Under the pieces are notes generated by a model, which had not been told where the DNA came from, made no database searches, and saw only the letters and a list, made by a program, of their open reading frames with translations. A stretch of 64,000 bases of DNA from assembly GCF_009746585.1 (NCBI RefSeq), contig NZ_WRPO01000004.1:62001-126000 (forward strand), read 5' to 3'. The position numbers were made by a program, and so were the translations under genes. Shown one piece after another: positions 1 through 64,000 of the stretch (positions within the stretch are counted from its first letter, which is position 1; each line of letters starts with the position of its first letter). Source of the stretch: Novosphingobium aquimarinum (GTDB taxonomy: Bacteria; Pseudomonadota; Alphaproteobacteria; Sphingomonadales; Sphingomonadaceae).

Positions 1-90
1 ACCGATGTCGCTCATCGCCCATAAACTAGCGGCGGATCACCCGATTGGATAGCGTCTCAGCAATACTGCGAAACGGCCCCGAAAGGCTCG

Positions 91-900
91 CTAAGCCGCA
101 CCGAGTTTTCGCTCGATCGCCTGCCACAAGCCGATGAAGCCGCGCGCAGCCGAGCTTTGCGGCGCCAGCGCGCCGACCGGCCGTTGCTGCGCCGCGCATT
201 GTTCGACTGCGCTGGCATAAGGGATCGCGGGCCAGTCCGGATGCTCCTCGCGCGCGGTTCGGTGCAAGGTGCGGCGCATGTCGAGCATCGAGAACACCGG
301 GAGGATCGGCGGGTGGCGCTTGCCGGTCCCGGTCACTTCGCTCACCACGATATCGAACGCCCGGCTGGAAAGCGGAGATGGGGGCAGCGGCACGATGATG
401 AGATCGGCGGCACGGATCACTTGCGCGCTCAGCTCGTTCATCACCGGCGGACAATCGAGCACGATCCGCTCATAGCGGTCGGTCAGCCCCGAGGTCAGCT
501 TGGCCAGCCGCTTGCGTTTGCCGATCTGCATCAGCTGGGCATCCAGCGCGCGGATCGATTCGTCCGCAGGCAGAACGTCGAGCCCTTCGTAGCCAGTCTT
601 GCGGATCAGGCTTCGGGCGGCGCGCTCTTTCGAAAACACGTCTTCCGCCGGCTTGGCCGACTTGGCATCGAGCCCGTACAGGAAGCCGGAACCGCCAGCG
701 GCATCGAGATCCCAAAGAAGCGTGGGATGCGCGGAAAGCTCGGCCGAACACCAGGCCAGATTCGCCGCGATGGTCGTTTTGCCAACGCCGCCCTTTACAC
801 TGTAAACCGCGATCGTCGCTCCGCCGTCGGCTTTGACACGCGGAGCTTTCGACAACACCTTACCTGCCAACCGCGGGAGCGTACGGGCTTGCTTAGCCAA
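91..900 (-). CDS. ParA/MinD-like P-loop ATPase
   Basis: A 269-residue ATPase of the ParA/MinD/Soj family, whose members position chromosomes, plasmids or protein complexes by ATP-dependent dimerisation. The deviant Walker A motif KGGVGKTT lies near residue 37. Further on are a WDLDAAGG segment (Walker A' type) and DCPP (Walker B). The start is a TTG codon preceded by a G-rich stretch; an internal start nearer AVYSVKGG is possible. No parB partner is adjacent; the next gene upstream in the same direction is rpoZ, 24 bp away. Family assignment is firm, the cargo is unknown. Confidence 0.9.
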   Translation of the reverse strand: MAKQARTLPRLAGKVLSKAPRVKADGGATIAVYSVKGGVGKTTIAANLAWCSAELSAHPTLLWDLDAAGGSGFLYGLDAKSAKPAEDVFSKERAARSLIRKTGYEGLDVLPADESIRALDAQLMQIGKRKRLAKLTSGLTDRYERIVLDCPPVMNELSAQVIRAADLIIVPLPPSPLSSRAFDIVVSEVTGTGKRHPPILPVFSMLDMRRTLHRTAREEHPDWPAIPYASAVEQCAAQQRPVGALAPQSSAARGFIGLWQAIERKLGAA

Positions 901-923
901 TTGTACCGCCCCCCGGCGACGTA

Positions 924-1268
924 TCAGCCGTCGTAGTCGGAGCCGATCGACGAGTTGCGGGTGGGAGCGGAAGCCGTGATCCGCAGCGCTTCAGCCGACT
1001 GGCTGAGCGAGCCGATCTCGTCCATCTCGTCGTCGTCTTCGGGAAGCACTCGCTGCAGCGACGTGACCAGCGATTCCTTCAGTTCGGTCGGCTTGACGGT
1101 CGTCTCGGCGATCTCGCGCAGGGCCACGACCGGGTTCTTGTCGCGGTCGCGATCGATCGTCAGTTCCGCACCGCCCGCGATCTCCCGCGCACGCTGGGCG
1201 GCCAGCAGGACGAGATCGAAACGATTGGAAACCTTGTCGACGCAATCTTCGACGGTAACGCGCGCCAT
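924..1268 (-). CDS. rpoZ: DNA-directed RNA polymerase omega subunit
   Basis: Omega subunit of RNA polymerase, which binds the C-terminal part of beta' and assists core assembly. The N-terminus [20 protein letters not shown] is the family signature, followed by the [11 protein letters not shown] helix. At about 114 residues it has an acidic, low-complexity C-terminal tail ([10 protein letters not shown]) of the kind seen in alphaproteobacteria. A start two codons upstream (MPMARV) is possible, but the conserved N-terminus favours the start given. Confidence 0.95.
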
Positions 1269-1415
1269 GGGCACTCCGATAAACTGAAGGTGTTATGGAA
1301 ACTCGCGCCTTAGTCGCGCCGCCGCCGGAAGTCAAGAAATGCAGGGTCGTGCCCCCCACACAGCCATGCGTCACCCCTCTGACAGCGTAAGCTCCGACAG
1401 CGGCGGCCGACGTCC

Positions 1416-2903
1416 TCATTCGATCGGCCGGTCGTTATCGAGAAGATCCGTCTTGCCCTCGCTAGCATTCGCCGCCGCGCGTTCCGCCTCGACCATGCCG
1501 CGCAAGTCATCTGTCGGTTTGACGTCTTCGCTCTCGGCTTCCAGCTTCGCGACCGGCCGCGCCGTGCTCGGCGCCTTGTCGGTTTCCTGTACCGCGTTTT
1601 CCAGCGACTGCGACGCCTCGCGGGAATCGAAGCGCAGCCGGTAGATGGGCTCGGGCAGCCCGAAGCCCGCGTCCTCCAGCGCCGCCTTCACGGCAACGAC
1701 CGCAAGGCTGCGGGCCTTGAACCAGTCCGTATGCTCCTGATCGATCCAGGCGAGGAACCGGATCAGGACGTTCGAATCGCCGACCTCGACCACTCGCGCC
1801 TCGGGGGCAGGATCGTCGAGAATGAAGGCTAGGTCCTTCATCGTGTCGCGGCCAAGCCGGCGTGCGGCCAGCGCATCGTCGTCGGCATCGATGCCGAGAT
1901 CGAACTGGAAACGCCGCTGCGGATTGCGCGTGTAGTTCAGGATGACCGCCTTGAAGACCTGTGAGTTGGGAACGCGCAGGTTGTTGCCATCGAGTGTCAT
2001 CAGGATCGTGGCGCGGCTGGTCAAACGGATCACTCGGCCTTCGTAGCTGTCGATCACCACGTGATCATTAGGCCGGAAGGGCTGGCGCAAGCTGAGCAGC
2101 AGCGATGCGACGTAGTTCTCGATCGTGTCGCGCAGGGCGAAACCCAGCGCCAGCCCCACCAGCCCTGCACCACCCAGCACCGCGTTCAGCAAAGTATCCG
2201 CGCCCACCATGTTGAGGGCGATCACCAGCCCGGCGACGACGAAGACAAACCGGATCGCACTGGCGATCAGTTCGGCGAGGAAACTGTTCGGCGCAATCCG
2301 GTGCCAGAGCGAAGTCAGACCGGCCAGCGCGTATCCAAGGAGGCCGATGCCGATCGCGATCGCCAAAGCCACCCCGATGAGTGGCAGCGACAGGACGAAT
2401 TGCCGCAGTAGCGCGCGCAAGGATTCGAGAGTGCCCGTACTCGCCGAAAGCGACAGATCGCGCGTGAGTGCGCCATTGACCGTGACGACGCCCGAAACCC
2501 GGCTCGCGATACCTTCTGCACGCGCGATATCCGCTTTCTCGGGTACCGTACCGGTCAGCGAGACCACGCCCTGATTCACCGAGACCTTCACCTGGCTGTA
2601 GGCCGGCAGTTCGGCGAAAATGCCGCGAATGCGCTGAGCAATGCGCGCATCGGCGCCCGCATCCTGGGTATCGGCGATGGCCTGTTCGGATTTCTCCGGC
2701 TCTGCCGAGGTTCCCGAGGAAGAAGCTGAAGACCCCAGGACGGCTTCAAGCTGCGCAAAGGCCGGCGTCGGGACAAACGCCACGACGGCGAGCAAGAGCG
2801 CCAGCGAGTGGACGAGCCCGCCCCGTTCGAGGCATCGGTTCTTCGCTAACGCCCGGCTGAAGCTGACGAAACGGGCGAAAGCGGGTGCGAAGCGAAGCGA
2901 CAT
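1416..2903 (-). CDS. MscS-family mechanosensitive channel with BON domain
   Basis: Small-conductance mechanosensitive channel protein of about 495 residues. It has a hydrophobic, signal-like N-terminus ending near PTPAFAQ, a periplasmic BON domain (around residues 60-125, VKVSVNQGVVSLTGTV), at least two membrane segments, and then the MscS pore and beta domain (GLVGLALGFALRDTIENYV, RPNDHVVIDSYEGRV). I take the ATG at 2903 (MSLRFAP) rather than upstream in-frame codons, which would run into the gap before the kinase gene. BON-MscS fusions are common in proteobacteria and release solutes on hypo-osmotic shock. The C-terminal tail is charged and probably cytoplasmic. Confidence 0.9.
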   Translation of the reverse strand: MSLRFAPAFARFVSFSRALAKNRCLERGGLVHSLALLLAVVAFVPTPAFAQLEAVLGSSASSSGTSAEPEKSEQAIADTQDAGADARIAQRIRGIFAELPAYSQVKVSVNQGVVSLTGTVPEKADIARAEGIASRVSGVVTVNGALTRDLSLSASTGTLESLRALLRQFVLSLPLIGVALAIAIGIGLLGYALAGLTSLWHRIAPNSFLAELIASAIRFVFVVAGLVIALNMVGADTLLNAVLGGAGLVGLALGFALRDTIENYVASLLLSLRQPFRPNDHVVIDSYEGRVIRLTSRATILMTLDGNNLRVPNSQVFKAVILNYTRNPQRRFQFDLGIDADDDALAARRLGRDTMKDLAFILDDPAPEARVVEVGDSNVLIRFLAWIDQEHTDWFKARSLAVVAVKAALEDAGFGLPEPIYRLRFDSREASQSLENAVQETDKAPSTARPVAKLEAESEDVKPTDDLRGMVEAERAAANASEGKTDLLDNDRPIE

Positions 2904-3011
2904 CGCGGTAAGTCTACACCTTGTCCCACGCCCGGCAACCAAGCGACGGCTTATCGTCGAATTGCGTCCGGAGTTGATCTGATCGACCAACTTTCGGATG
3001 ACGGCCCCAGG

Positions 3012-5360
3012 TCAGCTGTGCGCGACCCCCGACAAAGAGGCAAGGCTCGCTGCCAGTTCGGCCTTGCGGAACGGCTTGGTCAGGCGGGGGATGGCCGGGT
3101 CGATTCCTTCCGCTTCTGCATAACCCGAAACGATCAGCGCAGGCAGCGCAGGCCGCGATGCGCGCAGTTTTCGCACCAGCTGGGCACCGTTCATTCCAGG
3201 CATCAAATGATCGGTCACCAGCAGATCGGGCCCGAGCCCCTCGTGGACCATGCGCAGCGCCTCTTCGGCCGACCCTGCCTCCACGACGTTGCACCCAAGA
3301 TCCATCAACATGGCCGCCGTGCTCATCCGCACGAGATCATCGTCGTCCACCAAAAGCGCCGTCCCGATCGTGTCGCCGACGGCTTCTATATGATCGGGTT
3401 CACGCCCGCCTTCGAGCGCGACCGTGCTGATCGGGAGCCACAATTGGATCGCCGTGCCTTCGCCGAGCACACTTTCGATCGTGAGCGCTCCGCCCAGTTG
3501 TGCTGCCAGCCCATGGACCATCGAGAGGCCGAGACCCGTGCCCTTGCCGACGCCCTTGGTCGAGAAAAAGGGTTCGATCGCGCGCGCGAGGGTCAGCTCG
3601 TCCATCCCGGTGCCGGTATCGATGACGCTCAGCCGGATGTAATGCCCGCGAAGCAAGGCGCCTTCCTGCTGGCGCACGCTCAAGCGCGTCGCCGCGATCG
3701 TCAGTTCGCCGCCCTCCGGCATGGCATCGCGGGCATTCACTGCCAAGTTGAGGAGCGCCATTTCCAGCTGGTTCGGATCGGCCCGTGCCGCAGGCAATTC
3801 AGCGGCGAGATCAACGCTCAAATCGATCGTCGGCCCCACAGTGGATCGGATAAGGTCCAACATGTTCTGCACGAGCTGCGGAATGTCCACCGCCATGGGC
3901 TGCAGCGGCTGCCGACGAGCGAAGGCCAGCAATCGCTGAACCAGCGTTTTGGCGCGTTCGGCAGACTGCAGGGCCCCATCGACCAGGCGCTTGTCGCGAT
4001 CGCTGCCGAGCCCTTTTCGCTGGAGCATGTCGAGCGAGCCGATGATCGGCGTCAGCAAGTTGTTGAAGTCGTGCGCCACGCCGCCCGTGAGGCTGCCCAT
4101 CGCCTCCATCTTCTGGCTCTGACGCAAAGCTTCCTGCGCCGCTTCGAGCTCCGCTTCGCGCGCCTTGGCGTGGCTGAGATCCCGGCCGACGGCGATGAAG
4201 TTGGATCCATCCGGTTCCGGCGCGACCGTCCATTCGATCGGCTTCCAGCCACCGTCGCGCGTGGCGATGCGGTTCTCGAACCGGGTCGGGCGGCCGGTTC
4301 GAGCCATCCCCGCAATCGCTTCCAGGGTGGCGGGCGCATCGTCGGAATGCATGAACGTGGCATAGCCGCGCGACAACAGCTCGGCTTCGCTCCAGCCGAG
4401 GGCCCATTCCCAGGCCGGGCTGACCGCCGACATCATTCCGCCGTAGTCGGCGCGCGCCAGCATATCCTGCGACAGGTTCCAGAGCCGGTCGCGTTCTGCC
4501 ACTCGCTCGGTAACCTGCTCTTCGAGCGTTTCGTTGAGGTTCTTCAGCCGCAGCTCGGCTTCGCGTCGCTCCGTGATATCGTTGAACAGCACGGCAACCC
4601 GCCGGCGCTCCGGCTCACCGACCCGAAAGGCGTGCACGTCCCACCAGCGGCCAAGCCTGGCGGAGCCCTCCTCGACCCGGTCCGGCTCGCCCGACATGGC
4701 GACCCGGCCATAAAAATCGAACCAGTGTTGCTCGTGGTCGGGCACGATATCGCGCATGCGCCGACCGCGCGGGTCAAAGCCAGTTTGTCGCTCGAACGCC
4801 GGGTTCGCCTCGATGAAGCGATAATCGGTTGCGCAGCCCTTCTCGTCGTACTCCATTTCGATGATGCAGAAGCCTGCCTCGATGTTTTCGAACAGCCCTC
4901 GGTAGCGCGCCTCGCTTTCCTGCAGCGCCAGGAATCGCGCGCGGGATTCGTATTGCCTCCGGCGCCCCCGGATCGCCGATTGGACGAGGCTGATCAAAGT
5001 CGTCGGATGAAATGGTCGTTCCAGAAACGTGACATTGCCCAGCACTTCGAGATATCGCGCTGCGGCGGGATTACGCTCCAGTCCTCCGCCACGGTGCGTC
5101 AGCAGGATGAACGGCAAGTCCGACCATTCCGGTTGCGCCGCGATCCACGCCGAGAGGGGGCCCAGATCCGCCGACGCGATCGCCTCCTCGGTTACGACGA
5201 CAAGGCCAGCACCCAGGTCCAGTTCGGTCATCAGCGCGGCCGGCGTTGGACAAGCGGTGGCTTCGAGACCGGCTTCCGCGAGCATTCCCGATGCGATCTC
5301 AGCATCCCGGCCCCGGGGGGCGAGGATCAAGGCCCGCTCTGAAACGGTGGTGCTTTTCAC
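3012..5360 (-). CDS. PAS-containing hybrid histidine kinase with C-terminal receiver
   Basis: Hybrid sensor kinase of about 782 residues with no obvious membrane segment. In order: a degenerate receiver-like domain (about 8-125, LILAPRGRD... LVVVTEEAI) without a clear phospho-acceptor Asp, PAS1 (RYRGLFENIEAGFCIIE), PAS2, a HisKA H-box (GGVAHDFNNLLTPI), HATPase (NLAVNARDAMPEGG, GTGLGLSMVHGL), and a receiver (ALLVDDDDLVRM, LLVTDHLMPGMNG). The start is GTG at 5360, whose GTGA overlaps the stop of the upstream kaiC-like gene, implying translational coupling. A longer reading into kaiC is less likely. It probably senses redox or energy state together with the KaiC-like protein. Confidence 0.9.
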   Translation of the reverse strand: MKSTTVSERALILAPRGRDAEIASGMLAEAGLEATACPTPAALMTELDLGAGLVVVTEEAIASADLGPLSAWIAAQPEWSDLPFILLTHRGGGLERNPAAARYLEVLGNVTFLERPFHPTTLISLVQSAIRGRRRQYESRARFLALQESEARYRGLFENIEAGFCIIEMEYDEKGCATDYRFIEANPAFERQTGFDPRGRRMRDIVPDHEQHWFDFYGRVAMSGEPDRVEEGSARLGRWWDVHAFRVGEPERRRVAVLFNDITERREAELRLKNLNETLEEQVTERVAERDRLWNLSQDMLARADYGGMMSAVSPAWEWALGWSEAELLSRGYATFMHSDDAPATLEAIAGMARTGRPTRFENRIATRDGGWKPIEWTVAPEPDGSNFIAVGRDLSHAKAREAELEAAQEALRQSQKMEAMGSLTGGVAHDFNNLLTPIIGSLDMLQRKGLGSDRDKRLVDGALQSAERAKTLVQRLLAFARRQPLQPMAVDIPQLVQNMLDLIRSTVGPTIDLSVDLAAELPAARADPNQLEMALLNLAVNARDAMPEGGELTIAATRLSVRQQEGALLRGHYIRLSVIDTGTGMDELTLARAIEPFFSTKGVGKGTGLGLSMVHGLAAQLGGALTIESVLGEGTAIQLWLPISTVALEGGREPDHIEAVGDTIGTALLVDDDDLVRMSTAAMLMDLGCNVVEAGSAEEALRMVHEGLGPDLLVTDHLMPGMNGAQLVRKLRASRPALPALIVSGYAEAEGIDPAIPRLTKPFRKAELAASLASLSGVAHS

Positions 5361-6847
5361 GCGTCTTCGCCGTTCAGAAGGTCCGCTTCCCCATGCAGGA
5401 CGGGAACGCCCCTCAGCACGCCCAGGAAGTTGGTCAGAGGCTCGCCGAGCGTGATGCCCTCGTTTCCGATTTCGTATTCGCGGATCGTTTTCTCGTGCGG
5501 GCCTGTGCGCTTCTTTACGATCGAGATCGCGCGACGCACATGACCAAGTCCTTCGAAATAGCGCAGCAGGATGACCGTATCGGCAAGGTAAGTGACGTCG
5601 ACCGGCGTCTTCATGTCGCCAACCAGTCCGTGCTGCGCCACTGTGAGGAACGTCGTCGCCCCTTGCCGGTTCAGATATTGCAGCACTTCGTGCAGGTGCA
5701 GCACCAGCGCCTGCTCGCCGGGCATTGCCGCCTGATAGCCGTTCAGGCTGTCTACCACGACCGTGCGCGCGCCGTTCTCTTCGACGCAATGGCGCACGCG
5801 CGCGGAGAATTCTCCCGGAGAAAGCTCCGCGGCATCGACTTGCTCCAGCACCAGTGATCCGCTGTCGATCATCGCCTGCAAGTCGATGCCGAAGCCCATC
5901 GCCCGCTGGATCAAAAGGCCGATTTCCTCGTCGAAGACGAACATCGCCGCGCTTTCGCCGCGCTCCACGGCCGTCTTGACGAACGTCAGAGCGATCGAGG
6001 TCTTGCCCGTCCCCGCCGGCCCCAGCACCAGCACGCTGGATCCTCGCTCGACGCCGCCGCCGAGCAGTTGATCGAACTCGGGCAGATCGGTCGTCATCAG
6101 ATCGCGCGAGAAGTCGGCCTTGTGTTCGGAGGATACCAATCGGGGATAGACGCGGACGCCGCCGGTCTCGATCGTCGTATCGTGATAGCCGCCGCGAAAG
6201 CGCCGGCCGCGATACTTGATCACGCGCAAGCGCCGCCGCTCCGCGCCGTAGACCGGCGCCAGCTCCTCGAGCCGGACCACGCCATGCGCGACCGAATGGA
6301 CCGTCTTGTCGTTGGTGTCGGTCGTCAGATCATCCAGCATCAGCACGGTTGCACCACTTTTCGCGAAGTAGTGCTTGAGGGCGAGCACTTGTCGCCGATA
6401 CCGCAAGGAGCTCTGTGCCAGCAGCCTGATCTCGGACAGACTGTCCAAGACGACACGATTCGGCTTGAAGCGCTCGAAGGCTTCGAAGATCCGCTTCGTC
6501 GTCTCGCCCAATTCGAGATCCGACGAATAGAGCAGGCTCTGCGTCTGATCTTCGTCGAGCAGATTTTCAGGCGGGACAAGCTCGTACAGCTCCAGCCCGT
6601 CTAGGTCCCAATCATGCGCCGTGGCGGTGGCACGCAGCTCGTCCTCGGTTTCCGAGAGAGTCACGTAGAGGCAGCGCTCTCCGGCGGCGACGCCAGTCAT
6701 GAGGAATTGCAACGCAATCGTCGTCTTGCCAGTGCCGGGGCTACCCTCGATCAGGTAACTGCGTCCCCTTTCGAACCCGCCGCCCAGAACATCGTCCAGG
6801 CCGGTTATGCCGGTTTGCGCGTCCTCCAGTTGCGTTGCCTTCAACAC
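5357..6847 (-). CDS. KaiC-like tandem-domain RecA-type ATPase
   Basis: A 496-residue protein with two KaiC (RecA-like) domains. Each carries a Walker A motif, GSPGTGKTTIALQ in the first half and GPAGTGKTSIALT in the second. The best start is GTG at 6847 (VLKATQLEDAQTG), with GGGAG a few bases upstream; an ATG 75 bp upstream has no better support. The stop overlaps the GTG of the histidine kinase. No kaiA or kaiB is visible, so this is the non-cyanobacterial KaiC type, associated with stress or environmental signalling rather than a proven clock. The partnership with the kinase is inferred from coupling. Confidence 0.88.
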   Translation of the reverse strand: MLKATQLEDAQTGITGLDDVLGGGFERGRSYLIEGSPGTGKTTIALQFLMTGVAAGERCLYVTLSETEDELRATATAHDWDLDGLELYELVPPENLLDEDQTQSLLYSSDLELGETTKRIFEAFERFKPNRVVLDSLSEIRLLAQSSLRYRRQVLALKHYFAKSGATVLMLDDLTTDTNDKTVHSVAHGVVRLEELAPVYGAERRRLRVIKYRGRRFRGGYHDTTIETGGVRVYPRLVSSEHKADFSRDLMTTDLPEFDQLLGGGVERGSSVLVLGPAGTGKTSIALTFVKTAVERGESAAMFVFDEEIGLLIQRAMGFGIDLQAMIDSGSLVLEQVDAAELSPGEFSARVRHCVEENGARTVVVDSLNGYQAAMPGEQALVLHLHEVLQYLNRQGATTFLTVAQHGLVGDMKTPVDVTYLADTVILLRYFEGLGHVRRAISIVKKRTGPHEKTIREYEIGNEGITLGEPLTNFLGVLRGVPVLHGEADLLNGEDA

Positions 6848-7178
6848 CGATCTCCCAAACGCCACAGCGGCGGACAAGGTGAGAACGCGCTCTAGGACAA
6901 CGCGTTGCACGAGTCGCTTCAAGCCGATCTAGCCACTTAGAGCAGATCCGCGACAAAGGCAGGCGGCCATGCGCAATCCTGAGGAAGAATCTTTCGGCAG
7001 TGCGCCACCAGGCTTTCGCGAAGCTGCGCGTCAGGACGGATCGCTCAGAGTAATACGGCCGCAATCGTTCCGCATTCAATGGCCAGAAGGAACCTTACTG
7101 CCGAGAACCCTGTTCCTAAGTGGTAACACTGCTCTGCAAGCCAAAAAATAACCAGCCAGTCGCTTAGGAATATCCGAG
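6848..7178. other. Intergenic region between divergent kaiC-like and L,D-transpeptidase genes
   Basis: About 330 bp with no convincing gene. It should hold both divergent promoters; a candidate EcfG-type promoter for the rightward gene is listed separately. A possible 60-codon reading on the plus strand lacks a ribosome binding site and family character. Confidence 0.6.
7089..7114 (+). promoter_or_regulatory. Candidate EcfG (general stress sigma factor) promoter
   Basis: GGAAC at 7089-7093 and GTT at 7112-7114 are separated by 18 bp, close to the alphaproteobacterial EcfG consensus GGAAC-N16/18-GTT. It lies about 65 bp upstream of the L,D-transpeptidase start, a sensible distance. The base before GTT is T rather than the usual C. 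Confidence 0.45.
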
Positions 7179-8177
7179 ATGAAGCAGCCAACATTACTCA
7201 TTGCCATGAGCTTCATCTCGGTCGGGATCGCCGGCCAGACTGCCTCTGCGCAAACCGAGCAATCGCAAGTCCTGTCCGATGGTCCCAAAGCTGCTTCTAT
7301 CGAGGCGGATCTCCCCGACTCCGCCTTTGCGGATAAGCGGTCCAAGGACGTGCTCCTGGCGCAGGTGTTGCTCGATCGGCGCGGGCACTCCCCTGGGGTG
7401 CTCGACGGCTATCCGGGCGGAAACACGACACGGGCCATAAAGGCGTACCAGAAAAGCCATGGCATGAAGGAAGACGGCGCCATCGATGCCGAACTGCTTC
7501 GCAAACTGACCGGTGACACTACGAAACCGATTCTGTCGTCCTACAAGATCACCTCGAAAGACGTCGCAGGTCCTTTCAAGGCGGTTCCGTCGACGATGGC
7601 GGCCATGGCAGACCGTGATGCCTTGGGATACGCATCGCCCGAAGAAATGCTGGCGGAACGATTTCACATGTCGCCCGGACTGCTGAGGGCGCTCAATCCG
7701 GATACTGACTTCAAGCAAGCGGACACCGAGGTTCTGGTCGTCGCGAAACATAGCGAGAGCCCATTGGCTGCCGTACGACGGATCGAAGTCGACAAGGCCA
7801 ATGCGGAAGTCCGGGCTTATGGCGAAAGCGATAAATTGCTCGCCACGTTTCCGGCGACGGTCGGCAGTTCGGATTTTCCTTCGCCCTCGGGCACGATGAA
7901 AGTCAACGCGATCGCCGCCAAACCGAACTACTCCTTTCAACCGGACGACCAGAAGTGGGGCGGCGACACGTCACTGACGCTTCCCCCTGGTCCGAATAAC
8001 CCCGTCGGCTCGACCTGGATCGATCTTGGCAAGGAAGGCTACGGGATCCACGGGACGCCCGAACCTTCCAAGATCGGCAAGACGGCCAGCCACGGCTGCG
8101 TGCGCCTGACCAATTGGGATGCAGCCGTACTCGCCAAAGCCGTCATCCCGGGCAAGACGGAAGTGGTGTTCAATTGA
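7179..8177 (+). CDS. L,D-transpeptidase with peptidoglycan-binding domain
   Basis: Periplasmic YkuD-type L,D-transpeptidase of 332 residues that forms 3-3 peptidoglycan cross-links or anchors proteins to the wall. A Sec signal peptide (cleavage near TASAQT) is followed by a PG_binding_1 repeat (LLDRRGHSPGVLDGYPGGNT), a linker, and the YkuD domain. The catalytic motif HGTPEPSKIGKTASHGCVRL contains the active-site Cys in SHGCVR. AGGAA sits about 8 bp before the ATG. A candidate stress promoter precedes it, in keeping with L,D-transpeptidases acting in stationary phase or stress. Confidence 0.93.
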   Translation: MKQPTLLIAMSFISVGIAGQTASAQTEQSQVLSDGPKAASIEADLPDSAFADKRSKDVLLAQVLLDRRGHSPGVLDGYPGGNTTRAIKAYQKSHGMKEDGAIDAELLRKLTGDTTKPILSSYKITSKDVAGPFKAVPSTMAAMADRDALGYASPEEMLAERFHMSPGLLRALNPDTDFKQADTEVLVVAKHSESPLAAVRRIEVDKANAEVRAYGESDKLLATFPATVGSSDFPSPSGTMKVNAIAAKPNYSFQPDDQKWGGDTSLTLPPGPNNPVGSTWIDLGKEGYGIHGTPEPSKIGKTASHGCVRLTNWDAAVLAKAVIPGKTEVVFN

Positions 8178-8202
8178 GCAGCACCAGATACGTAGATTGC
8201 GC

Positions 8203-9186
8203 ATGAAATTTTACCGCTATGCCATGGCGGCATTGTCGGCCCTGGCGCTTGCCCTGGTCCTGATATCGCTCGTCCACACCAATGCTGGGTTCATACGGGT
8301 TCTCGATTTCGTCCGCGAACCGGCGCTCTACGGCCTCGCGGCACTGGCTCTGCTTGCGCTGCTGACGCTCCGGAAATGGCGTTGGCTCATCGCAGCGGGC
8401 TTCGTGCTGGCCGCCGGCATCGAGCTCGCCAGGGTTTGGCCCTATGTCTCGATCGCCAAGGAAGAGGTGGTGCTGGAACGCGGACAGCAAGCGGATCACT
8501 GCTTTTCCGCGCTGGCGCTCAACGTCAAGATGGAGAACACCGAGTACGGCCGCGTAGCGGACCTGATTGCCCGGCGTAATCCCGACCTCCTATTGCTCAT
8601 GGAGACCAACCGGACGTGGATGGAAGCGCTGGAGCCGGCGTTATCCCGTTATCCGTTCGTTATCTCCAAGCCTTTCGACAACACCTACGGAATGGTGTTT
8701 GCCAGCCGCATCCCCGTGGACAGCGCAAGAATGGTCGCGAACACTGCGTCCAATACGCCGACGCTCTATGCGACCTTGCGGCCGGCTAGCGGACGCAGCA
8801 TCGAGTTCGTCGGCTTGCATCCCAGGCCCCCGCTTCCCGGCCAGAGCACCGACGCGCGGGACAAGAACATTGCCCGGGCCGGCGCGATAACGCCCGATGG
8901 CTCATCCGAAGTGGTGGTGATGGGGGACTTCAACGACGTGCCCTGGTCGCACACGACACGCAGGTTCGTTCGCGAAGGGCATTTCCTCGATCCGCGTATC
9001 GGACGCGGGTCCTATCCCACATTCCCCGCGAGCATGCCGTGGCTGGGCTGGCCGCTCGACCAGTTTTTCCTCAAAGGGAAGCTATCCGTCGCGGAGTTTG
9101 CGGTGCTCGATACGGTGGGATCCGACCACCTACCGTTGGAGGCCACGGTTTGCCTCGATCAGAACCCGGTGGGAACACGCCGGTAG
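8203..9186 (+). CDS. Membrane-anchored endonuclease/exonuclease/phosphatase-family protein
   Basis: A 327-residue protein with two or three N-terminal membrane helices (ALALALVLISLV; GLAALALLALLTL; LIAAGFVLAAGIE) followed by an EEP-fold domain. EEP landmarks are LLLMETNRTWMEAL (metal-binding Glu), VVMGDFNDVPWS (Asp/Asn pair) and DTVGSDHLPLEA (catalytic Asp-His). The active site should face the periplasm. I start at 8203; upstream in-frame codons overlap the transpeptidase gene. The substrate (phosphodiester, lipid or nucleic acid) cannot be told from sequence. Confidence 0.88.
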   Translation: MKFYRYAMAALSALALALVLISLVHTNAGFIRVLDFVREPALYGLAALALLALLTLRKWRWLIAAGFVLAAGIELARVWPYVSIAKEEVVLERGQQADHCFSALALNVKMENTEYGRVADLIARRNPDLLLLMETNRTWMEALEPALSRYPFVISKPFDNTYGMVFASRIPVDSARMVANTASNTPTLYATLRPASGRSIEFVGLHPRPPLPGQSTDARDKNIARAGAITPDGSSEVVVMGDFNDVPWSHTTRRFVREGHFLDPRIGRGSYPTFPASMPWLGWPLDQFFLKGKLSVAEFAVLDTVGSDHLPLEATVCLDQNPVGTRR

Positions 9187-9283
9187 ACCGGCGCGGGACC
9201 TGCGTCAGGTCGCGCGAATCGAGCGTGGCCGCGCGATTTCGATACTTCTCGTCGAGAGAACGCAGGCGCAACCGGGTGCGAGC

Positions 9284-9646
9284 CTAAGCAGCAACCTCGA
9301 AGATGTCGGCGTCCATGCCGTCGACTTTGCGAACCCGGAAGCGCTCGCCATGTTCGGCCAGCTGTTCGTTGAGGAAGTCTGCGGGGGCCAGCTCGCGACC
9401 CTCGACCATGGCGGCGGGCGCATCGCTGTTACGCTGCACATAGAGCTTGGTCGCTTCGATCAGCGCCTTGCGCCGCTCGGTTCCAAGGGAACCTTCCGCA
9501 AAATCGTCGTGCGGATCGCGCATGGCGTGAGGTGCATGCTGATCGACGGAAATGCCGCCACTGGCGAACAGCCCATAAAAGGCAAATGCAAGGAAGCCGA
9601 TCCATCCGGCGGCCATCAGGCTCAGAAAAACAGCGTTGCGTGACAT
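9284..9646 (-). CDS. Hypothetical membrane-anchored small protein
   Basis: A 120-residue protein I do not recognise. One N-terminal membrane segment (AAGWIGFLAFAFYGLFASGG) is followed by a His/Asp-rich stretch (DQHAPHAMRDPHDDF) and a charged soluble region. It is convergent with the EEP-family gene and divergent from the FAD oxidoreductase. The predicted topology is a single-pass membrane protein with a periplasmic domain. Coding character is good (no stops, GC-rich third positions), but no function can be assigned. Confidence 0.6.
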   Translation of the reverse strand: MSRNAVFLSLMAAGWIGFLAFAFYGLFASGGISVDQHAPHAMRDPHDDFAEGSLGTERRKALIEATKLYVQRNSDAPAAMVEGRELAPADFLNEQLAEHGERFRVRKVDGMDADIFEVAA

Positions 9647-9999
9647 GTCGCGCCTGTAGAACGCTCTGCCGACAAACGCCAGAGCTTTTTATGCAACATT
9701 TGCATGAATAAACTGCAAGTGAGCGAACGGTGTTGCCTGTCCAAGCCGCACTCGGGGGGTGCCTTGCCATCATGATCACGCCGCCGCAACCGCTTCGACC
9801 CGATCGTTCGCGGGCACGCCGCACCTTCCCCCTCGAAGCGAAAGCTTTACGATCACCCGATATTGGAGATAGCCATGCGATCCGTTCGTTCACCAGCCAT
9901 TGGCGCCAGATCTCACACTCTTCCCCTTTCTGGTCTCAGCGTGATGAGCCCGGCCATCGCGCCTTGCGAGCCGACGCCCGTCTTTCCCTCGCGGATCGC
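9647..9999. other. Intergenic region with a 15-bp inverted repeat
   Basis: About 350 bp between divergent genes. A perfect inverted repeat, ATGCAA-CAT-TTGCAT, lies at 9691-9705 and looks like a repressor operator. The rest of the stretch is open in the frame of the downstream oxidoreductase, but it lacks that family's N-terminal features, so I leave it non-coding. Confidence 0.5.
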
Positions 10000-11640
10000 A
10001 TGAGCCCACGCAACTCCGTTTCGGATCGCTACGATGCCCTCATCATCGGCGCGGGCCACAACGGCCTCGTCTGCGCCTTCTATCTGGCGCGCGCCGGACT
10101 GAAAGTGCGGGTGCTCGAACGGCGTGCGGTCGTCGGCGGCGCGGCCGTGACTGAAGAATTTCACCCCGGCTTCCGCAATTCGCTGGCGAGCTACACCGTC
10201 AGCTTGCTGCAACCCAAAGTCATTGCCGACATGCGATTGCCCGAGCGCGGCTATCGCGTGATCGAGCGGCCGATCGCCAACTTCCTGCCGCAGCAGGACG
10301 GCGGCTACCTCAAGGTCGGCGGCGGCCTTGCCCGCACCCAGGCCGAGTTCGCGCGCTTCAGCCAGGCCGATGCCGAGGCCCTGCCCCGCTACTATGATGC
10401 GCTCGAACGTGTCGCCGACGTGCTGCGCGGCCTGGCGCTGCAACGCCCGCCCAACCTCGGCGAGGGCTGGCGCACGATGCTGGCCGCAGCCAGCCAAGGT
10501 CTGCCGCTGGCCCGGCTCGACCTCGAAACCCGGCGCGACGTGCTCGATCTCTTCGCCAAGTCCGCGCGCGGCTTCCTCGACGGCTGGTTCGAAAGCGAGG
10601 CGATCAAGGCCGCGTTCGGATTCGACGCCGTGGTCGGAAACTATGCCTCGCCCGATACGCCGGGCAGCGCCTACGTGCTGCTCCATCACGTCTTCGGCGA
10701 GGTCAACGGCAAGCGCGGTGCCTGGGGCCATGCCATCGGGGGCATGGGCGCGATCACGCAAATGATGGCCGAGGCTGCATGCGAAGCGGGCGCGCAGATC
10801 TCGCTCGAAAGTCCGGTCGCGCAAGTGCTGGTGGATGGCGGCAAAGTCGCGGGCGTGACACTGAAAAGCGGCGAGGAGATCGGCGCAGGCCGCGTCATCG
10901 CCAATGTCGGCCCGCGTCTGCTTTACGAGCGGCTTCTCGCGCCGGCGGATCTCGATCCCGACTTCCGCCGCCGCATCGCCACCTTCCGCACCGGCAGCGG
11001 CAGCTTCCGGATGAACCTCGCGCTATCCGAATTGCCGCGCTTCACATGCCTGCCCGAACCCGGCGAGCACCATCGCGCCGGCATCATCATCGCACCCACG
11101 CTGGAATACATGGATCGGGCTTTTCTCGATGCGAAACGAGACGGCTGGTCGCGCGCGCCGATCGTCGAGATGCTGATCCCGTCCACCGTCGACGATAGCT
11201 TGGCGCCGCCCGGTGCTCACGTCGCCAGCCTGTTCTGTCAGCAGTTCGCACCCGATCTGCCCGCGAGACGCGATGGCGCTCTCCGCGACTGGGACGACGA
11301 GGAAGACGCCGCCGCGGATACGATCATCGACACCGTAGAAGCCTACGCACCGGGCTTTCGCGCCTCGATCCTCGGCCGCCGGATCCTCAGCCCCAAAGGT
11401 CTCGAGCGCACGCTCGGCCTCGTGGGCGGCGACATCTTCCACGGAGCGATGACGCTCGACCAGCTCTGGTCGGCGCGCCCGATGCTGGGCCACGGCGGCT
11501 ATCGCGGCCCGATCGACGGTCTGTGGATGTGCGGCGCCGGCACCCACCCCGGCGGCGGCGTCACCGGCGCCCCGGGCCACAACTGCGCGCACGCGATCCT
11601 GGCGGGGCGCAAGCGGATCGGCCGGCGTACGTTAGGATGA
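10000..11640 (+). CDS. CrtI/PYROXD2-like FAD-dependent oxidoreductase
   Basis: FAD-dependent amine-oxidase-fold protein of 546 residues, in the family containing phytoene desaturases and the PYROXD2 group. The dinucleotide-binding motif DALIIGAGHNGLVCAFYLAR sits at the N-terminus, followed by VLERRAVVGGAAVTEE. The C-terminal FAD motif GLWMCGAGTHPGGGVTGAPG is intact. The start at 10000 (MSPRNSV) lies just before the Rossmann motif. No other carotenoid gene is adjacent, so a carotenoid role is not supported here. Substrate unknown. Confidence 0.88.
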   Translation: MSPRNSVSDRYDALIIGAGHNGLVCAFYLARAGLKVRVLERRAVVGGAAVTEEFHPGFRNSLASYTVSLLQPKVIADMRLPERGYRVIERPIANFLPQQDGGYLKVGGGLARTQAEFARFSQADAEALPRYYDALERVADVLRGLALQRPPNLGEGWRTMLAAASQGLPLARLDLETRRDVLDLFAKSARGFLDGWFESEAIKAAFGFDAVVGNYASPDTPGSAYVLLHHVFGEVNGKRGAWGHAIGGMGAITQMMAEAACEAGAQISLESPVAQVLVDGGKVAGVTLKSGEEIGAGRVIANVGPRLLYERLLAPADLDPDFRRRIATFRTGSGSFRMNLALSELPRFTCLPEPGEHHRAGIIIAPTLEYMDRAFLDAKRDGWSRAPIVEMLIPSTVDDSLAPPGAHVASLFCQQFAPDLPARRDGALRDWDDEEDAAADTIIDTVEAYAPGFRASILGRRILSPKGLERTLGLVGGDIFHGAMTLDQLWSARPMLGHGGYRGPIDGLWMCGAGTHPGGGVTGAPGHNCAHAILAGRKRIGRRTLG

Positions 11641-11974
11641 GCGCGCGGGCAGGAAGCGGTCACGCAGACGATCAGCGGTGTTAGGTTGCGATCGCGAGCG
11701 TGTATCTTTCGAAGGGCTCTGACTACGTTCGCGGAACTGCCTCACCGGGACACTGGATCGGATGAAAGGAAAGCCGCGCCCAGCGCGAGGATTTTTTCCA
11801 CAACTGCAAGCGCGAGCGCCGAATACTGACGCCAAAAAAAATCATTGCAAGTCTTGTCGTGCCTTGCGGAATGTCCCACAAATTCAGTCAAGGCAGGCAG
11901 GCAAGTTCCGGAACGCCCCGGAACCCAGGCCCACCGCCCCGGCCGCGCAAGCGGTCACCCTGGCTCAATAGCGC
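11641..11974. other. Gene-free stretch upstream of the 18-codon ORF
   Basis: About 330 bp. It contains an A-rich run (near 11834) that may belong to a promoter for the small ORF at 11991. I see no protein-coding gene with family character. Confidence 0.4.
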
Positions 11975-11990
11975 GAAAGGAGGTGATCCG

Positions 11991-12047
11991 ATGTCTCATG
12001 GTTCAGCAGAGAGGTCGGCAATATCCGTCGCGAGGCATTATCGCTGA
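11991..12047 (+). CDS. 18-codon leader-type ORF with extended Shine-Dalgarno
   Basis: Encodes MSHGSAERSAISVARHYR. Immediately upstream, 11975-11989 reads GAAAGGAGGTGATCC, 15 bases perfectly complementary to the expected 3' end of 16S rRNA, with GGAGG seven bases before the ATG. The ORF is followed by a small stem (GGCGGC/GCCGCT near 12076-12094) and then a strong terminator. This is the layout of a leader-peptide or small-RNA transcript. The peptide is not enriched in Ile, Leu or Val, so classic ilv attenuation is not indicated even though ilvE lies downstream. Confidence 0.55.
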   Translation: MSHGSAERSAISVARHYR

Positions 12048-12101
12048 AGGTTAGTACGCGATAAAGGTTTCGCTGGCGGCACTTCCGGCCGCTGACCATG
12101 C

Positions 12102-12142
12102 GAAGGGCCGTACCGGAATTTCCGGTGCGGCCCTTCTCATTT
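12102..12142 (+). terminator. Strong stem-loop terminator after the leader ORF
   Basis: A 15-bp stem with one G-T pair (12102-12116 with 12122-12136) and a 5-nt loop, followed by TCATTT. The U-tract is short. It separates the small ORF from ilvE, which has its own AT-rich upstream region (12195-12245). Confidence 0.75.
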
Positions 12143-12283
12143 GCGCCGGGTCCTTGCGGACGGTTTGCACCTGGCCAACAGGCTGCTAAAAAGACTCAGC
12201 CCTGTATTTATATATTCCCAAACTTGCATTTGGCGAAATAATCGTTCAATGCAGCTGGGTTCTATTCGCAAGGATTGCTCCCT

Positions 12284-13384
12284 ATGGCGTCGATCGCCGC
12301 ACCCGAATTCGCGCTCTCTCGCATCGAGCACCCCGGCCGCGTCGCTGCCGACGCCCGCACGGCCATTCTCGGCAATCCCGGTTTCGGGACGAGCTTTTCC
12401 GATCACATGATCTCGATCGATTGGTCCGAGGAGAAAGGCTGGCACGATGCCACGCTGGGGCCGCGGCAGCCGATCCCGCTCGATCCGGCGGCCGCCGTGC
12501 TGCATTATGCTCAGGAGATCTTCGAGGGGCTTAAGGCCTATCGCCAGGTCGATGGCGGCATCGCGCTGTTCCGGCCCGAGGCGAACGCGGCGCGCTTCAA
12601 CAAGTCGGCCGAGCGGCTGGCGATGCCGACGCTCCCGGAAAGCCTGTTCGTCGACTCGATCCGCGCGCTGGTCGATGCCGATCGCGACTGGTTTCCCGCC
12701 ATCGAGGGCGGCTCGCTCTACTTGCGCCCCTTCATGATCGCGACCGAGGCCTTCCTCGGCGTGCGCCCGGCCAAGCACTACAAGTTCCTCGTCATCGCGA
12801 GTCCGGCAGGCAACTACTTCAAGTCGGGCGCCCCGGCAGTCTCGATCTGGGTCTCCGAATACACCCGCGCCGCGCCCGGCGGCACCGGCGCTGCCAAATG
12901 CGGCGGCAATTACGCGGCCAGCCTCGTCCCGCAAGGCGAGGCGATCGCGCGCGGGCACGACCAAGTCGTGTTCCTCGATGCCGCCGAGCACAAGTGGGTC
13001 GAGGAACTGGGCGGCATGAACCTGTACTTCGCCTTCGACGACGGCACCTTGCTCACCCCCGCCCTCACCGGCACGATCCTGCCCGGCATCACGCGCGATT
13101 CGATCCTGACGCTGGCGCGCGAGGAAGGCCTGACGGTGGAGGAAGGCCGCTACTCGATCGACCAGTGGCGCGAGGATGCCGCTTCGGGCCGCCTCGTCGA
13201 GACGTTCGCCTGCGGCACGGCCGCGGTGGTGACGCCGGTCGGCAAAGTCTCGGGACGCGACGGCGAGTTCACCATCGGCTCGGGCGGTCCCGGGCAGCTT
13301 ACACAGCGGCTCAAGGACCGGTTGGTCTCGATCCAGCGCGGCGAAACGCCGGATACGCACGGCTGGATCACGCGGCTCGACTGA
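12284..13384 (+). CDS. ilvE: Branched-chain amino acid aminotransferase
   Basis: PLP-dependent class IV aminotransferase of 366 residues, catalysing the last step of Val, Leu and Ile synthesis (and the first of their breakdown). Family landmarks are FEGLKAYRQVDGGIALFRPE, the Lys-containing KCGGNYAASL, EELGGMNLYF and GTILPGITRD. AGGA lies about 10 bp before the ATG at 12284; an upstream TTG is less likely. The length fits the bacterial type-II branched-chain aminotransferases. An AT-rich candidate promoter lies between the terminator at 12142 and the gene. Confidence 0.95.
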   Translation: MASIAAPEFALSRIEHPGRVAADARTAILGNPGFGTSFSDHMISIDWSEEKGWHDATLGPRQPIPLDPAAAVLHYAQEIFEGLKAYRQVDGGIALFRPEANAARFNKSAERLAMPTLPESLFVDSIRALVDADRDWFPAIEGGSLYLRPFMIATEAFLGVRPAKHYKFLVIASPAGNYFKSGAPAVSIWVSEYTRAAPGGTGAAKCGGNYAASLVPQGEAIARGHDQVVFLDAAEHKWVEELGGMNLYFAFDDGTLLTPALTGTILPGITRDSILTLAREEGLTVEEGRYSIDQWREDAASGRLVETFACGTAAVVTPVGKVSGRDGEFTIGSGGPGQLTQRLKDRLVSIQRGETPDTHGWITRLD

Positions 13385-13592
13385 CCGGACACTCGACTGA
13401 ACGGATACGCTCCCAGCCGATCGCCGGCGCGCGCGAGCTTACTGATCGGCATGGCACGACAGCAACCAAGCGCGAATGCGAGCCGCGCGGATCGTTGCCG
13501 CGCTGTCTTGCCGCGGCGGTGCGGCGCTTGCCCCGGCGACGGCTTGGGATATAGCTGACACGGTTGCGCCACCGAGAGGAACCGACCGTTGC

Positions 13593-15371
13593 ATGGCTAG
13601 CACGCCGCCCTTTGCCGAGCCGATCAAGCTCGTCGTCTGGGATCTCGACGAAACTTTCTGGCAAGGCACGCTCGCCGAGGAAGGCGTCACACCCGTCCCG
13701 CGTCATACCGAGCTGGTGAAAACGCTCGCGTCTCGGGGTATTCCATCCTCGATCGCATCGAAAAATGCCCGCGAGGCGGCGCTGGCGCAGCTTGAAGCGA
13801 TGGGTATGCGCGACTGGTTCGTGGCCCCCGCGATCGGCTTTGCGGCCAAAGGCAGCGGGATCGCCGCGCTGATCGAAGCCCTGCAGCTGCGCGCGGAGAA
13901 CGTCGTGTTCATCGACGACAATGCCGCGGTGCGAGCAGAAGCTGCTTTCGCTTGTCCCGGCCTCACCTGCCTTGCCAGCCCCGACGATCTTGCCGCCGCG
14001 CTGGACCAGCCTGGCTTGGCGGGCAGCGACGATCCCAAGTTCACTCGCCTGGCGCAATACCGCGACCTCGCCAGCCGTCACGATCTCCGCGCCGCCAGCG
14101 GCCAGAGCGCCGAAGCTTTCCTGCGGCAAAGCGAAATACGCGTCGAGATCGACTATGATGTCGAACCCCATCTCGACCGAATCATCGAACTCATCAACCG
14201 CTCGAACCAGCTCAACTATACCAAGCGACGCATCGAGACCGACGAAGCGCGCAGCAAGTTCGTCGACCAGCTCGACCGCTACGGCCACAAGCCCGGCATC
14301 GTCCGGGTTTCGGACAAGTACGCCGATTATGGCATCGTCGGCTTTTTCCTGACGCTCGCCACCTTGCGCGAATATTCGCTGCGGCAGTTCGTATTCTCGT
14401 GCCGAATTCTGGGCATCGGCGTGGAGCAATACGTCTACGACTTGCTCAAGCGCCCCGAGATTACCGTGGTCGAGCCGGTCGCGCATCCGATCGTCTCGCA
14501 CGAAAGTGTCGACTGGATCACCGAGGGCGGCCCGAAGGGCGAAGTCGCCGCGCTGCGCGATCGCAAGCTGGTGCTGATCGGCGGCTGCGACATGCTGCAG
14601 CTTTCGACCTATTGTTCGATGCATTCGACCGAGTTCACCAACCGCGACGTGCGCGGCCTGATGAAGCGGCTCGACGATCCCTTCTTCATCCTCGAGGACG
14701 ATACCGATCGCATTCGCCGCAGCGAAACCCGCGGTCGGCTGCCCGCTTTCGACGCGGTCGATCTCGAAGAGCGCGATCGGGCGCTGGCCGATGCCGATGC
14801 TCTCGTCGTCTCTTTCTATCGGATGATGGAGTACAACTATTTCCGCGACCGCGACGGCCTTACCGCGCGGTTCGACGAAGATGCGCTGCGAAAGCTGCTC
14901 GCCTCGGATCAAGCGATCTGGTTCGCCCGCACCATGACCTTCCAACATTTCTCGCATGAGGAACGCAGCGATCTGGTGCGCCGCGCGCTCTGGCGCCTGG
15001 CCGAGCGCACTCCGGCGGACTGCAAGATCATCGTCTTGACCGAGAACACCCGCAAGCAGGAGCACTTGCCCAATCCGCTCAAGCTGCGGCGGCTCTACAA
15101 CGAACTGGTCGCAGGCATTTGCGCGGCAAGCGACAAGTTCGTGCTGCTCGATATCGACACCGTCACCAGTGAGGAATGGATCTGGGACGATGGCTTCCAC
15201 ATGCATCGACAAGGCTATTTCGAGCTGGCGCAGGCCGTGAAGGCGATCGTCTGCCCGACACCAGAACCACACTCAACCACACCGCCCGCGCGCACCACGC
15301 GGCTCGGTACGCGGATCACCGCCTCGGTCGGCGCCAAGTTCCGTTTCGACGCACTGCCGCATCGCCCTTAG
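13593..15371 (+). CDS. FkbH-like HAD protein with SGNH-like C-terminal domain
   Basis: A 592-residue protein. The N-terminus is a HAD-IIIC/FkbH domain with the nucleophile motif VVWDLDETFWQGTL and the metal motif VVFIDDNAAVRAEA. FkbH proteins load glyceryl units onto carrier proteins, and relatives act in polyketide or surface-polysaccharide pathways. After about residue 310 (LVLIGGCDMLQLSTY... DGFHMHRQGY) there is a segment with an SGNH-hydrolase-like feel. GAGAGGA precedes the ATG by 12 bp. No carrier protein or synthase gene is nearby, so the pathway is unknown. Confidence 0.82.
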   Translation: MASTPPFAEPIKLVVWDLDETFWQGTLAEEGVTPVPRHTELVKTLASRGIPSSIASKNAREAALAQLEAMGMRDWFVAPAIGFAAKGSGIAALIEALQLRAENVVFIDDNAAVRAEAAFACPGLTCLASPDDLAAALDQPGLAGSDDPKFTRLAQYRDLASRHDLRAASGQSAEAFLRQSEIRVEIDYDVEPHLDRIIELINRSNQLNYTKRRIETDEARSKFVDQLDRYGHKPGIVRVSDKYADYGIVGFFLTLATLREYSLRQFVFSCRILGIGVEQYVYDLLKRPEITVVEPVAHPIVSHESVDWITEGGPKGEVAALRDRKLVLIGGCDMLQLSTYCSMHSTEFTNRDVRGLMKRLDDPFFILEDDTDRIRRSETRGRLPAFDAVDLEERDRALADADALVVSFYRMMEYNYFRDRDGLTARFDEDALRKLLASDQAIWFARTMTFQHFSHEERSDLVRRALWRLAERTPADCKIIVLTENTRKQEHLPNPLKLRRLYNELVAGICAASDKFVLLDIDTVTSEEWIWDDGFHMHRQGYFELAQAVKAIVCPTPEPHSTTPPARTTRLGTRITASVGAKFRFDALPHRP

Positions 15372-15446
15372 CCATCGGCGCGAAACCTTGCACGGCGCGC
15401 GCGCAGACCTACTTCGCTCGCAAGCCGATCACGAGGAGCAATGCCG

Positions 15447-16280
15447 ATGTCAGAATATGTGCCGCCCAAGGTCTGGACCTGGGATCAGGAGAACGGCGGG
15501 CAGTTCGCCAGCATAAACCGGCCGATCGCCGGCCCGACGCACGACAAGGATCTGCCGCGCGGCGAACATCCCTTTCAACTCTATTCGCTGGGCACGCCCA
15601 ATGGCCAGAAGGTCACGATGCTGTTCGAGGAACTGCTCGCCGCAGGTCATGACGCCGAATACGACGCCTGGCTCATCTCGATCCAGGATGGCGACCAATT
15701 TTCGAGCGGCTTCGTTTCGGTCAACCCCAATTCCAAGATCCCGGCGCTGCTCGATTGCTCGGGCGAAACGCCGTTCCGCGTGTTCGAATCCGGGGCGATC
15801 CTGCTGCATCTCGCCGAGAAGTTCCGCGCCTTCATGCCCACCGACCCCGCGGGCCGCGCCGAGTGCCTTTCATGGCTGATGTGGCAGATGGGCAGCGCGC
15901 CGATGATCGGCGGCGGCTTCGGGCACTTCTATGCCTACGCTCCTGAAAAGTTCGAATATCCGATCAATCGTTATGCGATGGAGACCAAGCGCCTGTTCTC
16001 GGTTGCGGATCGACGCCTGGCCGAAACGCCTTATCTCGCCGGCGACATGCTGACCATCGCGGACATCGCAGCCTATGCCTGGCTCGGCACATTTGCGCGC
16101 GGTGAAGCCTATGGCGATGCGGCGACTTTCCTTGAGATAGAGAGCTACACCCATGTCGAACGATGGGTGGCTGAACTCGACGCCCGCCCCGCGCTGCAGC
16201 GTGGGCGCAAGGTCAACCGCAACGCCGAGGGTTGGGCGATCGAGCGGCACAGCGCCGCCGATATCGATGCCGTGATGTAA
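15447..16280 (+). CDS. yghU: YghU-type glutathione S-transferase / disulfide oxidoreductase
   Basis: A 277-residue protein of the YghU/YfcG Nu-class GST family, which reduces disulfides with glutathione in the cytoplasm. Hallmarks: the N-terminal INRPIAGPTHDKDLP segment, LYSLGTPNGQKVTMLFEEL (thioredoxin-like start), NPNSKIPALLD (cis-Pro loop), FESGAILLHLAEKF, and the helical C-terminal domain. GAGGAG is 8 bp before the ATG at 15447, better spaced than for the ATG six bases upstream. Convergent with the TonB receptor gene. Confidence 0.92.
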   Translation: MSEYVPPKVWTWDQENGGQFASINRPIAGPTHDKDLPRGEHPFQLYSLGTPNGQKVTMLFEELLAAGHDAEYDAWLISIQDGDQFSSGFVSVNPNSKIPALLDCSGETPFRVFESGAILLHLAEKFRAFMPTDPAGRAECLSWLMWQMGSAPMIGGGFGHFYAYAPEKFEYPINRYAMETKRLFSVADRRLAETPYLAGDMLTIADIAAYAWLGTFARGEAYGDAATFLEIESYTHVERWVAELDARPALQRGRKVNRNAEGWAIERHSAADIDAVM

Positions 16281-16370
16281 GAGCCCGCGAGAGAACGGCC
16301 GGGCACTGGTGCGCCTGGCCCCCTCCTCGAACCCCCGCCCCCGCAATGCCGCGTCGCTTTGACGGGCACA

Positions 16371-18590
16371 TCAGAAGCTATAGCGGAAGTTGACGCCGTA
16401 TTCTCGCGGCGTGCCGAGCGAGGCCAAGGTGCCGATGCCGGCCAAATTCAGCTTCTGGTTGAAATACTCTTCGTCGAGCAGGTTGCGGGCGAAGGCACCG
16501 ACCGTCCATCCGGCGTCGTCCGGCCCCCAGTTGATGCTGGCGTTCACGAGTTCGACCGGGCCGACGCGTTCCACCGGCAAGTTGGTGTAGCTGGTGAACT
16601 TCGCGCTCGTATAGGTGTACTGCCCCGTCGTGCTGAGTGTGCCATTGGCCAGCGGCTGCTTCCAGTTGACCCCCAGGGCCGCGTTCCACTTGGGCGCATT
16701 CATCAGGCGATTGCCTGCATAGGATATCGGCACTAGCCCGCCCGTCACGGGGTCGAGAACCTGGGTGTCGTACTCCTTGTACTTGGCATCCAGATAGGCG
16801 AGCGCGCCGGTCAGCGTCAGTCCCGTCACCGGGATCGCGGTTACTTCCAGCTCGAAGCCTTTGGTACGGGCACTGCCCGCGTTGGCGATCGAAGCCGAAT
16901 TGGCCCCCGACGGATAGGTGATGTTTTGCACCACCTGCATGTCGGAATACCAGTTGTAGAACGCGGCAAGATTTACTCGTAGGTGGCGATCAAGGAGATC
17001 CGCCTTGATGCCGCCCTCAATCGTATCGAGTTTTTCTGGATCGAACGGGCCGATATCTTGCGCGATCGCGATGCGGCCCGTGAAGCCCCCCGATTTGAAA
17101 CCGCGCGCATAATAGCCGTAAAGCATCACGTCCGGATCCACCCGATAGTCGAGCCCGACCTTCCAGCCGACGTTGTTCCAAGACTCTTTCCCGCTGGCAA
17201 CGATAAGGCTTCCGGGGATCAGCGGATCGTTGAAGGTCGCTACGCCTGAGGGATTGATCGTGTTGGCCGTAGTAGACGTCGCTTCGGTTTTTTCGTGGCT
17301 GTAGCGGATACCGGCCTGCAGGCGCAGGCTGCCCGTCAGGTCCTGGTAAAGCTGGGCGAAGCCGGAGAGTGACCAGTTGGTCTGCGCCTGCGTTTGCGGC
17401 TGACCGAGCCCAGGAAGGAAGCCGTCGAGCTTGCCCTGTTGATCGAGGGTATAGCGCTGGCGGAAATAATAGCCACCAAGGATCAGCCGGGTCGTATCGC
17501 TGAGATCGATCAGATCGCGCAGTTCCTGGCTGAATTGATGATGCTTGGTGCGCCGACGCGTTTGCAGCAGCACGCGGGTGGTCGCATCGTCGTCCGAGAA
17601 CAGTTCGTTGTCGTATTCGCGATACGACGTGATCGAAGTGAGATCGCCGATGCCGCTCGTTAGGTTCTGAGTGAGCGTAATGGCGTAGGAATCGCGGTCG
17701 TTCGAATCCGGCTGGTCCGAACTCAGGCCGCGCTTGAAGTCAAACGGATCGGTTGTCTCTCCCGGCGTATAGAACAGTTCGCCGGGACCCGCGATGAGGA
17801 TGCCGGTCTGCGATCCATTGCGGCTGCGCACGTATTCACCGATAAGCGTCGCGTCGTAATCGCCTCTGTCGTACTTCAAATATCCGCGCAGCGTCGTGAT
17901 GTTGCGCTTTCCGATCCGGCGATTGTCCGCGTAGTTGCGGAAGTAGCCATCCATCTCGTTGTGCAAGACCGAGATCTTGCCCGAGAGGTTCTCCGTCAGC
18001 GGGACGTTGAGCGCGCCGTTCAGCTCGAGATGGCCGTAGTTGCCGTAAACCGCTTCGATGTCGCCGCCGAATTCACCCGTCGGTTGCTTGGTCACGACAT
18101 TGATCACACCGCCCGTCGTGTTCGCGCCGAACAGAGTGCCTTGCGGGCCGCGCAGCACTTCGACGCGATCGATATCGAAAAGCGACAGCAGCGCTGCGGT
18201 GTTGACGCCGACCACGACGCCGTCGACCACGACTGAAACCGTCGTGCCGACATAGGGATCGGCATCGTTCACCCCGACGCCGCGAATGGTGAAGACTGCG
18301 GAATCGGGCGAGTTCGAGAACGTGTTGATCTGCACGTTGGGGATCGAATTCGAGAGGTCGGCAATGTTATTGACCTGCGCTTCCTGGAGCGCCTCCCCTG
18401 TCACCGCCGTCACCGAAATCGGCACGTCCTGCTGGCTTTGCGCCTGCTTCTGCGCCGTGACGATGATTTCCTCGAGGCCGGTGTTCGCTGCATCATCCGG
18501 TGCATTCTGCTGCGCCTGAGCGGATGCCGAAACGAAGCAGGCGCCCGCGATCAGAGTGGTCGACAGAGCGCGTGTGCGAACCATCCGCAT
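16371..18590 (-). CDS. TonB-dependent receptor
   Basis: Outer-membrane TonB-dependent receptor of about 739 residues. A signal peptide (ending near SASAQAQQ) precedes a TonB-box-like EEIIVTAQKQ, a plug domain (VEVLRGPQGTLFGANTTGG) and a beta-barrel ending in Phe (GVNFRYSF), as outer-membrane insertion requires. GGGAGA precedes the ATG at 18590. The sequence is of the large catabolic or siderophore receptor type of sphingomonads; the ligand is unknown. The neighbouring YghU gene is convergent and gives no clue. Confidence 0.94.
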   Translation of the reverse strand: MRMVRTRALSTTLIAGACFVSASAQAQQNAPDDAANTGLEEIIVTAQKQAQSQQDVPISVTAVTGEALQEAQVNNIADLSNSIPNVQINTFSNSPDSAVFTIRGVGVNDADPYVGTTVSVVVDGVVVGVNTAALLSLFDIDRVEVLRGPQGTLFGANTTGGVINVVTKQPTGEFGGDIEAVYGNYGHLELNGALNVPLTENLSGKISVLHNEMDGYFRNYADNRRIGKRNITTLRGYLKYDRGDYDATLIGEYVRSRNGSQTGILIAGPGELFYTPGETTDPFDFKRGLSSDQPDSNDRDSYAITLTQNLTSGIGDLTSITSYREYDNELFSDDDATTRVLLQTRRRTKHHQFSQELRDLIDLSDTTRLILGGYYFRQRYTLDQQGKLDGFLPGLGQPQTQAQTNWSLSGFAQLYQDLTGSLRLQAGIRYSHEKTEATSTTANTINPSGVATFNDPLIPGSLIVASGKESWNNVGWKVGLDYRVDPDVMLYGYYARGFKSGGFTGRIAIAQDIGPFDPEKLDTIEGGIKADLLDRHLRVNLAAFYNWYSDMQVVQNITYPSGANSASIANAGSARTKGFELEVTAIPVTGLTLTGALAYLDAKYKEYDTQVLDPVTGGLVPISYAGNRLMNAPKWNAALGVNWKQPLANGTLSTTGQYTYTSAKFTSYTNLPVERVGPVELVNASINWGPDDAGWTVGAFARNLLDEEYFNQKLNLAGIGTLASLGTPREYGVNFRYSF

Positions 18591-19021
18591 TTCAGAATTC
18601 TCCCGTGAACTTGTGTGCTTTTTTCGTGGCACAAAGCTACTTCGTTCGAATGCGGCGGGAAGCTACGCAATTGATTAGGGGCTGAACTCATAGGCGTGGT
18701 GCAGACGCATCGAAGTGCGTTGCATCCCTATAAAACTCTGCCCCTCCCCCTGACAGTGGCATCCAAACGTACATCGGAACGACAAGCGAATTGCGTCAGC
18801 AAAGCGTGAGAGTGGTGACACGAGCATGTCGCATTCGCCTTCGCCGCCAGCGTCGCTTGAGCCCGGCTCGTTGCTTTGAGAGATTCGCGGTGAGGCGGTG
18901 CCGCTTCTGCCTCGCCTAATTTCAGAATTTGCGTCGACCACCCCAACAACACACGTTTTCTGCCGGATGATCACTGCCTCTTTTCATCCCGCGACGAAGC
19001 GGCTAAGCGCGCCCTGCGTGT
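18591..19021. other. Gene-free region between receptor gene and tRNA-Gln
   Basis: About 430 bp that must contain the leftward promoter of the receptor gene and the rightward promoter of tRNA-Gln. A T-rich patch (18616-18626) lies near the receptor start. No supported ORF or clear operator. Confidence 0.5.
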
Positions 19022-19096
19022 TGGGGCGTAGCCAAGCGGTAAGGCACCGGTTTTTGGTACCGGCATGCGCAGGTTCGAATCCTGCCGCCCCAGCCA
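19022..19096 (+). tRNA. tRNA-Gln(TTG)
   Basis: The complete cloverleaf can be folded: acceptor TGGGGCG/CGCCCCA, D-arm GCCAAGCGGTAAGGC, anticodon stem CCGGT/ACCGG with loop TTTTGGT (anticodon TTG), T-arm GCAGG TTCGAAT CCTGC, discriminator G and encoded CCA. Its 3' end is the integration site of the element that follows. Confidence 0.97.
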
Positions 19097-19115
19097 GTGT
19101 TTGTCTCATTCGAGA
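19083..19115 (+). other. attL
   Basis: Two 14-bp blocks, TGCCGCCCCAGCCA (tRNA 3' end, 19083-19096) and TGTCTCATTCGAGA (19102-19115), are separated by 5 bp and recur at attR. A related copy, TTTGTCTCATGCGAGAT, lies 63 bp further right at 19163-19179. Looser similarity to the attR flank continues (shared CGCTTGCA and AAACCC), so the repeat includes sequence beyond the tRNA. Confidence 0.88.
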
Positions 19116-19206
19116 TCAATCAAGCTCCTCCCGCTTGCATAAACCCCCAAAAAGCTGCAGAATTTGTCTCATGCGAGATAAACAGGGATCATCCAAGCGC
19201 AGAACC

Positions 19207-19242
19207 TTTGGGGGCTTCGCTGGGGGCTTCATTCGGGGCCTC
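19207..19242 (+). repeat. Three tandem 12-bp repeats before the integrase
   Basis: TTTGGGGGCTTC, GCTGGGGGCTTC and ATTCGGGGCCTC are placed end to end directly before the integrase ATG at 19245. Two copies with the same 12-bp period occur at the opposite end of the element (32345-32367). Position and symmetry suggest arm-type binding sites for integrase or excisionase, which could also autoregulate int. Confidence 0.7.
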
Positions 19243-19244
19243 AC

Positions 19245-20543
19245 ATGGCGTTGAGCGATACCGCCTGCAGGAAGGCGGTTCCTTCCGGAAAGCCAATCAA
19301 GCTCGCCGACGCGAATGGTCTCTTTCTTCTCGTACTACCGACCGGCACCAAGAGCTGGTGCTGGAAGTACCGATTCGCGGGCCGCGAAAAAAGGCTGACG
19401 CTCGGCCGCTACCCAGTCGTTTCGTTGAAGGATGCGCGCACGGCGCGCGACAAGGCCCGGGCGAAACTGGCAGAGGGAATCGACCCGGGCGCCGAACTGC
19501 AGCGGCGCAAGCGGCAGAATGTGAAGGCGGAGAACTTCGAAGCGATCGCGCGCGCCTGGCACGACCAGAAGAAGAGCAAGCTGACACCCCGCTATGCCAA
19601 GCAGGTGCTCGAGCGGCTCGAACGCAACATCTTCCGCGAGTTCGGCTCGCATCCGATCCGCTCGATCGAGCCGGGCGACGTCCTGGCAGCTCTGCGCCGC
19701 ATCGAGGCGCGCGGATCACTGACGATGGCACGCGAGGTTCGCACGCACGTTTCCGAGATCTTCGTCTGGGCGATTGCTTCAGGGCTGGCGACGAGCGACC
19801 CGGCCGCGATCATCGGCAAGGCGCTGGCGCCCTCGACCGGTGGCCGTCGACCTGCGGTGCTGTCGATCGAGCAAGCCAGAGACGTGCTGGCGAAGATCGA
19901 GGCAGTGTCACTCGCTCATTGGTCGACGAAGCTTGCGTCGAGGCTTATCGCGCTCACAGCAGCGCGGCCGGGAATGGTGCGTTTGGCGGAACGTCGGGAG
20001 TTCGAGGATCTGGACGGCGCAGAGCCTCAATGGCGTATCCCCGCGGCGAAGATGAAACTCAGCGCGGGGCAGAAGACCGACGCCGCTTTCGACTTCACCA
20101 TCCCGCTTGCCCGACAATCCGTGCAGCTGGTGAAAGCAGCGATGGCCATTGGCGGATCATCATCGCTGCTGCTCCCGGCGGAGAATGGCCGGCCGATGAG
20201 CGATTCGACGATCAGCAAGCTGTATCGCGATGCGGGCCTGCGCGATCGGCATGTTCCGCACGGTTGGAGGGCGACCTTTTCGACCGTCATGAACGAGCGC
20301 GCGGCGGAGCTAGGCAATGCCGGCGATCGTGCGATCATCGATTTGATGCTGGCTCACGTCCAGGGCGGTGTGGAAATCGCCTACAACCGTGCCGCCTACA
20401 TGTCCCGACGGCGAGCGTTGGCGCAGGAGTGGGCCGACTTGTTGATCGATGGCGTACAGCCCCTCGACAATATTTATGCTGGGCCTCGGCGGAAAGCTCG
20501 ATCCGAACGGGGGGCCGAGCATGACGGCCTCGGCGAAATCTGA
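19245..20543 (+). CDS. int: P4-type tyrosine integrase (left end)
   Basis: A 432-residue tyrosine recombinase of the P4 family. It has an N-terminal arm-type DNA-binding domain (LADANGLFLLVLPTGTKSWC, LTLGRYPVVSLKDAR), a core-binding helical domain, and a catalytic domain with Arg in LTAARPGMVR, the HGWR box (HVPHGWRATFSTVMNE), the His in LAHVQ and the nucleophile Tyr in AYNRA. All catalytic residues appear present. It lies next to attL and directly after the 12-bp repeats, so it is the likely enzyme for integration at tRNA-Gln. Its end overlaps the Rep-like gene. Confidence 0.95.
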   Translation: MALSDTACRKAVPSGKPIKLADANGLFLLVLPTGTKSWCWKYRFAGREKRLTLGRYPVVSLKDARTARDKARAKLAEGIDPGAELQRRKRQNVKAENFEAIARAWHDQKKSKLTPRYAKQVLERLERNIFREFGSHPIRSIEPGDVLAALRRIEARGSLTMAREVRTHVSEIFVWAIASGLATSDPAAIIGKALAPSTGGRRPAVLSIEQARDVLAKIEAVSLAHWSTKLASRLIALTAARPGMVRLAERREFEDLDGAEPQWRIPAAKMKLSAGQKTDAAFDFTIPLARQSVQLVKAAMAIGGSSSLLLPAENGRPMSDSTISKLYRDAGLRDRHVPHGWRATFSTVMNERAAELGNAGDRAIIDLMLAHVQGGVEIAYNRAAYMSRRRALAQEWADLLIDGVQPLDNIYAGPRRKARSERGAEHDGLGEI

Positions 20544-21342
20544 AGCGACAGCTTTCGGCCTGTTGGCCGCGCGAATTACGAGTTCGAAACTTGGCAGGCG
20601 GACCAGGGCGCTCTTGGAGCGTGGTGATAGTCCGCGGAGCGGGGAGAAGGTCTGGCGGAACTCCTACACCGAGGGAACGATCGAAGAACGGCTTTGGAAG
20701 CCGATCCACGACGGATCGAAACGCGGAGGCACGAGATGGACTGCAGCATTGATGAAGGCCGCTCGCTCATTCGAGTACAAGACACGGCTTGAGCGCAGAG
20801 AAAAGAATCCTGGAGCGCGCAATGGCGCACTAGGCGAAGTCGGACTCGAGGTCCTGGCTTGGCTCTACGAGAAGGTCGATTATGCGAGCGGGCGCCTCGA
20901 TCCAGCCATAGGCACAATCGCGGCCGGGATCGGTCGATCCTATTCGGCTGTACACGAAGCACTTTGTCGCCTGCGGATCGAGGGCTTCCTGAGTTGGATC
21001 CGCAGATCGCGCCCGATCGAGGATCCGGAACCTGGCGGCCAACAGGTCGAGCAGGTGTCGAACGCCTACGCACTCCTCGTACCCAAAGTGATGAACCAGT
21101 GGCTGGTCTCGCTTCTTCGCAAGCCACCTGTGCCCGCATGCGAGGAGGACAGGCGCAAGGCCGAGAAGCAGGCGTACGAAGCCATGCTCGCGGGTTTCAG
21201 TGCCCAGGAGCGCCACGAGGCCACTTGGAACGGCGATCGCCTGCTCGGCGAAACGCTCAAGCGCCTCGCGATCCTGGTCGATCAGCGCGATAGCCTGATG
21301 GGCGAATCCGGCAGCACGGGAGAAACCGGGGGATCATACTGA
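20521..21342 (+). CDS. Rep-like winged-helix replication protein
   Basis: A 273-residue protein with a central helix-turn-helix (TIAAGIGRSYSAVHEALCRL, then RIEGFLSWIRRSRP). It resembles the small replication initiators ('replication protein A' type) of alphaproteobacterial phages and plasmids. The start at 20521 (MTASAKSEATAF) overlaps the integrase end by 23 bp. It is followed by a 140-bp cluster of hairpins that could be the cognate origin. Assignment rests on the HTH layout and context, so replication is an inference; a transcriptional regulator is the alternative. Confidence 0.6.
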   Translation: MTASAKSEATAFGLLAARITSSKLGRRTRALLERGDSPRSGEKVWRNSYTEGTIEERLWKPIHDGSKRGGTRWTAALMKAARSFEYKTRLERREKNPGARNGALGEVGLEVLAWLYEKVDYASGRLDPAIGTIAAGIGRSYSAVHEALCRLRIEGFLSWIRRSRPIEDPEPGGQQVEQVSNAYALLVPKVMNQWLVSLLRKPPVPACEEDRRKAEKQAYEAMLAGFSAQERHEATWNGDRLLGETLKRLAILVDQRDSLMGESGSTGETGGSY

Positions 21343-21355
21343 TCCAATAGGGAAT

Positions 21356-21492
21356 CTGACGCATGTGCGTCAGATGCGTCGGGGCTGACGCCCCCAGCGC
21401 CATCCGAAATGCCACCATGACCCCTCACCCTAACGCCGGCCGCACCGGCGCACGGGGGCGGCTACGCCGCCCCGGCTTGGCGAAGGGCCAAG
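21356..21492. repeat. Cluster of hairpins, candidate origin of the element
   Basis: Consecutive perfect stems: CTGACGCA-TG-TGCGTCAG (21356-21373), GGGGC-TGAC-GCCCC (21381-21394), CGCCGG-N5-CCGGCG (21434-21450), GGGGCGGC-TAC-GCCGCCCC (21455-21473) and CTTGGC-N5-GCCAAG (21476-21492). GACGC/GCGTC pentamers recur several times at the left end. The cluster lies between the ends of the convergent Rep-like and methylase genes, so it may also act as a terminator. Confidence 0.6.
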
Positions 21493-21542
21493 CGCAAGGT
21501 CCGTGCCATCCTGCTGCCGTAACGATGATTCGGGGCTGCTGC

Positions 21543-22376
21543 TTAGGGCAGCGCGAAATTGCTGATCAGCAGCTCACTGACCTGCTTTGCGCCGCCCGCT
21601 GATGCAGTTGAGATTGTCCACGTCGTTTCGACTTGTTGAATTTCGAATGCCGAAAAGGTGGAGCGGATCTCGGCCGTGTCATTGATCGAGACAATGAACT
21701 TGCCGCGCGCGCCGCCGAGGATCGCGGCCAGTCGCTCAAAGTCCGCGCGATTAAAGGTGCCCGCGCCGTAGTCGTCCTCGCAACCGAAGTACGGAGGATC
21801 GAGATAGAACAGCATTCCCGGCCGGTCGTAGCGACCAATGAGTTCCGCGTATGGCAGCTGCTCGATCACAACGCCGGCGAGACGCTCGTGAAGATCGGCA
21901 AGCATGGGCTCGAGCCGCGAGACATTGAATCGCGCGCCCTGCGTCTTGTCCACGCCGAAACTGCGGCCCTTGATCTTGCCGCCGAACGCGAGCCTCTGCA
22001 GATAGAGAAAGCGCGCCGCGCGCTGGAGGTCCGTGAGCCTTGAGGGATCCATCCCCCGCAGCCGCTCGAATTCGTTGCGGCTAGCCAGGCGCCATCGCAG
22101 CATATCGAGGAAGTAGGGATAGTGCTCCTGGAGCACCCGGAAGAACGTCGCGACGTCTCCGGAGATGTCGTTGATCACTTCGACGCGTGGTCGTGTCGAT
22201 CGGCGCAGGAAGATGCCGCCCATCCCGACGAACGGTTCGGCGTAGGCTTCGTGCTCCGTCGCATCGATGATTGAACAGATTCGGCGCGCGAGATTGCGCT
22301 TTCCACCCTGGTAGCCGGCAGCGGGCGAAACGGGGCGAACGTGTTGGATTGACTCCATTTTTCGAAAAGGCTCCAT
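21543..22376 (-). CDS. D12-class adenine-specific DNA methyltransferase
   Basis: Dam-like N6-adenine methyltransferase of 277 residues. The AdoMet-binding motif I variant is AYAEPFVGMGGIFLRR (EPFxGxG) and the catalytic motif IV is FYLDPPYFGC (DPPY), the order of the D12/alpha class. The N-terminal GYQGGKRNLARRI is typical. No restriction endonuclease is adjacent, so it is probably an orphan methylase that protects or regulates the element; the target could be GATC but cannot be read from sequence. A start six codons in (MESIQH) is possible. Confidence 0.9.
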   Translation of the reverse strand: MEPFRKMESIQHVRPVSPAAGYQGGKRNLARRICSIIDATEHEAYAEPFVGMGGIFLRRSTRPRVEVINDISGDVATFFRVLQEHYPYFLDMLRWRLASRNEFERLRGMDPSRLTDLQRAARFLYLQRLAFGGKIKGRSFGVDKTQGARFNVSRLEPMLADLHERLAGVVIEQLPYAELIGRYDRPGMLFYLDPPYFGCEDDYGAGTFNRADFERLAAILGGARGKFIVSINDTAEIRSTFSAFEIQQVETTWTISTASAGGAKQVSELLISNFALP

Positions 22377-22470
22377 TGACCCCGCCCGTATGCGCGGGTG
22401 CGGGGCGGCCAGTCGGCCAGCTGTGTCGTGGCGAGCCTTGATCTCGTCGGTGCCCGGGGTACCATCCCGG

Positions 22471-22491
22471 AAACCCCCGCTCCTCGCGGGG
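22471..22491 (-). terminator. Terminator downstream of the second integrase
   Basis: On the minus strand CCCCGC-GAGGA-GCGGGG is followed by GTTT, starting 8 bp after the integrase stop and before the methylase start. Confidence 0.6.
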
Positions 22492-22498
22492 AAATCTG

Positions 22499-23722
22499 TC
22501 AGGTCATGAGCATCGCGCCCCAGCGCTCGAAGAGCACGCGACGTCGGTTGAGCTGCGCTGCGCGATTGTAGGCCGCCTCAACCTTGCTGCCCGGACTATG
22601 CGCAAGCGCGCGATCGATGTCGTCGCGCGCATCGGGCCCAAGCGTCTCGTTCAGAATCGTCGAGAAGCTCGATCGCCATCCGTGCGGTACGTGGCGGCCG
22701 GCGAAGCCGGCGCGAGCATAGAGCGCGCCGATCGCACCTTCGCCGATCGGCGCGATCCCGCTCCTGCCGGCGAAAACGAAAGAATGGGTATCATGCCCGT
22801 CTTCATGGGGTTCGCGCCTGACCAACTTGGGGTCGACCCCAAGTTCACCAGCTGCACGCAAGACCGACAATGCCTCGCGACTGAGTGGCACCAGGTGATC
22901 GAACCGTGCGTCATTCTTCTTCGCGCGCTTGAGCTTCATCCGTGCCGCCGGCACGCGCCAAAGCGGCTCTGCACCGTCCAGATCCTCGAGCTCTTCCCAG
23001 CGCATACCGCGCACCGCTTCGAGGCGCACAGCGGTCAGCGCCAGGAATCGGGACGCCAGTCGAGTGGCTGCCCGCGCATCCGCGCGGTCGCATGCCGCGA
23101 GTAGCGCTCGGCAATCCTCGATCCGTGTCAGCGCCGGCATTGGTCGCGTCGGCGCGGCGGCCTGCATCGCCCGCCTGAGATGATGCGCTGGATCACGCTC
23201 GAGCAGGCCCTTCGCGATTCCGAAACCGAAGATGGCCGAAAGACGTTGGCGCATTCGCCGTGCCGTCTCGATCCGCCCGCGGGCCTCGAGCGTGCCAAGC
23301 ACATCGAGCAGCTCTGGCGGCTCGATCGTGGTCGCCTGTCTATCACCGATCGCCGGGAACACGTCACGCTCAAGCGCGGCGATTACGTCCTCAGCGTGCG
23401 CGCGCGACCAGCCCGCCTCAGCGTGCCGGTACCAGGCCCGCGCGAGCTGCTCGAATGTCTCGAGCAACTCGCGCGGCGTCGCGGGATCGAGGCCGGCCCG
23501 CAGTTGCGCCTTGGCCTCCTCGCGGCGTTTACGGGCGTCGGGTAACGAGATCTCCGGAAAGCGGCCAAGCACGAGCAACCGCTCTTTGCCTCCGCGCCGA
23601 TACTTTAGCCGCCAGGACTTCGTGCCTGTCGGCGCCACGAAAAGAAAAAGCCCGCCGAAATCGGCGAGCTTGAAGGCGCGGTCGCGCGGCACGGCGGCTT
23701 TCGCCGCGGCCTGAGTGAGCAT
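22499..23722 (-). CDS. Second P4-type tyrosine integrase
   Basis: A 407-residue paralogue of the left-end integrase, with the same arm domain (LADFGGLFLFVAPTGTKSWR, LVLGRFPEISLPDARKRR). Its catalytic residues are complete: Arg in LTAVRLEAVRG, HVPHGWRSSFSTILNE, LAHS, and Tyr in AYNRA. It is on the opposite strand and internal to the element, with no att-like repeat recognised near it. It may be a relic of another integration, a nested element, or a recombinase with a second role. Confidence 0.93.
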   Translation of the reverse strand: MLTQAAAKAAVPRDRAFKLADFGGLFLFVAPTGTKSWRLKYRRGGKERLLVLGRFPEISLPDARKRREEAKAQLRAGLDPATPRELLETFEQLARAWYRHAEAGWSRAHAEDVIAALERDVFPAIGDRQATTIEPPELLDVLGTLEARGRIETARRMRQRLSAIFGFGIAKGLLERDPAHHLRRAMQAAAPTRPMPALTRIEDCRALLAACDRADARAATRLASRFLALTAVRLEAVRGMRWEELEDLDGAEPLWRVPAARMKLKRAKKNDARFDHLVPLSREALSVLRAAGELGVDPKLVRREPHEDGHDTHSFVFAGRSGIAPIGEGAIGALYARAGFAGRHVPHGWRSSFSTILNETLGPDARDDIDRALAHSPGSKVEAAYNRAAQLNRRRVLFERWGAMLMT

Positions 23723-23752
23723 ATATTGTCCTCGCTAGATCGGAGGTTGTCA

Positions 23753-24034
23753 GTGGCCAGAGGCGTCGAATTTCCTGAAGCGAACACGATCTTGGCGCCG
23801 CCAACGCCTGAGGATGCAGCCGCCGGCACGGTTTATGCGCTGCATGTTCACCGGTACCGGGATCTCGACGGCAGCCCCAACGTGATCAGCAAATGGCAGC
23901 TGACCCCGGAAGAGCTGGAGGAGGTTCAGCGCACTGGTGCCGTATGGTTCGGCTGCTGGGGCAATACGCACCCGCCGATGTGGATTTCCGGTCAGAGCCC
24001 CTTCATTCGCCCCCCGGCCGAGACAGACAGCTGA
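23753..24034 (+). CDS. Small hypothetical phage-type protein
   Basis: A 93-residue protein that I do not recognise. The start is GTG at 23753 with GGAGG seven bases upstream. The compact acidic sequence contains KWQLTPEELEEVQRTG and a Trp-rich end (VWFGCWGNTHPPMWISGQSP). It is divergent from the second integrase and overlaps the next gene by one base (TGATG), so the two are probably co-translated. Confidence 0.65.
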   Translation: MARGVEFPEANTILAPPTPEDAAAGTVYALHVHRYRDLDGSPNVISKWQLTPEELEEVQRTGAVWFGCWGNTHPPMWISGQSPFIRPPAETDS

Positions 24035-24285
24035 TGCATAAGCTGTCGGAGAACCAGCGAGCCATGTTGGGCTGCTCGGCAGTCGAAGCGCCGCCCGGAT
24101 CCAGCTGGAGTGTCAGGCTTCAGGGTGCCGGCAACTGGCGAACCGCCAGAAGCTTGGTCGAGAAGAAGCTAGGCAGGATCGAGTATGGCAGGTTGGCCGG
24201 CGGCGGCGAGGTCGGACTGTTCTACGCGAACGGCGCTGGCATCGCCGCTGTGGCCATTGAAAGGGATGCGGATCGCGGCGGATAA
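24034..24285 (+). CDS. Small hypothetical protein coupled to the previous gene
   Basis: An 83-residue basic protein (MHKLSENQRAMLGC...) starting at the TGATG overlap. It contains GAGNWRTARSLVEKKLGRIE, which looks helical, and a hydrophobic C-terminal stretch (GAGIAAVAIE). It has the look of small early-region phage proteins; no function can be given. Confidence 0.6.
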   Translation: MHKLSENQRAMLGCSAVEAPPGSSWSVRLQGAGNWRTARSLVEKKLGRIEYGRLAGGGEVGLFYANGAGIAAVAIERDADRGG

Positions 24286-24448
24286 CCCCTCCGCCGCGGT
24301 CACAATGGAGATCGGCGAATTTCCGAGGTCTCCGCTGCAAATTTCTATACCGATACCCCCGTCCGTACCCCCAATTTCCCTCTAGAATCAACGCCTACTG
24401 TAGGGTTGCAAGTGACCAATCATTTCTAGCGTAAAGGAAGCGACGCCT

Positions 24449-24997
24449 GTGAACAAGGAAGGGCTGCAGATCAGGGCGACGATTGACAACGCAGGGCACC
24501 TTGCAATTCTCACGGTTGCTGGCGGCGGCATCGTGAGTTTACTTGGCGCCTACAAGAACCTGATTGAAACTGCTCCAACTTTGCAATTTGTGCTACCGTG
24601 GACTCTGCTCCTCGCCCTAGCCTCGCTGACATTATCGCTGATCAACTACTTCTTGAGGCGCAAAACATCGCTCGAGTTCGATAAAATGGCCAAGCTGAAA
24701 GGCTTGATCCCTGATGCGAATGGCGAGGATCTCGAGAAGCGGCTTGAGGCCCACCAAGCTCAAGAGAAAAGGGCTTGGCGATGGTCTCGTCGATCTTGGG
24801 GCCTGTGGTGGGCTGCTATTGCCTGCATATCAGTCGGCTTCTCCCTACCCGCGATCGCCCTGCTACTCGCCGGGCCGCTGAGCGTTGGCGCAGACTCCAA
24901 AAAGGCTCCTGCGACCATCTCTATCGGCCACGTGCACCTGTTTCCGGGCGAGTACGATTGCGAGAAAGTGGATGGATTGGGCGAGCGAGGCGACTAG
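24449..24997 (+). CDS. Accessory membrane protein of the element
   Basis: A 182-residue protein starting at GTG with GGAAG-like spacing. Three hydrophobic segments (about residues 18-36, 47-67 and 120-141) flank a charged, probably coiled region (FDKMAKLKGLIPDANGEDLEKRLEAH). Base composition is visibly less GC-rich than the neighbours. It stands alone on the plus strand to the left of the minus-strand lysis genes. Such isolated membrane genes in phages are often superinfection-exclusion or defence genes, but no family is recognised. Confidence 0.65.
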   Translation: MNKEGLQIRATIDNAGHLAILTVAGGGIVSLLGAYKNLIETAPTLQFVLPWTLLLALASLTLSLINYFLRRKTSLEFDKMAKLKGLIPDANGEDLEKRLEAHQAQEKRAWRWSRRSWGLWWAAIACISVGFSLPAIALLLAGPLSVGADSKKAPATISIGHVHLFPGEYDCEKVDGLGERGD

Positions 24998-25100
24998 CAT
25001 CGTCGTCAAATGCGTCCGTCTTTAAAGTTTCGATGCTGAAGTGGCTGTCTGCTGGCAGATTGTTTTAAGAACTGATCCCGCCTCGGCAAGATGTTGTAAG

Positions 25101-25337
25101 TTAGTCCTTGCCGAGCCGCTGCCACCACACCCGCTCAGCTTGCTCGACCACCGGCGCAGGCTGCACAACCGTTGCTATCGACCGCGCCTTCGTCGGCCAG
25201 TGCTCCTCCTTCAAAACGCCCGGCTGTTCATAAGGCGCTGCCCATGCGCGCGCCTCTGCCATCGTCTCGAACGCGATCGGGTTGCCCGACCAATGGCGCG
25301 AGGGCTCCCCGTTTCTGAATAGTCCGATGCGGGGCAT
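25101..25337 (-). CDS. Small hypothetical protein downstream of the lysis module
   Basis: A 78-residue protein (MPRIGLFRNGEPSRHW... VWWQRLGKD) of unknown function, last in the leftward lysis run. Its ATG lies inside an 18-bp perfect hairpin (25324-25369), and a GGAG sits in the loop region just upstream. Translation could therefore be gated by RNA structure. Coding potential is moderate. Confidence 0.5.
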   Translation of the reverse strand: MPRIGLFRNGEPSRHWSGNPIAFETMAEARAWAAPYEQPGVLKEEHWPTKARSIATVVQPAPVVEQAERVWWQRLGKD

Positions 25338-25369
25338 GGGCTCCAAGATATGCCCATGCCCCGCATCGG
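25324..25369. repeat. Perfect 18-bp hairpin covering a start codon
   Basis: 25324-25341 and 25352-25369 are exact reverse complements around a 10-nt loop (TCCAAGATAT). The hairpin lies 8 bp past the stop of the secreted-protein gene (minus strand) and includes the ATG of the next small gene. There is no T-run, so it is not a canonical terminator. Confidence 0.8.
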
Positions 25370-25377
25370 GAAGTGCG

Positions 25378-25848
25378 TCAGCCCTTGAGCATGGCAGCGA
25401 TGATCCGCAACCCGGGCCGACCGGGCCATTTCTCCCACGACGATACGCGCGAGTATCGCAAACCGAGGGGAACCGCCTTGGCCTCGAGCCGCCGATAGGC
25501 TTCGGGCAGTTGAGCCATATAGGCTTCGGGCGCACGGGACAGCCCGCGAAAACTGTAGCCTTCGGCGATCAGATCCGAGATTACCGCCAGTTCCAGCGCA
25601 TCGATGTTCCAGATCTTCGAAAGGATCCAGTCGCTGCCATAGTAGCCGCGCCGCGCATGTTGCATCAGCGCCAGCGCTTGGGCCGAATAAGGGGCGACGC
25701 GATCGCCGGTCACCTCCGGCGCAGGATATTCGTCACGCGAGAGCTCAGGCAACGATCCCGGCGGGCACGGATGCGCGCCAGCAACAGCGGGCACAAAAAA
25801 GGCCGCAAATGCGGCCAGGGCGAACAGCGCATTTCGCAAGGATCTCAT
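25378..25848 (-). CDS. Secreted hypothetical protein in the lysis module
   Basis: A 156-residue protein with a clear Sec signal peptide (ALFALAAFAAFFVPAVAGAH, cleavage near AGA-HP). The mature part has two Cys in or near the N-terminus and a helical region (YGSDWILSKIWNIDALELAV). It lies 3 bp after the o-spanin gene and so is probably co-transcribed with the lysis genes. No known family is recognised; a periplasmic role during lysis or exclusion is only suggested by position. Confidence 0.65.
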   Translation of the reverse strand: MRSLRNALFALAAFAAFFVPAVAGAHPCPPGSLPELSRDEYPAPEVTGDRVAPYSAQALALMQHARRGYYGSDWILSKIWNIDALELAVISDLIAEGYSFRGLSRAPEAYMAQLPEAYRRLEAKAVPLGLRYSRVSSWEKWPGRPGLRIIAAMLKG

Positions 25849-25851
25849 CAG

Positions 25852-26112
25852 TCAGTCTCCTCGATTGAGGCAGAGGCGATCGTGCACCGCATTGTGCGCG
25901 ACCGCCTCTGCAAAGGTTTGATCGGTGTCGAAGCGATTGCCCGGGTCATTCGCGCCAGGCTTCGGCGCCGGCTCAGCGCTGATCCGCTTATCGTTCAGGC
26001 AGAAATCGCTCACAGTTTTCGGGCGTTCTCGCGGTCCGCAGGCACTGGTCATAGACAGGGCGGCTACGGCCATCAGCGCGGCCAAGCCCTTCCTCGATCT
26101 CGGTTCGCGCAT
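25852..26112 (-). CDS. Rz1-like outer-membrane lipoprotein (o-spanin candidate)
   Basis: An 86-residue lipoprotein: a signal with lipobox-like TSAC at about residue 25, then a Pro-rich mature chain ending in AHNAVHDRLC. That ending resembles the phage Rz1-type proteins with DFCL... and a C-terminal Cys. It begins inside the preceding i-spanin gene in another frame (125-bp overlap), the classical Rz/Rz1 nesting. Role: outer-membrane half of the spanin that fuses the two membranes at the end of phage lysis. Confidence 0.7.
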   Translation of the reverse strand: MREPRSRKGLAALMAVAALSMTSACGPRERPKTVSDFCLNDKRISAEPAPKPGANDPGNRFDTDQTFAEAVAHNAVHDRLCLNRGD

Positions 26113-26314
26113 TGTTGCCTTCCTCCGTTCGGTTGAGTGTTTCGTGCAGGTCGCCCTCGCGCTGTTCGGTCGCGCCCTGGTCCTTCGAGACAGCGATCAC
26201 GTCCTCGATCGCGCTGTCGATCACGAGCACGGCAGCAGCGATCAGCGCCGCCACGATCGCGATCCATCCCCAGCGCACCAATCCGAGCGCGCCCTTTGCT
26301 GTCAGCCAGCCCAT
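25988..26314 (-). CDS. Rz-like inner-membrane protein (i-spanin candidate)
   Basis: A 108-residue protein with an N-terminal membrane anchor (WIAIVAALIAAAVLVIDSAI), then a charged, coiled-coil-prone periplasmic segment (TEQREGDLHETLNRTEEGNN), then a C-terminal Cys-containing tail (CLRTARTPENCERF). Size and topology match i-spanins. I start at 26314 (MGWLTAKG). The overlapping lipoprotein ORF in a different frame supports the spanin call more than sequence similarity does. Confidence 0.68.
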   Translation of the reverse strand: MGWLTAKGALGLVRWGWIAIVAALIAAAVLVIDSAIEDVIAVSKDQGATEQREGDLHETLNRTEEGNNARTEIEEGLGRADGRSRPVYDQCLRTARTPENCERFLPER

Positions 26315-26726
26315 GCAAGTTCTCCGATGCTGATTGCGTCGCCCCACGGCTTCGCGTAAATTTGCAGTCAGGCGGCACCTGCCGTGGCTAGTTCCCCGAC
26401 CGGCCAAGTGGTGCGGAGGTGAGGCTTGTTCTCGCGCCCGAGCATAAGCCTCTGAAAGCGGGAGCCGGTGTAGTCATTCCGCAGCGTCACTCGACACGGT
26501 CTTCATTTCAGGTTGGGCCGACCCGCGCCCCGCGCAGTTGACGGGAGCGCCTTCACGACCATGATTGTCAGCCAAGAGTAATCCTCGCCCCCGTTGGGGA
26601 TGGGTGACTGAGCGCGACCCATGCCAAGTTGGTCGGGATGCCAGTAGATTTTCGCGTCATGGACTCTGGGCAGAATATCAGGAACAAGATCAGCTGCGGC
26701 AAATTTACAGCGGTGTTCTTTTTACA
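26315..26726. other. Gene-free stretch with a decayed holin-gene fragment
   Basis: About 410 bp between the spanin genes and the accessory membrane protein. 26554-26587 matches 31 of 34 bases of the interior of the holin-like gene (27847-27880), in the same orientation. The rest probably includes the promoter of the rightward accessory gene (AT-rich near 26700-26726). Confidence 0.65.
26554..26587 (+). repeat. 34-bp direct repeat of holin-gene sequence, left copy
   Basis: 31 of 34 bases match 27847-27880. The two copies flank the accessory membrane gene, as if that gene had been inserted by a recombination event that duplicated part of the holin gene. Confidence 0.65.
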
Positions 26727-27677
26727 ATGTCCGACGGCAACTGGGGCTACAGACTTGCGGCTTTAGCAGCGCTCGTCGCACTAACTTTCGTTTCGCTGGG
26801 GACCGGGGCGTATTTCGGCTCGCTATACGCTCCCGCCCACAAGCAGTATGGGGCTGTAATCCCAGACGAGTCCGCCACTCCAATTTATCAGGGCGTGACT
26901 AAGAGCCTTCCCAATATCGCGCTCGTTCCCGACCCAGTGGAACGAGCGATAGCAAATCCACCTCCCGACAGCGGCGAGGATCATGAACAGCGCGATCTCG
27001 CGGCCCAAGAGAGCATGGCCGCGTGGGCTTTCTACATGACCGTTTTTGCCGGCTTGACTGCTTTGGTAACGTTTTTGGGAACCATCCTCATTTGGAAGCA
27101 GGTCAGCCTGACACGCGAAGCGGTTAAAGAAACTGGCGATGCCACCAAAGCAATGATCGAAGCGAACCGCATCACTCAGCGAACCGCCCGGGCTTTTGTC
27201 ATTCTCGAAAAGATTTGGGTCCAATTCGAAACGAAAGATATCGAAGGCCCCACGTTCTCGGTAGCATTCCATAATGCGGGCCAGACGCCCGCCGAGGAAT
27301 ATCGGCACATTCATCGATGTTTTGTCGACGTGCCCGGCATTAGGCCCGAACCGATTGCTCTGGAAGAACTGTGTGTGCTCCCCCCAAACGTTCTCGGGCC
27401 TCGCTTTTCCAGCAATATCAGGCGAAGGAGATTCGACGCACCCCCTAATGCGTATGCCGATTTCAAAGCCGGTAAATTGTCAGTCTATGTGGTGAGCGGC
27501 ATTCTCTATAAAACGTATGACAACGCGATTTATAAAAGGGATGTGATCTATCGCAGCAAAGACGACATCTGGGATAACACTGATAAAGACGACTACGGGG
27601 TTTACCACGCGTTCACCGCGATCAGCCAGACCGAGAATTGTATTCGCCCCCCAGATGATAACTGCCATCGAGGCTGA
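26727..27677 (+). CDS. Accessory two-helix membrane protein inserted in the lysis module
   Basis: A 316-residue protein with two membrane segments (ALAALVALTFVSLGTGAYFG near residue 10; FAGLTALVTFLGTILIW near 100), a short amphipathic linker (REAVKETGDATKAMIEAN), and a C-terminal beta-rich domain (ARAFVILEKIWVQFETKD...). It is less GC-rich than its neighbours and opposite in direction to the lysis genes around it. This architecture recurs in proteobacterial mobile elements without assigned function. I infer a host- or phage-interaction (moron) role from position only. Confidence 0.7.
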   Translation: MSDGNWGYRLAALAALVALTFVSLGTGAYFGSLYAPAHKQYGAVIPDESATPIYQGVTKSLPNIALVPDPVERAIANPPPDSGEDHEQRDLAAQESMAAWAFYMTVFAGLTALVTFLGTILIWKQVSLTREAVKETGDATKAMIEANRITQRTARAFVILEKIWVQFETKDIEGPTFSVAFHNAGQTPAEEYRHIHRCFVDVPGIRPEPIALEELCVLPPNVLGPRFSSNIRRRRFDAPPNAYADFKAGKLSVYVVSGILYKTYDNAIYKRDVIYRSKDDIWDNTDKDDYGVYHAFTAISQTENCIRPPDDNCHRG

Positions 27678-27735
27678 ATGACAATGCCTCTGCATTGGTG
27701 CATTTGCACATAATGCCGCAGTTCAACACTCAGCA

Positions 27736-28122
27736 CTACTCGCCATTGGCGTCAACGAGATGATCGCCGCGCGCCATGCGCAACTCGATGTCGCGCACCT
27801 TTACGTCGAAGTGACGCGCGCCCCATGCGATCAGCACAACGGCCACCACGCCCATGATCGTCAGCCAAGAGTGATCCTCGATCAGGTCGGCGACGAGTTC
27901 GAAGAAGCGCTCTTCGGTCGATCGAGAGGCAGATCGCGCAAGAGCCAGCAGAAACAAATCCTGCAGATTCCAGACGACGAGCGCGCCAAGGATCGCGCAG
28001 GTGCAAAGGCTCTCAATCTGCCGCGGCGTCATGTCGACCAGGAACCGGAACACCGCCGCCGCCACGCGGAACGGCTTCGTGAGAAGGCGCCACAGCCCTT
28101 CAAGTGCGTCGAGCCGGGTCAC
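27736..28122 (-). CDS. Holin-like membrane protein
   Basis: A 128-residue protein with two membrane segments (LCTCAILGALVVWNLQDLFLL; LTIMGVVAVVLIAWGARHF) and a short charged tail. Its start overlaps the endolysin stop by 4 bp (ATGA), so the two are translationally coupled. Position directly after an endolysin and the helical layout make holin the natural call; there is no strong sequence signature. Confidence 0.65.
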   Translation of the reverse strand: MTRLDALEGLWRLLTKPFRVAAAVFRFLVDMTPRQIESLCTCAILGALVVWNLQDLFLLALARSASRSTEERFFELVADLIEDHSWLTIMGVVAVVLIAWGARHFDVKVRDIELRMARGDHLVDANGE

Positions 28123-28733
28123 GCCTCGTTTCTCGATATCGTGCCGCGCGCGAGCATGGGCAGCTTCAATTCGGCAGGCATCGCCTCAACCGAAGGCCAA
28201 CGGATCGCGTCGACGTCGGACTTGCGAATGTCCATGATCGTAACCGCATTCGACTGGTTGCCGCCGAGCGCCTTGTAGTACGCGCGGTCCTCGGTCTGGC
28301 CGACGATGAAGAACACGTGATTGCCGCCGACACGCGACTTCACGCCGATCGCCCCGAGCTGTGCTGGACAGTCAGTCCCCCAGCTCTTGAAGCTGGCCGC
28401 GCGCGGGAACGCCTTCGGATAGTCGAGGCCCGCTTGATCGAGGCACCAGGCAACGAAGAAGCCGCACCAGGGCGTCTCGTCGTCGTTGAACCAGGTCGCG
28501 CCCAGCGACGCCCAGCCCTTCGCGATCCACGAATTGTGCTTTGGCCCGGGGATCTCGCGCTCGCCCAACTTCGATCTCGCCGCCGCGATCCAGGCGGGTT
28601 CGCCAGCCGGCGGCGGGCGCCGTGCATCCCACATTGCCGCGAGCTGGTCGATCAGCGGGACTTCGGGCTGCTTGAGCACGCCTTGTGGCGCCACCGCGCG
28701 GAGCGCGGCGGCGATCGTGTCTGCCGTCGTCAT
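28119..28733 (-). CDS. TIGR02594-type phage endolysin (NlpC/P60- or CHAP-like)
   Basis: A 204-residue cell-wall hydrolase. The conserved core is WIAAARSKLGEREIPGPKHN followed by ETPWCGFFVAWCLDQAG, with the catalytic Cys in PWCGFFV, and GGNHVFFIVGQ supplying the His. This is the TIGR02594 pattern found in phage and prophage lysis cassettes, cutting peptide bonds of peptidoglycan. It has an N-terminal helical extension and no signal peptide, so it needs the adjacent holin. Confidence 0.85.
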   Translation of the reverse strand: MTTADTIAAALRAVAPQGVLKQPEVPLIDQLAAMWDARRPPPAGEPAWIAAARSKLGEREIPGPKHNSWIAKGWASLGATWFNDDETPWCGFFVAWCLDQAGLDYPKAFPRAASFKSWGTDCPAQLGAIGVKSRVGGNHVFFIVGQTEDRAYYKALGGNQSNAVTIMDIRKSDVDAIRWPSVEAMPAELKLPMLARGTISRNEA

Positions 28734-28760
28734 GGTGAATTCCTTCAGTCGGTGATGCCG

Positions 28761-28904
28761 CTAGGGCGTGCGCTTCCGTTCGCGCGGCGGGCTGAACCCT
28801 TGCGGCCCGGCCCAAGTCTCCACGGCCTGCTCCCAGGCCTCGCGTTCGGCCATCCAGTCACCTCGTGCGGCCAGTAGCCGCCTTGGCCGAGGGCGTCGTG
28901 CCAT
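28761..28904 (-). CDS. Possible 47-residue small protein upstream of endolysin
   Basis: An open frame encoding a very basic peptide with an internal WMAEREAWEQAVETWAG helix. Its start overlaps, on the opposite strand, the start of the LexA-like gene at 28903. It would be first in the leftward lysis transcript. Short and without a clear ribosome binding site, so tentative. Confidence 0.35.
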   Translation of the reverse strand: MARRPRPRRLLAARGDWMAEREAWEQAVETWAGPQGFSPPRERKRTP

Positions 28905-29193
28905 GATCGCACCCTATCCCCTCACGTTCCGCCAGCAGCAGCTGCTTCGCTTCATCGCGGGGTACGTCGAGGCGAACTCGGGGATCGCCCCTACCCGCAT
29001 CGAGATGGCGCGGGGCCTCGGCTGCCGGGGCAAGGGCACCGTCAATCGACTGGTCGATGCGCTTGAGGAGCGCGGCGCCATCCGGCGCCTGCGCCGCCGC
29101 GGGCGCGCGATCGAGGTGCTGGTCGACGTCGCCATCCCGCGCACCGATCGCGGCGCGCCTCTTCACTTTATTCCGATGGGAGACCCTTCATGA
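28903..29193 (+). CDS. LexA-DNA-binding-domain protein
   Basis: A 96-residue protein equivalent to the N-terminal winged helix of LexA (LTFRQQQLLRFIAGYVEANS, APTRIEMARGLGCRGKGTVN, ALEERGAIRRL), lacking the S24 peptidase domain. It cannot self-cleave and so is a small regulator, possibly of the divergent lysis genes or its own operon. First of six rightward genes linked by ATGA overlaps or similar. Confidence 0.78.
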   Translation: MIAPYPLTFRQQQLLRFIAGYVEANSGIAPTRIEMARGLGCRGKGTVNRLVDALEERGAIRRLRRRGRAIEVLVDVAIPRTDRGAPLHFIPMGDPS

Positions 29194-29342
29194 CCTGTCG
29201 CTTGTCGCGTCTCATCAAGCAGACCTTTCCCAACCCCGCCGTCACCTCCGGCCGCAAGCCTCGGATCATGCCGATGAGCCGCGAGGACAAGCGCTTCTGG
29301 GAAGACCGCCGGCGTCGGATCGAACGGGACCAGCGGCCATGA
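29190..29342 (+). CDS. 50-residue basic protein in the regulatory operon
   Basis: Starts at an ATGA overlap with the previous gene and ends at an ATGA with the next. Very Arg/Lys-rich with a SREDKRFWEDRRRRIERD helix, suggesting a small nucleic-acid-binding protein. The exact junctions on both sides argue that it is translated; function unknown. Confidence 0.6.
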   Translation: MTCRLSRLIKQTFPNPAVTSGRKPRIMPMSREDKRFWEDRRRRIERDQRP

Positions 29343-29527
29343 CGCGCGTCGCCGATCGCGAACGCCTCTGCACCTGCCCGGAGTGCGCCGAGCTCGACCT
29401 CGCCTGCCCGGGTGAAGGCCGCCAGCTCGCTTTCCCTCTGCTTCCATCCAGGTGGGGAAACAAAGCCGAGCCCGCCCGCCTGCACTGCCGAACTCCTGCT
29501 TCCAACCGAAGGGAACCGATCCAATGA
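29339..29527 (+). CDS. 62-residue Cys-rich protein in the regulatory operon
   Basis: Follows the previous ORF by an ATGA overlap. The N-terminal half has LCTCPECAELDLACPG, a CxCxxC plus Cys pattern that could bind zinc. Its stop overlaps the start of the ParB-like gene. No family recognised. Confidence 0.55.
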   Translation: MTRVADRERLCTCPECAELDLACPGEGRQLAFPLLPSRWGNKAEPARLHCRTPASNRREPIQ

Positions 29528-31425
29528 CTGCGATGTCCCTGTCATGCGCTCAGCTTTGCGTGTCGCCCTACAACGTCCGTAGCAACCAGGAAGACGCGGA
29601 GGCGACCGCGGCGCTCGAAGCGTCGATCGAGCGCCGCGGTTTGCTCCTTCCGCTGGTTGTTCATGACATGGCCCCGTATCGCGTCCAGGAACTGGAAGGT
29701 GAGCCGATCGCGGGCTGGGGTGTGCTCGCCGGCGGACGCCGTCTTCGCGCGATCCGCAACCTGATCAAGGCGAAGCGATTGCCGGCCGACTTCGCGATCG
29801 ACTGCGTCCTGCGCGATCTCGACCCGGCCGAGATCACCGAACTCTCGCTCGCCGAGAATCTGCTGCGGCGCGAACTGCGCCCCTACGAAGTGCACGCCGC
29901 GATCGCGCGCGCCGCTGAGGATGGCGCCAGTGTCGAGGAAATTGCCACCAATATCGGCCAGCGCGAGCGCTGGGTACTGCAGCAGCTGCGCCTGGGCACG
30001 CTCGCGCCGGAAATTCTGGCCAGCTACCGCCAGGGAGACTTGCCGCTCGACCAGGCCTGCGCCTTTGCCGCTACCGAGGACCATGCCCTGCAGCGCCTCG
30101 CCTGGGATCACTTCGCGACGCTCGGCAAGTACGATCGCACGCCGCACAGGATCCGCGCCTTCTTCAAGGTCGGCGATCGCGAGCTCGAGCAGCTGCTGCG
30201 CTTCGTCGGCGACGATGTCTATCGCGCCGCCGGTGGCCGCTTCGAGCTCGACCTGTTCGCAGACGAAGCCGAGACGCGCGGTCGCGTCATCGATGAGGGC
30301 AAGCTCCGTGAGCTGGCCGAGAACAAGCTCGCGCATGAGCGGCAGCGGCTGCGGATCGCCACCGGTCGATCGGATCTGCGCTTCGCCGCCGAGCCACCCC
30401 AGCGTCACGGGTATGCGGATGCGGCGCTCGAGCTCTTCCCGAAGTCACGCGGCGAGAACGTCACACTTCCTGATGGGGAGATTTGCGTCACTCTCGATGT
30501 GAGCGGCGATGGCGAGGTTCACGCGCGGTGGTGGTGGGCCAGCAGGAAGGCTCAGAAGGATGCCGATCGCGCGAGCAAGCGGGAAGGCAAACCAGCCGCC
30601 GCCCTTCCCCCAAGCCATCCGGCATCTGTCCATGACGACAGCGGCTTCGACACGACATCGAATTATGTCGCTGCGCAGGCCGCCCGAGCCGCGGTGAAGG
30701 ACGAGCATGGCCTGACTGCCGATGGGCTGCAGGTCGCGCGGTCGCTCCGCCGGGAACTGCTGCGCGCCATCCTTGTCGCCAACGCTCTGGCCGATGGCAC
30801 TCTCGGCCGAGACTACGCCACGTGGTCGCAGCTGCGTCAGGAGCTCGGCCGCGATCGCGACACGAGGGTCGGAGCGCGCGGGCTCACCAGTGGCTGGCAC
30901 GGCAGCGAAGACGCGCCTCCAGCCGATATCGTCAATCCCCATTTGGCCGAGTGCAAGGCTGCCGATCTCTGGAACGCCACGGTCGAAAGCCTGCGCGAAC
31001 AGCCCTTCCTGACGATCGCGGAGCCCGAGGACGCCTTCGTCGCCTACTACCTTGCTCCCGAGAAGTTGAAGCGTCTTGCCGGCGCCGTGCTCGCAGGGCT
31101 GGCGCTCTTGCGTTCCGCGAATGTCGCGGGCTGGCGCGTCCCGGTTCATGATCGCCTGGCAGAACTCGCCGGCGCCGACGACGCGACCCTGCGCGAGCTG
31201 TGGCAACCGAGCGCAGCGTTCATCGGCCTGCTGCCGAAGATGCGCCGGCTGGAACTCGCCCAACCGCACGTCGAACCCGAGCACTTCAAGAGCTGGCATA
31301 AGCTGGCCGACAAGGTGCTCACCGGCTCGGTTGTTGGCGTCCTGGCCGAGACTGACTGGATCCATCCGCTGCTGTCCTTCGGTGTCGCACCCGAACAGCA
31401 TGGGGCGAGGGAGGCGGCCGAATGA
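29524..31425 (+). CDS. Large ParB/RepB/Spo0J-like protein
   Basis: A 633-residue protein. The N-terminal ParB/sulfiredoxin-like domain shows LAGGRRLRAIRNL and the ENLLRRELRPYEVHAAI box, followed by an HTH (ASVEEIATNIGQRERWVLQQL). The long C-terminal region (about residues 220-630) is of the type in plasmid and phage 'ParB nuclease domain' proteins. In mobile elements these proteins act in partition, regulation or as DNA/CTP-binding switches. No ParA partner lies within the element. Linked by ATGA overlaps to both neighbours. Confidence 0.85.
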   Translation: MTAMSLSCAQLCVSPYNVRSNQEDAEATAALEASIERRGLLLPLVVHDMAPYRVQELEGEPIAGWGVLAGGRRLRAIRNLIKAKRLPADFAIDCVLRDLDPAEITELSLAENLLRRELRPYEVHAAIARAAEDGASVEEIATNIGQRERWVLQQLRLGTLAPEILASYRQGDLPLDQACAFAATEDHALQRLAWDHFATLGKYDRTPHRIRAFFKVGDRELEQLLRFVGDDVYRAAGGRFELDLFADEAETRGRVIDEGKLRELAENKLAHERQRLRIATGRSDLRFAAEPPQRHGYADAALELFPKSRGENVTLPDGEICVTLDVSGDGEVHARWWWASRKAQKDADRASKREGKPAAALPPSHPASVHDDSGFDTTSNYVAAQAARAAVKDEHGLTADGLQVARSLRRELLRAILVANALADGTLGRDYATWSQLRQELGRDRDTRVGARGLTSGWHGSEDAPPADIVNPHLAECKAADLWNATVESLREQPFLTIAEPEDAFVAYYLAPEKLKRLAGAVLAGLALLRSANVAGWRVPVHDRLAELAGADDATLRELWQPSAAFIGLLPKMRRLELAQPHVEPEHFKSWHKLADKVLTGSVVGVLAETDWIHPLLSFGVAPEQHGAREAAE

Positions 31426-32129
31426 TCGGCGCCTCCCTCAAAATCCCGACCGACGCCAGCGGAGCCGATCTTGTCGGGCTCATCCGCCTGTGCGCCAAGC
31501 AGCGCGGGGTCAGCGAAGCCTCCTTGTTCTCGCAGCTCAGCCGTCATCCGGACACATGGCGCGATCAGCTGGCCATCGCCAAACGACCAAAGCCGGCGAC
31601 AATCGCGCGTGTTGAAGCTTTGCTGGCAGGTCGCGAAATCCCGTCGCCACCGCCGAAAAAATTTCAGACGAAGTGCGCTTTCGGCGGAGGCAAAGCCGCC
31701 ATCGAGGAAGTCTGCCGGCGTCGCGAGCTTGGTCAGGGACCGACGCAGATCGCCGAGGAAACCGGCATCGCACCAGCCGTCGTCCGACAAGCCTTCACAC
31801 GTTCCGCCGACAGCGCGCAGTACGCCGCGCGCAGGAACATGCGGTCCGGTTCGAAGGCGCTCCTCGAGGCGGTCCATGCCGAGTGCGCAAAGCGGGCGGA
31901 GCGGCTCAAGGAGGCACGCACCACCGGCGGCATGCTCAATCCTCTCGATTGCGATCGCGAGACGCCGATCGCGCGCTTCGATCCAAGCATGCTGCTGGAC
32001 GTTCGCCCCTTTGCCACCGGCAGGGAACCCTGCCCCCGTTGCGGCATCCGCGGCGACATTGGCTGCCGCCACCAGCGGGCAGCCGAACAATCTCCAATCC
32101 TGCATTTGGAACAAAACGAGAATGACTGA
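31422..32129 (+). CDS. HTH-containing hypothetical protein
   Basis: A 235-residue protein with a probable helix-turn-helix (LGQGPTQIAEETGIAPAVVR) in the middle, a Lambda-repressor-like N-terminal helix bundle (LIRLCAKQRGVSEASLFSQL), and a C-terminal Cys pair (PCPRCGIRGDIGC) suggestive of a zinc knuckle. ATGA-coupled to the ParB-like gene; its end overlaps the excisionase gene by 8 bp. Probably a DNA-binding regulator of the element. Confidence 0.65.
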   Translation: MIGASLKIPTDASGADLVGLIRLCAKQRGVSEASLFSQLSRHPDTWRDQLAIAKRPKPATIARVEALLAGREIPSPPPKKFQTKCAFGGGKAAIEEVCRRRELGQGPTQIAEETGIAPAVVRQAFTRSADSAQYAARRNMRSGSKALLEAVHAECAKRAERLKEARTTGGMLNPLDCDRETPIARFDPSMLLDVRPFATGREPCPRCGIRGDIGCRHQRAAEQSPILHLEQNEND

Positions 32130-32340
32130 TCGAGCCTTTGATGGGGTGCCGCCGGCGCCAGGCCGCTTTCTCAAGATCGGCGAAGTCGTCCGCGAAGTCG
32201 GTCTCAGCCGCCCCCAGATCTACCGGCTGATTCGCTCCGGCGATTTCCCTCGCCAGATCCGCCTGAGCCCCCAGCGCGTCGCTTGGACCGAGCGTGACGT
32301 CGAGCATTGGAAGCTACGCCAGCTCAATCATCAAAACTGA
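32122..32340 (+). CDS. AlpA-family excisionase/regulator
   Basis: A 72-residue MerR-like winged helix: FLKIGEVVREVGLSRPQIYR followed by LIRSGDFPRQIRLSPQRVAW and ERDVEHWK. This is the AlpA signature found in P4-type islands, where the protein activates int or directs excision. It sits 88 bp from attR, next to the right-end 12-bp repeats, a classic excisionase position. Confidence 0.85.
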   Translation: MTDRAFDGVPPAPGRFLKIGEVVREVGLSRPQIYRLIRSGDFPRQIRLSPQRVAWTERDVEHWKLRQLNHQN

Positions 32341-32344
32341 TCGC

Positions 32345-32367
32345 TTGGGGGCTCCGTTGGGGGCCTC
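32345..32367 (+). repeat. Two 12-bp-period repeats near attR
   Basis: TTGGGGGCTCCG and TTGGGGGCCTC, with G-runs 12 bp apart, match the three repeats at 19207-19242 in sequence, spacing and orientation. They begin 5 bp after the alpA-like stop codon. Confidence 0.7.
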
Positions 32368-32428
32368 ACGAAAATCACATCGCAAAGAATAGCGTAAATG
32401 CAACGACTTAAAACGAGGATTTGAATCG

Positions 32429-32461
32429 TGCCGCCCCAGCCAATCTATGTCTCATTCGAGA
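32429..32461 (+). other. attR
   Basis: Right copy of the att repeat: TGCCGCCCCAGCCA (32429-32442), 5 bp, TGTCTCATTCGAGA (32448-32461). The preceding bases (TTTGAATCG) resemble the tRNA-Gln T-arm but are degenerate, so this is only a 3' tRNA fragment, not a gene. Confidence 0.88.
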
Positions 32462-32509
32462 CCACGCCTGAACCCCGCGCTTGCAAGAAACCCAGGGTTG
32501 GTCCGGTTC

Positions 32510-32553
32510 GGGCTCCGTCCTATCCGCGTCTTGCCTCGACGGAGCCCTTTTTT
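32510..32553 (+). terminator. Rho-independent terminator, probably the displaced tRNA-Gln terminator
   Basis: GGGCTCCGTC pairs with GACGGAGCCC (10 bp, 18-nt loop), followed by six T. It reads rightward, but no native rightward gene remains between attR and it. Before integration it would have lain just downstream of tRNA-Gln. Confidence 0.8.
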
Positions 32554-32555
32554 AA

Positions 32556-33590
32556 TCACTGCGTCAGGTCGAGTACGACGCGCCCTTCGATCTGGCCTTG
32601 CCGCATTCGGTCGAACACCGAATTGATGTCGTCCAGACCGGCGGTGGAGATCGTTGCCTTGACCTTGCCGTCGCCTGCGAAATCGAGCGATTCCTGAAGG
32701 TCCAGTCGCGTGCCGACGATCGATCCGCGCACGGTGATGCCGTTCAGCACCATGCCGAAGATGTTGAGCGGGAAATCGCCCGGCGGCAGGCCATTGAGCG
32801 CCACGGTTCCGCCGCGCCCGACCATGCCGACCGCCTGTTCGAAGGCCTTCTCGCTCACCGCTGTCACCAGCGCGCCGCGCGCGCCGCCGCCGGTCAGCCG
32901 CTTCACCACGTCCGCGGGGTCGTTCTCGGTCCGGGCGTTGACTGTCTCCACCGCGCCGAGCTTGCGCGCGAGATCGAGCTTGGCGTCGTCCACATCCACC
33001 GCGACCACTTTCAGACCCATCGCAGTGGCATATTGCACCGCCATGTGGCCCAGCCCCCCGATGCCGGAGATGACCACCGCATCACCGGGCTTGGTATGGG
33101 TCATCTTCAGGCCCTTGTAGACCGTGACGCCCGCGCACAGGATCGGTGCAATCTCATTGAAGCCGATATTGTCGGGCAAGTGCCCCACATAGTTGGGGTC
33201 GGCGAGCACATAGTCGGCGAACCCACCGTTGACCGAATATCCGGTGTTGAGCTGGCTTTCGCACAAGGTCTCCCAGCCGCCCAGGCAATGGGGGCAATGG
33301 CCGCAGGCGGTGTAAAGCCAGGGGACGCCGACCCGGTCGCCTTCCTTCACATGGGTCACGCCCTCGCCCACGGCGGAAACAAAGCCGACGCCTTCATGCC
33401 CCGGGATGAAGGGCGGCTCGGGCTTGACCGGCCAATCGCCTTCGGCGGCATGCAGATCGGTATGGCACACGCCAGAGGCCTGAATGGCCACCTGGATCAT
33501 GCCGGGCTGAACTTCGGGTACCGGTACGTCCTCGATTTGCAGCGGTTCGCCGAAGGCGCGCACGACAGCGGCTTTCATGGTCTTGCTCAT
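32556..33590 (-). CDS. adhP: Zinc-dependent alcohol dehydrogenase, AdhP type
   Basis: Medium-chain NAD-dependent alcohol dehydrogenase of 344 residues. Catalytic zinc ligands are in [12 protein letters not shown] and PGHEGVG; the structural-zinc Cys cluster is [15 protein letters not shown]; the NAD fold is [13 protein letters not shown]. Converts ethanol or similar primary alcohols to aldehydes. It lies 74 bp downstream of an aldehyde dehydrogenase gene on the same strand, forming a two-step alcohol oxidation unit. Confidence 0.94.
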
Positions 33591-33663
33591 GACGAATATC
33601 CTGAATTTTCAAGTACTGAAGGCGATGCGGCGCACACTCGCCGCATCGCACCGAGGCATCGCC

Positions 33664-35184
33664 TCAGAAGAAGCCGAGCTTCTTGGGGCTGTAGCTGACC
33701 AGCATGTTCTTCGTCTGCTGATAGTGCTCGAGCATCATGCGGTGATTTTCGCGCCCGATGCCGGATTGCTTGTAACCGCCGAAGGCCGCGTGGGCGGGAT
33801 AGGCGTGGTAGCAATTGGTCCACACGCGCCCCGCCTGGATGGCACGGCCGAAGCGGTAACAGGTGTTGGCATCGCGGCTCCAGATGCCCGCACCCAGGCC
33901 ATAGAGCGTGTCGTTGGCGATCTGCAGCGCCTCGTCATGATCCTTGAATTTGGTCACCGCGAGGACCGGGCCGAAGATTTCCTCCTGGAAAATGCGCATC
34001 CGATTGTTGCCCAGGAACACCGTCGGCTTGACGTAATAGCCGCCCGCGATCTCGCCCTCGAACCGCGCGGCCTCGCCGCCGGTCAGCAGTTCGGCGCCTT
34101 CCTGCTTGCCGATATCGATATAGGAGAGGATCTTCTCCTGCTGCTCGGACGATGCCTGCGCGCCGATCATCGTTTCCATGTCGAGCGGATTGCCGGCCTT
34201 GATCGCTTCGACGCGCTGGATCGCCCGTTCCATGAAGCGGTCGTAGATGCTTTCGTGGACCAGCGCGCGGCTGGGGCAAGTGCATACCTCGCCCTGATTG
34301 AGCGCGAACATCACGAAGCCCTCGATCGCCTTGTCGAGATAATCGTCATCGTCGCGGCACACGTCCTCGAAGAAGATGTTCGGGCTCTTGCCGCCCAGCT
34401 CCAGCGTGACCGGAATCAGGTTCTCGCTGGCATACTGCATGATGAGACGGCCGGTCGTCGTCTCGCCGGTGAAGGCGATCTTGGCGATGCGGTTGCTGCT
34501 CGCGAGCGGCTTACCCGCTTCCACGCCGAAGCCGTTGACCACGTTGAGCACACCGGCCGGCAGCAGATCGCCGATGATTTCCATCAGCACCATGATCGAG
34601 GCCGGAGTCTGCTCGGCGGGCTTGAGCACCACGCAGTTGCCCGCCGCCAGTGCCGGCGCGAGCTTCCACACCGCCATCAGGATGGGAAAGTTCCACGGAA
34701 TGATCTGGCCGACGACGCCGAGCGGTTCGTGGAAATGATAAGCGACCGTATCGTGGTCGATCTCCGAAATACCGCCTTCCTGGGCGCGGATGCAGCCGGC
34801 GAAATAGCGCAAATGGTCGATCGCCAGCGGAATGTCGGCAGCCATCGTCTCGCGCAGCGGTTTGCCGTTGTCCCAGGTCTCCGCGATGGCGAGCCTTTCG
34901 AGGTTCTCCTCCATCCGGTCGGCCATGCGATGGAGGATCAGTGCACGCTCGCCCGCGCTGGTGCGGCCCCAGGCGTCTTTCGCGGCATGCGCCGCGTCGA
35001 GCGCGGCTTCGATGTCCGCCGCCTGACTGCGCGCGATCTTGCCGACCGGTTTGCCGGTGACCGAGGAGATATTGTCGAAGTAGCGGCCGTCCTTGGGCGC
35101 GGTCCACTTGCCGCCGATGAAGTTGTCGTACTTTTGTGCGAAGGGGGCGGTCATGGAAGCCGCCGGATTGGTCTGCATATCCAT
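33664..35184 (-). CDS. Aldehyde dehydrogenase (acetaldehyde-oxidising type)
   Basis: NAD-dependent aldehyde dehydrogenase of about 506 residues, close to the ExaC/AldB-type acetaldehyde dehydrogenases. Motifs: [15 protein letters not shown] (catalytic Glu), [14 protein letters not shown] (nucleophile Cys), [14 protein letters not shown] prefer ATG 35184 (MDMQTNP) because CGAGGA lies 8 bp upstream; an ATG 9 bp earlier sits on top of that site. Followed by adhP and preceded by an AcoR-like regulator, so ethanol or a similar alcohol is the probable substrate source. Confidence 0.92.
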
Positions 35185-35289
35185 CAGTTTCATCCTCGTC
35201 GTAATCGCCGGATACCCCCGGTCTCGAGACGGATGGTGTCGTGTAAAACCGATGCTGGGAAGGGGCGGCGGCGCGAGCGAAGGCGAAAC

Positions 35290-35307
35290 TGTCTCGCTAT
35301 CGAGACA
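35290..35307. promoter_or_regulatory. 18-bp inverted repeat, candidate activator site
   Basis: TGTCTCG-CTAT-CGAGACA, a perfect dyad about 106 bp upstream of the aldehyde dehydrogenase start and just downstream of the regulator gene. A second palindrome with the same half-site, GTCTCGAGAC, lies at 35221-35230. Probable binding sites of the neighbouring Fis-type regulator. Confidence 0.6.
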
Positions 35308-35325
35308 CGTTGGTACGAGGTGGTG

Positions 35326-36273
35326 TCAGCCGCGTCCGAGGCCGAGTTTATCCATCCGCCGATAGAGCGTGGCCCGCCCGATTCCGAGCGCCTTTGCAGC
35401 TTGCGTGGCATTGCCATCGGCCTGCGCCAGAGCCCGTCGCAACACCGCTCGTTCCGAATCGCTAAACGATAGGGCTCCCTCGCCGCCGAGGATGTCCTGC
35501 GCGCTGCGACATCCCGTCAGGCACGCGTCGGTCAGCTTGAAGCGATGACGCGCGGCGAGCGTGGCGCCAATGACCAGATCGTCGCGATCGACCGCTAGCA
35601 GGGCCGCATCCCCACCGGGAAGGTTTGCATCGATAATACGGTGACCTTCGAAATACCGCCGGAAGATTCCGCTTTCGATCCGGCGCGCAGCATCCTGCAC
35701 GATCTTCTGTATGAGCGTGCCCATCGCCGCGGTATGGTCATCGCGGCAACTGGAAATGTCGAGAGCGCCCACCAGGTGTCCCGCCGCGTCCCTGATCGGA
35801 GCATCCATGCAGCTGATGCCGATGTTGCGACTGGCGAAATGCTCGTCGCGATGAATCATCACCGGTCGGCCTTCCACCAGACACGTCCCGATCCCGTTGG
35901 TACCTTCGCGGCTCTCGCTCCAGACGCCGCCCGGCGTGAGCCCGACCTGGTCGAACATTCCGCGATCGCCCGCACTGCTGCGCGCTTCGAGAATGACGCC
36001 TTCGTTGTCCGACAGCATGACCGCGCACCCGGTGGCGGCAACGGTCTGGAACAACTGGTCGAGCAGAGGGCGGCCCACTTCAAGCATCAGTTCGTGACGC
36101 TGCCTTCGCTGCGTAAGGTCGCAGCCGGAGACCAGGTCGGGCGCTCGCACGGCTCCCGCATCGAGTCCGTGCTTGAGGCCAGATCGACACCAACTGGCCG
36201 CGACGAAAGACTTCGCCGCGCTCGTGGACGAGTGCAGAACGGCCTCTATGGAGTCTTCGTGACGACCTGCCAT
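35326..36273 (-). CDS. AcoR-like regulator lacking the AAA+ domain
   Basis: A 315-residue regulator with a GAF-type sensor region (MFDQVGLTPGGVWSE, EGTNGIGTCLVEGRP, ISCMDAPIRDAAGHLVGALD) and a C-terminal Fis-type HTH (ALAQADGNATQAAKALGIGRATLYRRMDKLG). AcoR relatives normally carry a sigma-54-interacting AAA+ module between these parts; none is present here, so activation through sigma-54 is unlikely. Probably controls the downstream aldehyde/alcohol dehydrogenase genes. Start taken at 36273; an upstream in-frame ATG would lengthen it by 30 residues. Confidence 0.82.
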   Translation of the reverse strand: MAGRHEDSIEAVLHSSTSAAKSFVAASWCRSGLKHGLDAGAVRAPDLVSGCDLTQRRQRHELMLEVGRPLLDQLFQTVAATGCAVMLSDNEGVILEARSSAGDRGMFDQVGLTPGGVWSESREGTNGIGTCLVEGRPVMIHRDEHFASRNIGISCMDAPIRDAAGHLVGALDISSCRDDHTAAMGTLIQKIVQDAARRIESGIFRRYFEGHRIIDANLPGGDAALLAVDRDDLVIGATLAARHRFKLTDACLTGCRSAQDILGGEGALSFSDSERAVLRRALAQADGNATQAAKALGIGRATLYRRMDKLGLGRG

Positions 36274-36416
36274 GCTTTGCTCATAGCCCAATCTGTCTCG
36301 ATTTACGACCGCTGACACAGGATGGTCCGGTGCATCCAGCGATGATGAGCGTTTCACGCCCATCCGAAAAGACGAGCGATGCCCGCATCCATTCGCATTT
36401 CTCTCTCGCCTGATGC

Positions 36417-37406
36417 ATGAACCGGCTTATGGTCAAGCACGTGCGCGATACGGATAACCCCACTAGCCATGATGGAATGGTCCGCATCCCGGGCGGCAGC
36501 TTCGCAATGGGATCGGATCGCTTCTATCCCGAAGAGGGCCCGGTGCGGCAAGTGCGGATCGATGGGTTTCTGATCGACGAGACGCCCGTCACCAACCGCC
36601 AGTTCGCGGCCTTCGTGGCAGCAACCGGCTATGTCACCGTGGCCGAGCAGGCGCCCGATCCGGCAGACTATCCCGGAATGTTGCCGGACATGGCCCGCGC
36701 AGGCTCGCTGGTCTTTCACAAGACCCCCACCCCGGTCGACACCCGCGATCCATCGCAGTGGTGGAGTTTCGTATTCGGCGCCTGCTGGCGCCACCCGCTG
36801 GGGCCGGATAGTGACCTCGACGCGCTCGATCTCTGGGAGCATCCGGTCGTCCAGGTCAGCCATGCCGACGCGCAGGCCTATGCCGACTGGGCCGGCAAGG
36901 CGCTTCCGACGGAAGCCGAGTGGGAATACGCCGCGCGCGGCGGAGCCGACGGGCTCGACTATGCCTGGGGCGAAGAACTCGCGCCCCAGGGCGCCATGCT
37001 CGCCAACTACTGGCAGGGCCTGTTTCCCTTCGCCAATCAGTGCCTCGACGGCTGGGAACGCACTTCACCGGTCCGCGCCTTCCCGGCCAATGGTCATGGC
37101 CTCTACGACATGATCGGCAACACCTGGGAATGGACCGCCGATTGGTGGACCGACCGACATCGCCCCGCGCGCAAGGCCAAGCCGACCGCTTGCTGCACGA
37201 TAGACAACCCTCGCGGCGGCAATGTGCGCGGTTCGCTCGATCCCGCGCAACCCGACATCCCCATCGGACGCAAGGTCCTCAAGGGCGGCTCTCACTTGTG
37301 CGCGGAAAACTATTGCCAACGCTACCGTCCGGCCGCCCGCCACCCCGAAATGATCGACAGCGCCACCTCGCACATCGGCTTTCGCTGCGTGGTGCGCGAA
37401 ACGTAA
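36417..37406 (+). CDS. Formylglycine-generating enzyme (SUMF1 family)
   Basis: A 329-residue FGE-family protein that converts the active-site Cys of sulfatases to formylglycine. The catalytic pair is present in KGGSHLCAENYCQRYRPAAR (Cys295 and Cys300), together with IGNTWEWTADWW and VSHADAQAYADWAGKALPTE. Many SUMF1-domain proteins lack these Cys; their presence marks a true FGE. It lies 23 kb from the Cys-type sulfatase at 59365, its likely client within the window. Start uncertain among ATGs at 36417, 36429 and 36477. Confidence 0.9.
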   Translation: MNRLMVKHVRDTDNPTSHDGMVRIPGGSFAMGSDRFYPEEGPVRQVRIDGFLIDETPVTNRQFAAFVAATGYVTVAEQAPDPADYPGMLPDMARAGSLVFHKTPTPVDTRDPSQWWSFVFGACWRHPLGPDSDLDALDLWEHPVVQVSHADAQAYADWAGKALPTEAEWEYAARGGADGLDYAWGEELAPQGAMLANYWQGLFPFANQCLDGWERTSPVRAFPANGHGLYDMIGNTWEWTADWWTDRHRPARKAKPTACCTIDNPRGGNVRGSLDPAQPDIPIGRKVLKGGSHLCAENYCQRYRPAARHPEMIDSATSHIGFRCVVRET

Positions 37407-37526
37407 CCTGGCTTCGTCGAGAGTTTCGACCTCGGCCGCCTAAGGCCCCGTCGTCGCTTGCGCGAAGAAGCCGCGACGAGGCACTGCCTATCGCTCGGGC
37501 CGCATGATCAACATGCCGGCATCCGT

Positions 37527-40500
37527 CTACTCGCATTGGGCACCGCCAGTCGGGTTCCGGCCGATGCGGTTCCGCCATTTTTCGCGCCAGCTGCTCGCGT
37601 CATCCGAACGGTTGAGCACGAGCCGCGCGATGGCGGGCAGGACGAAGAGCGTGAGCGCGGTCGCGGTGATCAATCCGCCGATCACCACCGTCGCCAGCGG
37701 CCGCTGGACCTCGGCGCCGGTGCCGGTCGCGATCGCCATCGGCAAGAAGCCGAGCGAGGCCACCAACGCGGTCATCAGCACCGGCCGCAGCCGCGCCAAC
37801 GCACCGTCGGAAATCGCGTCATCGACCGATAGGCCTCTGTCGAGGCGCTGGCGTATCGCGGTCATCATCACCAGCCCGTTCAAGACGGCGACACCCGAAA
37901 GGGCGATGAAGCCCACCGCAGCGGAAACCGAGAACGGCATCCCCCTCAGCGCAAGAGCGAAGACACCGCCCGCCAGCGCCATCGGGATCGCACTGAACAC
38001 GGCGAGAGCCGGAACCCAGCCGCCAAGCGCCATGAACAGCAGCAGCAACACCAGAGCGAAGCAGACCGGCACGACAAGCGCGAGCCTCGCCTGCGCGGCT
38101 TGCAGGTTCTGGTACTGTCCGCCCCATTCGACGAACGAGGCAGGCGGCAGTTCGACACTGTCGGCAACACCTGCACGCGCCTCCTCGACGAACGAGCCGA
38201 GATCGCGCTCGCGCACATTGGCCGACACGATCACCAGCCGCCGCCCCTGCTCGCGCCGCACTTCGGCAAGGCCGTCGACGACCGTGAAATCCGCCAGCGT
38301 GCGAAGCGGGACGGTCGCGCCGTTGTCGAGCACGATGGGCAGCGCCCCGAGCTGATCGAAATCGTCGCGCGCCGCATCCTCCAGCCGCACCACCACCTCG
38401 AAGCGGCGGTCGCCTTCGAACACCAGACCTGCGGGGCGCCCGCCCAGCGCAATCGCGGCGGACTGCACGACATCTTCCATGGTAAGGCCGTACCGCGCGA
38501 TCGTCGGACGATCGAAAGCGATGTCGAGCGTGGGGAACCCCGTCACTTGCTGAACCTTGACGTCCGCCGCGCCCTCGACCCCTTGGAGCACTTCGGCCAC
38601 CTCCCCCGCGGCGCGAGTCAGCACGGTGAGATCGTCGCCGTAAAGTTTGACGGCAACGTCGCCGCGAACGCCTGCGATCAGTTCGTTGAAGCGCAGCTGG
38701 ATCGGCTGGCTGAACTCGTAGAGGTTGCCGACAAGTCCGCCCAGCGAGTCCTCCATCTGCGTGACGAGTTCGTCCTTCGCCAGATCGGGATCGGGCCATT
38801 CCGCGCGCGGCTTCAGAATTACGTAGGCGTCGGACGCGTTGGGCGGCATCGGATCGCTCGCGACCTCGGCCGTGCCGGTGCGCGAGAAAACCAACTCCAC
38901 CTGGGGGAAAGTCTCGAGCCGATCCTCCACTTGTCGTTGCATGGCGACCGAGCGCTCGAGCGAAGTGGAGGGAATCCGCAGCGATTGCACCGCGATGTCC
39001 CGCTCATCCAGTTGCGGCGTGAATTCGCTGCCGAGGAAAGTGAATACCAAGGCGGCCACGGCGAAGATGCCGGCACCGGCCCCTATCACTGGCCATGGGC
39101 GAGCGATGGTGCGGCGCAGCGCCGGGCTGTACCACTCCTTCACGGCCCGGACCGGCCTGACCTCCTTCTCGGTCAGCGGACCATTCAGCAGCAAGCCGAT
39201 CATCGCCGGAACGAAGGTCAGCGACAGCACGAAGGCCGATGCCAGCGCGAGCATCACCGTGATCGCCATCGGCGAGAACGTCTTACCCTCGACACCGGTG
39301 AAAGTGAGCAGCGGAGCGTAGACCAGCAGAATGATCGCCTGTCCGTAGACGGTCGGCTTGATCATTTCCTGCGCGGCCAGGCGCGTCTCGGTCAACCGCT
39401 CACCGAGGCTGAGCAGTCTGCCCTCGCGATGCTGCCTGGCGGCGAGCCGCGCGACGCTGTTTTCGACGATGATGACCGCACCATCGACGATCAGCCCGAA
39501 GTCGAGCGCGCCCAAGCTCATCAGATTGCCCGAGACCCCGAGCCGGTTCATTCCCACGGCAGCCATGAGCATCGAGATCGGGATGACCAATGCCGCGATG
39601 ATCGCGGCCCGGATGTTGCCGAGCATGAGGAACAGCACGGCGATGACCAGGAGCGCCCCTTCTACGAGATTCTTCTCCACCGTGGCGATGGTCGCATCGA
39701 CGAGCGACGACCGATTATAGACGATTTCGGCGACCACGCCGGCCGGCAGCGAGGCACGGACTTCGTCCAGACGCTTGGCCGAGGCGGCCGCCACGGTGCG
39801 GCTGTTTTCGCCGCTGCGCATCAGGACGGTTCCCACGACCGCCTCCTCGCCATTGAGCGTGGCGGCACCGGTCCTGAGGTCTCCGCCGATACGCACGGAG
39901 GCGACATCTCCGATCCGGATCGGAACGCCCTCGCGGGTCGCGACCACCGCCTCCTTGATGTCCTGTATACCGCCAAGCCGCGCATCGGCGCGAACGAGGA
40001 GAGCCTCTCCCGCGCGATCGACGAAGTTGGCACCCGCAGCGAGATTTGCGGCCCGCAACGCCTCTATGAGATCGTCGAATGACACGCCGTAGCCCGTCAA
40101 ACGGGCCGGATCGGGCTGCACCAGGAACTGCTTCTCGTAACCGCCGATCGAATCCACGCCGGCGACGCCATCGATGGAGCGCATGAGCGGAGCGACGACC
40201 CAGTCCTGGACCGTGCGCAAGTAGGCGGCCTTGGCGACATCGCTGTCGAGGCGATCACCGCGCTCGGTGACGAAGCTGCCGTCCGCCTGCCAGCCCGTCC
40301 TGCCACCGGTGGGGGCGTCGCGACCGGACGGATGCTCGTATTCGATCGTATACATGAGGACTTCGCCAAGTCCGGTCGAGATCGGCCCCATCGTGGGCTC
40401 GGCTCCTTCGGGCAGCGAGGCGCCAATCGGAGCGAGCCGTTCGTTCACCTGGCTGCGTGCGAAGTAGATGTCGGTCCCTTCCTCGAAGATCGCGGTGACC

Positions 40501-40844
40501 TGACTGAAGCCATTGCGCGAGATAGAGCGGGTCGTCTCGAGCCCCTCGATCCCGGCAAGCCCGGTCTCGATCGGGAACGTCACTTGTGTTTCAACCTGCG
40601 AGGGCGAAAGCGCCTGGGCGCTGGTGTTGATCTGCACCTGGGTGTTGGTGATGTCCGGCACGGCATCGATCGGCAGGCGCAGCAGGTTCATGGCGCCGTA
40701 GATCGCGGCGAAGGCGGTGAGGACGATCACCGCCCAGCGGAAGCGAACGGCGATGTCGAGGATCGCCCCGATCAGCCCGTGGCGATCACGGCCCGGATCG
40801 GCCCGGGTCTCTACGTCTGGCGCGTGGTCTGCCTCAGTGTCCAT
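37527..40844 (-). CDS. czcA: CzcA-type heavy-metal RND efflux pump
   Basis: Inner-membrane RND transporter of 1105 residues with the expected 12 membrane helices and two large periplasmic loops. The helix-4 motif ALDFGLIVDGAVIIVENS (DFG...D) is that of divalent-cation pumps (Zn/Co/Cd/Ni) rather than Cu/Ag CusA. The ATG at 40844 (MDTEADH) has GAGGG 7 bp upstream and overlaps the end of czcB by 11 bp. It is the third component of a czcCBA operon and exports metal using the proton gradient. Confidence 0.93.
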   Translation of the reverse strand: MDTEADHAPDVETRADPGRDRHGLIGAILDIAVRFRWAVIVLTAFAAIYGAMNLLRLPIDAVPDITNTQVQINTSAQALSPSQVETQVTFPIETGLAGIEGLETTRSISRNGFSQVTAIFEEGTDIYFARSQVNERLAPIGASLPEGAEPTMGPISTGLGEVLMYTIEYEHPSGRDAPTGGRTGWQADGSFVTERGDRLDSDVAKAAYLRTVQDWVVAPLMRSIDGVAGVDSIGGYEKQFLVQPDPARLTGYGVSFDDLIEALRAANLAAGANFVDRAGEALLVRADARLGGIQDIKEAVVATREGVPIRIGDVASVRIGGDLRTGAATLNGEEAVVGTVLMRSGENSRTVAAASAKRLDEVRASLPAGVVAEIVYNRSSLVDATIATVEKNLVEGALLVIAVLFLMLGNIRAAIIAALVIPISMLMAAVGMNRLGVSGNLMSLGALDFGLIVDGAVIIVENSVARLAARQHREGRLLSLGERLTETRLAAQEMIKPTVYGQAIILLVYAPLLTFTGVEGKTFSPMAITVMLALASAFVLSLTFVPAMIGLLLNGPLTEKEVRPVRAVKEWYSPALRRTIARPWPVIGAGAGIFAVAALVFTFLGSEFTPQLDERDIAVQSLRIPSTSLERSVAMQRQVEDRLETFPQVELVFSRTGTAEVASDPMPPNASDAYVILKPRAEWPDPDLAKDELVTQMEDSLGGLVGNLYEFSQPIQLRFNELIAGVRGDVAVKLYGDDLTVLTRAAGEVAEVLQGVEGAADVKVQQVTGFPTLDIAFDRPTIARYGLTMEDVVQSAAIALGGRPAGLVFEGDRRFEVVVRLEDAARDDFDQLGALPIVLDNGATVPLRTLADFTVVDGLAEVRREQGRRLVIVSANVRERDLGSFVEEARAGVADSVELPPASFVEWGGQYQNLQAAQARLALVVPVCFALVLLLLFMALGGWVPALAVFSAIPMALAGGVFALALRGMPFSVSAAVGFIALSGVAVLNGLVMMTAIRQRLDRGLSVDDAISDGALARLRPVLMTALVASLGFLPMAIATGTGAEVQRPLATVVIGGLITATALTLFVLPAIARLVLNRSDDASSWREKWRNRIGRNPTGGAQCE

Positions 40845-41979
40845 GGGTCGCGCCCTCTTTTTCGAGTTCCGCCTTGAGCAGGAAGGCGTTGCCGACGGCG
40901 ATGCGCCGTCCCTCCTCCAGACCGGCAAGGATCGTCACCTGCCCCGCGGACCGGGTTCCGACCTCGACCTCCCGCGCCTGGAAGCCGGTCTTGGTCCGGA
41001 CGAACACGACGTCGCGTCCGTCGAGCACCTGAACGGGGTCCTCGGGCACCGCGATACGGCTGTGGTCCACTTCGCCTGAAGGACGGATCCGTGCCTGGAC
41101 GAAGGCGCCCGGCTGAAGACCCGGAATGCCGCGCGGCAGCGACAGCACCGCCGTGGCGCTGCGGCTCTCACGATCGAGAGAGGGCGTGACCGATCGCACA
41201 CGCGCCCCGATCTCGCGGCCATCGCCGACGATCAGCATCGCCTCGTCGCCCGGCTGAACGCGCGACGCGTCAGCGGAAGGCAGAGCCACTTCGATCTGCA
41301 GCCCGTTCGGGTCGACCACGCGATACAGTTCCTCGCCCGCATCGACGAACGCCCCGAGCACGATCGGAGCTGCGGTGATCCTGCCGGCCAGGGGAGAGGT
41401 CACGGCAAGCGAGCGGCCATCGCCGCTCACGCCTGCCGCCGCGACTGCAGCCCGTGCCCGCTGCAACTCCGAACGCGCCACGCTGAGATTTGCCCGTGCG
41501 CCTTCCAGATCCTGACGAGCGGTGACGTGTTCCTCGAACAGACGCCGTTCGCGATCGTAGACGGCGGACAGTTCCGTCACGCGCGCGCGCGCCGCATTGG
41601 CCTGCGCTGCGAGCGCCGCGCCGTCCGCGCTATCGATGCGGGCGACGGTCTCGCCGCGCGACACATGATCGCCGAGGGTCTTGCCCACCAAGCGGACCAC
41701 ACCCGAAGCCCGGGCGTCGATCCGTGCGGAAGATGTCGCGCTGGCCGTCACCGTCGCGGGAAAGACCAGCTCTACCGCGGCCCCTGCCCGGACCGGGGCC
41801 AGCTCGATCCCCGCCTCGCGGATCTGCCGCTCGCTCAGCATCACCGCGCCTTCGGGCCTCTCGTCCCCGGCTTCCTCATGCGGATGGTGATCAGCATCGA
41901 CGGCCGGCCAGAAGATCAGCGCCAGAGCGCCGATCGCGATCACGATACCGACGAGAATCGCCAGCGTCCTGCGTGTCAT
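40834..41979 (-). CDS. czcB: CzcB-type periplasmic adaptor (membrane fusion protein)
   Basis: Membrane-fusion protein of 381 residues: an N-terminal membrane anchor (LAILVGIVIAIGALALIFW), a short His-rich stretch (DADHHPHEEAGDE) likely to bind metal, lipoyl/hairpin regions (LGDHVSRGETVARID) and a beta-barrel. AAGGA lies 7 bp before ATG 41979; an ATG at 41994 forms ATGA with the czcC stop and is an alternative. Links czcA to the outer-membrane protein. Confidence 0.9.
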   Translation of the reverse strand: MTRRTLAILVGIVIAIGALALIFWPAVDADHHPHEEAGDERPEGAVMLSERQIREAGIELAPVRAGAAVELVFPATVTASATSSARIDARASGVVRLVGKTLGDHVSRGETVARIDSADGAALAAQANAARARVTELSAVYDRERRLFEEHVTARQDLEGARANLSVARSELQRARAAVAAAGVSGDGRSLAVTSPLAGRITAAPIVLGAFVDAGEELYRVVDPNGLQIEVALPSADASRVQPGDEAMLIVGDGREIGARVRSVTPSLDRESRSATAVLSLPRGIPGLQPGAFVQARIRPSGEVDHSRIAVPEDPVQVLDGRDVVFVRTKTGFQAREVEVGTRSAGQVTILAGLEEGRRIAVGNAFLLKAELEKEGATHGH

Positions 41980-41990
41980 CCGTAAATCCT

Positions 41991-43244
41991 TCATTGTACG
42001 GCCAGCCCGATGAGTTCGGCTGCGGCCAGGCCCCGTTGCTCGCGGGCGGCGATGAGCGCCTCGCGGATCGTGTCGCGGGCCTCGGCGGCAGCGAGAACCT
42101 CGATCAGGGGAAAGCGTCCGTTGCGGTATCCGATACGGACGAGGCGCAGTGCCTCCTCCGCCTGCGGGAGCGACGTCTGCGACAGGGTCTCGACACGCCC
42201 TTCGGCACCGAAATATCTCGCCCGCGCCGTGGCGACCGCTTGCTCGAAATCTGCAAGCACGACGGCTTCGCGCGCATTCGCAGCCCGCAAGCGGGCCTCG
42301 GCAGCCGCAACGTTGCCCTGATTGCGATCGCGGAACGGAAGAGGGAACGACACGCCGACGACGAAGGCGTTGTCACCGCTTTGCGCGAAGCGGCGCACGC
42401 CTGCGGATACCGTCGGATCCGGAACGCGCAGACTTCGTTGCCGCGCGATCTCCGCCTCCGCAGTCGTGCTCTCGGCGCGCGCAAGCCGATAGGACAGGCT
42501 TTGCGTGCCCCGCGAGGTCAGGGATGCGGGCGGAGTGATGTTCGGGAACTGAGCCGGAACAAGCGGCGCTTCGTCCGCGGCCCAGAGCGAGGCCAGCGCC
42601 ACGCGGGCCGCAAGGCTCTCGGCCTCGGCTTCCACCAAACGGGCGCGCGCCTCCGCGAGGGCCGCATTGGCACGCAGCGCGCGCAACGGTGGTTCACGCC
42701 CTACCTCGACGAGGGCTTTGGCGATGCGCGCCAGTTCCTCGTTCCGTGCGATCACGTCTTCTGCCAGCTCGACCCGAGCGGCCGCGGCGGCAGCCATCAG
42801 ATAGCGTTCTCGCACCAGCTGACCCAGTTCCACCGCGGTCAGGACTGCCTTGAGAGACGCCAGTTCGGCCTGGGCCTCAGCCGCTCCGACGCGTGCGGAA
42901 CGCTTCCCGCCAAGCTCGAGACGCTGGCCGACCGAGAGCGTGTATTCGGTCGACTGGAAACCGGAGAAGGCGCCACTGCCGGCGGCGTTCTCAACCTCGA
43001 GGGACACCTCGGGATTGGGCCTGAGGCGAGCCTGCTCGACAAGCGCTGAAGCCGCGTCGGTTTCCGCGCGGGGGCCCATGAGACGCGGGTTGCTGGCGGG
43101 AGTAGCGCCCTGCCCGGCGACCCCGCTGAGTTCGAGGGCATCGTCGAGCGTGACGACACGCGGGTCCTGCGCGCTGGCAGGTCCCGTGGACACGGCGAGT
43201 ATCAGCCCCCAGAAGGGGACCGCTCGCCAGGGTATGGCGGACAT
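41991..43244 (-). CDS. czcC: CzcC-type outer-membrane efflux protein
   Basis: TolC-family outer-membrane channel of 417 residues. A signal peptide (ending GPASAQD) is followed by two OEP repeats with long amphipathic helices (AQAELASLKAVLTAVELGQL; ARLRAANAREAVVLADFEQA). GAGGAA is 9 bp before the ATG. First structural gene of the czcCBA efflux operon, with the stop overlapping czcB. Confidence 0.9.
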   Translation of the reverse strand: MSAIPWRAVPFWGLILAVSTGPASAQDPRVVTLDDALELSGVAGQGATPASNPRLMGPRAETDAASALVEQARLRPNPEVSLEVENAAGSGAFSGFQSTEYTLSVGQRLELGGKRSARVGAAEAQAELASLKAVLTAVELGQLVRERYLMAAAAAARVELAEDVIARNEELARIAKALVEVGREPPLRALRANAALAEARARLVEAEAESLAARVALASLWAADEAPLVPAQFPNITPPASLTSRGTQSLSYRLARAESTTAEAEIARQRSLRVPDPTVSAGVRRFAQSGDNAFVVGVSFPLPFRDRNQGNVAAAEARLRAANAREAVVLADFEQAVATARARYFGAEGRVETLSQTSLPQAEEALRLVRIGYRNGRFPLIEVLAAAEARDTIREALIAAREQRGLAAAELIGLAVQ

Positions 43245-43309
43245 GAAGGGAAATTCCTCTGCTGACGTTCAGTTCGGCGTCGGAACAGAGTTCCGGCGCA
43301 CGGCGAACG

Positions 43310-43648
43310 TCAGGCTCGAGGCGGAGGTGTGGCCAGTTCCGTCAGCCCTGAGACGAACGAGCGATATTTCCCCGCGCGCAGCACAGTCGCAACCGAGTCC
43401 AAGGCAAACACTTCGGAAGTCTTGCCGACGGCCTGCGATGCATGATGGCAATGGCCATGCGCACACGCGCCGTGTTTCTCCGGCCCCCTGTCGTCACTCC
43501 CCGGATCGTCATGCTGCTCGAACTGGGATGCGACCGGGCGCTCTCCCGCGCATTCCGCAGCTTCCGCGACCGGCGCCCAGAGGACACCCAGTGCGGTGCA
43601 CAGCGTGACGAGCTGCAGGATGAAGGAGCGGGCGAAAAGCCGGGGCAT
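43310..43648 (-). CDS. Small His-rich periplasmic protein leading the metal operon
   Basis: A 112-residue protein with a signal peptide (FILQLVTLCTALGVLWAPVA, cleavage near AEAAEC) and a His/Cys-rich motif (HGACAHGHCHHAS) expected to bind transition metals. It lies 65 bp upstream of czcC on the same strand. Small proteins in this position (compare CzcI-type) modulate or sense metal load. The start is uncertain; there is no strong ribosome binding site. Confidence 0.7.
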   Translation of the reverse strand: MPRLFARSFILQLVTLCTALGVLWAPVAEAAECAGERPVASQFEQHDDPGSDDRGPEKHGACAHGHCHHASQAVGKTSEVFALDSVATVLRAGKYRSFVSGLTELATPPPRA

Positions 43649-43999
43649 CGACGGTCGGGTAGCATCCGAACCGCCGTTATAAAAGCTTCGTCTGAAAAAT
43701 GCTGCAAGCGCTAACAAAAATGCTGCGTGCGCTAACAACATGTGCCAGACTTCCTCATGGCGCGCGCAAGGGAACTGGCCGACCAGCCAGCGACGCTGCC
43801 CGCCACGTCAGACTGACAGGGTGATCGCCACTGTTGGGGCGGAGTCCGCAAAGTGTCACCAAAACATCGCGAGAATGACACGACGCATCTCTACCCGCCT
43901 ACGTAGTGTTAACGCTGTACTCAGCGTATCTCGCGGTTTTTTAACCGCATTATTCGGCGCCGCTGCTGCGGTAATGCCGTCCGGCTTCAGGGGAATGTT
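43649..43999. other. Divergent regulatory region between metal operon and giant exoprotein
   Basis: About 350 bp without a supported gene. Contains the 21-bp repeats and a hairpin GCGGTT-TTTT-AACCGC (43933-43948) about 50 bp upstream of the rightward start. GGGGA precedes that ATG by 5-6 bp. Confidence 0.6.
43695..43736. repeat. Tandem 21-bp repeats upstream of the metal-efflux operon
   Basis: Two directly adjacent 21-bp units (43695-43715, 43716-43736) differ at two positions and share AAAAATGCTGC and GCGCTAAC. The 21-bp period places both on the same DNA face. They lie about 50-90 bp upstream of the first gene's start, with a TTATAA-containing candidate -10 (43676-43684) between, so they are good candidates for a regulator-binding site. 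Confidence 0.65.
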
Positions 44000-46900
44000 A
44001 TGCTCAGCGCTATTGGTGATATCGCGTTTGTCGGGTTCAATGCAGACGGCGCGGACGATTTCGCTTTCGTGACGTTCGTCGACATCGACGCTGGCGAGAC
44101 CATCCATTTCAGCGACAACGAATGGACCGGCTCCGCTTTCAACTCCGGCGAGAGCGGCTTCACCTGGACCGCCACTGCCCCGGTCGCGGCTGGAACGATC
44201 ATCTCCATCGACGCCGTGTCCGCTTCGATCGGGAGCAACATCGGCACGGTTTCCTTCTTCGATGCGAGCAACACCGGCTTCAGCGCCGGTGGCGAGATCG
44301 TCTATGCCTATCTGGGCGATCCGGCGACGCCGAGCGTGTTCCTGTCCGCCGTGACGACCGAAGCGGGCGGCCTCGAACCATCGGGTGTGACCACGGCCGG
44401 CACCGGCCTCGTCGCCGGAGTCAACGCGGTCGCGCTAACCGCCAGCACCGACATCGCCGCCTACACCGGCCCGCGCTCTGGCGAGGCCGGGCTCGCGGAC
44501 TATCGGGCGCTGATCAACGATGCCGCCAACTGGACCGAGCAGGCCGGCAGCGGCGATCAGAGCAACGATGGGACCGATCCCGACCTCCCCTTCGACGCCA
44601 CCGCCTTTGCGGCGGCTCCGACGATCCTGTTCAGCGAAGACTTCAACACGTTCGCGGGTGGCGGCTTCGCGCCTGAGCCAACAGCGGGGCAGCTCGACAG
44701 CGACGTCTTTGTCGTGACCGGGATGAGCGATGGCGACGGCAGCTTCGGCGGCACCTTCACCACCGGCGATTTCTCGCGCGGAACGACGACCGGCGGCGTC
44801 TCCACCGGCGGTGTTTACGCGCTCGAGCGCGCAGCCAACGATGCTGCGATCTGGTTCCAGCCCGGCGGATCGGACTTCACGCCCGGAACGTTCGTCGCGC
44901 GCATCACCAACACGGCGAGCGCGAGCGACACCTTCACGCTGGCGTTCGACCTTCTGTTCCTGAACGACGCGGACCGGGGCAACTCCCTCAACGTAGAGGT
45001 TTCCGCCAACGGCACCGACTTTGTCGCGGTTTCCGAGCTGGATTTCACCACGCCGACGGCCGCTGACGGTGTGGGAATTCAGAGCGAAGCGATGCAAGCC
45101 AGCTTCACTCTCGACACGACGATCGAAAGCGGCAGCGCGCTGTTCGTGCGCTGGACGTCGGACGATGTCGAAGGCGGTGGTAGCCGCGACGAGATCGGCC
45201 TTGATAACATCGTCGTGTCCTCGGGCGCGGCGCCTGCCCCGGCCGGTCCCGGGGTGCTCTCGATCGCCGATTCCTCGGTGGGCGAAGGCGATACCGGGAC
45301 TTCGACGATGGAATTCACCGTCTCGCGTTCGGGCGGAAGCACCGGAGCGGTCTCGGCTGAATGGTCAGTCGTCCTTAGTGGCAGCGCCGATGCGCAGGAC
45401 ATCGAGATGACCTCGATGACCGGAACCGTGACCTTCGCCGACGGCGAGACCAGCCAGACGATTCAGGTCGAAATTACCGGCGACACGCTGGCCGAACCCG
45501 ACGAGACCTTCGAAGTCGTGCTGGCCAACCCGGTGGGCGCGACGCTGGGCGATGCGAACGCGACCGGAACGATCTTTAACGACGACGTGCCCGATCTTGC
45601 CATTCACGACATTCAGGGCGCGGGGCTGACTTCGGCCTACGCGGGCCAGCAGGTACGCACCACCGGCATCGTCACTGCGGTCGATACCAACGGCTTCTAC
45701 ATCCAAACGCCGGATGCCGATGTCGACGGGGACGACATGACGTCCGAAGGCATTCTCGTCTTCACCGGGAGCGCGCCGAGCGTTGCGGTGGGCGACGAAG
45801 TGTCGGTAACGGCCACGGTCACCGAATACACGCCGGGCGGCGCCTCCACCGGCAATCTTTCGACCACCGAACTCGCTTCGGTAACCGCTCTTTCGATCCT
45901 GGGCAGCGATCGCGATTTGCCGAGCGCCACCGTGATCGGCGACGGCGGCCGCCTTGCGCCCACCGAACTGGTGACCGACGGCATCGCCTTCTACGAAAGT
46001 CTCGAGGGCATGCTGGTTACCGTCAACAATCCGCTGGTGGTGGCGCCCACCAACGGGTTCGGCGAAATTTACGTGGTGGCCGACGGGGACGCCAACGCCA
46101 CCAATCTCTCTGACCGCGGCACCCTCGTGACGCAAAGCAGCGTCGGCGATGGTCTTGGCGTCACCAACACGGGGCCCGGATCGGACTACAATCCCGAACG
46201 CATCCAGATCGATGCCGACAGCTTCACCATTGGCGACATCCCCAGTGTCAACACTGGCGCCCTGCTCGACACGGTCACGGGCGTCATCGGCTACAATTTC
46301 GGCAATTTCGAGCTGCTGCCGACCGGCGCGGTGACGGTTGCGACGCCCTCATCGCTGCTCACCGAGACGACCGCGCTCGTGGGTGACGACGACACGCTGA
46401 TCATCGCGCAGTACAACGTCGAGAACCTCGATCCCAATGACAGCGACGGCGATACCGATGTCGCCGACGGCAAGTTCGACCTGATCGCGCAGCAGATCGT
46501 CGGCAACCTGATGGCGCCCGACATCATCGCGCTGCAGGAAGTGCAGGACAATTCGGGCAGTGCCAACGACGGGACGGTCTCGGCCGACGTGACGCTGCAG
46601 ATGCTGGTCGATGCGATCGCCGCTGCCGGCGGCCCGACCTACTCCTATCTCGACAACCCGTTCATCGATAACAATCAGAGCGGCGGCCAGCCGGGCGGCA
46701 ACATCCGCGTGGCCTACTTGTACAACTCAGCGCGCGTCGATTTCGTCGAAGGCTCGCTGGCGACGACGCCCGACGCAGCGACCGACTTTGCCGGCTCGCG
46801 CCCGCCGCTGGTCGCGACGTTCGAATTCGCCGACGAAAACTACACGATCGTCAACAACCACTTCTCATCGAAGGGTGGCAGCACGCCGCTAGCCGGGACG

Positions 46901-49900
46901 ACGCAGCCGCCGCTCAACGGATCGGCGGATGAGCGGCTGGTCCAGGCGCAGAACGTGGCCGACTACGTCGCGACACTCGATCCCGACAGCAACGTCGTGG
47001 TGCTCGGCGATCTCAACGAGTTCCTTAACGAAGAGTCGCTCGATCCGCTGCTCGACGTGGGCCTTAACCCGATGGGCCTGACGTTGGATCCGTCGGAGCG
47101 CTACTCCTACCTGTTCGAAGGCAACGCTCAGGCGCTCGACCAGACTTTCGTGTCGGACACCATTCTGGAACGCGCGACGTACGACGTCGTCCATGCCAAC
47201 GCCGAGTTCGTGACGGGCGCGTCCGACCATGATCCCGCGGTGCTTGCGATCGACGCCGCCACACCGACGCCTACGCCCGCCGAACTCGACCTTTCGCTCT
47301 ATGTCCTGGTCGGACAGTACGACTTGCCGACGCCGGCGAACTCGGCGGCGCCGCTAGGCAGCGAGCTGGCGCTCGAAGCGTCCTCGGTGACGTACAACTG
47401 GGATACCGAAACTCTCTTCGTGATCGGCGACGAAGGCACTTCGCTGGTCCAGGTCAGCAAGACCGGCGCGCTCATCAATTCGATGACGCTCCCGGTCTTC
47501 GAGGATACCGAAGGCCTCGTCTACCTCGGCAACGGCGAGTTCGCCGTGGTCGAGGAGCGCACCCGCACGGTCATCAAGTTCGCTTACACCGCCGATACCA
47601 CGCTCGACGAAGCGAACACCCAGGAAGTGGTCCTGGGCACCACGATCGGCAATGTGGGCCTCGAAGGCATCGCGCTCGATCCGTTCGGTGCCGGCTTCAT
47701 CCTGGTGAAGGAAATCAGCCCGCAAGGCATCTTCGGCACCACGCTCGATTTCGCCGACGGCACGGCCAGCAACGGCTCGCCCACGACCGAGAACTCGGTG
47801 AACCTGTTCGATCCCGCGCTGCTCGGCGTGACCGACTTGTCGGACGTCTTCGCATTGTCCGCGATCCCCGGCTTCGCGGGCACGGACTACGAGGACAACA
47901 TCCTTGTGATCAGCCAGGAGACGGGCCGCATCGTCCAAGTCAATCGCGACGGCTCGATCGTGAACACGCTCGACATCGTTGCGGGCCCCGGCGCGACGTC
48001 GGGGGTCTCCGGACAAGGACACGAAGGGATCACGCTCGATCGCGACGGCACGCTCTATGTCGTGAACGAAGGCGGCGGCTCGGACGTGCCGCAGCTGTGG
48101 GTCTATCAGCTCGCCGACTTTCCGAATGCCGCGCCGACCGCGATCGCACTCGATAACCCGGTGCTCGCGATTGCCGAGAACACCAACACCGACGTGCGAG
48201 TCAAAGTGGCGGACATCACGATCACCGACGACGGGATCGGCTCCAACCAGTTCGCCGTCACCGGCGCGGACGCGGCGTTCTTCGAAGTCGACGGCTCGGG
48301 GCTCTACATCAAGGCTGGCACGGTCCTCGATTTCGAGACCAAGGCAAGCTACGCGGTCACTGTCACGGTCGACGATCCGACGGTCGGCACCAGCCCCGAC
48401 GCGACGGTCGACTTCACAGTGGCGGTGAGCGATGTTGACGGGGAAGCGGGCCCGGCCCTCATCATCACCGAGGTCTCACCCTGGTCGAGCGGCAAGAGCA
48501 ACAGCCCGATCGGCGAGGACTGGTTCGAGCTGACCAACATTTCCGACGCCGCGATCGACATCACCGGCTGGTCCTTCGACGACGATTCGGCGGACTTCGG
48601 CTCGGCCGATCCGCTTTTGGGAATCACCACCATCGCCGCCGGCGAATCCGTCATCTTCCTCAACACGACCGACCTGGACGGCGTACGCCAGGACTTCATC
48701 GACACTTGGTTCGGCGGCACCACACCCGCCGGACTGCGGTTCGGCACCTACGACGGCAGTGGCCTCAGCGGCGGCGGCGATGCGGTCTACCTGTTCGACG
48801 CAGCAGGCACGATCCAGACCAGCGTCACTTTCGGCGCTTCGCCCGAGAGCAGCCCATTCGCGACGTTCGACAACACGGCCCTCGTCTCCGGTGGCCTGAT
48901 CAACACGCTCAGCGCCGACGGTGTCGATGGCGCCTTCTCGGTGATCGACGGCTTCGGCAACACCGAAATCGGATCGCCGGGAACGGCCGCGATCAACTTC
49001 GATCCGATTGCGAACGATGACAGCATCGTCGCCATCGCCGGCAGCCCGGTCACGATCAGCGCGCAGGCGTTGCTCAAGAACGACAGCGATCGCAACGCCA
49101 GCGATGTGCTCACGATCTCGGCAGTATCCGACCCCAGCAACGGTTCGGTCACGCTCAACGGAGCCACGATCGTGTTCACGCCGGTCGGTACCGGTGCCGG
49201 CACCGGCGGTTTCACCTACACGATCAGCGATGGAGCCGGCGGCACCGCCAGCGCGCATGTGGACATCGATCTGCGCACAGCGACGCCAACGCCCACTCCG
49301 ACCCCGACGCCCACGCCCACGCCCACGCCCAATCCCAACACCTCGCCGATCGCCCGGGACGATCAGCTTTCGATGGTAGCCGGCGAGACGCTGACGATCC
49401 CGTTCACCGCGCTGCTCGCTAACGATACCGATGCCGACGGCGACGTTCTCACGGTCACGAACATCATGATCGTCGATGGCGCCGGGACGCTCACGGTCGG
49501 CAACGGGTCGGCGGTCTACCGGCCGGCTTCGGGCGAAACGGGTATGGTGCGCCTGTCCTACACCGCCTCCGACCCGACGGGCGCGTCGGACACAGCCACG
49601 GTCTCGATCGCGATTACCGATGGCGTGCCGGTCAACACGGCACCGGTCTTCGTACCCGACAGCGGCAGCTTCGCGACGCTTGCCGGCACGCCCGTCGCGC
49701 TGACCTTCCTCGCTGCCGACGCCGACGGCGATGTCCTGAGCTACACCGCGGGCACCGCGACCGGCGGCACTCTTCAGTCGACCGCGGCGGGCGGGTTCGT
49801 CTACACGCCCGACGCGGGCTTCACCGGCAGCGACAGCTTCACCGTCACCGTCAGTGATGGCAGGGGCGGAAACGATACGTTCGAAGCCACGATCGACGTG

Positions 49901-50722
49901 GTGACCGGCGACGCCGAAGCGAGCCAATGGCGACTGCTTGCCGCCGATGGCTGGAGCGGCGAAGTCGGCGGCACGGGCACCGTGTTCGGCACCAATGGCG
50001 TACAGGACGTGACCGTGCTCGACCTTGCGGGCCGGATCGAATTCGATCCCTCGTTCAACCGCGGCGGAGACATCGTCCGTCTGAGCGGCGACGCCGCCGA
50101 CTGGAGCATCGTTCGCGATGGCTCCGCAGCCCTCCTGTTCGACGGCGATACGCAGGTCGTGCTGCCAGTGGGGACCGGCGAACTGACGCTGGCCTTTGAC
50201 GATGGCATCCGCCTGCTTTCCATCGAAGCCGGCACTGGCGACTCCCCGGCGTCGATCATGGTCGGCGATCAGGCCGTCACCGCGACGCTCACCACGATCA
50301 CGGCCACCGCCGAAACTGCGCCCATGCTGCCCGAGATCGACGAGGCGGCCTTTGCCAAGCTGATCCTATCGGAAGGCGGCGAGGCGACGGCCGGCGGTCA
50401 TTTGACCATCTTCGGCACCGCATCGGGGGCGGAGACGGTGGCTGTCACATCTGGCGAAGCCATGTTCGATCCTTCCTTCAACAAGGGCGGCGACACGATC
50501 GTGCTGGACGAGACCGCCGACGCCTTCTCGGGCTTTCGCGATGGCTCGAACGCGGTGCTGGAAAGCGACGACGTCATCTTGCGCATCCCGGTCAGCCCGA
50601 GCGCGACCCAAATCGTCTTTGCGGACGACGACGCCCGCGCGCTGATGATCATCGGCGAGAGCATCGATCTTGCCGGGCAGACGCTCGGTTTCGCCCCGAT
50701 CGGGATCAGCGAGATCGCCTAG
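44000..50722 (+). CDS. Giant ExeM/NucH-type extracellular multidomain protein
   Basis: 2240 residues. In order: an N-terminal beta-rich domain, a Calx-beta domain (about 417-530, DETFEVVL), an OB-fold-like ExeM segment (VRTTGIVTAVDTNGFYIQTP), an endonuclease/exonuclease/phosphatase domain (about 800-1075; LQEVQD, VVLGDLNEFL, GASDHDPAVL), an SdiA-regulated/phytase-like beta-propeller (about 1095-1370), a cadherin-like repeat, a lamin-tail domain (about 1490-1640), three Ig-like repeats, a Pro-Thr linker (near 1761), and two related C-terminal repeats ('FDPSFN(R/K)GGD'). It has no N-terminal signal peptide, which suggests type I secretion through the C-terminus. Probably an extracellular nuclease or phosphodiesterase for biofilm or phosphate use; GC and codon use match the genome. 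Confidence 0.88.
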   Translation: MLSAIGDIAFVGFNADGADDFAFVTFVDIDAGETIHFSDNEWTGSAFNSGESGFTWTATAPVAAGTIISIDAVSASIGSNIGTVSFFDASNTGFSAGGEIVYAYLGDPATPSVFLSAVTTEAGGLEPSGVTTAGTGLVAGVNAVALTASTDIAAYTGPRSGEAGLADYRALINDAANWTEQAGSGDQSNDGTDPDLPFDATAFAAAPTILFSEDFNTFAGGGFAPEPTAGQLDSDVFVVTGMSDGDGSFGGTFTTGDFSRGTTTGGVSTGGVYALERAANDAAIWFQPGGSDFTPGTFVARITNTASASDTFTLAFDLLFLNDADRGNSLNVEVSANGTDFVAVSELDFTTPTAADGVGIQSEAMQASFTLDTTIESGSALFVRWTSDDVEGGGSRDEIGLDNIVVSSGAAPAPAGPGVLSIADSSVGEGDTGTSTMEFTVSRSGGSTGAVSAEWSVVLSGSADAQDIEMTSMTGTVTFADGETSQTIQVEITGDTLAEPDETFEVVLANPVGATLGDANATGTIFNDDVPDLAIHDIQGAGLTSAYAGQQVRTTGIVTAVDTNGFYIQTPDADVDGDDMTSEGILVFTGSAPSVAVGDEVSVTATVTEYTPGGASTGNLSTTELASVTALSILGSDRDLPSATVIGDGGRLAPTELVTDGIAFYESLEGMLVTVNNPLVVAPTNGFGEIYVVADGDANATNLSDRGTLVTQSSVGDGLGVTNTGPGSDYNPERIQIDADSFTIGDIPSVNTGALLDTVTGVIGYNFGNFELLPTGAVTVATPSSLLTETTALVGDDDTLIIAQYNVENLDPNDSDGDTDVADGKFDLIAQQIVGNLMAPDIIALQEVQDNSGSANDGTVSADVTLQMLVDAIAAAGGPTYSYLDNPFIDNNQSGGQPGGNIRVAYLYNSARVDFVEGSLATTPDAATDFAGSRPPLVATFEFADENYTIVNNHFSSKGGSTPLAGTTQPPLNGSADERLVQAQNVADYVATLDPDSNVVVLGDLNEFLNEESLDPLLDVGLNPMGLTLDPSERYSYLFEGNAQALDQTFVSDTILERATYDVVHANAEFVTGASDHDPAVLAIDAATPTPTPAELDLSLYVLVGQYDLPTPANSAAPLGSELALEASSVTYNWDTETLFVIGDEGTSLVQVSKTGALINSMTLPVFEDTEGLVYLGNGEFAVVEERTRTVIKFAYTADTTLDEANTQEVVLGTTIGNVGLEGIALDPFGAGFILVKEISPQGIFGTTLDFADGTASNGSPTTENSVNLFDPALLGVTDLSDVFALSAIPGFAGTDYEDNILVISQETGRIVQVNRDGSIVNTLDIVAGPGATSGVSGQGHEGITLDRDGTLYVVNEGGGSDVPQLWVYQLADFPNAAPTAIALDNPVLAIAENTNTDVRVKVADITITDDGIGSNQFAVTGADAAFFEVDGSGLYIKAGTVLDFETKASYAVTVTVDDPTVGTSPDATVDFTVAVSDVDGEAGPALIITEVSPWSSGKSNSPIGEDWFELTNISDAAIDITGWSFDDDSADFGSADPLLGITTIAAGESVIFLNTTDLDGVRQDFIDTWFGGTTPAGLRFGTYDGSGLSGGGDAVYLFDAAGTIQTSVTFGASPESSPFATFDNTALVSGGLINTLSADGVDGAFSVIDGFGNTEIGSPGTAAINFDPIANDDSIVAIAGSPVTISAQALLKNDSDRNASDVLTISAVSDPSNGSVTLNGATIVFTPVGTGAGTGGFTYTISDGAGGTASAHVDIDLRTATPTPTPTPTPTPTPTPNPNTSPIARDDQLSMVAGETLTIPFTALLANDTDADGDVLTVTNIMIVDGAGTLTVGNGSAVYRPASGETGMVRLSYTASDPTGASDTATVSIAITDGVPVNTAPVFVPDSGSFATLAGTPVALTFLAADADGDVLSYTAGTATGGTLQSTAAGGFVYTPDAGFTGSDSFTVTVSDGRGGNDTFEATIDVVTGDAEASQWRLLAADGWSGEVGGTGTVFGTNGVQDVTVLDLAGRIEFDPSFNRGGDIVRLSGDAADWSIVRDGSAALLFDGDTQVVLPVGTGELTLAFDDGIRLLSIEAGTGDSPASIMVGDQAVTATLTTITATAETAPMLPEIDEAAFAKLILSEGGEATAGGHLTIFGTASGAETVAVTSGEAMFDPSFNKGGDTIVLDETADAFSGFRDGSNAVLESDDVILRIPVSPSATQIVFADDDARALMIIGESIDLAGQTLGFAPIGISEIA
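49282..49332 (+). repeat. Coding tandem repeat (Pro-Thr linker)
   Basis: ACGCCC/ACGCCG-like hexamers in tandem encode a (PT)n linker between Ig-like domains of the giant exoprotein. Slippage-prone and probably length-variable between strains. Confidence 0.8.
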
Positions 50723-50755
50723 GAGCGTTTCCCGCTTGTTGCCCCGGCGCGCTCT

Positions 50756-51772
50756 TCAGATCGACGGTTCGGACTGTGATGCCATCACGTTCGACAGATG
50801 TTGCATGAAGAGTGCGGCCGGGGACGACAGGGCGCGCCCCGCCAGGCTCAAGGCTGACAGGACCGAGAGCGGAATTTTTTGATCGTCGAACGGAATGAAG
50901 GCAAGCTCGCCGCTTCGCACTTCCTTCCAGACGTCGAAGTGCGTGAGCACGCCGATGCCAAGTCCTTGTCCGACAGAAGACTTGAGCACTGAAATGCTGT
51001 TCGTGCTGATGACAGCCCGCAACGGATCGCCGACGATCTTTTGCCAGGCCTGGTCGAACAGTGCGCGAAGAGTGAGGGAATGATCCGGCAGGATGAGGCT
51101 CCGGTCGGCAAGCGAGCCAAGCGTCATCGCGCCTTGCGCTGCCAGGGGATCGCTCGGTAGCACGACGGCCCCCATTTGGTAGATCAGCGACCGCTCGACG
51201 CGAATTCCCGGCTCAGCGGGTGGGTTGAACGTCAGGCCGATATCCGTTGCCCCGCTCTGCAGTGATGTCAGGACAGTCTGCGCCTCAGCGACATGGAGAT
51301 CGAAATCGATATTCGGGTAGGCGTCGTGAAATGTGGCGATCGCCTGGCTGAGGAATTCAGCGGCGCCTTCGGCGATCGCAAGCGAGACGCGTCCGCGCCG
51401 CAATCCGCGGAGATCGTCGATCACCGACTCGGCTCGTTCGATCTCGCGCCGGCCGCGCCTTATGGTGTCGATCAGGATCTCGCCGGCGGCAGTCAGACGA
51501 ATACCCGTGCGCAGCCGTTCGAAGAGCGCGACGCCGAGTCGCTCTTCGAGTTGACTGACCTGACGATCGATGGCCGACGGCGCGATATTGAGAGTCTCGG
51601 AGGCTTTCTTGATCGAACCGCGACGCGCAACCTCGTCGAAATAGACGGCTGCCCGCGAGTACAGCATCGAACGGTTCGAGCCGTGCTGCGGTTTCGCCCG
51701 GGCAGGCCTTGCTCGTCCCGGCCCAGATGGACGGATCCCGCGCAGGGCGAGCGCGTTTCCTTCAGCGCTCAT
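50756..51772 (-). CDS. LysR-family transcriptional regulator
   Basis: LysR regulator with an N-terminal winged helix (YFDEVARRGSIKKASETLNI, PSAIDRQVSQLEERLG) and a periplasmic-binding-like effector domain. The ATG at 51772 overlaps the stop of the symporter gene (ATGA), giving 338 residues with a 35-residue N-terminal extension; the alternative ATG at 51667 gives the usual 303 residues. Last of the leftward GH3-symporter-LysR run, so probably a second-layer or autoregulated control of the sugar locus. Confidence 0.87.
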   Translation of the reverse strand: MSAEGNALALRGIRPSGPGRARPARAKPQHGSNRSMLYSRAAVYFDEVARRGSIKKASETLNIAPSAIDRQVSQLEERLGVALFERLRTGIRLTAAGEILIDTIRRGRREIERAESVIDDLRGLRRGRVSLAIAEGAAEFLSQAIATFHDAYPNIDFDLHVAEAQTVLTSLQSGATDIGLTFNPPAEPGIRVERSLIYQMGAVVLPSDPLAAQGAMTLGSLADRSLILPDHSLTLRALFDQAWQKIVGDPLRAVISTNSISVLKSSVGQGLGIGVLTHFDVWKEVRSGELAFIPFDDQKIPLSVLSALSLAGRALSSPAALFMQHLSNVMASQSEPSI

Positions 51773-53052
51773 CGGGCAGACGCCGCGAGGCGGGGGTAGA
51801 GGAACATGACCAGGCCCGACACTCCGAAGGCAACGGCCGAAACTTCGACGAAGCCGCGCTGGGCCGACCATGCCGCCGAGTGCGCTCCGTCTGCCAGGAA
51901 CAAGGTCATGAGATAGCCGCCGATCCCGAAGCTGATCTTGCCGGCGGCCGAGTTCGCGGCATAGCACACCCCGGCGATGACCTTCTGGGATCCGCGGCTC
52001 TCTGCCGAATCCGCCAGCAGAACGTAAGAAAGCGGTGCAGCAATTCCGAGGAAGAAGCCCACCACCACGATCGTCGAGAGCGTCGCCGGCAGGGTCTGCG
52101 GCAGGGCGTCCAGCAGGAGCAGCGCCAACGCGCCGACCGAGGCCCCCAGAATCAAGGCGCCTTTGCTGCCCAGCCGTAGAGCCAGCGGCAGTGCAGCCGC
52201 GCTGCCGCACAAGAACAGCACGTTGAGAACAGTGAGAAGCGCGCCGCTGTCACTGTCGGGCCGATGCAGCACGCGCAGGACGTAGTAAGGCGTCATACCA
52301 AAGAGGAACGTCTGACCGACGATGTTCAGGCTCATCGAGATGGTGATGACGATCCAGGCGCGATTGCTGGCCAGCATCCTGATGATTTCGCCAAAGGATG
52401 CGTTGACCGGATCGCCGCCGGTGCGCTCGCGGCACATGCCGGCTGTGACGAACAGCCCGCCTGCAACGAGGAGGCCATAGAGCGCCGCCACATAGGAAAA
52501 TCCTTTCGATCGATCGCCATCGCCGAGGAAATCGACCAGCGGCAGAGTGACGATGCCGATCACCAGCATACCGATCGTCGCCCCGACCATGCGAGCCACC
52601 GCCAACTTGCCACGGACGGTTTCGTCGCTCGAGATCAGCGTGGTCATCGCACCGTACGGCGTATTCGCGACCGAATAGGCGATGCAGAGGCCGGTGTACG
52701 TCACTGCCGCCCAGACAATGCGCACCATCGGATCGGCCGATATGGTCGTGAAAGTGAGCCACAGCAGAAGCGCAAGTGGGATTGCGCCCCAGAAGAGCAG
52801 AGGGCGTGCCTTGCGCCCGAAAGCGCGCCGATCGACCAGTGCGCCCACCAGAGGATCCAGAACCACATTGGTGACGCGAGCGAAGAGTACGATCAGCCCG
52901 GCGATATCGGCCCTGATACCGCTCGTCTCGGTGTAGAAGTAAACCAGGTAGGCAAGCATCGTCGTCCAGACGAGATTGAAGACCAGATCGCCGAGGCCAT
53001 AAGCGGCGATTTCAGGCAGCCGGGCGTCGGCACCCGCTTCACGCGCGATCAC
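51769..53052 (-). CDS. GPH-family sugar:cation symporter
   Basis: Inner-membrane transporter of 427 residues with 12 predicted helices, of the glycoside-pentoside-hexuronide (MelB-like) family: LPEIAAYGLGDLVFNLVW at the N-terminus and LDPLVGALVDRRAFGRKAR (GPH cytoplasmic loop). Its start overlaps the GH3 stop (ATGA) and its stop overlaps the LysR start. Presumed to import oligosaccharides or glucosides for the cytoplasmic GH3 enzyme. Confidence 0.9.
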   Translation of the reverse strand: MIAREAGADARLPEIAAYGLGDLVFNLVWTTMLAYLVYFYTETSGIRADIAGLIVLFARVTNVVLDPLVGALVDRRAFGRKARPLLFWGAIPLALLLWLTFTTISADPMVRIVWAAVTYTGLCIAYSVANTPYGAMTTLISSDETVRGKLAVARMVGATIGMLVIGIVTLPLVDFLGDGDRSKGFSYVAALYGLLVAGGLFVTAGMCRERTGGDPVNASFGEIIRMLASNRAWIVITISMSLNIVGQTFLFGMTPYYVLRVLHRPDSDSGALLTVLNVLFLCGSAAALPLALRLGSKGALILGASVGALALLLLDALPQTLPATLSTIVVVGFFLGIAAPLSYVLLADSAESRGSQKVIAGVCYAANSAAGKISFGIGGYLMTLFLADGAHSAAWSAQRGFVEVSAVAFGVSGLVMFLYPRLAASAR

Positions 53053-55541
53053 GCTTCGAGCCCTTCACCGTCGGCACTCTGTTCCCGAATGCGGTCGAGC
53101 AAAGCGGCGACGTCGCTGTTCGAGACGCGACTGCCCGCGAACCATTGCAGCGTGGTCCCGATACCGAGGAACGAGCTTTCGAGGACCGGCAAGAAGGCAT
53201 GCGCTTCGGTCGGCGACATGCCGAATTGCTGGGCGAGAAAGACCAATGTCAGCTGCGCGCCCTCGTCCTGGGCGAGGACCTCCTTGGGCAGGGAAAATAG
53301 ATCGAGCGGTCGGCGGCGTGGCGTCATCGCCCAGCCCCGCACCGTTCCGGAAAGATGGATCGCGCGCGACGACGCGCCAATCTCGATCTTTAGCGGCTGG
53401 CTTCCGAAGCGCCATCCGGACGCGCCTGCGCTACTCAGGGCGTGCCACTGGCGGAAGTCGTCGGCAGGAACCAGCATCTCCACATCGCAGGACGCGCCCG
53501 CGCGCAGGAAGATTTTGCGGAAGGCCTTGAGCTCCCGCACGGGGTCATTGCCGAACGCTTGCTCCCATGATGCATAGAGCTGGCAGACTTCGTGGCCATC
53601 GCGATCGCCGGCGTTCGAAAGGGTGAAGCGGGCACGCACGAAATCGCGATCACGCTCCACGATCTTGTCGACTGTCAGGTCACGATACTCGAACCGAGTG
53701 AAGCTCAGGCCATGCCCGAACGGAAAAAGCGGTTCTATCCCGCGACGGTCGAAGAAGCGATAGCCCGCTAAAATGTCCTCGCCATACCACAGCACCTGGC
53801 TGTCTCCAGGATGGTACGGGAAAGCGGGCAAGTCCTCTTCGCGCCGCGGAAAGCTGGTGGTCAGCTTGCCCGATGGATTGATGCGGCCGAACAGGATTTG
53901 CGCCAGCGCATGCGCCATGCCTTGTCCTGCGAAAAACGGCGCGACCACCGCCGGAGCCATGTCGATCCACGGCATCAGGATCGCGTCGGGCGTGAAGAGC
54001 ACGACGACGGTGTTCGGCTGGACTGCGGCCACACGCTCGATCAATTCGTCCAGCCCGTCGGCCAGTCGCAAATGAGGACGATCGGTCTCCTCACCCCCAT
54101 AGTCGCCCTCGGGAACGTTCACGCAGAGCACGGCGACGTCTGCCGCGGCCCCACCCGCAGCCGCCTCCTCGATCCGGCTCGAACGCTCGGCTATATCGTG
54201 CGACCAGCCACTGTAGCAGGCAATTTCGCTGTCAGCCGCCGCAGCCGCCCTCAGCTCGTCCTCGATGCTGTCGGTCTGGCTCGGATTGATGCGGGACGAG
54301 CCGAATCCCTGGATGATCGGGCGACCCACCGTGGGACCGATCAGCGCGATCTGGAGCGCCGCGTCGGGGGAGAGCGGCAACACCGGTCCGACATTCTTGA
54401 GCAGCACGATCGAACGCGCGGCGAGGTCGCGCGCAAAAGCATGATGATCGACGTCGCCCTCGGGCAGCGGGAGGCGCCGCCCGGTCTCGACGCGATGCAC
54501 CAGCCGCAGGACTTGGCGGCAGCTTCGATCAAGGCTCTCCGGATCGACCGCGCCGCTATCGACCGCCTCTCGCAGTGCATCCGCCCGGTCGCGGCTTTCC
54601 GGCATGTCGAGATCGTTGCCGGCACGCAGCGAGGCCGGGCGATCCTTGATCCCGTGCCAGTCCGACATGACGAGCCCGTCATATCCCCATTCTTCCCGCA
54701 GGACGGTCGTCAGCAGCCATCGATTTTCGGCGGCCTGCTCATCGTTGAGCAAATTGTAGGCGCTCATCACGGCCCAGGGCTGGCCCTTCTCGATCGCGCG
54801 CTCGAATGCCTTGAGATAGAGTTCGCGCAGCGCGCGCGGCGACACGATGGAATTCATCCGCGTACGATCGACTTCGGATTCATTGCACGCGAAATGCTTG
54901 AGGACGGCACCGACGCCGTTGTCCTGCAAGCCTGCGATCACCGCACCGGCCATTTCGCCCGTCAGGATGGGATCTTCCGAATAATATTCGTAACCGCGAC
55001 CCGCAAACGGGGTTCGCCGCAGGTTGGCGCCAGGGCCAAGCAGCAAATCGATCCCCATGGCACGGCATTCCAGCGCAAGATGGCGACCGAGCTCGTAAGC
55101 CAGCCCGGCATCCCAGGAACATGCGTAAGAACAGGCCGCCGGATAACATGTCGACGGCAGGCTCGCGCCGAAATCGGCTTTCTCCTGCGCTCCGCTGTCG
55201 AGCATCGCGAGAAATTCGGCCAGCGCAACATCGGGGGAAGCGTCTTCGGCGAGCTGGCCCGGTGAAAGGCGCACCCCATGTGTGCCGTCGGTCATGGTGA
55301 CCGAATTTATCCCGATGCGCGGGATCGAAGCAGTGCGCCACATCCCCTGCCCGTTGAGCAGCGCGATTTTTTCGTCGCGATCGAGCGCGGCGACCAGCGC
55401 CGCGATTTCGTCGGGCGCAAACGAGTCCGGCGTGGACCCGGACGGTTCGGCAGGAATGTCGGTTTTACGGTCCCGGCTTATCGCGATGTTCGACATCGTG
55501 GCAGCAAGCGATCGGTCCGATTTCGGCTCAGGTACTTCCAT
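53049..55541 (-). CDS. GH3 beta-glucosidase
   Basis: Glycoside hydrolase family 3 enzyme of 830 residues. GH3 N-domain: MTDGTHGVR, LLLGPGANLRRTPFAGRGYE, and KHFACNESEVDRTRMNS; the nucleophile Asp is in GLVMSDWHGIKD (about residue 294). The GH3 C-domain and a fibronectin-III-like domain follow. No signal peptide is visible, so it is probably cytoplasmic and acts on imported beta-glucosides. A start 15 codons downstream (MSNIAIS) is possible. Divergent from the LacI gene across an operator-bearing gap. Confidence 0.93.
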   Translation of the reverse strand: MEVPEPKSDRSLAATMSNIAISRDRKTDIPAEPSGSTPDSFAPDEIAALVAALDRDEKIALLNGQGMWRTASIPRIGINSVTMTDGTHGVRLSPGQLAEDASPDVALAEFLAMLDSGAQEKADFGASLPSTCYPAACSYACSWDAGLAYELGRHLALECRAMGIDLLLGPGANLRRTPFAGRGYEYYSEDPILTGEMAGAVIAGLQDNGVGAVLKHFACNESEVDRTRMNSIVSPRALRELYLKAFERAIEKGQPWAVMSAYNLLNDEQAAENRWLLTTVLREEWGYDGLVMSDWHGIKDRPASLRAGNDLDMPESRDRADALREAVDSGAVDPESLDRSCRQVLRLVHRVETGRRLPLPEGDVDHHAFARDLAARSIVLLKNVGPVLPLSPDAALQIALIGPTVGRPIIQGFGSSRINPSQTDSIEDELRAAAAADSEIACYSGWSHDIAERSSRIEEAAAGGAAADVAVLCVNVPEGDYGGEETDRPHLRLADGLDELIERVAAVQPNTVVVLFTPDAILMPWIDMAPAVVAPFFAGQGMAHALAQILFGRINPSGKLTTSFPRREEDLPAFPYHPGDSQVLWYGEDILAGYRFFDRRGIEPLFPFGHGLSFTRFEYRDLTVDKIVERDRDFVRARFTLSNAGDRDGHEVCQLYASWEQAFGNDPVRELKAFRKIFLRAGASCDVEMLVPADDFRQWHALSSAGASGWRFGSQPLKIEIGASSRAIHLSGTVRGWAMTPRRRPLDLFSLPKEVLAQDEGAQLTLVFLAQQFGMSPTEAHAFLPVLESSFLGIGTTLQWFAGSRVSNSDVAALLDRIREQSADGEGLEA

Positions 55542-55649
55542 AAGACACGTCCCCGTCGCTGTTTCTGCAAATCATCGGTGCGGCTGCGCCCGAGCCTTTG
55601 TCGCGCGGACTTTGAGTCGTCGCGCGGTTCGAAAATAGCTTGCCTTCTA

Positions 55650-55665
55650 TGGCAATCGTTTGCCA
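55650..55665. promoter_or_regulatory. LacI-family operator upstream of GH3 operon
   Basis: TGGCAA-TCGT-TTGCCA, 16 bp with perfect 6-bp arms and the central CG typical of LacI/GalR operators, in the divergent GH3/lacI gap. The 13-mer AATCGTTTGCCAA recurs just upstream of the TonB receptor gene. Confidence 0.75.
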
Positions 55666-55686
55666 ACTTACCTTCGTACTGTCCCG

Positions 55687-55702
55687 TTGCAAGCGCTTTT
55701 GC
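55687..55702. promoter_or_regulatory. Second LacI-type operator near the regulator start
   Basis: TTGCAAGCGCTTTTGC, with the AAGCGCTT core typical of LacI-family sites, about 35 bp upstream of the regulator ATG. Probably autoregulatory. Confidence 0.55.
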
Positions 55703-55735
55703 TAGGACTGGGACGAGATTGCGAAGCAGGGCACA

Positions 55736-56788
55736 ATGAAGACCATCGACGAACTGCCCGAGCGCACGGCGGAGGGACCCGTGAAACTGTCGGACGTGGC
55801 GTCGGAAGCGCGGGTCGCGCTGTCGACCGCAAGCCGCGCGCTCAGCAATCCCGAGCGGGTCAACGTCAAGACGCGCATGCGCGTGCTGGCGGCGGCAGCG
55901 CGCCTTGGGTACGCGTCGAACGTCGCGGCTCGCTCGCTACGATCCGGACTGTCGCGCACGATCCTCGTGATAATGCCGCCATGGCGGTCGCGCGGCGTCC
56001 TCGACGACGCGATGCGCGGGGTGGACGCGAAGCTTATGTCGGCCGGCTACAGCATGATCACCGGCAGCCTCAATGAGGATTTTACCGCGGATCATCGGCT
56101 CATCGACATGGCCCGCGGCGGGCTGGTCGACGGCATATTGGCAGTTGCCAACGAATTGCCCGCCGGGGGCCCCCTGCCCGTCTTGTCGGCGCGATTGCCC
56201 GCCGTAGGCCTGATGATCGATCTCAGCGCCCATGGAATTCCGAGCGTGCTGACCAACGACCGCGAGGCGGTATCGGCCCTGACGAGCCAGCTGATCGCGA
56301 TCGGACGCCGCCGCCTAGCGTATCTGGGGGCACCGTCCGACAATTATCATGATGTGGAGCGTTTTGCCGGCTTCAGCGACTCGCTGCAAAAGGAAGGGCT
56401 GGCTCCAACGCGCCTCGAAGGCAATTTCGATTTTGCCTCGGGCGAACGCGCGGCGGCGGGCTATCTCGCACTCGAACAGAGGCCCGACGCGGTCGTGTGC
56501 GCCAATGACGACATGGCGATCGGGTTCATGAAAGGCGTTTGCGCCGCAGGGCTGCGCATTCCCGAGGATGTCGCGGTTACCGGCTTCGACGGCGGCGAAT
56601 TTGCGGCCTATACGAGCCCTGGTCTGACCACTTTGCGCCAGCCTGCAGAGCAGATGGGGGCTGCGAGCGCGAGCCTTCTGCTCCAGTTGATCAACGGCGA
56701 AGATCCGCCCGTATTCCAGCGGATGATCGTCTCGGCGATTCTCGACGAACGCGGCAGCACGCCCGCTTTAGGCGCCGCCAAGCGTTAA
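55736..56788 (+). CDS. LacI-family transcriptional regulator
   Basis: A 350-residue LacI/GalR regulator: HTH KLSDVASEARVALSTASRAL plus hinge (VAARSLRSGLSRTILVI), and a periplasmic-binding-like effector domain ending with the family's GxxG... LTTLRQPAEQMG segment. Divergent from the GH3/symporter operon and followed by the TonB receptor, which carries the same operator half-sites. It most likely represses all three in the absence of a sugar inducer. Confidence 0.92.
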   Translation: MKTIDELPERTAEGPVKLSDVASEARVALSTASRALSNPERVNVKTRMRVLAAAARLGYASNVAARSLRSGLSRTILVIMPPWRSRGVLDDAMRGVDAKLMSAGYSMITGSLNEDFTADHRLIDMARGGLVDGILAVANELPAGGPLPVLSARLPAVGLMIDLSAHGIPSVLTNDREAVSALTSQLIAIGRRRLAYLGAPSDNYHDVERFAGFSDSLQKEGLAPTRLEGNFDFASGERAAAGYLALEQRPDAVVCANDDMAIGFMKGVCAAGLRIPEDVAVTGFDGGEFAAYTSPGLTTLRQPAEQMGAASASLLLQLINGEDPPVFQRMIVSAILDERGSTPALGAAKR

Positions 56789-56923
56789 TTTCTGCCTGAC
56801 TGACTCGATCTGTCACGCCCTTTTGGCGGCGCGTGAGCCAGCATTCCGGCATCCGTTCGAAAAATGAGGGAGCCCGTCTCTAGAAACGAGGCTGGACCGG
56901 TTACGCAAAACACGTCATGCCTT

Positions 56924-56939
56924 ATGAAATCGTTTGCCA
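56924..56939. promoter_or_regulatory. LacI-type operator upstream of TonB receptor
   Basis: ATGAAATCGTTTGCCA shares AATCGTTTGCCA(A) with the operator at 55650-55665; the left arm is imperfect. It ends just before the receptor's ribosome binding site (AAGGGGG at 56942), where bound repressor would block expression. Confidence 0.65.
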
Positions 56940-56955
56940 AAAAGGGGGCCGAATC

Positions 56956-59169
56956 ATGATCAAGTTGACCAGGACGCCTGCACCGTCGCTGAGGCCTCGC
57001 ACAACACGGACGAGCCGCTTGACCGTGCGCAGTGCGGCACTTTGCACGGTGGCCGTGGTCGTGCTCGCCGACTGCGCGCCGGCCATGGCCCAAGCGGCAT
57101 CCGCCGGGGTGACGGACGCGCCCATGGATATCGTCGTGACCGCCGAGCGGCGCGAGACCACGGTGCAGCAGACGCCCATCTCGATCGGCGTTTTCGACGG
57201 CGAAGATCTGATCAAGCGTGACGTCACGACGCTCGAAGCGCTGTCGCGAGTGGCACCGGACATTTCCTTTACTCAGGCCGACGGCCAGCCGATCATCGCG
57301 ATCCGCGGGATTTCCAGCCAGAATACGGGGGCGGTGGGCGATCCCGCCATCGCAGTGTCCACCGACGGCTTCTATCTGAACCGACCTTACGCGCTGACCG
57401 CATCGTTCTACGATCTGGAGCGCATCGAGGTGTTGCGCGGACCGCAAGGAACGCTGAACGGGCGCAACGCCAATGGTGGCGCGATCAACATCCTGACAGT
57501 TCGGCCGCAAAGCGAGTTTGGCGGCTTCGCCACTGCCCAATACGGCAATTACAATGCGGTCGGCATCCAAGGCGCACTGAACGTTCCGCTAAGCGATACC
57601 GCGAAGGCGCGCGTCTCGTTTCTGTCGCGCACTCACGATTTCTATCGCGATACCCCGCCGCAGGAAGGTGGCGACGATGAAAACACCCAGTCGATACGCG
57701 GTCAGATCCTGTTGACCCCGACCGACCGCCTGAAGATCTGGGCTCTGGCCCAATACAACTTCATCGGCGGCTCTCCGGGCGTCGCCCAGAATATTCCGTT
57801 CGTGTTTGATGCGGACGGCACGATCGTTCATGATCTTCCGTCGGGCATCAATGACGAGACCTTTACCGCCGGCGTCCCCAACTACACCCGGATGAACGAG
57901 CACACCTTCAAATGGAGTGCCGAATACGACCTCGATGCGATCAAGATCACCTACCTCGGTGGTTATGACGACACCAGCTATCGTCGGCAGGACGACGATT
58001 CCAACAATGGCAAGGTCTACGGGTTCCGAATGAAGGAAAAGCCCCGCACCTGGAACCAGGAACTGCGGGTCTCTTCAGGTGATGATTCGCGTCTGTTCTG
58101 GCAGGTCGGCGTCTTCTATTTCAATGAAAAGAACGATCTCTTCTCGGCGGAATATTATGCCCAGCCGGGCGGGACTTATGCCCGAGGCTACACTTTCGAC
58201 TATCACGTCACTTCCAAGTCGCTCGCCGGCTTCGGTCAGGCAAGCTACAAGATCACCGATCAGCTGACCGCGACCGCCGGCATCCGCTACACTCACGACA
58301 AGAAGCGGCGCTCGGGCCTGGTCCAGTTTGCCGACGACGACGTGCCCGTCGATCCGGTGAGCTACTTCACGGTTTATCAGGACAATTCGGGGACCTGGAA
58401 CAAGGTGACCTACCAAGCCGGGCTCGACTATCAGGTGACCCCGCGCAACATGGTCTATGCGAAGATCGCGACCGGCTACAAGTCTGGCGGCTTCGTGCCG
58501 CTGGCGACTTACAAGCCCGAAACCGTCACCAGCTACGAGGTTGGTTCGAAGAACCGCTTTGCCGGCAATCTGCTACAGCTCAATCTCGCCTTCCACTTCG
58601 AGGACTACAAGGATCAGCAAGTGTCGCAGCTGGCGACGCTGCCGGATGGCGGGGTCGCGACACTGATCCGCAACGCCGGCAGCTCGCACATCTACGGCCT
58701 GGAGACCGATCTTGTCCTGACACCGGCACGGACCACGCGCATCACGGCTTCGGTGAATTATCTCCACGCGCGCTTCGAGGACTTCGAGACCGTGCAGGAC
58801 GGTGTAAACGTCCAGCTTGCCGGCCGCACTCCGCCGAATGCGCCGGACTGGTCGATCGGGCTCGGGGCGGAGCAGGACATTCCGCTCGCATCCGGAACGC
58901 TCACTCTATCCGCGGACTCTAAGTACCAATCCGCCCAGTATTTCTCTTACTTCAACTTCGATTCGACACGGCAGAAAGCCTACACGATGTCGAACGCGAG
59001 CGTGACCTACGCACCGGACGCGGCGAATTGGAGCGTCTCGCTTTACGCCAACAATATCGAGGATCGGCGCGTGTTCACCAACGCTGTCGAGAACGCCTTC
59101 ACCCAATCCTACCACTACAGCTTCTACGCCCCGCGCACGTATGGCGGTCGGGTCACTCTGAAGTGGTAG
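56956..59169 (+). CDS. TonB-dependent receptor of the glucoside locus
   Basis: Outer-membrane receptor of 737 residues. It has a long signal region (ending near APAMAQA), a TonB-box-like MDIVVTAERRETTV, a plug (IEVLRGPQGTLNGRNANGG) and a barrel ending RTYGGRVTLKW. AAGGGGG is 8 bp before the ATG. The operator overlap with the LacI/GH3 divergent region suggests uptake of a glycoside across the outer membrane. A contribution to the sulfatase or purine genes to the right cannot be excluded. Confidence 0.92.
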   Translation: MIKLTRTPAPSLRPRTTRTSRLTVRSAALCTVAVVVLADCAPAMAQAASAGVTDAPMDIVVTAERRETTVQQTPISIGVFDGEDLIKRDVTTLEALSRVAPDISFTQADGQPIIAIRGISSQNTGAVGDPAIAVSTDGFYLNRPYALTASFYDLERIEVLRGPQGTLNGRNANGGAINILTVRPQSEFGGFATAQYGNYNAVGIQGALNVPLSDTAKARVSFLSRTHDFYRDTPPQEGGDDENTQSIRGQILLTPTDRLKIWALAQYNFIGGSPGVAQNIPFVFDADGTIVHDLPSGINDETFTAGVPNYTRMNEHTFKWSAEYDLDAIKITYLGGYDDTSYRRQDDDSNNGKVYGFRMKEKPRTWNQELRVSSGDDSRLFWQVGVFYFNEKNDLFSAEYYAQPGGTYARGYTFDYHVTSKSLAGFGQASYKITDQLTATAGIRYTHDKKRRSGLVQFADDDVPVDPVSYFTVYQDNSGTWNKVTYQAGLDYQVTPRNMVYAKIATGYKSGGFVPLATYKPETVTSYEVGSKNRFAGNLLQLNLAFHFEDYKDQQVSQLATLPDGGVATLIRNAGSSHIYGLETDLVLTPARTTRITASVNYLHARFEDFETVQDGVNVQLAGRTPPNAPDWSIGLGAEQDIPLASGTLTLSADSKYQSAQYFSYFNFDSTRQKAYTMSNASVTYAPDAANWSVSLYANNIEDRRVFTNAVENAFTQSYHYSFYAPRTYGGRVTLKW

Positions 59170-59364
59170 ACTGAACCGACATGACCGCTCTCGCACTTCA
59201 AATACGCCCGATTGTACCGCCGACCGTCGCGGGCCGAGCGGGAGCGGTCCACTGGAGATCACGGAGTGCCGCGCAGATGACTATGATCGATCTCGACGGT
59301 CGGACACCATGCGCAGATATGATCGTCACGTTGCCCCGGGTCCAGTCGCATCAGGAGCTTTGCC

Positions 59365-60717
59365 ATGAACCGTCGTGATCTTATGGGTTCCGCAGGAGCG
59401 CTTGCACTCGCTGCGCTTCTTAGCCCCGCCGGCTTGGCGAAAGGCGTCGCGCGATCGGTACCGGCCCCGAATTTCATCCTCATCATGTGCGACGATCTCG
59501 GGTTCGGAGACATCCAGCCTTACGGCGGCACGATTCCCACCCCCAACATCAATCGGCTCGCGGCCGAGGGCGTGACGCTCGACAATTATTATGCGCCGGC
59601 CAATCTGTGCACGCCGTCGCGCGCAGGAATTCTCACTGGCAGGCAACCGATCCGCAGCGGGCTTGGGTGGGAAGTGCTGCTGGAAACCGATGCGCGCGGT
59701 CTGCCCGTATCGGAACGCACGATCGCGGACGAATTGGCGCCGCGTTATGCGTCGGCACTGATCGGTAAGTGGCATCTGGGTACGGCGCCGCAATATTGGC
59801 CGCCGACCAAGCACGGTTTCGATCTGTTCTACGGCATTCCCTATAGCCACGACATGACCCCGCTGGCCTTGTTCGAATCCCACGCCGGGTCCGACGCAGT
59901 TGCCTCGCAGCCGGTCGAGCTTGCGTCGCTGCAGGAGAAGTTCTGCCGACGCGCGGAAGCATTCATCGACGAGCATCGGGCGAAGCCGTTCTTTCTCGAG
60001 CTCGCGTTGAGCGCGCCGCATCTGCCCACTGTGCCGCCGGAGCCGTTCAAGCACACGAGCAAAGCAGGATCCTACGGCGATGTCGTTCGCGAGATCGACT
60101 CGATCGTCGGCCGCATCGTCGACAAGATCGACGCTCTGGGTCTCGCGGAAAATACCCTGATCATGTTCACATCCGACAACGGCCCGTGGTTCGAGGGCTC
60201 GCCGGGGCCTTTGCGGGATCGGAAAGGCGGCAGCGCGTATGACGGGGCCTCGCATGTGCCGTTCCTGGCCCGCATGCCGCGCACGCTTCCCCCCGCCACC
60301 CGGACCAAGGCGATCGCGTCGGGGCTCGATATCCTGCCCACGCTGTGCGCGATGGCGGGCGTGACGCCCGACAACGATGAACTGGACGGCCTGGACATGC
60401 AGGCTGTTCTCAAGGGGAGCGCGACGTCGCCCCGCGACGAAATCGTGTTGTTCAACAACGAATCCGTGGTCGGCATCAGGACCCAGCGGTGGAAATATGT
60501 TTCGGAGACGTATTACCGCGGCGGGCGCACCGACTATGTCGAGCGCGGCTACCCGCAGCTCTACGATATGGAGCTCGATCAGGGCGAAAACTACAGCGTC
60601 GCCGACCTCTATCCCGACGTACTCGCAGATATGCAGGCGCGCTGGCGGGCGGCAGTCGAGAAGTTCGCGCCGTTCAGGACCCCGAGACCCAAGGGATTCG
60701 ACTGGGTGTCAGAATAG
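59365..60717 (+). CDS. Cys-type sulfatase with twin-arginine-like signal
   Basis: Type I sulfatase of 450 residues. The maturation motif is NLCTPSRAGILTGR (Cys82, C-x-P-S-R), metal ligands lie in MCDDLGFGD and TSDNGPW, and IGKWHLG is present. The N-terminus MNRRDLMGSAGALALAALL is a Tat/Sec-type signal, so export to the periplasm is likely. GGAG is 8 bp before the ATG. It needs formylglycine maturation, which the FGE at 36417 could provide. It is 107 bp upstream of the Rieske-type genes; whether it serves that pathway is unknown. Confidence 0.92.
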   Translation: MNRRDLMGSAGALALAALLSPAGLAKGVARSVPAPNFILIMCDDLGFGDIQPYGGTIPTPNINRLAAEGVTLDNYYAPANLCTPSRAGILTGRQPIRSGLGWEVLLETDARGLPVSERTIADELAPRYASALIGKWHLGTAPQYWPPTKHGFDLFYGIPYSHDMTPLALFESHAGSDAVASQPVELASLQEKFCRRAEAFIDEHRAKPFFLELALSAPHLPTVPPEPFKHTSKAGSYGDVVREIDSIVGRIVDKIDALGLAENTLIMFTSDNGPWFEGSPGPLRDRKGGSAYDGASHVPFLARMPRTLPPATRTKAIASGLDILPTLCAMAGVTPDNDELDGLDMQAVLKGSATSPRDEIVLFNNESVVGIRTQRWKYVSETYYRGGRTDYVERGYPQLYDMELDQGENYSVADLYPDVLADMQARWRAAVEKFAPFRTPRPKGFDWVSE

Positions 60718-60824
60718 GACCGCATTTGCCGGCCGGGACGCGCGAAGTTTGAGGGCGCGTTGGTGTCCCGACCGAACGGCCACTTCTCGAGCGGCCGGGC
60801 AACACAACACCGTATGAGGCACTG

Positions 60825-61682
60825 ATGGACCCAATACTCTGGAACGACTGGCATGTCGTGGCCGACGCCACGGCGTTGCAGTGCGATCGTCCGATCACGA
60901 CAAGACTGCTTGGAGTGCCTCTGACGGTTTCTCGCGACGCGCAAGGCGCAGTCCATGTCGTCGGGACCGATGGCAGCCCGATCGTGAGCGACGTCCGCCA
61001 CGGTTTCGTCTGGGCCTGTCTCGGTAAGCCTGCCCGGCCCATCCTGAGCATCGCCGAACTGGCCGAGCCCGATCGCTGCGTTACCACGGCGGGTTCGTTC
61101 GGCGTCCACGTTTCGGCCGGACGCGTGATCGAGAACTTCCTCGACCTGGGGCATCTCGGCCATGTGCATGCGGGCTATCTGGGCCAGGAACCGCAGACGG
61201 CGGTCGAGCCCTACGAGGTCGCACGACTGCCCGATGGCGGTGTCCATGCCAGCGGCTGCAAGGTCTTTCAGCCGGTCTCATCGCCGACGGCGCAGAGCGG
61301 GTTCGTGGTCGAATATCAGTACAAGGTCGAGCGAGCGCTGACCGCCTCGCTCTACAAAAGCAGCTTCAGCCAGCCCGATCGTTTCGACGTCATCTATCTC
61401 TTTGCCCAGCCGCTGGACGAAGAGCATGCGATCGCCCACGTCCTCGAGATATTCATCGACGATGGCGTGTCCCCGGCCGCGTTGCGCGCTTTCCAGCAGT
61501 TCATCTTCCTGCAGGACAAGCCGATCCTCGAAAATCAGATTCCCAAGCGCCTTCCGATCGGACAACGCATGGAAATGCCGGTGCTCGCCGACAAGACCTC
61601 GGTCGCCTATCGGCGCTGGCTGGCCGAACTGGGCGTGACTTACGGAACGGTCGGAGCGCATGACGGAGGGCTTCCGGCATGA
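60825..61682 (+). CDS. Rieske-oxygenase catalytic subunit lacking its Rieske cluster (NdmC-like)
   Basis: A 285-residue protein with the mononuclear-iron domain of Rieske non-heme oxygenases: ENFLDLGHLGHVHAGYLG supplies Asp107, His110 and His115, and LQDKPILENQ supplies the likely iron carboxylate Asp231. The N-terminal part keeps a shrunken Rieske-like fold (about residues 5-80) but has no CxH or CxxH pair, so it cannot hold a [2Fe-2S] cluster. Electrons must come from another protein; the next gene encodes one. NdmC of the caffeine pathway shows the same loss. GAGG is 6 bp before the ATG. Confidence 0.82.
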   Translation: MDPILWNDWHVVADATALQCDRPITTRLLGVPLTVSRDAQGAVHVVGTDGSPIVSDVRHGFVWACLGKPARPILSIAELAEPDRCVTTAGSFGVHVSAGRVIENFLDLGHLGHVHAGYLGQEPQTAVEPYEVARLPDGGVHASGCKVFQPVSSPTAQSGFVVEYQYKVERALTASLYKSSFSQPDRFDVIYLFAQPLDEEHAIAHVLEIFIDDGVSPAALRAFQQFIFLQDKPILENQIPKRLPIGQRMEMPVLADKTSVAYRRWLAELGVTYGTVGAHDGGLPA

Positions 61683-62275
61683 CCGTCCGTGAAGGCTGGC
61701 ACCCCATCGCCGCATCCGACGATTTGCCCGCCGGGCATATCTATGCCGCGCAACTCTGCGACGTGCCGCTCGCTGTGTGGCGGGGGCAGGATGGCACAGT
61801 CAATGTCTGGGAAGATCGCTGTCCGCACCGAGGAGTGCGCTTCACGATCGGCTCGATTCATGGCGACGAACTGCGCTGCCAATATCATGCCTGGCGGTTC
61901 AGAAGCGGCAGCGGCGCCTGCTCGGCCATTCCCGCCCACCCGACACGCAAACCCTCGTCCGCGATCCGCGCCACCCTCTTTCCGGGCGTCGAGCGCGATG
62001 GACTGGTGTGGACCAAACTGGCCGGCGATCAGGATGCACCGCCGCAGCTGGATTACGCAGGCGCGGTCCTGCGAGCGATCGCGGTCAATTGCACGGCGCA
62101 AGCGATCGAGATCGCGATCGCGCGGGCACCCCTGCCCGGCGTACGGCTGTTCGTGCAGCCCGTGTCCTTCGCACGCGCCGTGATCCGGGGGCTTGCCGAA
62201 GATGTCAGCCGGCTTGCCGAGCATGATGCGGCGCTCGAACGATTGCGGCGCGGACTCGAAAGAGCAGCGGCATGA
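61679..62275 (+). CDS. Stand-alone Rieske [2Fe-2S] protein
   Basis: A 198-residue protein whose first half is an oxygenase-type Rieske domain: cluster ligands Cys48-x-His50 in RCPHRGVRF and Cys67-x2-His70 in RCQYHAWRF. There is no catalytic iron domain and no flavin or plant-type ferredoxin domain; the second half (about residues 110-198) is an unassigned helical extension. ATGA overlap with both neighbours indicates fixed stoichiometry. It probably replaces the lost Rieske cluster of the preceding subunit, as the extra Rieske domain of NdmD does for NdmC. Confidence 0.85.
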   Translation: MTVREGWHPIAASDDLPAGHIYAAQLCDVPLAVWRGQDGTVNVWEDRCPHRGVRFTIGSIHGDELRCQYHAWRFRSGSGACSAIPAHPTRKPSSAIRATLFPGVERDGLVWTKLAGDQDAPPQLDYAGAVLRAIAVNCTAQAIEIAIARAPLPGVRLFVQPVSFARAVIRGLAEDVSRLAEHDAALERLRRGLERAAA

Positions 62276-62928
62276 TTCTGTACGACTATCCGCCGCTTGC
62301 CGAATGCTATGCGGTGCGGCTGCTCGCGGCGTTGCTCGACGTGCCGCTCGAGATCCGCTCACTCGATTATTATCCGGGGCGCGAGCATGAAACGGACGAG
62401 TATCTCGACATCGCTCCGCTCGGCAGCGTGCCGGCCCTCGATACCGGCACGGCGGTGCTGGGGGACTGGCAGGCTGCACTCATCCATCTTGCCGCCCACC
62501 ATGATGCGACCGGGCAATGGCTGCCGCTCGGCGATCCGGACCGCCTCGTCGCAATCCACGAATGGCTGGCTGTGGCGCGAGCGCTCGCCCACAGCGCCGG
62601 CGTTGCGCGGCTGCACGAACTGATCGGCCAGCCCGCCGTTATCGAACGCTGCCGGACCGAGGCGCATCGCCTTCTGCGCCATCTCGAGCGGCATCTGTGG
62701 TTCGGCGAACGCGCGGGGCGCCGCTGGCTCGTGGAGGGCGAGCAGCCGACAATCGCCGACATCGCTGTCTTCGTGCAAGTCATCCTGTGCGAGGAAGGCG
62801 GGGTCTCGCGCCTCGATTATCCAGCGGTCCGGCGCTGGATCGACAGCGTGCGCGGCATTCGAGGCTTCGTGGTCACCAGCGGCGTGCTGCCGCTCGATCC
62901 GACTGCACCTGTGCATACGCTGGCATGA
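62272..62928 (+). CDS. GST-like protein (NdmE-like role)
   Basis: A 218-residue glutathione S-transferase fold: an N-terminal thioredoxin-like domain (LYDYPPLAECYAVRLLAALL, SVPALDTG cis-Pro loop) and an all-helical C-terminal domain (QPTIADIAVFVQVIL). Coupled by ATGA to the Rieske protein. In the NdmCDE system a GST-like protein, NdmE, is a structural partner needed for N7-demethylation; the same gene neighbour here supports a scaffolding rather than detoxifying role, by analogy. Confidence 0.8.
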   Translation: MILYDYPPLAECYAVRLLAALLDVPLEIRSLDYYPGREHETDEYLDIAPLGSVPALDTGTAVLGDWQAALIHLAAHHDATGQWLPLGDPDRLVAIHEWLAVARALAHSAGVARLHELIGQPAVIERCRTEAHRLLRHLERHLWFGERAGRRWLVEGEQPTIADIAVFVQVILCEEGGVSRLDYPAVRRWIDSVRGIRGFVVTSGVLPLDPTAPVHTLA

Positions 62929-62938
62929 GCGGATTACG

Positions 62939-64000
62939 GTGGTAGCCGCCTTTGCCATTTGCGGCGATCTTTATCACACGCCCACGCGTGGATGCCTGGA
63001 AGCCCTCGCAGACTGTCTGATCGAAGTCGGCGAAACCGGCCGGATCGAACGCATGACCCGCGCAGACGAACCGGCTTATGCGTCCCGGCTCGAACGGGCC
63101 GATCGATTGATCCGGCTGCAGCCCGGCCAGTGCCTGCTGCCCGGTTTTGTCGATTGTCACGTCCATGCTCCGCAATGGCCGCAATTGGGCACGGCGCTGG
63201 ATCGGCCGCTCGAACAATGGCTCGACCACTATACTTTTCCGCTCGAGGCGAAGTTCGCCGACACAGCCTATGCGCGCGAGGTCTATGCCGATCTGGTGGC
63301 GACCTTGCTGGCGCACGGCACGACGACCGCGGTCTACTTCGGCACCGTCCATGTCGATGCCACTGTGGCGCTTGCGGAGATCTGTCTCGAACACGGCCAG
63401 CGCGCGTTGATAGGCAAAGTCGCGATGGATGATCGGGAACAATGTCCTGATTTCTACCGGGACGCCGATGTCGATGCAGCGCTCGCCGCCACGGCCGAGA
63501 CCATCGCGCGGATTCGCGCGCTGCAGCCCGGGGAAGACCATCCGCTCGTGCTTCCGGCCATAACCCCGCGTTTCCTGCCGAGCTGCACCGACGACTTGCT
63601 TGCCGGGCTCGGCGCGCTGGCGCGCGAGACCGGGTGTCATGTGCAGACCCATTGCTCAGAAAGCGACTGGGAGGTGGCGCACTCCGCCGGTCGGTTCGGC
63701 GCGACCGACACGGCGGTCCTCGATCGCTTCGGCCTGCTCGCAACGCGTGCCGTGCTTGCCCATAGTAACTTCGTCACTGCCGACGACCGCGCGATCATCA
63801 AGGCGCGCAACGCTGCGATCGCACATTGCCCCTTGTCGAACGTCTATTTCGCCAATGCAGTCTTGCCTTTACGCGAAGCGCTCGACGAAGGCGTCCATGT
63901 CGGTCTCGGCAGCGACATCGCCGGTGGAAGTTCGCCCTCGATCCTGGACAACGCCCGTATGGCGATGACGATATCCCGTCTGCGCGCCTCGGGCATGGAT
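62939..64000 (+). CDS. guaD: Guanine deaminase (3' end beyond window)
   Basis: Amidohydrolase truncated by the window edge; start GTG at 62939, 10 bp after the GST stop. Metal and substrate motifs follow guanine deaminases closely: LPGFVDCHVHAPQW, LDHYTFPLEAKFAD, TTTAVYFGTVHVD, HCSE, RAVLAHSNFV, AHCPLSNVYF and GLGSDIAGGSS. It converts guanine to xanthine and ammonia. Its place in the run points to a purine, probably guanine or a methylated guanine, as the pathway intermediate. About 354 codons are visible. Confidence 0.9.
   Translation, partial: MVAAFAICGDLYHTPTRGCLEALADCLIEVGETGRIERMTRADEPAYASRLERADRLIRLQPGQCLLPGFVDCHVHAPQWPQLGTALDRPLEQWLDHYTFPLEAKFADTAYAREVYADLVATLLAHGTTTAVYFGTVHVDATVALAEICLEHGQRALIGKVAMDDREQCPDFYRDADVDAALAATAETIARIRALQPGEDHPLVLPAITPRFLPSCTDDLLAGLGALARETGCHVQTHCSESDWEVAHSAGRFGATDTAVLDRFGLLATRAVLAHSNFVTADDRAIIKARNAAIAHCPLSNVYFANAVLPLREALDEGVHVGLGSDIAGGSSPSILDNARMAMTISRLRASGMD

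Follow-up and report, generated by a model that had tools for sequence, protein, structure and literature searches.

A candidate methyl-purine N-demethylase operon with a split Rieske oxygenase and a second-class guanine deaminase in Novosphingobium aquimarinum

Introduction

According to the available part of PMC4408171, NdmCDE removes the N7-methyl group of 7-methylxanthine, its catalytic subunit NdmC lacks a Rieske cluster, and its third protein, NdmE, is required for the reaction; the available part of PMC9830774 assigns NdmE a structural role without catalysis. The same part of PMC4408171, citing Summers 2013, records ndmCDE homologues of unknown function in 18 organisms, the others being mainly Sinorhizobium and Mesorhizobium, and these resemble the locus described here in having homologous oxygenase, Rieske, and GST genes.

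The window analyzed here is a 64,000-nt stretch of Novosphingobium aquimarinum (GCF_009746585.1, contig NZ_WRPO01000004.1, positions 62,001-126,000 of the forward strand), and it contains most of a tightly coupled four-gene set that spans 60825-64294 in window numbering, the window itself stopping at 64000. In the comparison of this set with NdmCDE of Pseudomonas putida CBB5, the latter was represented by the similar cluster of P. putida MT178 (L007). As far as the available account of NdmCDE goes, both systems have a Rieske-less catalytic subunit, a Rieske domain on a second protein, and a GST-like third protein, in the gene order C-Rieske-GST. They differ in that the partner NdmD is a Rieske-flavin-NADH-ferredoxin reductase, whereas the second protein of the window operon (ORF2) has 198 residues and a Rieske match alone, and in that the window operon continues into a guanine deaminase. 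The NdmC-type protein of L007 also lies on another branch of the oxygenase tree than the window oxygenase (ORF1). Single-chain alpha subunits such as VanA, NdmA, and SxtT carry the cluster and the iron site together, unlike ORF1.

Results

Organization of the operon

All four genes are on the + strand. ORF1 (60825..61682) encodes a 285-residue oxygenase catalytic subunit of the NdmC family without a Rieske cluster, and it shares an ATGA overlap (61679..61682) with ORF2 (61679..62275), which encodes a stand-alone Rieske [2Fe-2S] protein. A second ATGA overlap (62272..62275) joins ORF2 to the gene for a 218-residue GST-like protein of the NdmE family (62272..62928), and each of these three genes has an ATG start and a TGA stop. 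Ten bases further on, a GTG codon at 62939 starts the gene for a second-class guanine deaminase, GuaD2 (62939..64000 in the window), the full 451-residue protein extending to 64294 beyond the window end. The sequence-only reading had described four genes coupled by ATGA overlaps or a 10-bp gap and encoding a Rieske-less oxygenase, a lone Rieske protein, a GST-like protein, and a guanine deaminase; the coupling is confirmed from the sequence and the gene identities by family profile scores. Four-base overlaps at both joints are also found in five related loci (L015, L016, L017, L039, and L066, with start codons chosen by script), and since related loci repeat both the oxygenase-Rieske-GST set and the overlaps, the arrangement is not a matter of chance. 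A promoter and terminator scan gave no signal above shuffles, and Rfam at gathering thresholds found one tRNA and nothing else in the window and loci L002, L035, L039, and L088.

Downstream lies a purine island with genes for an NCS2 permease, 8-oxoguanine deaminase (679 bits; cut-off 532), a purine nucleoside permease, adenosine deaminase, a canonical guanine deaminase, XdhC, XdhB (over its family cut-off), HIUase, and urate oxidase; no formaldehyde gene is found beside the operon at this locus.

The two halves of the oxygenase

ORF1 matches VanA_C at 60.1 bits (cut-off 23.5), has neither a Rieske family match nor a Rieske pattern, and gives no match in an NCBIfam profile search. It is a full-length homologue of the NdmC-type protein of the MT178 plasmid cluster (41% identity) and is 53% identical to a relative in S. 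meliloti. Residues H110, H115, and D231, which we take to be the iron site, and D107, presumably the bridging residue, as in Rieske oxygenases generally, are kept in 119/119 oxygenase family rows. The position aligned with N282 of NdmA, which we assume to be a substrate-binding residue, is Q in 83 of the 119 rows and M in 30, so different family members may take different substrates. The predicted model of ORF1 (pLDDT 94.5) superimposes on SxtT with a Z score of 32.7 over 271 residues (rmsd 2.0).

ORF2 matches the Rieske family at 75.1 bits (cut-off 20.3) and no other family, and five NdmD-type proteins share 38-42% identity with it over their N-terminal part. ORF2 corresponds to that part, up to about residue 240, with the reductase absent, and its C48, H50, C67, and H70 are invariant in 45/45 rows. 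The predicted model (pLDDT 95.0) aligns 197 of its 198 residues with chain positions 4-289 of SxtT (Z 20.4, rmsd 2.0). As judged from this model, the C-terminal tail of ORF2 is a vestigial catalytic domain, and the predicted folds of ORF1 and ORF2 complement each other to make up one SxtT-like fold, with the cluster region missing from ORF1 and the iron site from ORF2. SxtT and GxtA thus resemble both proteins in fold and differ in holding on one chain the two metal sites that the window system has on two proteins. We infer that the Rieske cluster of ORF2 serves ORF1. An NdmD-type reductase query against the host genome gave one match, a flavohaemoglobin, and no NdmD-like reductase. Candidate electron donors are the three Reductase_C genes of the host, one of which lies about 1.1 kb from a Fer2 ferredoxin gene on contig C5; locus L054 has a stand-alone reductase that is a further candidate.

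The GST-like protein matches GST_C_2 at 39 bits (cut-off 24.9) and also exceeds the cut-off for GST_N_2. It is a full-length homologue of the NdmE-type protein of MT178 (44% identity over 207 residues) and is 43% identical to its S. meliloti counterpart. The analogy to NdmC, NdmD, and NdmE that had been drawn from the sequence therefore proves to be homology for all three proteins.

A second class of guanine deaminase

Full-length GuaD2 scores 403 bits against TIGR02967 (cut-off 375.4) and falls below the PRK09228 subfamily cut-off (255 versus 351 bits). Its nearest solved structure is human guanine deaminase (2uz9), and the residues H74, H76, Q79, R211, F212, H238, E241, H275, and D326, aligned to 2uz9 and presumed to bind metal and guanine, occur in 16/16 GuaD2 and 18/18 canonical (GuaD1) rows. 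By family score and residues, GuaD2 is a predicted guanine deaminase. The same genome encodes the canonical enzyme at a distance of 14 kb, next to the genes for xanthine dehydrogenase and urate oxidase, and GuaD2 may on that account act ahead of the oxygenase rather than after it. The GuaD tree was built without the outgroup and the partial L069 row.

In a sample of 385 alphaproteobacterial genomes, with the best few candidates per genome scored, 3 of the 9 genomes that encode the oxygenase also have GuaD2, versus 3 of the 376 that lack the oxygenase (Fisher p 1.7e-4); with the window's own genome removed, the former count is 2 of 8 (p 0.0037). In all three co-occurrence genomes, oxygenase and GuaD2 are on the same contig and no more than about 5 kb apart. 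GuaD2 occurs apart from the oxygenase in G334, G385, G625, and two Mesorhizobium genomes. With an in-house query set alone, the unlinked gene has no purine genes within 20 kb in G334, G691, and G692, adjoins an NCS2-like match (32%) in G625, and in G385 lies no more than 9 kb from HIUase-, adenosine-deaminase-, and XdhFeS-like matches. On the oxygenase tree, the 12 GuaD2-linked rows can be explained by no fewer than 10 changes, so the linkage was gained or lost repeatedly; 14 of the 134 rows, full-length oxygenases and fragments, had been dropped from that tree at under 150 bits or 200 residues. In 20 genomes chosen for a check of guanine deaminases, mostly for their linked GuaD2 and not at random, the three nearest relatives (L015-L017) have the canonical enzyme and no GuaD2.

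Related loci

Among 296 genomes of the order, a search with the single protein (E 1e-20) detected the oxygenase nowhere but in the window's own genome. In all, 79 loci were fetched of at least 552 relatives listed, and the view of the operon as a private oddity of one strain can be rejected. The oxygenase-Rieske-GST set recurs in other genomes. Among these 79 fetched loci, a GST gene is present in 73, a BMP-type ABC receptor in 48, formaldehyde dehydrogenase in 21, and S-formylglutathione hydrolase in 13; the annotated MT178 cluster holds both of the latter. The BMP receptors are PnrA-like by Pfam, and the sole NCBIfam match of two of them is a putative B6 receptor, far below cut-off. GuaD2 is found in 10 of the 79, counting L065 and L069, whose genes are cut off where the locus ends, and none is in view in the other 69, some of which are short; the copy in the L065 genome scores 357 bits, under the TIGR02967 cut-off.

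The Rieske gene is stand-alone in 20 of the 79 loci, counting L088, where it lies with a GST gene 6-7 kb off on the opposite strand, and leaving aside L075, which is cut by its contig end. It is fused in 55, including L082, also cut by its contig end, and L049, in which Rieske is fused to Fer2 with neither a flavin nor an NAD match and which L051 (400 residues) may resemble. The oxygenases of L091 and L093 are identical and both are counted, and the Planctomycetota bin of L091 may be a misbinning. In S. meliloti and most of the fetched Mesorhizobium loci, the oxygenase is present as two paralogues and the Rieske domain is fused to a reductase, in contrast to the one oxygenase and lone Rieske protein of the window. 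Rhizobium leguminosarum pRL4 (L010) shares the stand-alone Rieske protein, Rieske-less oxygenase, and GST, and differs in placing the Rieske gene first and a BMP-type ABC transporter after the set, its oxygenase being 40% identical to ORF1.

Discussion

Among the modified bases of rRNA, tRNA, and mRNA caps, 7-methylguanine is a common one, and we found no bacterial pathway for it in open-licence papers. Homology, gene order, metal-site residues, predicted folds, and neighborhood together make it reasonably likely that ORF1, ORF2, and the GST-like protein form a three-protein N-demethylase that acts on a methylated guanine or its methylxanthine counterpart, the likeliest substrate being 7-methylguanine from RNA turnover. 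ORF1 would bind the substrate at its mononuclear iron, the Rieske cluster of ORF2 would pass electrons to that iron, the GST-like protein would keep the two together, as reported for NdmE, and the methyl group would be released as formaldehyde. With the NdmD reductase missing from ORF2, electrons would come from a ferredoxin and ferredoxin reductase encoded elsewhere in the genome. The earlier proposal that the operon N-demethylates a methylated purine is favored by the homology to NdmCDE and by the purine genes beside the operon, together with the formaldehyde-detoxification genes and nucleobase or BMP-type carriers that adjoin its relatives, the activity itself being predicted.

The link to guanine deaminase alone makes 7-methylguanine the leading candidate substrate. 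This is a weaker part of the sequence-only reading, and the assumption that the deaminase takes the product is less secure in view of the canonical enzyme. GuaD2 could convert 7-methylguanine to 7-methylxanthine ahead of the oxygenase, which would then act on 7-methylxanthine, or it could convert guanine to xanthine after it, and xanthine would then enter the xanthine dehydrogenase and urate oxidase route of the island. The statement that no such system had been described gives way in part to the ndmCDE homologues already in print (available part of PMC4408171); in open-licence papers we found no description of a set with a stand-alone Rieske protein or of one linked to GuaD2.

The same chemistry might instead serve external plant methylxanthines (theobromine, paraxanthine, or 7-methylxanthine), with the guanine deaminase a mere neighbor in a purine island. 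The reported action of NdmCDE on 7-methylxanthine (available part of PMC4408171), the whole island beside the operon, and the absence of GuaD2 from L015-L017 are consistent with this, but genomes with the oxygenase are enriched in GuaD2 in the alphaproteobacterial sample, the linkage was gained or lost repeatedly, and ORF1 is the sole VanA_C match in its genome, and we consider it unlikely. A plain caffeine cluster is rejected on the latter ground, provided that NdmA and NdmB belong to VanA_C.

It is less probable still that other RNA-derived methylpurines (1-methylguanine, N2-methylguanine, or methyladenine derivatives) are demethylated at positions other than N7. The paralogous oxygenases of S. 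meliloti differ after the second iron histidine (TGW versus TDI, with AGY in the window), and such rhizobial pairs suggest different methyl positions, but the single activity reported for the family, in the available part of PMC4408171, is at N7.

Ring hydroxylation of a purine, as by the molybdenum-free xanthine hydroxylase HpxD, is very improbable. Records named HpxD cover about 75% of ORF1 at 27-29% identity, and an 8-oxoguanine deaminase is encoded in the adjoining island; these matches (E 6e-12 to 6e-10, versus 5e-57 for the NdmC-type protein) are too distant for an HpxD-type identity, which we reject, and formaldehyde genes recur in loci of the oxygenase family while the genome has XdhB. 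A biosynthetic or unrelated catabolic role is hardly credible, for although SxtT, which with GxtA belongs to saxitoxin biosynthesis, is the best PDB match by sequence and structure, the PDB matches include no NdmC structure and SxtT comes first for want of one, the nearest relatives whose annotated neighborhood is informative are NdmC-type, and the surroundings are of purine catabolism.

The operon thus resembles a caffeine-type N7-demethylase in separate proteins with a special guanine deaminase added, which suggests an unrecognized recycling of methylated guanine. If demethylation of 7-methylguanine is correct, the operon supplies genes and a direct growth test for the missing bacterial route, and a substrate class for the ndmCDE homologues listed without function. 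A wider proposal, which we hold only tentatively and think doubtful as a whole, is a widespread recycling of methylated guanine from RNA in which BMP-type or other carriers would import the nucleoside or base, GuaD2 would act as a methylguanine deaminase, and the resulting 7-methylxanthine would pass to a heteromeric Rieske oxygenase for removal of the methyl group. As part of it, the oxygenase may have arisen when an SxtT-like enzyme was duplicated and the two metal sites were lost complementarily. The operon would then illustrate cleanly how a metalloenzyme on one chain can be duplicated and divided so that each copy loses the metal site kept by the other, while a GST-like protein is recruited as a scaffold. 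The stand-alone Rieske protein may also predate the fusion seen in NdmD and the caffeine enzymes, a weak suggestion because the split and fused labels require one change on the Rieske tree, with a support of 59, and six on the oxygenase tree.

Operon layout and gene families

The four genes lie on the plus strand of contig C34 of the host genome G000 (4.38 Mb in 57 contigs; the window is G000:C34:62001-126000). The Rieske-less oxygenase subunit ORF1 (60825-61682), whose only family match is VanA_C, is followed by the stand-alone Rieske protein ORF2 (61679-62275), whose only family match is Rieske, by a GST-like gene (62272-62928) matching several GST models, and by the guanine deaminase GuaD2 (62939-64294), which runs beyond the window end and scores, as a full-length protein, 403 bits on TIGR02967 against a cut-off of 375.4. 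ATGA overlaps occur at both the ORF1/ORF2 and ORF2/GST joints, with a 10-base gap before the deaminase start at 62939, and the coordinates (60825-64294) agree with the sequence-only reading of four coupled genes, as the family matches do with its pairing of an oxygenase lacking a Rieske cluster with a separate Rieske protein. TonB receptor and sulfatase genes at 56917-60717 lie immediately upstream on the same strand, the sulfatase ending 107 bases before ORF1, and show no sign of membership in the demethylase set.

Complementary halves of one oxygenase fold

Of the 198 residues in the ORF2 model (pLDDT 95.0), 197 align with SxtT, the one-chain Rieske oxygenase of saxitoxin biosynthesis (Z 20.4, rmsd 2.0), covering SxtT 4-289; as modeled, ORF2 is a whole Rieske oxygenase fold whose catalytic core is short by about 90 residues. 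For the ORF1 model (pLDDT 94.5) the alignment with SxtT takes in 271 residues, at Z 32.7 and rmsd 2.0, and in sequence alignment with a one-chain relative its cluster-binding part is absent. Residues H110, H115, D231, and D107 of ORF1 are kept in 119/119 family rows, no oxygenase-tree row except the one-chain outgroup matches the Rieske pattern, and C48, H50, C67, and H70 of ORF2 are kept in 45/45 rows.

A cyanobacterial one-chain, SxtT-like oxygenase on a Leptolyngbya plasmid (L012:8998-9972) matches ORF1 at 29% and the Rieske part of ORF2 at 39%, and may resemble the undivided ancestor; it immediately follows a BMP-type (PnrA-like) ABC transporter, and is a candidate undivided relative whose substrate would be purine-like. 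In a tree built from 82 Rieske parts (22 stand-alone, 60 fused) with this protein as outgroup, stand-alone and fused forms are separated by one change, with a support of only 59, and the same labels on the oxygenase tree require six changes. In Paraburkholderia (L049:10860-12026) the NdmD partner takes a third form, a Rieske protein joined to a plant-type ferredoxin domain and lacking any flavin or NAD match; locus L051 perhaps shares it.

Relationship to NdmCDE-type clusters

ORF1 matched 267 plasmid records by tblastn, the top one from S. meliloti (52.7%). The annotated neighbors in a P. putida plasmid cluster are a nucleobase symporter, a TIM-barrel protein, a Rieske-less oxygenase, a 588-residue Rieske protein with reductase, a GST, and S-formylglutathione hydrolase, an anatomy that is that of the caffeine genes. 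Identity is 41% between ORF1 and its NdmC-type protein and 44% between the window GST and its NdmE-type protein, labels given by anatomy to records without those names, which upholds the likeness proposed earlier; five NdmD-type proteins match ORF2 at 38-42% identity over their N-terminal part. ORF1 clusters with three sphingomonad rows on the oxygenase tree, separate from the caffeine-type NdmC rows.

Annotated plasmid neighbors revealed further clusters in one Klebsiella and a second Pseudomonas, in S. meliloti pSymA (two oxygenase paralogues, Rieske reductase, GST, BMP transporter), and in R. leguminosarum (stand-alone Rieske protein, oxygenase, GST, BMP transporter). The Klebsiella pneumoniae plasmid NZ_CP015501.1 (IncFIB/IncHI1B) carries an ndmCDE-like cluster among insertion sequences, with a full-length oxygenase and a TIM-barrel gene, and a nucleobase symporter about 9.5 kb on. 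Most rhizobial clusters fetched (L006, L018-L034, and others) contain two tandem Rieske-less paralogues; those of S. meliloti have M and Q, respectively, opposite NdmA N282 in the alignment and also differ just after the second iron His, and such sequence differences suggest that the pair may target different methyl positions.

Distribution among relatives

At least 552 relatives turned up among 84,980 species genomes; from these, 79 loci were fetched and genes counted as tblastn matches, with single examples checked against family models. A GST lies within 4.5 kb of the oxygenase in 73 of these loci, the Rieske gene is stand-alone in 20, fused to further domains in 55 (including L082, cut by a contig end, and L049), and absent within 4 kb in 4, and GuaD2 (at least 45% identity) is present in 10 and absent from view in 69. 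A BMP receptor occurs in 48/79, glutathione formaldehyde dehydrogenase in 21/79, and S-formylglutathione hydrolase in 13/79. The BMP example belongs to the PnrA-like Pfam family, and its sole NCBIfam match, in two proteins, is to a putative B6 receptor with a score far under the cut-off; the example dehydrogenase and hydrolase exceed TIGR02818 and TIGR02821, respectively.

Titles of the relatives listed include Alpha-, Beta-, and Gammaproteobacteria, Acidimicrobiales, Nocardioides, Planctomycetota, and an Eremiobacterota MAG, and the spread is patchy, with the oxygenase set in 1/296 genomes of the window's order and 9/385 of its class. In two of the nearest sphingomonads a PF00860 permease-family gene (L015:5648-7006; L017:5908-7293) and a TonB receptor are divergent from the oxygenase, which fits purine uptake; the third (L016) has a gene that resembles the permease gene.

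A second class of guanine deaminase

The host also has a canonical guanine deaminase (C34:140449-141759), scoring 573 bits on PRK09228 against 255 for the window deaminase. Its neighbors are XdhC and XdhB, and HIUase and urate oxidase genes lie farther on. This canonical deaminase sits in a large purine island past the window (C34:126291-151130; 64291-89130 in window terms), mostly on the opposite strand, which also holds an NCS2 permease, 8-oxoguanine deaminase, purine nucleoside permease, adenosine deaminases, a TonB receptor, nucleoside hydrolase, a polysaccharide-deacetylase-family gene, and a class V aminotransferase.

A branch with a support of 100 splits GuaD2 from the canonical class in a tree of 34 deaminases. 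Nine positions, which we take to be the metal or guanine site, are identical in both classes, and nearby Y133, P214, C216, S242, and W244, kept in 16/16 GuaD2 proteins, differ consistently between them. A canonical deaminase is also present in 9/10 scanned genomes with linked GuaD2 (the window's counted, that of L065 not), the lone exception being a 2.5 Mb MAG.

In 385 genomes of the class, apparently the same draw for both searches, GuaD2 occurs in 3/9 with the oxygenase versus 3/376 without (Fisher p 1.7e-4), or 2/8 versus 3/376 (p 0.0037) minus the window's genome. All three genomes with both have them on one contig, at most about 5 kb apart. Counting against a link, besides the 69/79 loci with no GuaD2 in view, are the lack of the oxygenase in 3/6 GuaD2 genomes of this sample and two Mesorhizobium genomes with GuaD2 located away from the oxygenase. 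One GuaD2 match (G385:C28:184293-185636) contained an in-frame TAG in the search, though the frame read for the deaminase tree is open over 451 aa.

Proposed reaction and electron supply

The sequence-only reading knew of no described system with this gene set. That was too broad, since the enzyme type is known and homologues were noted earlier in PMC4408171. Full-text searches of open-licence papers did not turn up the stand-alone Rieske form, the structure with complementary losses, the class of GuaD2 or its link to the oxygenase, or the proposal that methylguanine is the substrate; these are new as far as such papers show, though a paper elsewhere is possible.

According to PMC4408171, NdmCDE removes the N7-methyl group of 7-methylxanthine, NdmC has no Rieske cluster of its own, and the postulated role of NdmE is to line up the extra Rieske cluster of NdmD with NdmC. 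ORF1, ORF2, and the GST fit the same division of labor, in which the cluster on ORF2 would serve the iron of ORF1. The formaldehyde genes beside relatives favor demethylation over hydroxylation, and the guanine deaminase adjoining the oxygenase favors a methylated guanine. Because a dedicated second deaminase is present despite the canonical one, deamination followed by demethylation of 7-methylxanthine is at least as likely as the order proposed earlier, demethylation and then guanine deamination.

The electron source would differ from that of NdmCDE, as no NdmD-type reductase was found in the host genome. The genome does have three Reductase_C genes and twelve places matching Fer2, and on contig C5 one of each kind lie about 1.1 kb from each other. 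Four stand-alone loci (L054, L062, L091, and L093) have a separate reductase gene inside the cluster, so the Rieske and reductase parts can be separate. L091, from a Planctomycetota MAG that may be misbinned, and L093, from a Piscinibacter MAG, share one gene layout, and their oxygenases are identical.
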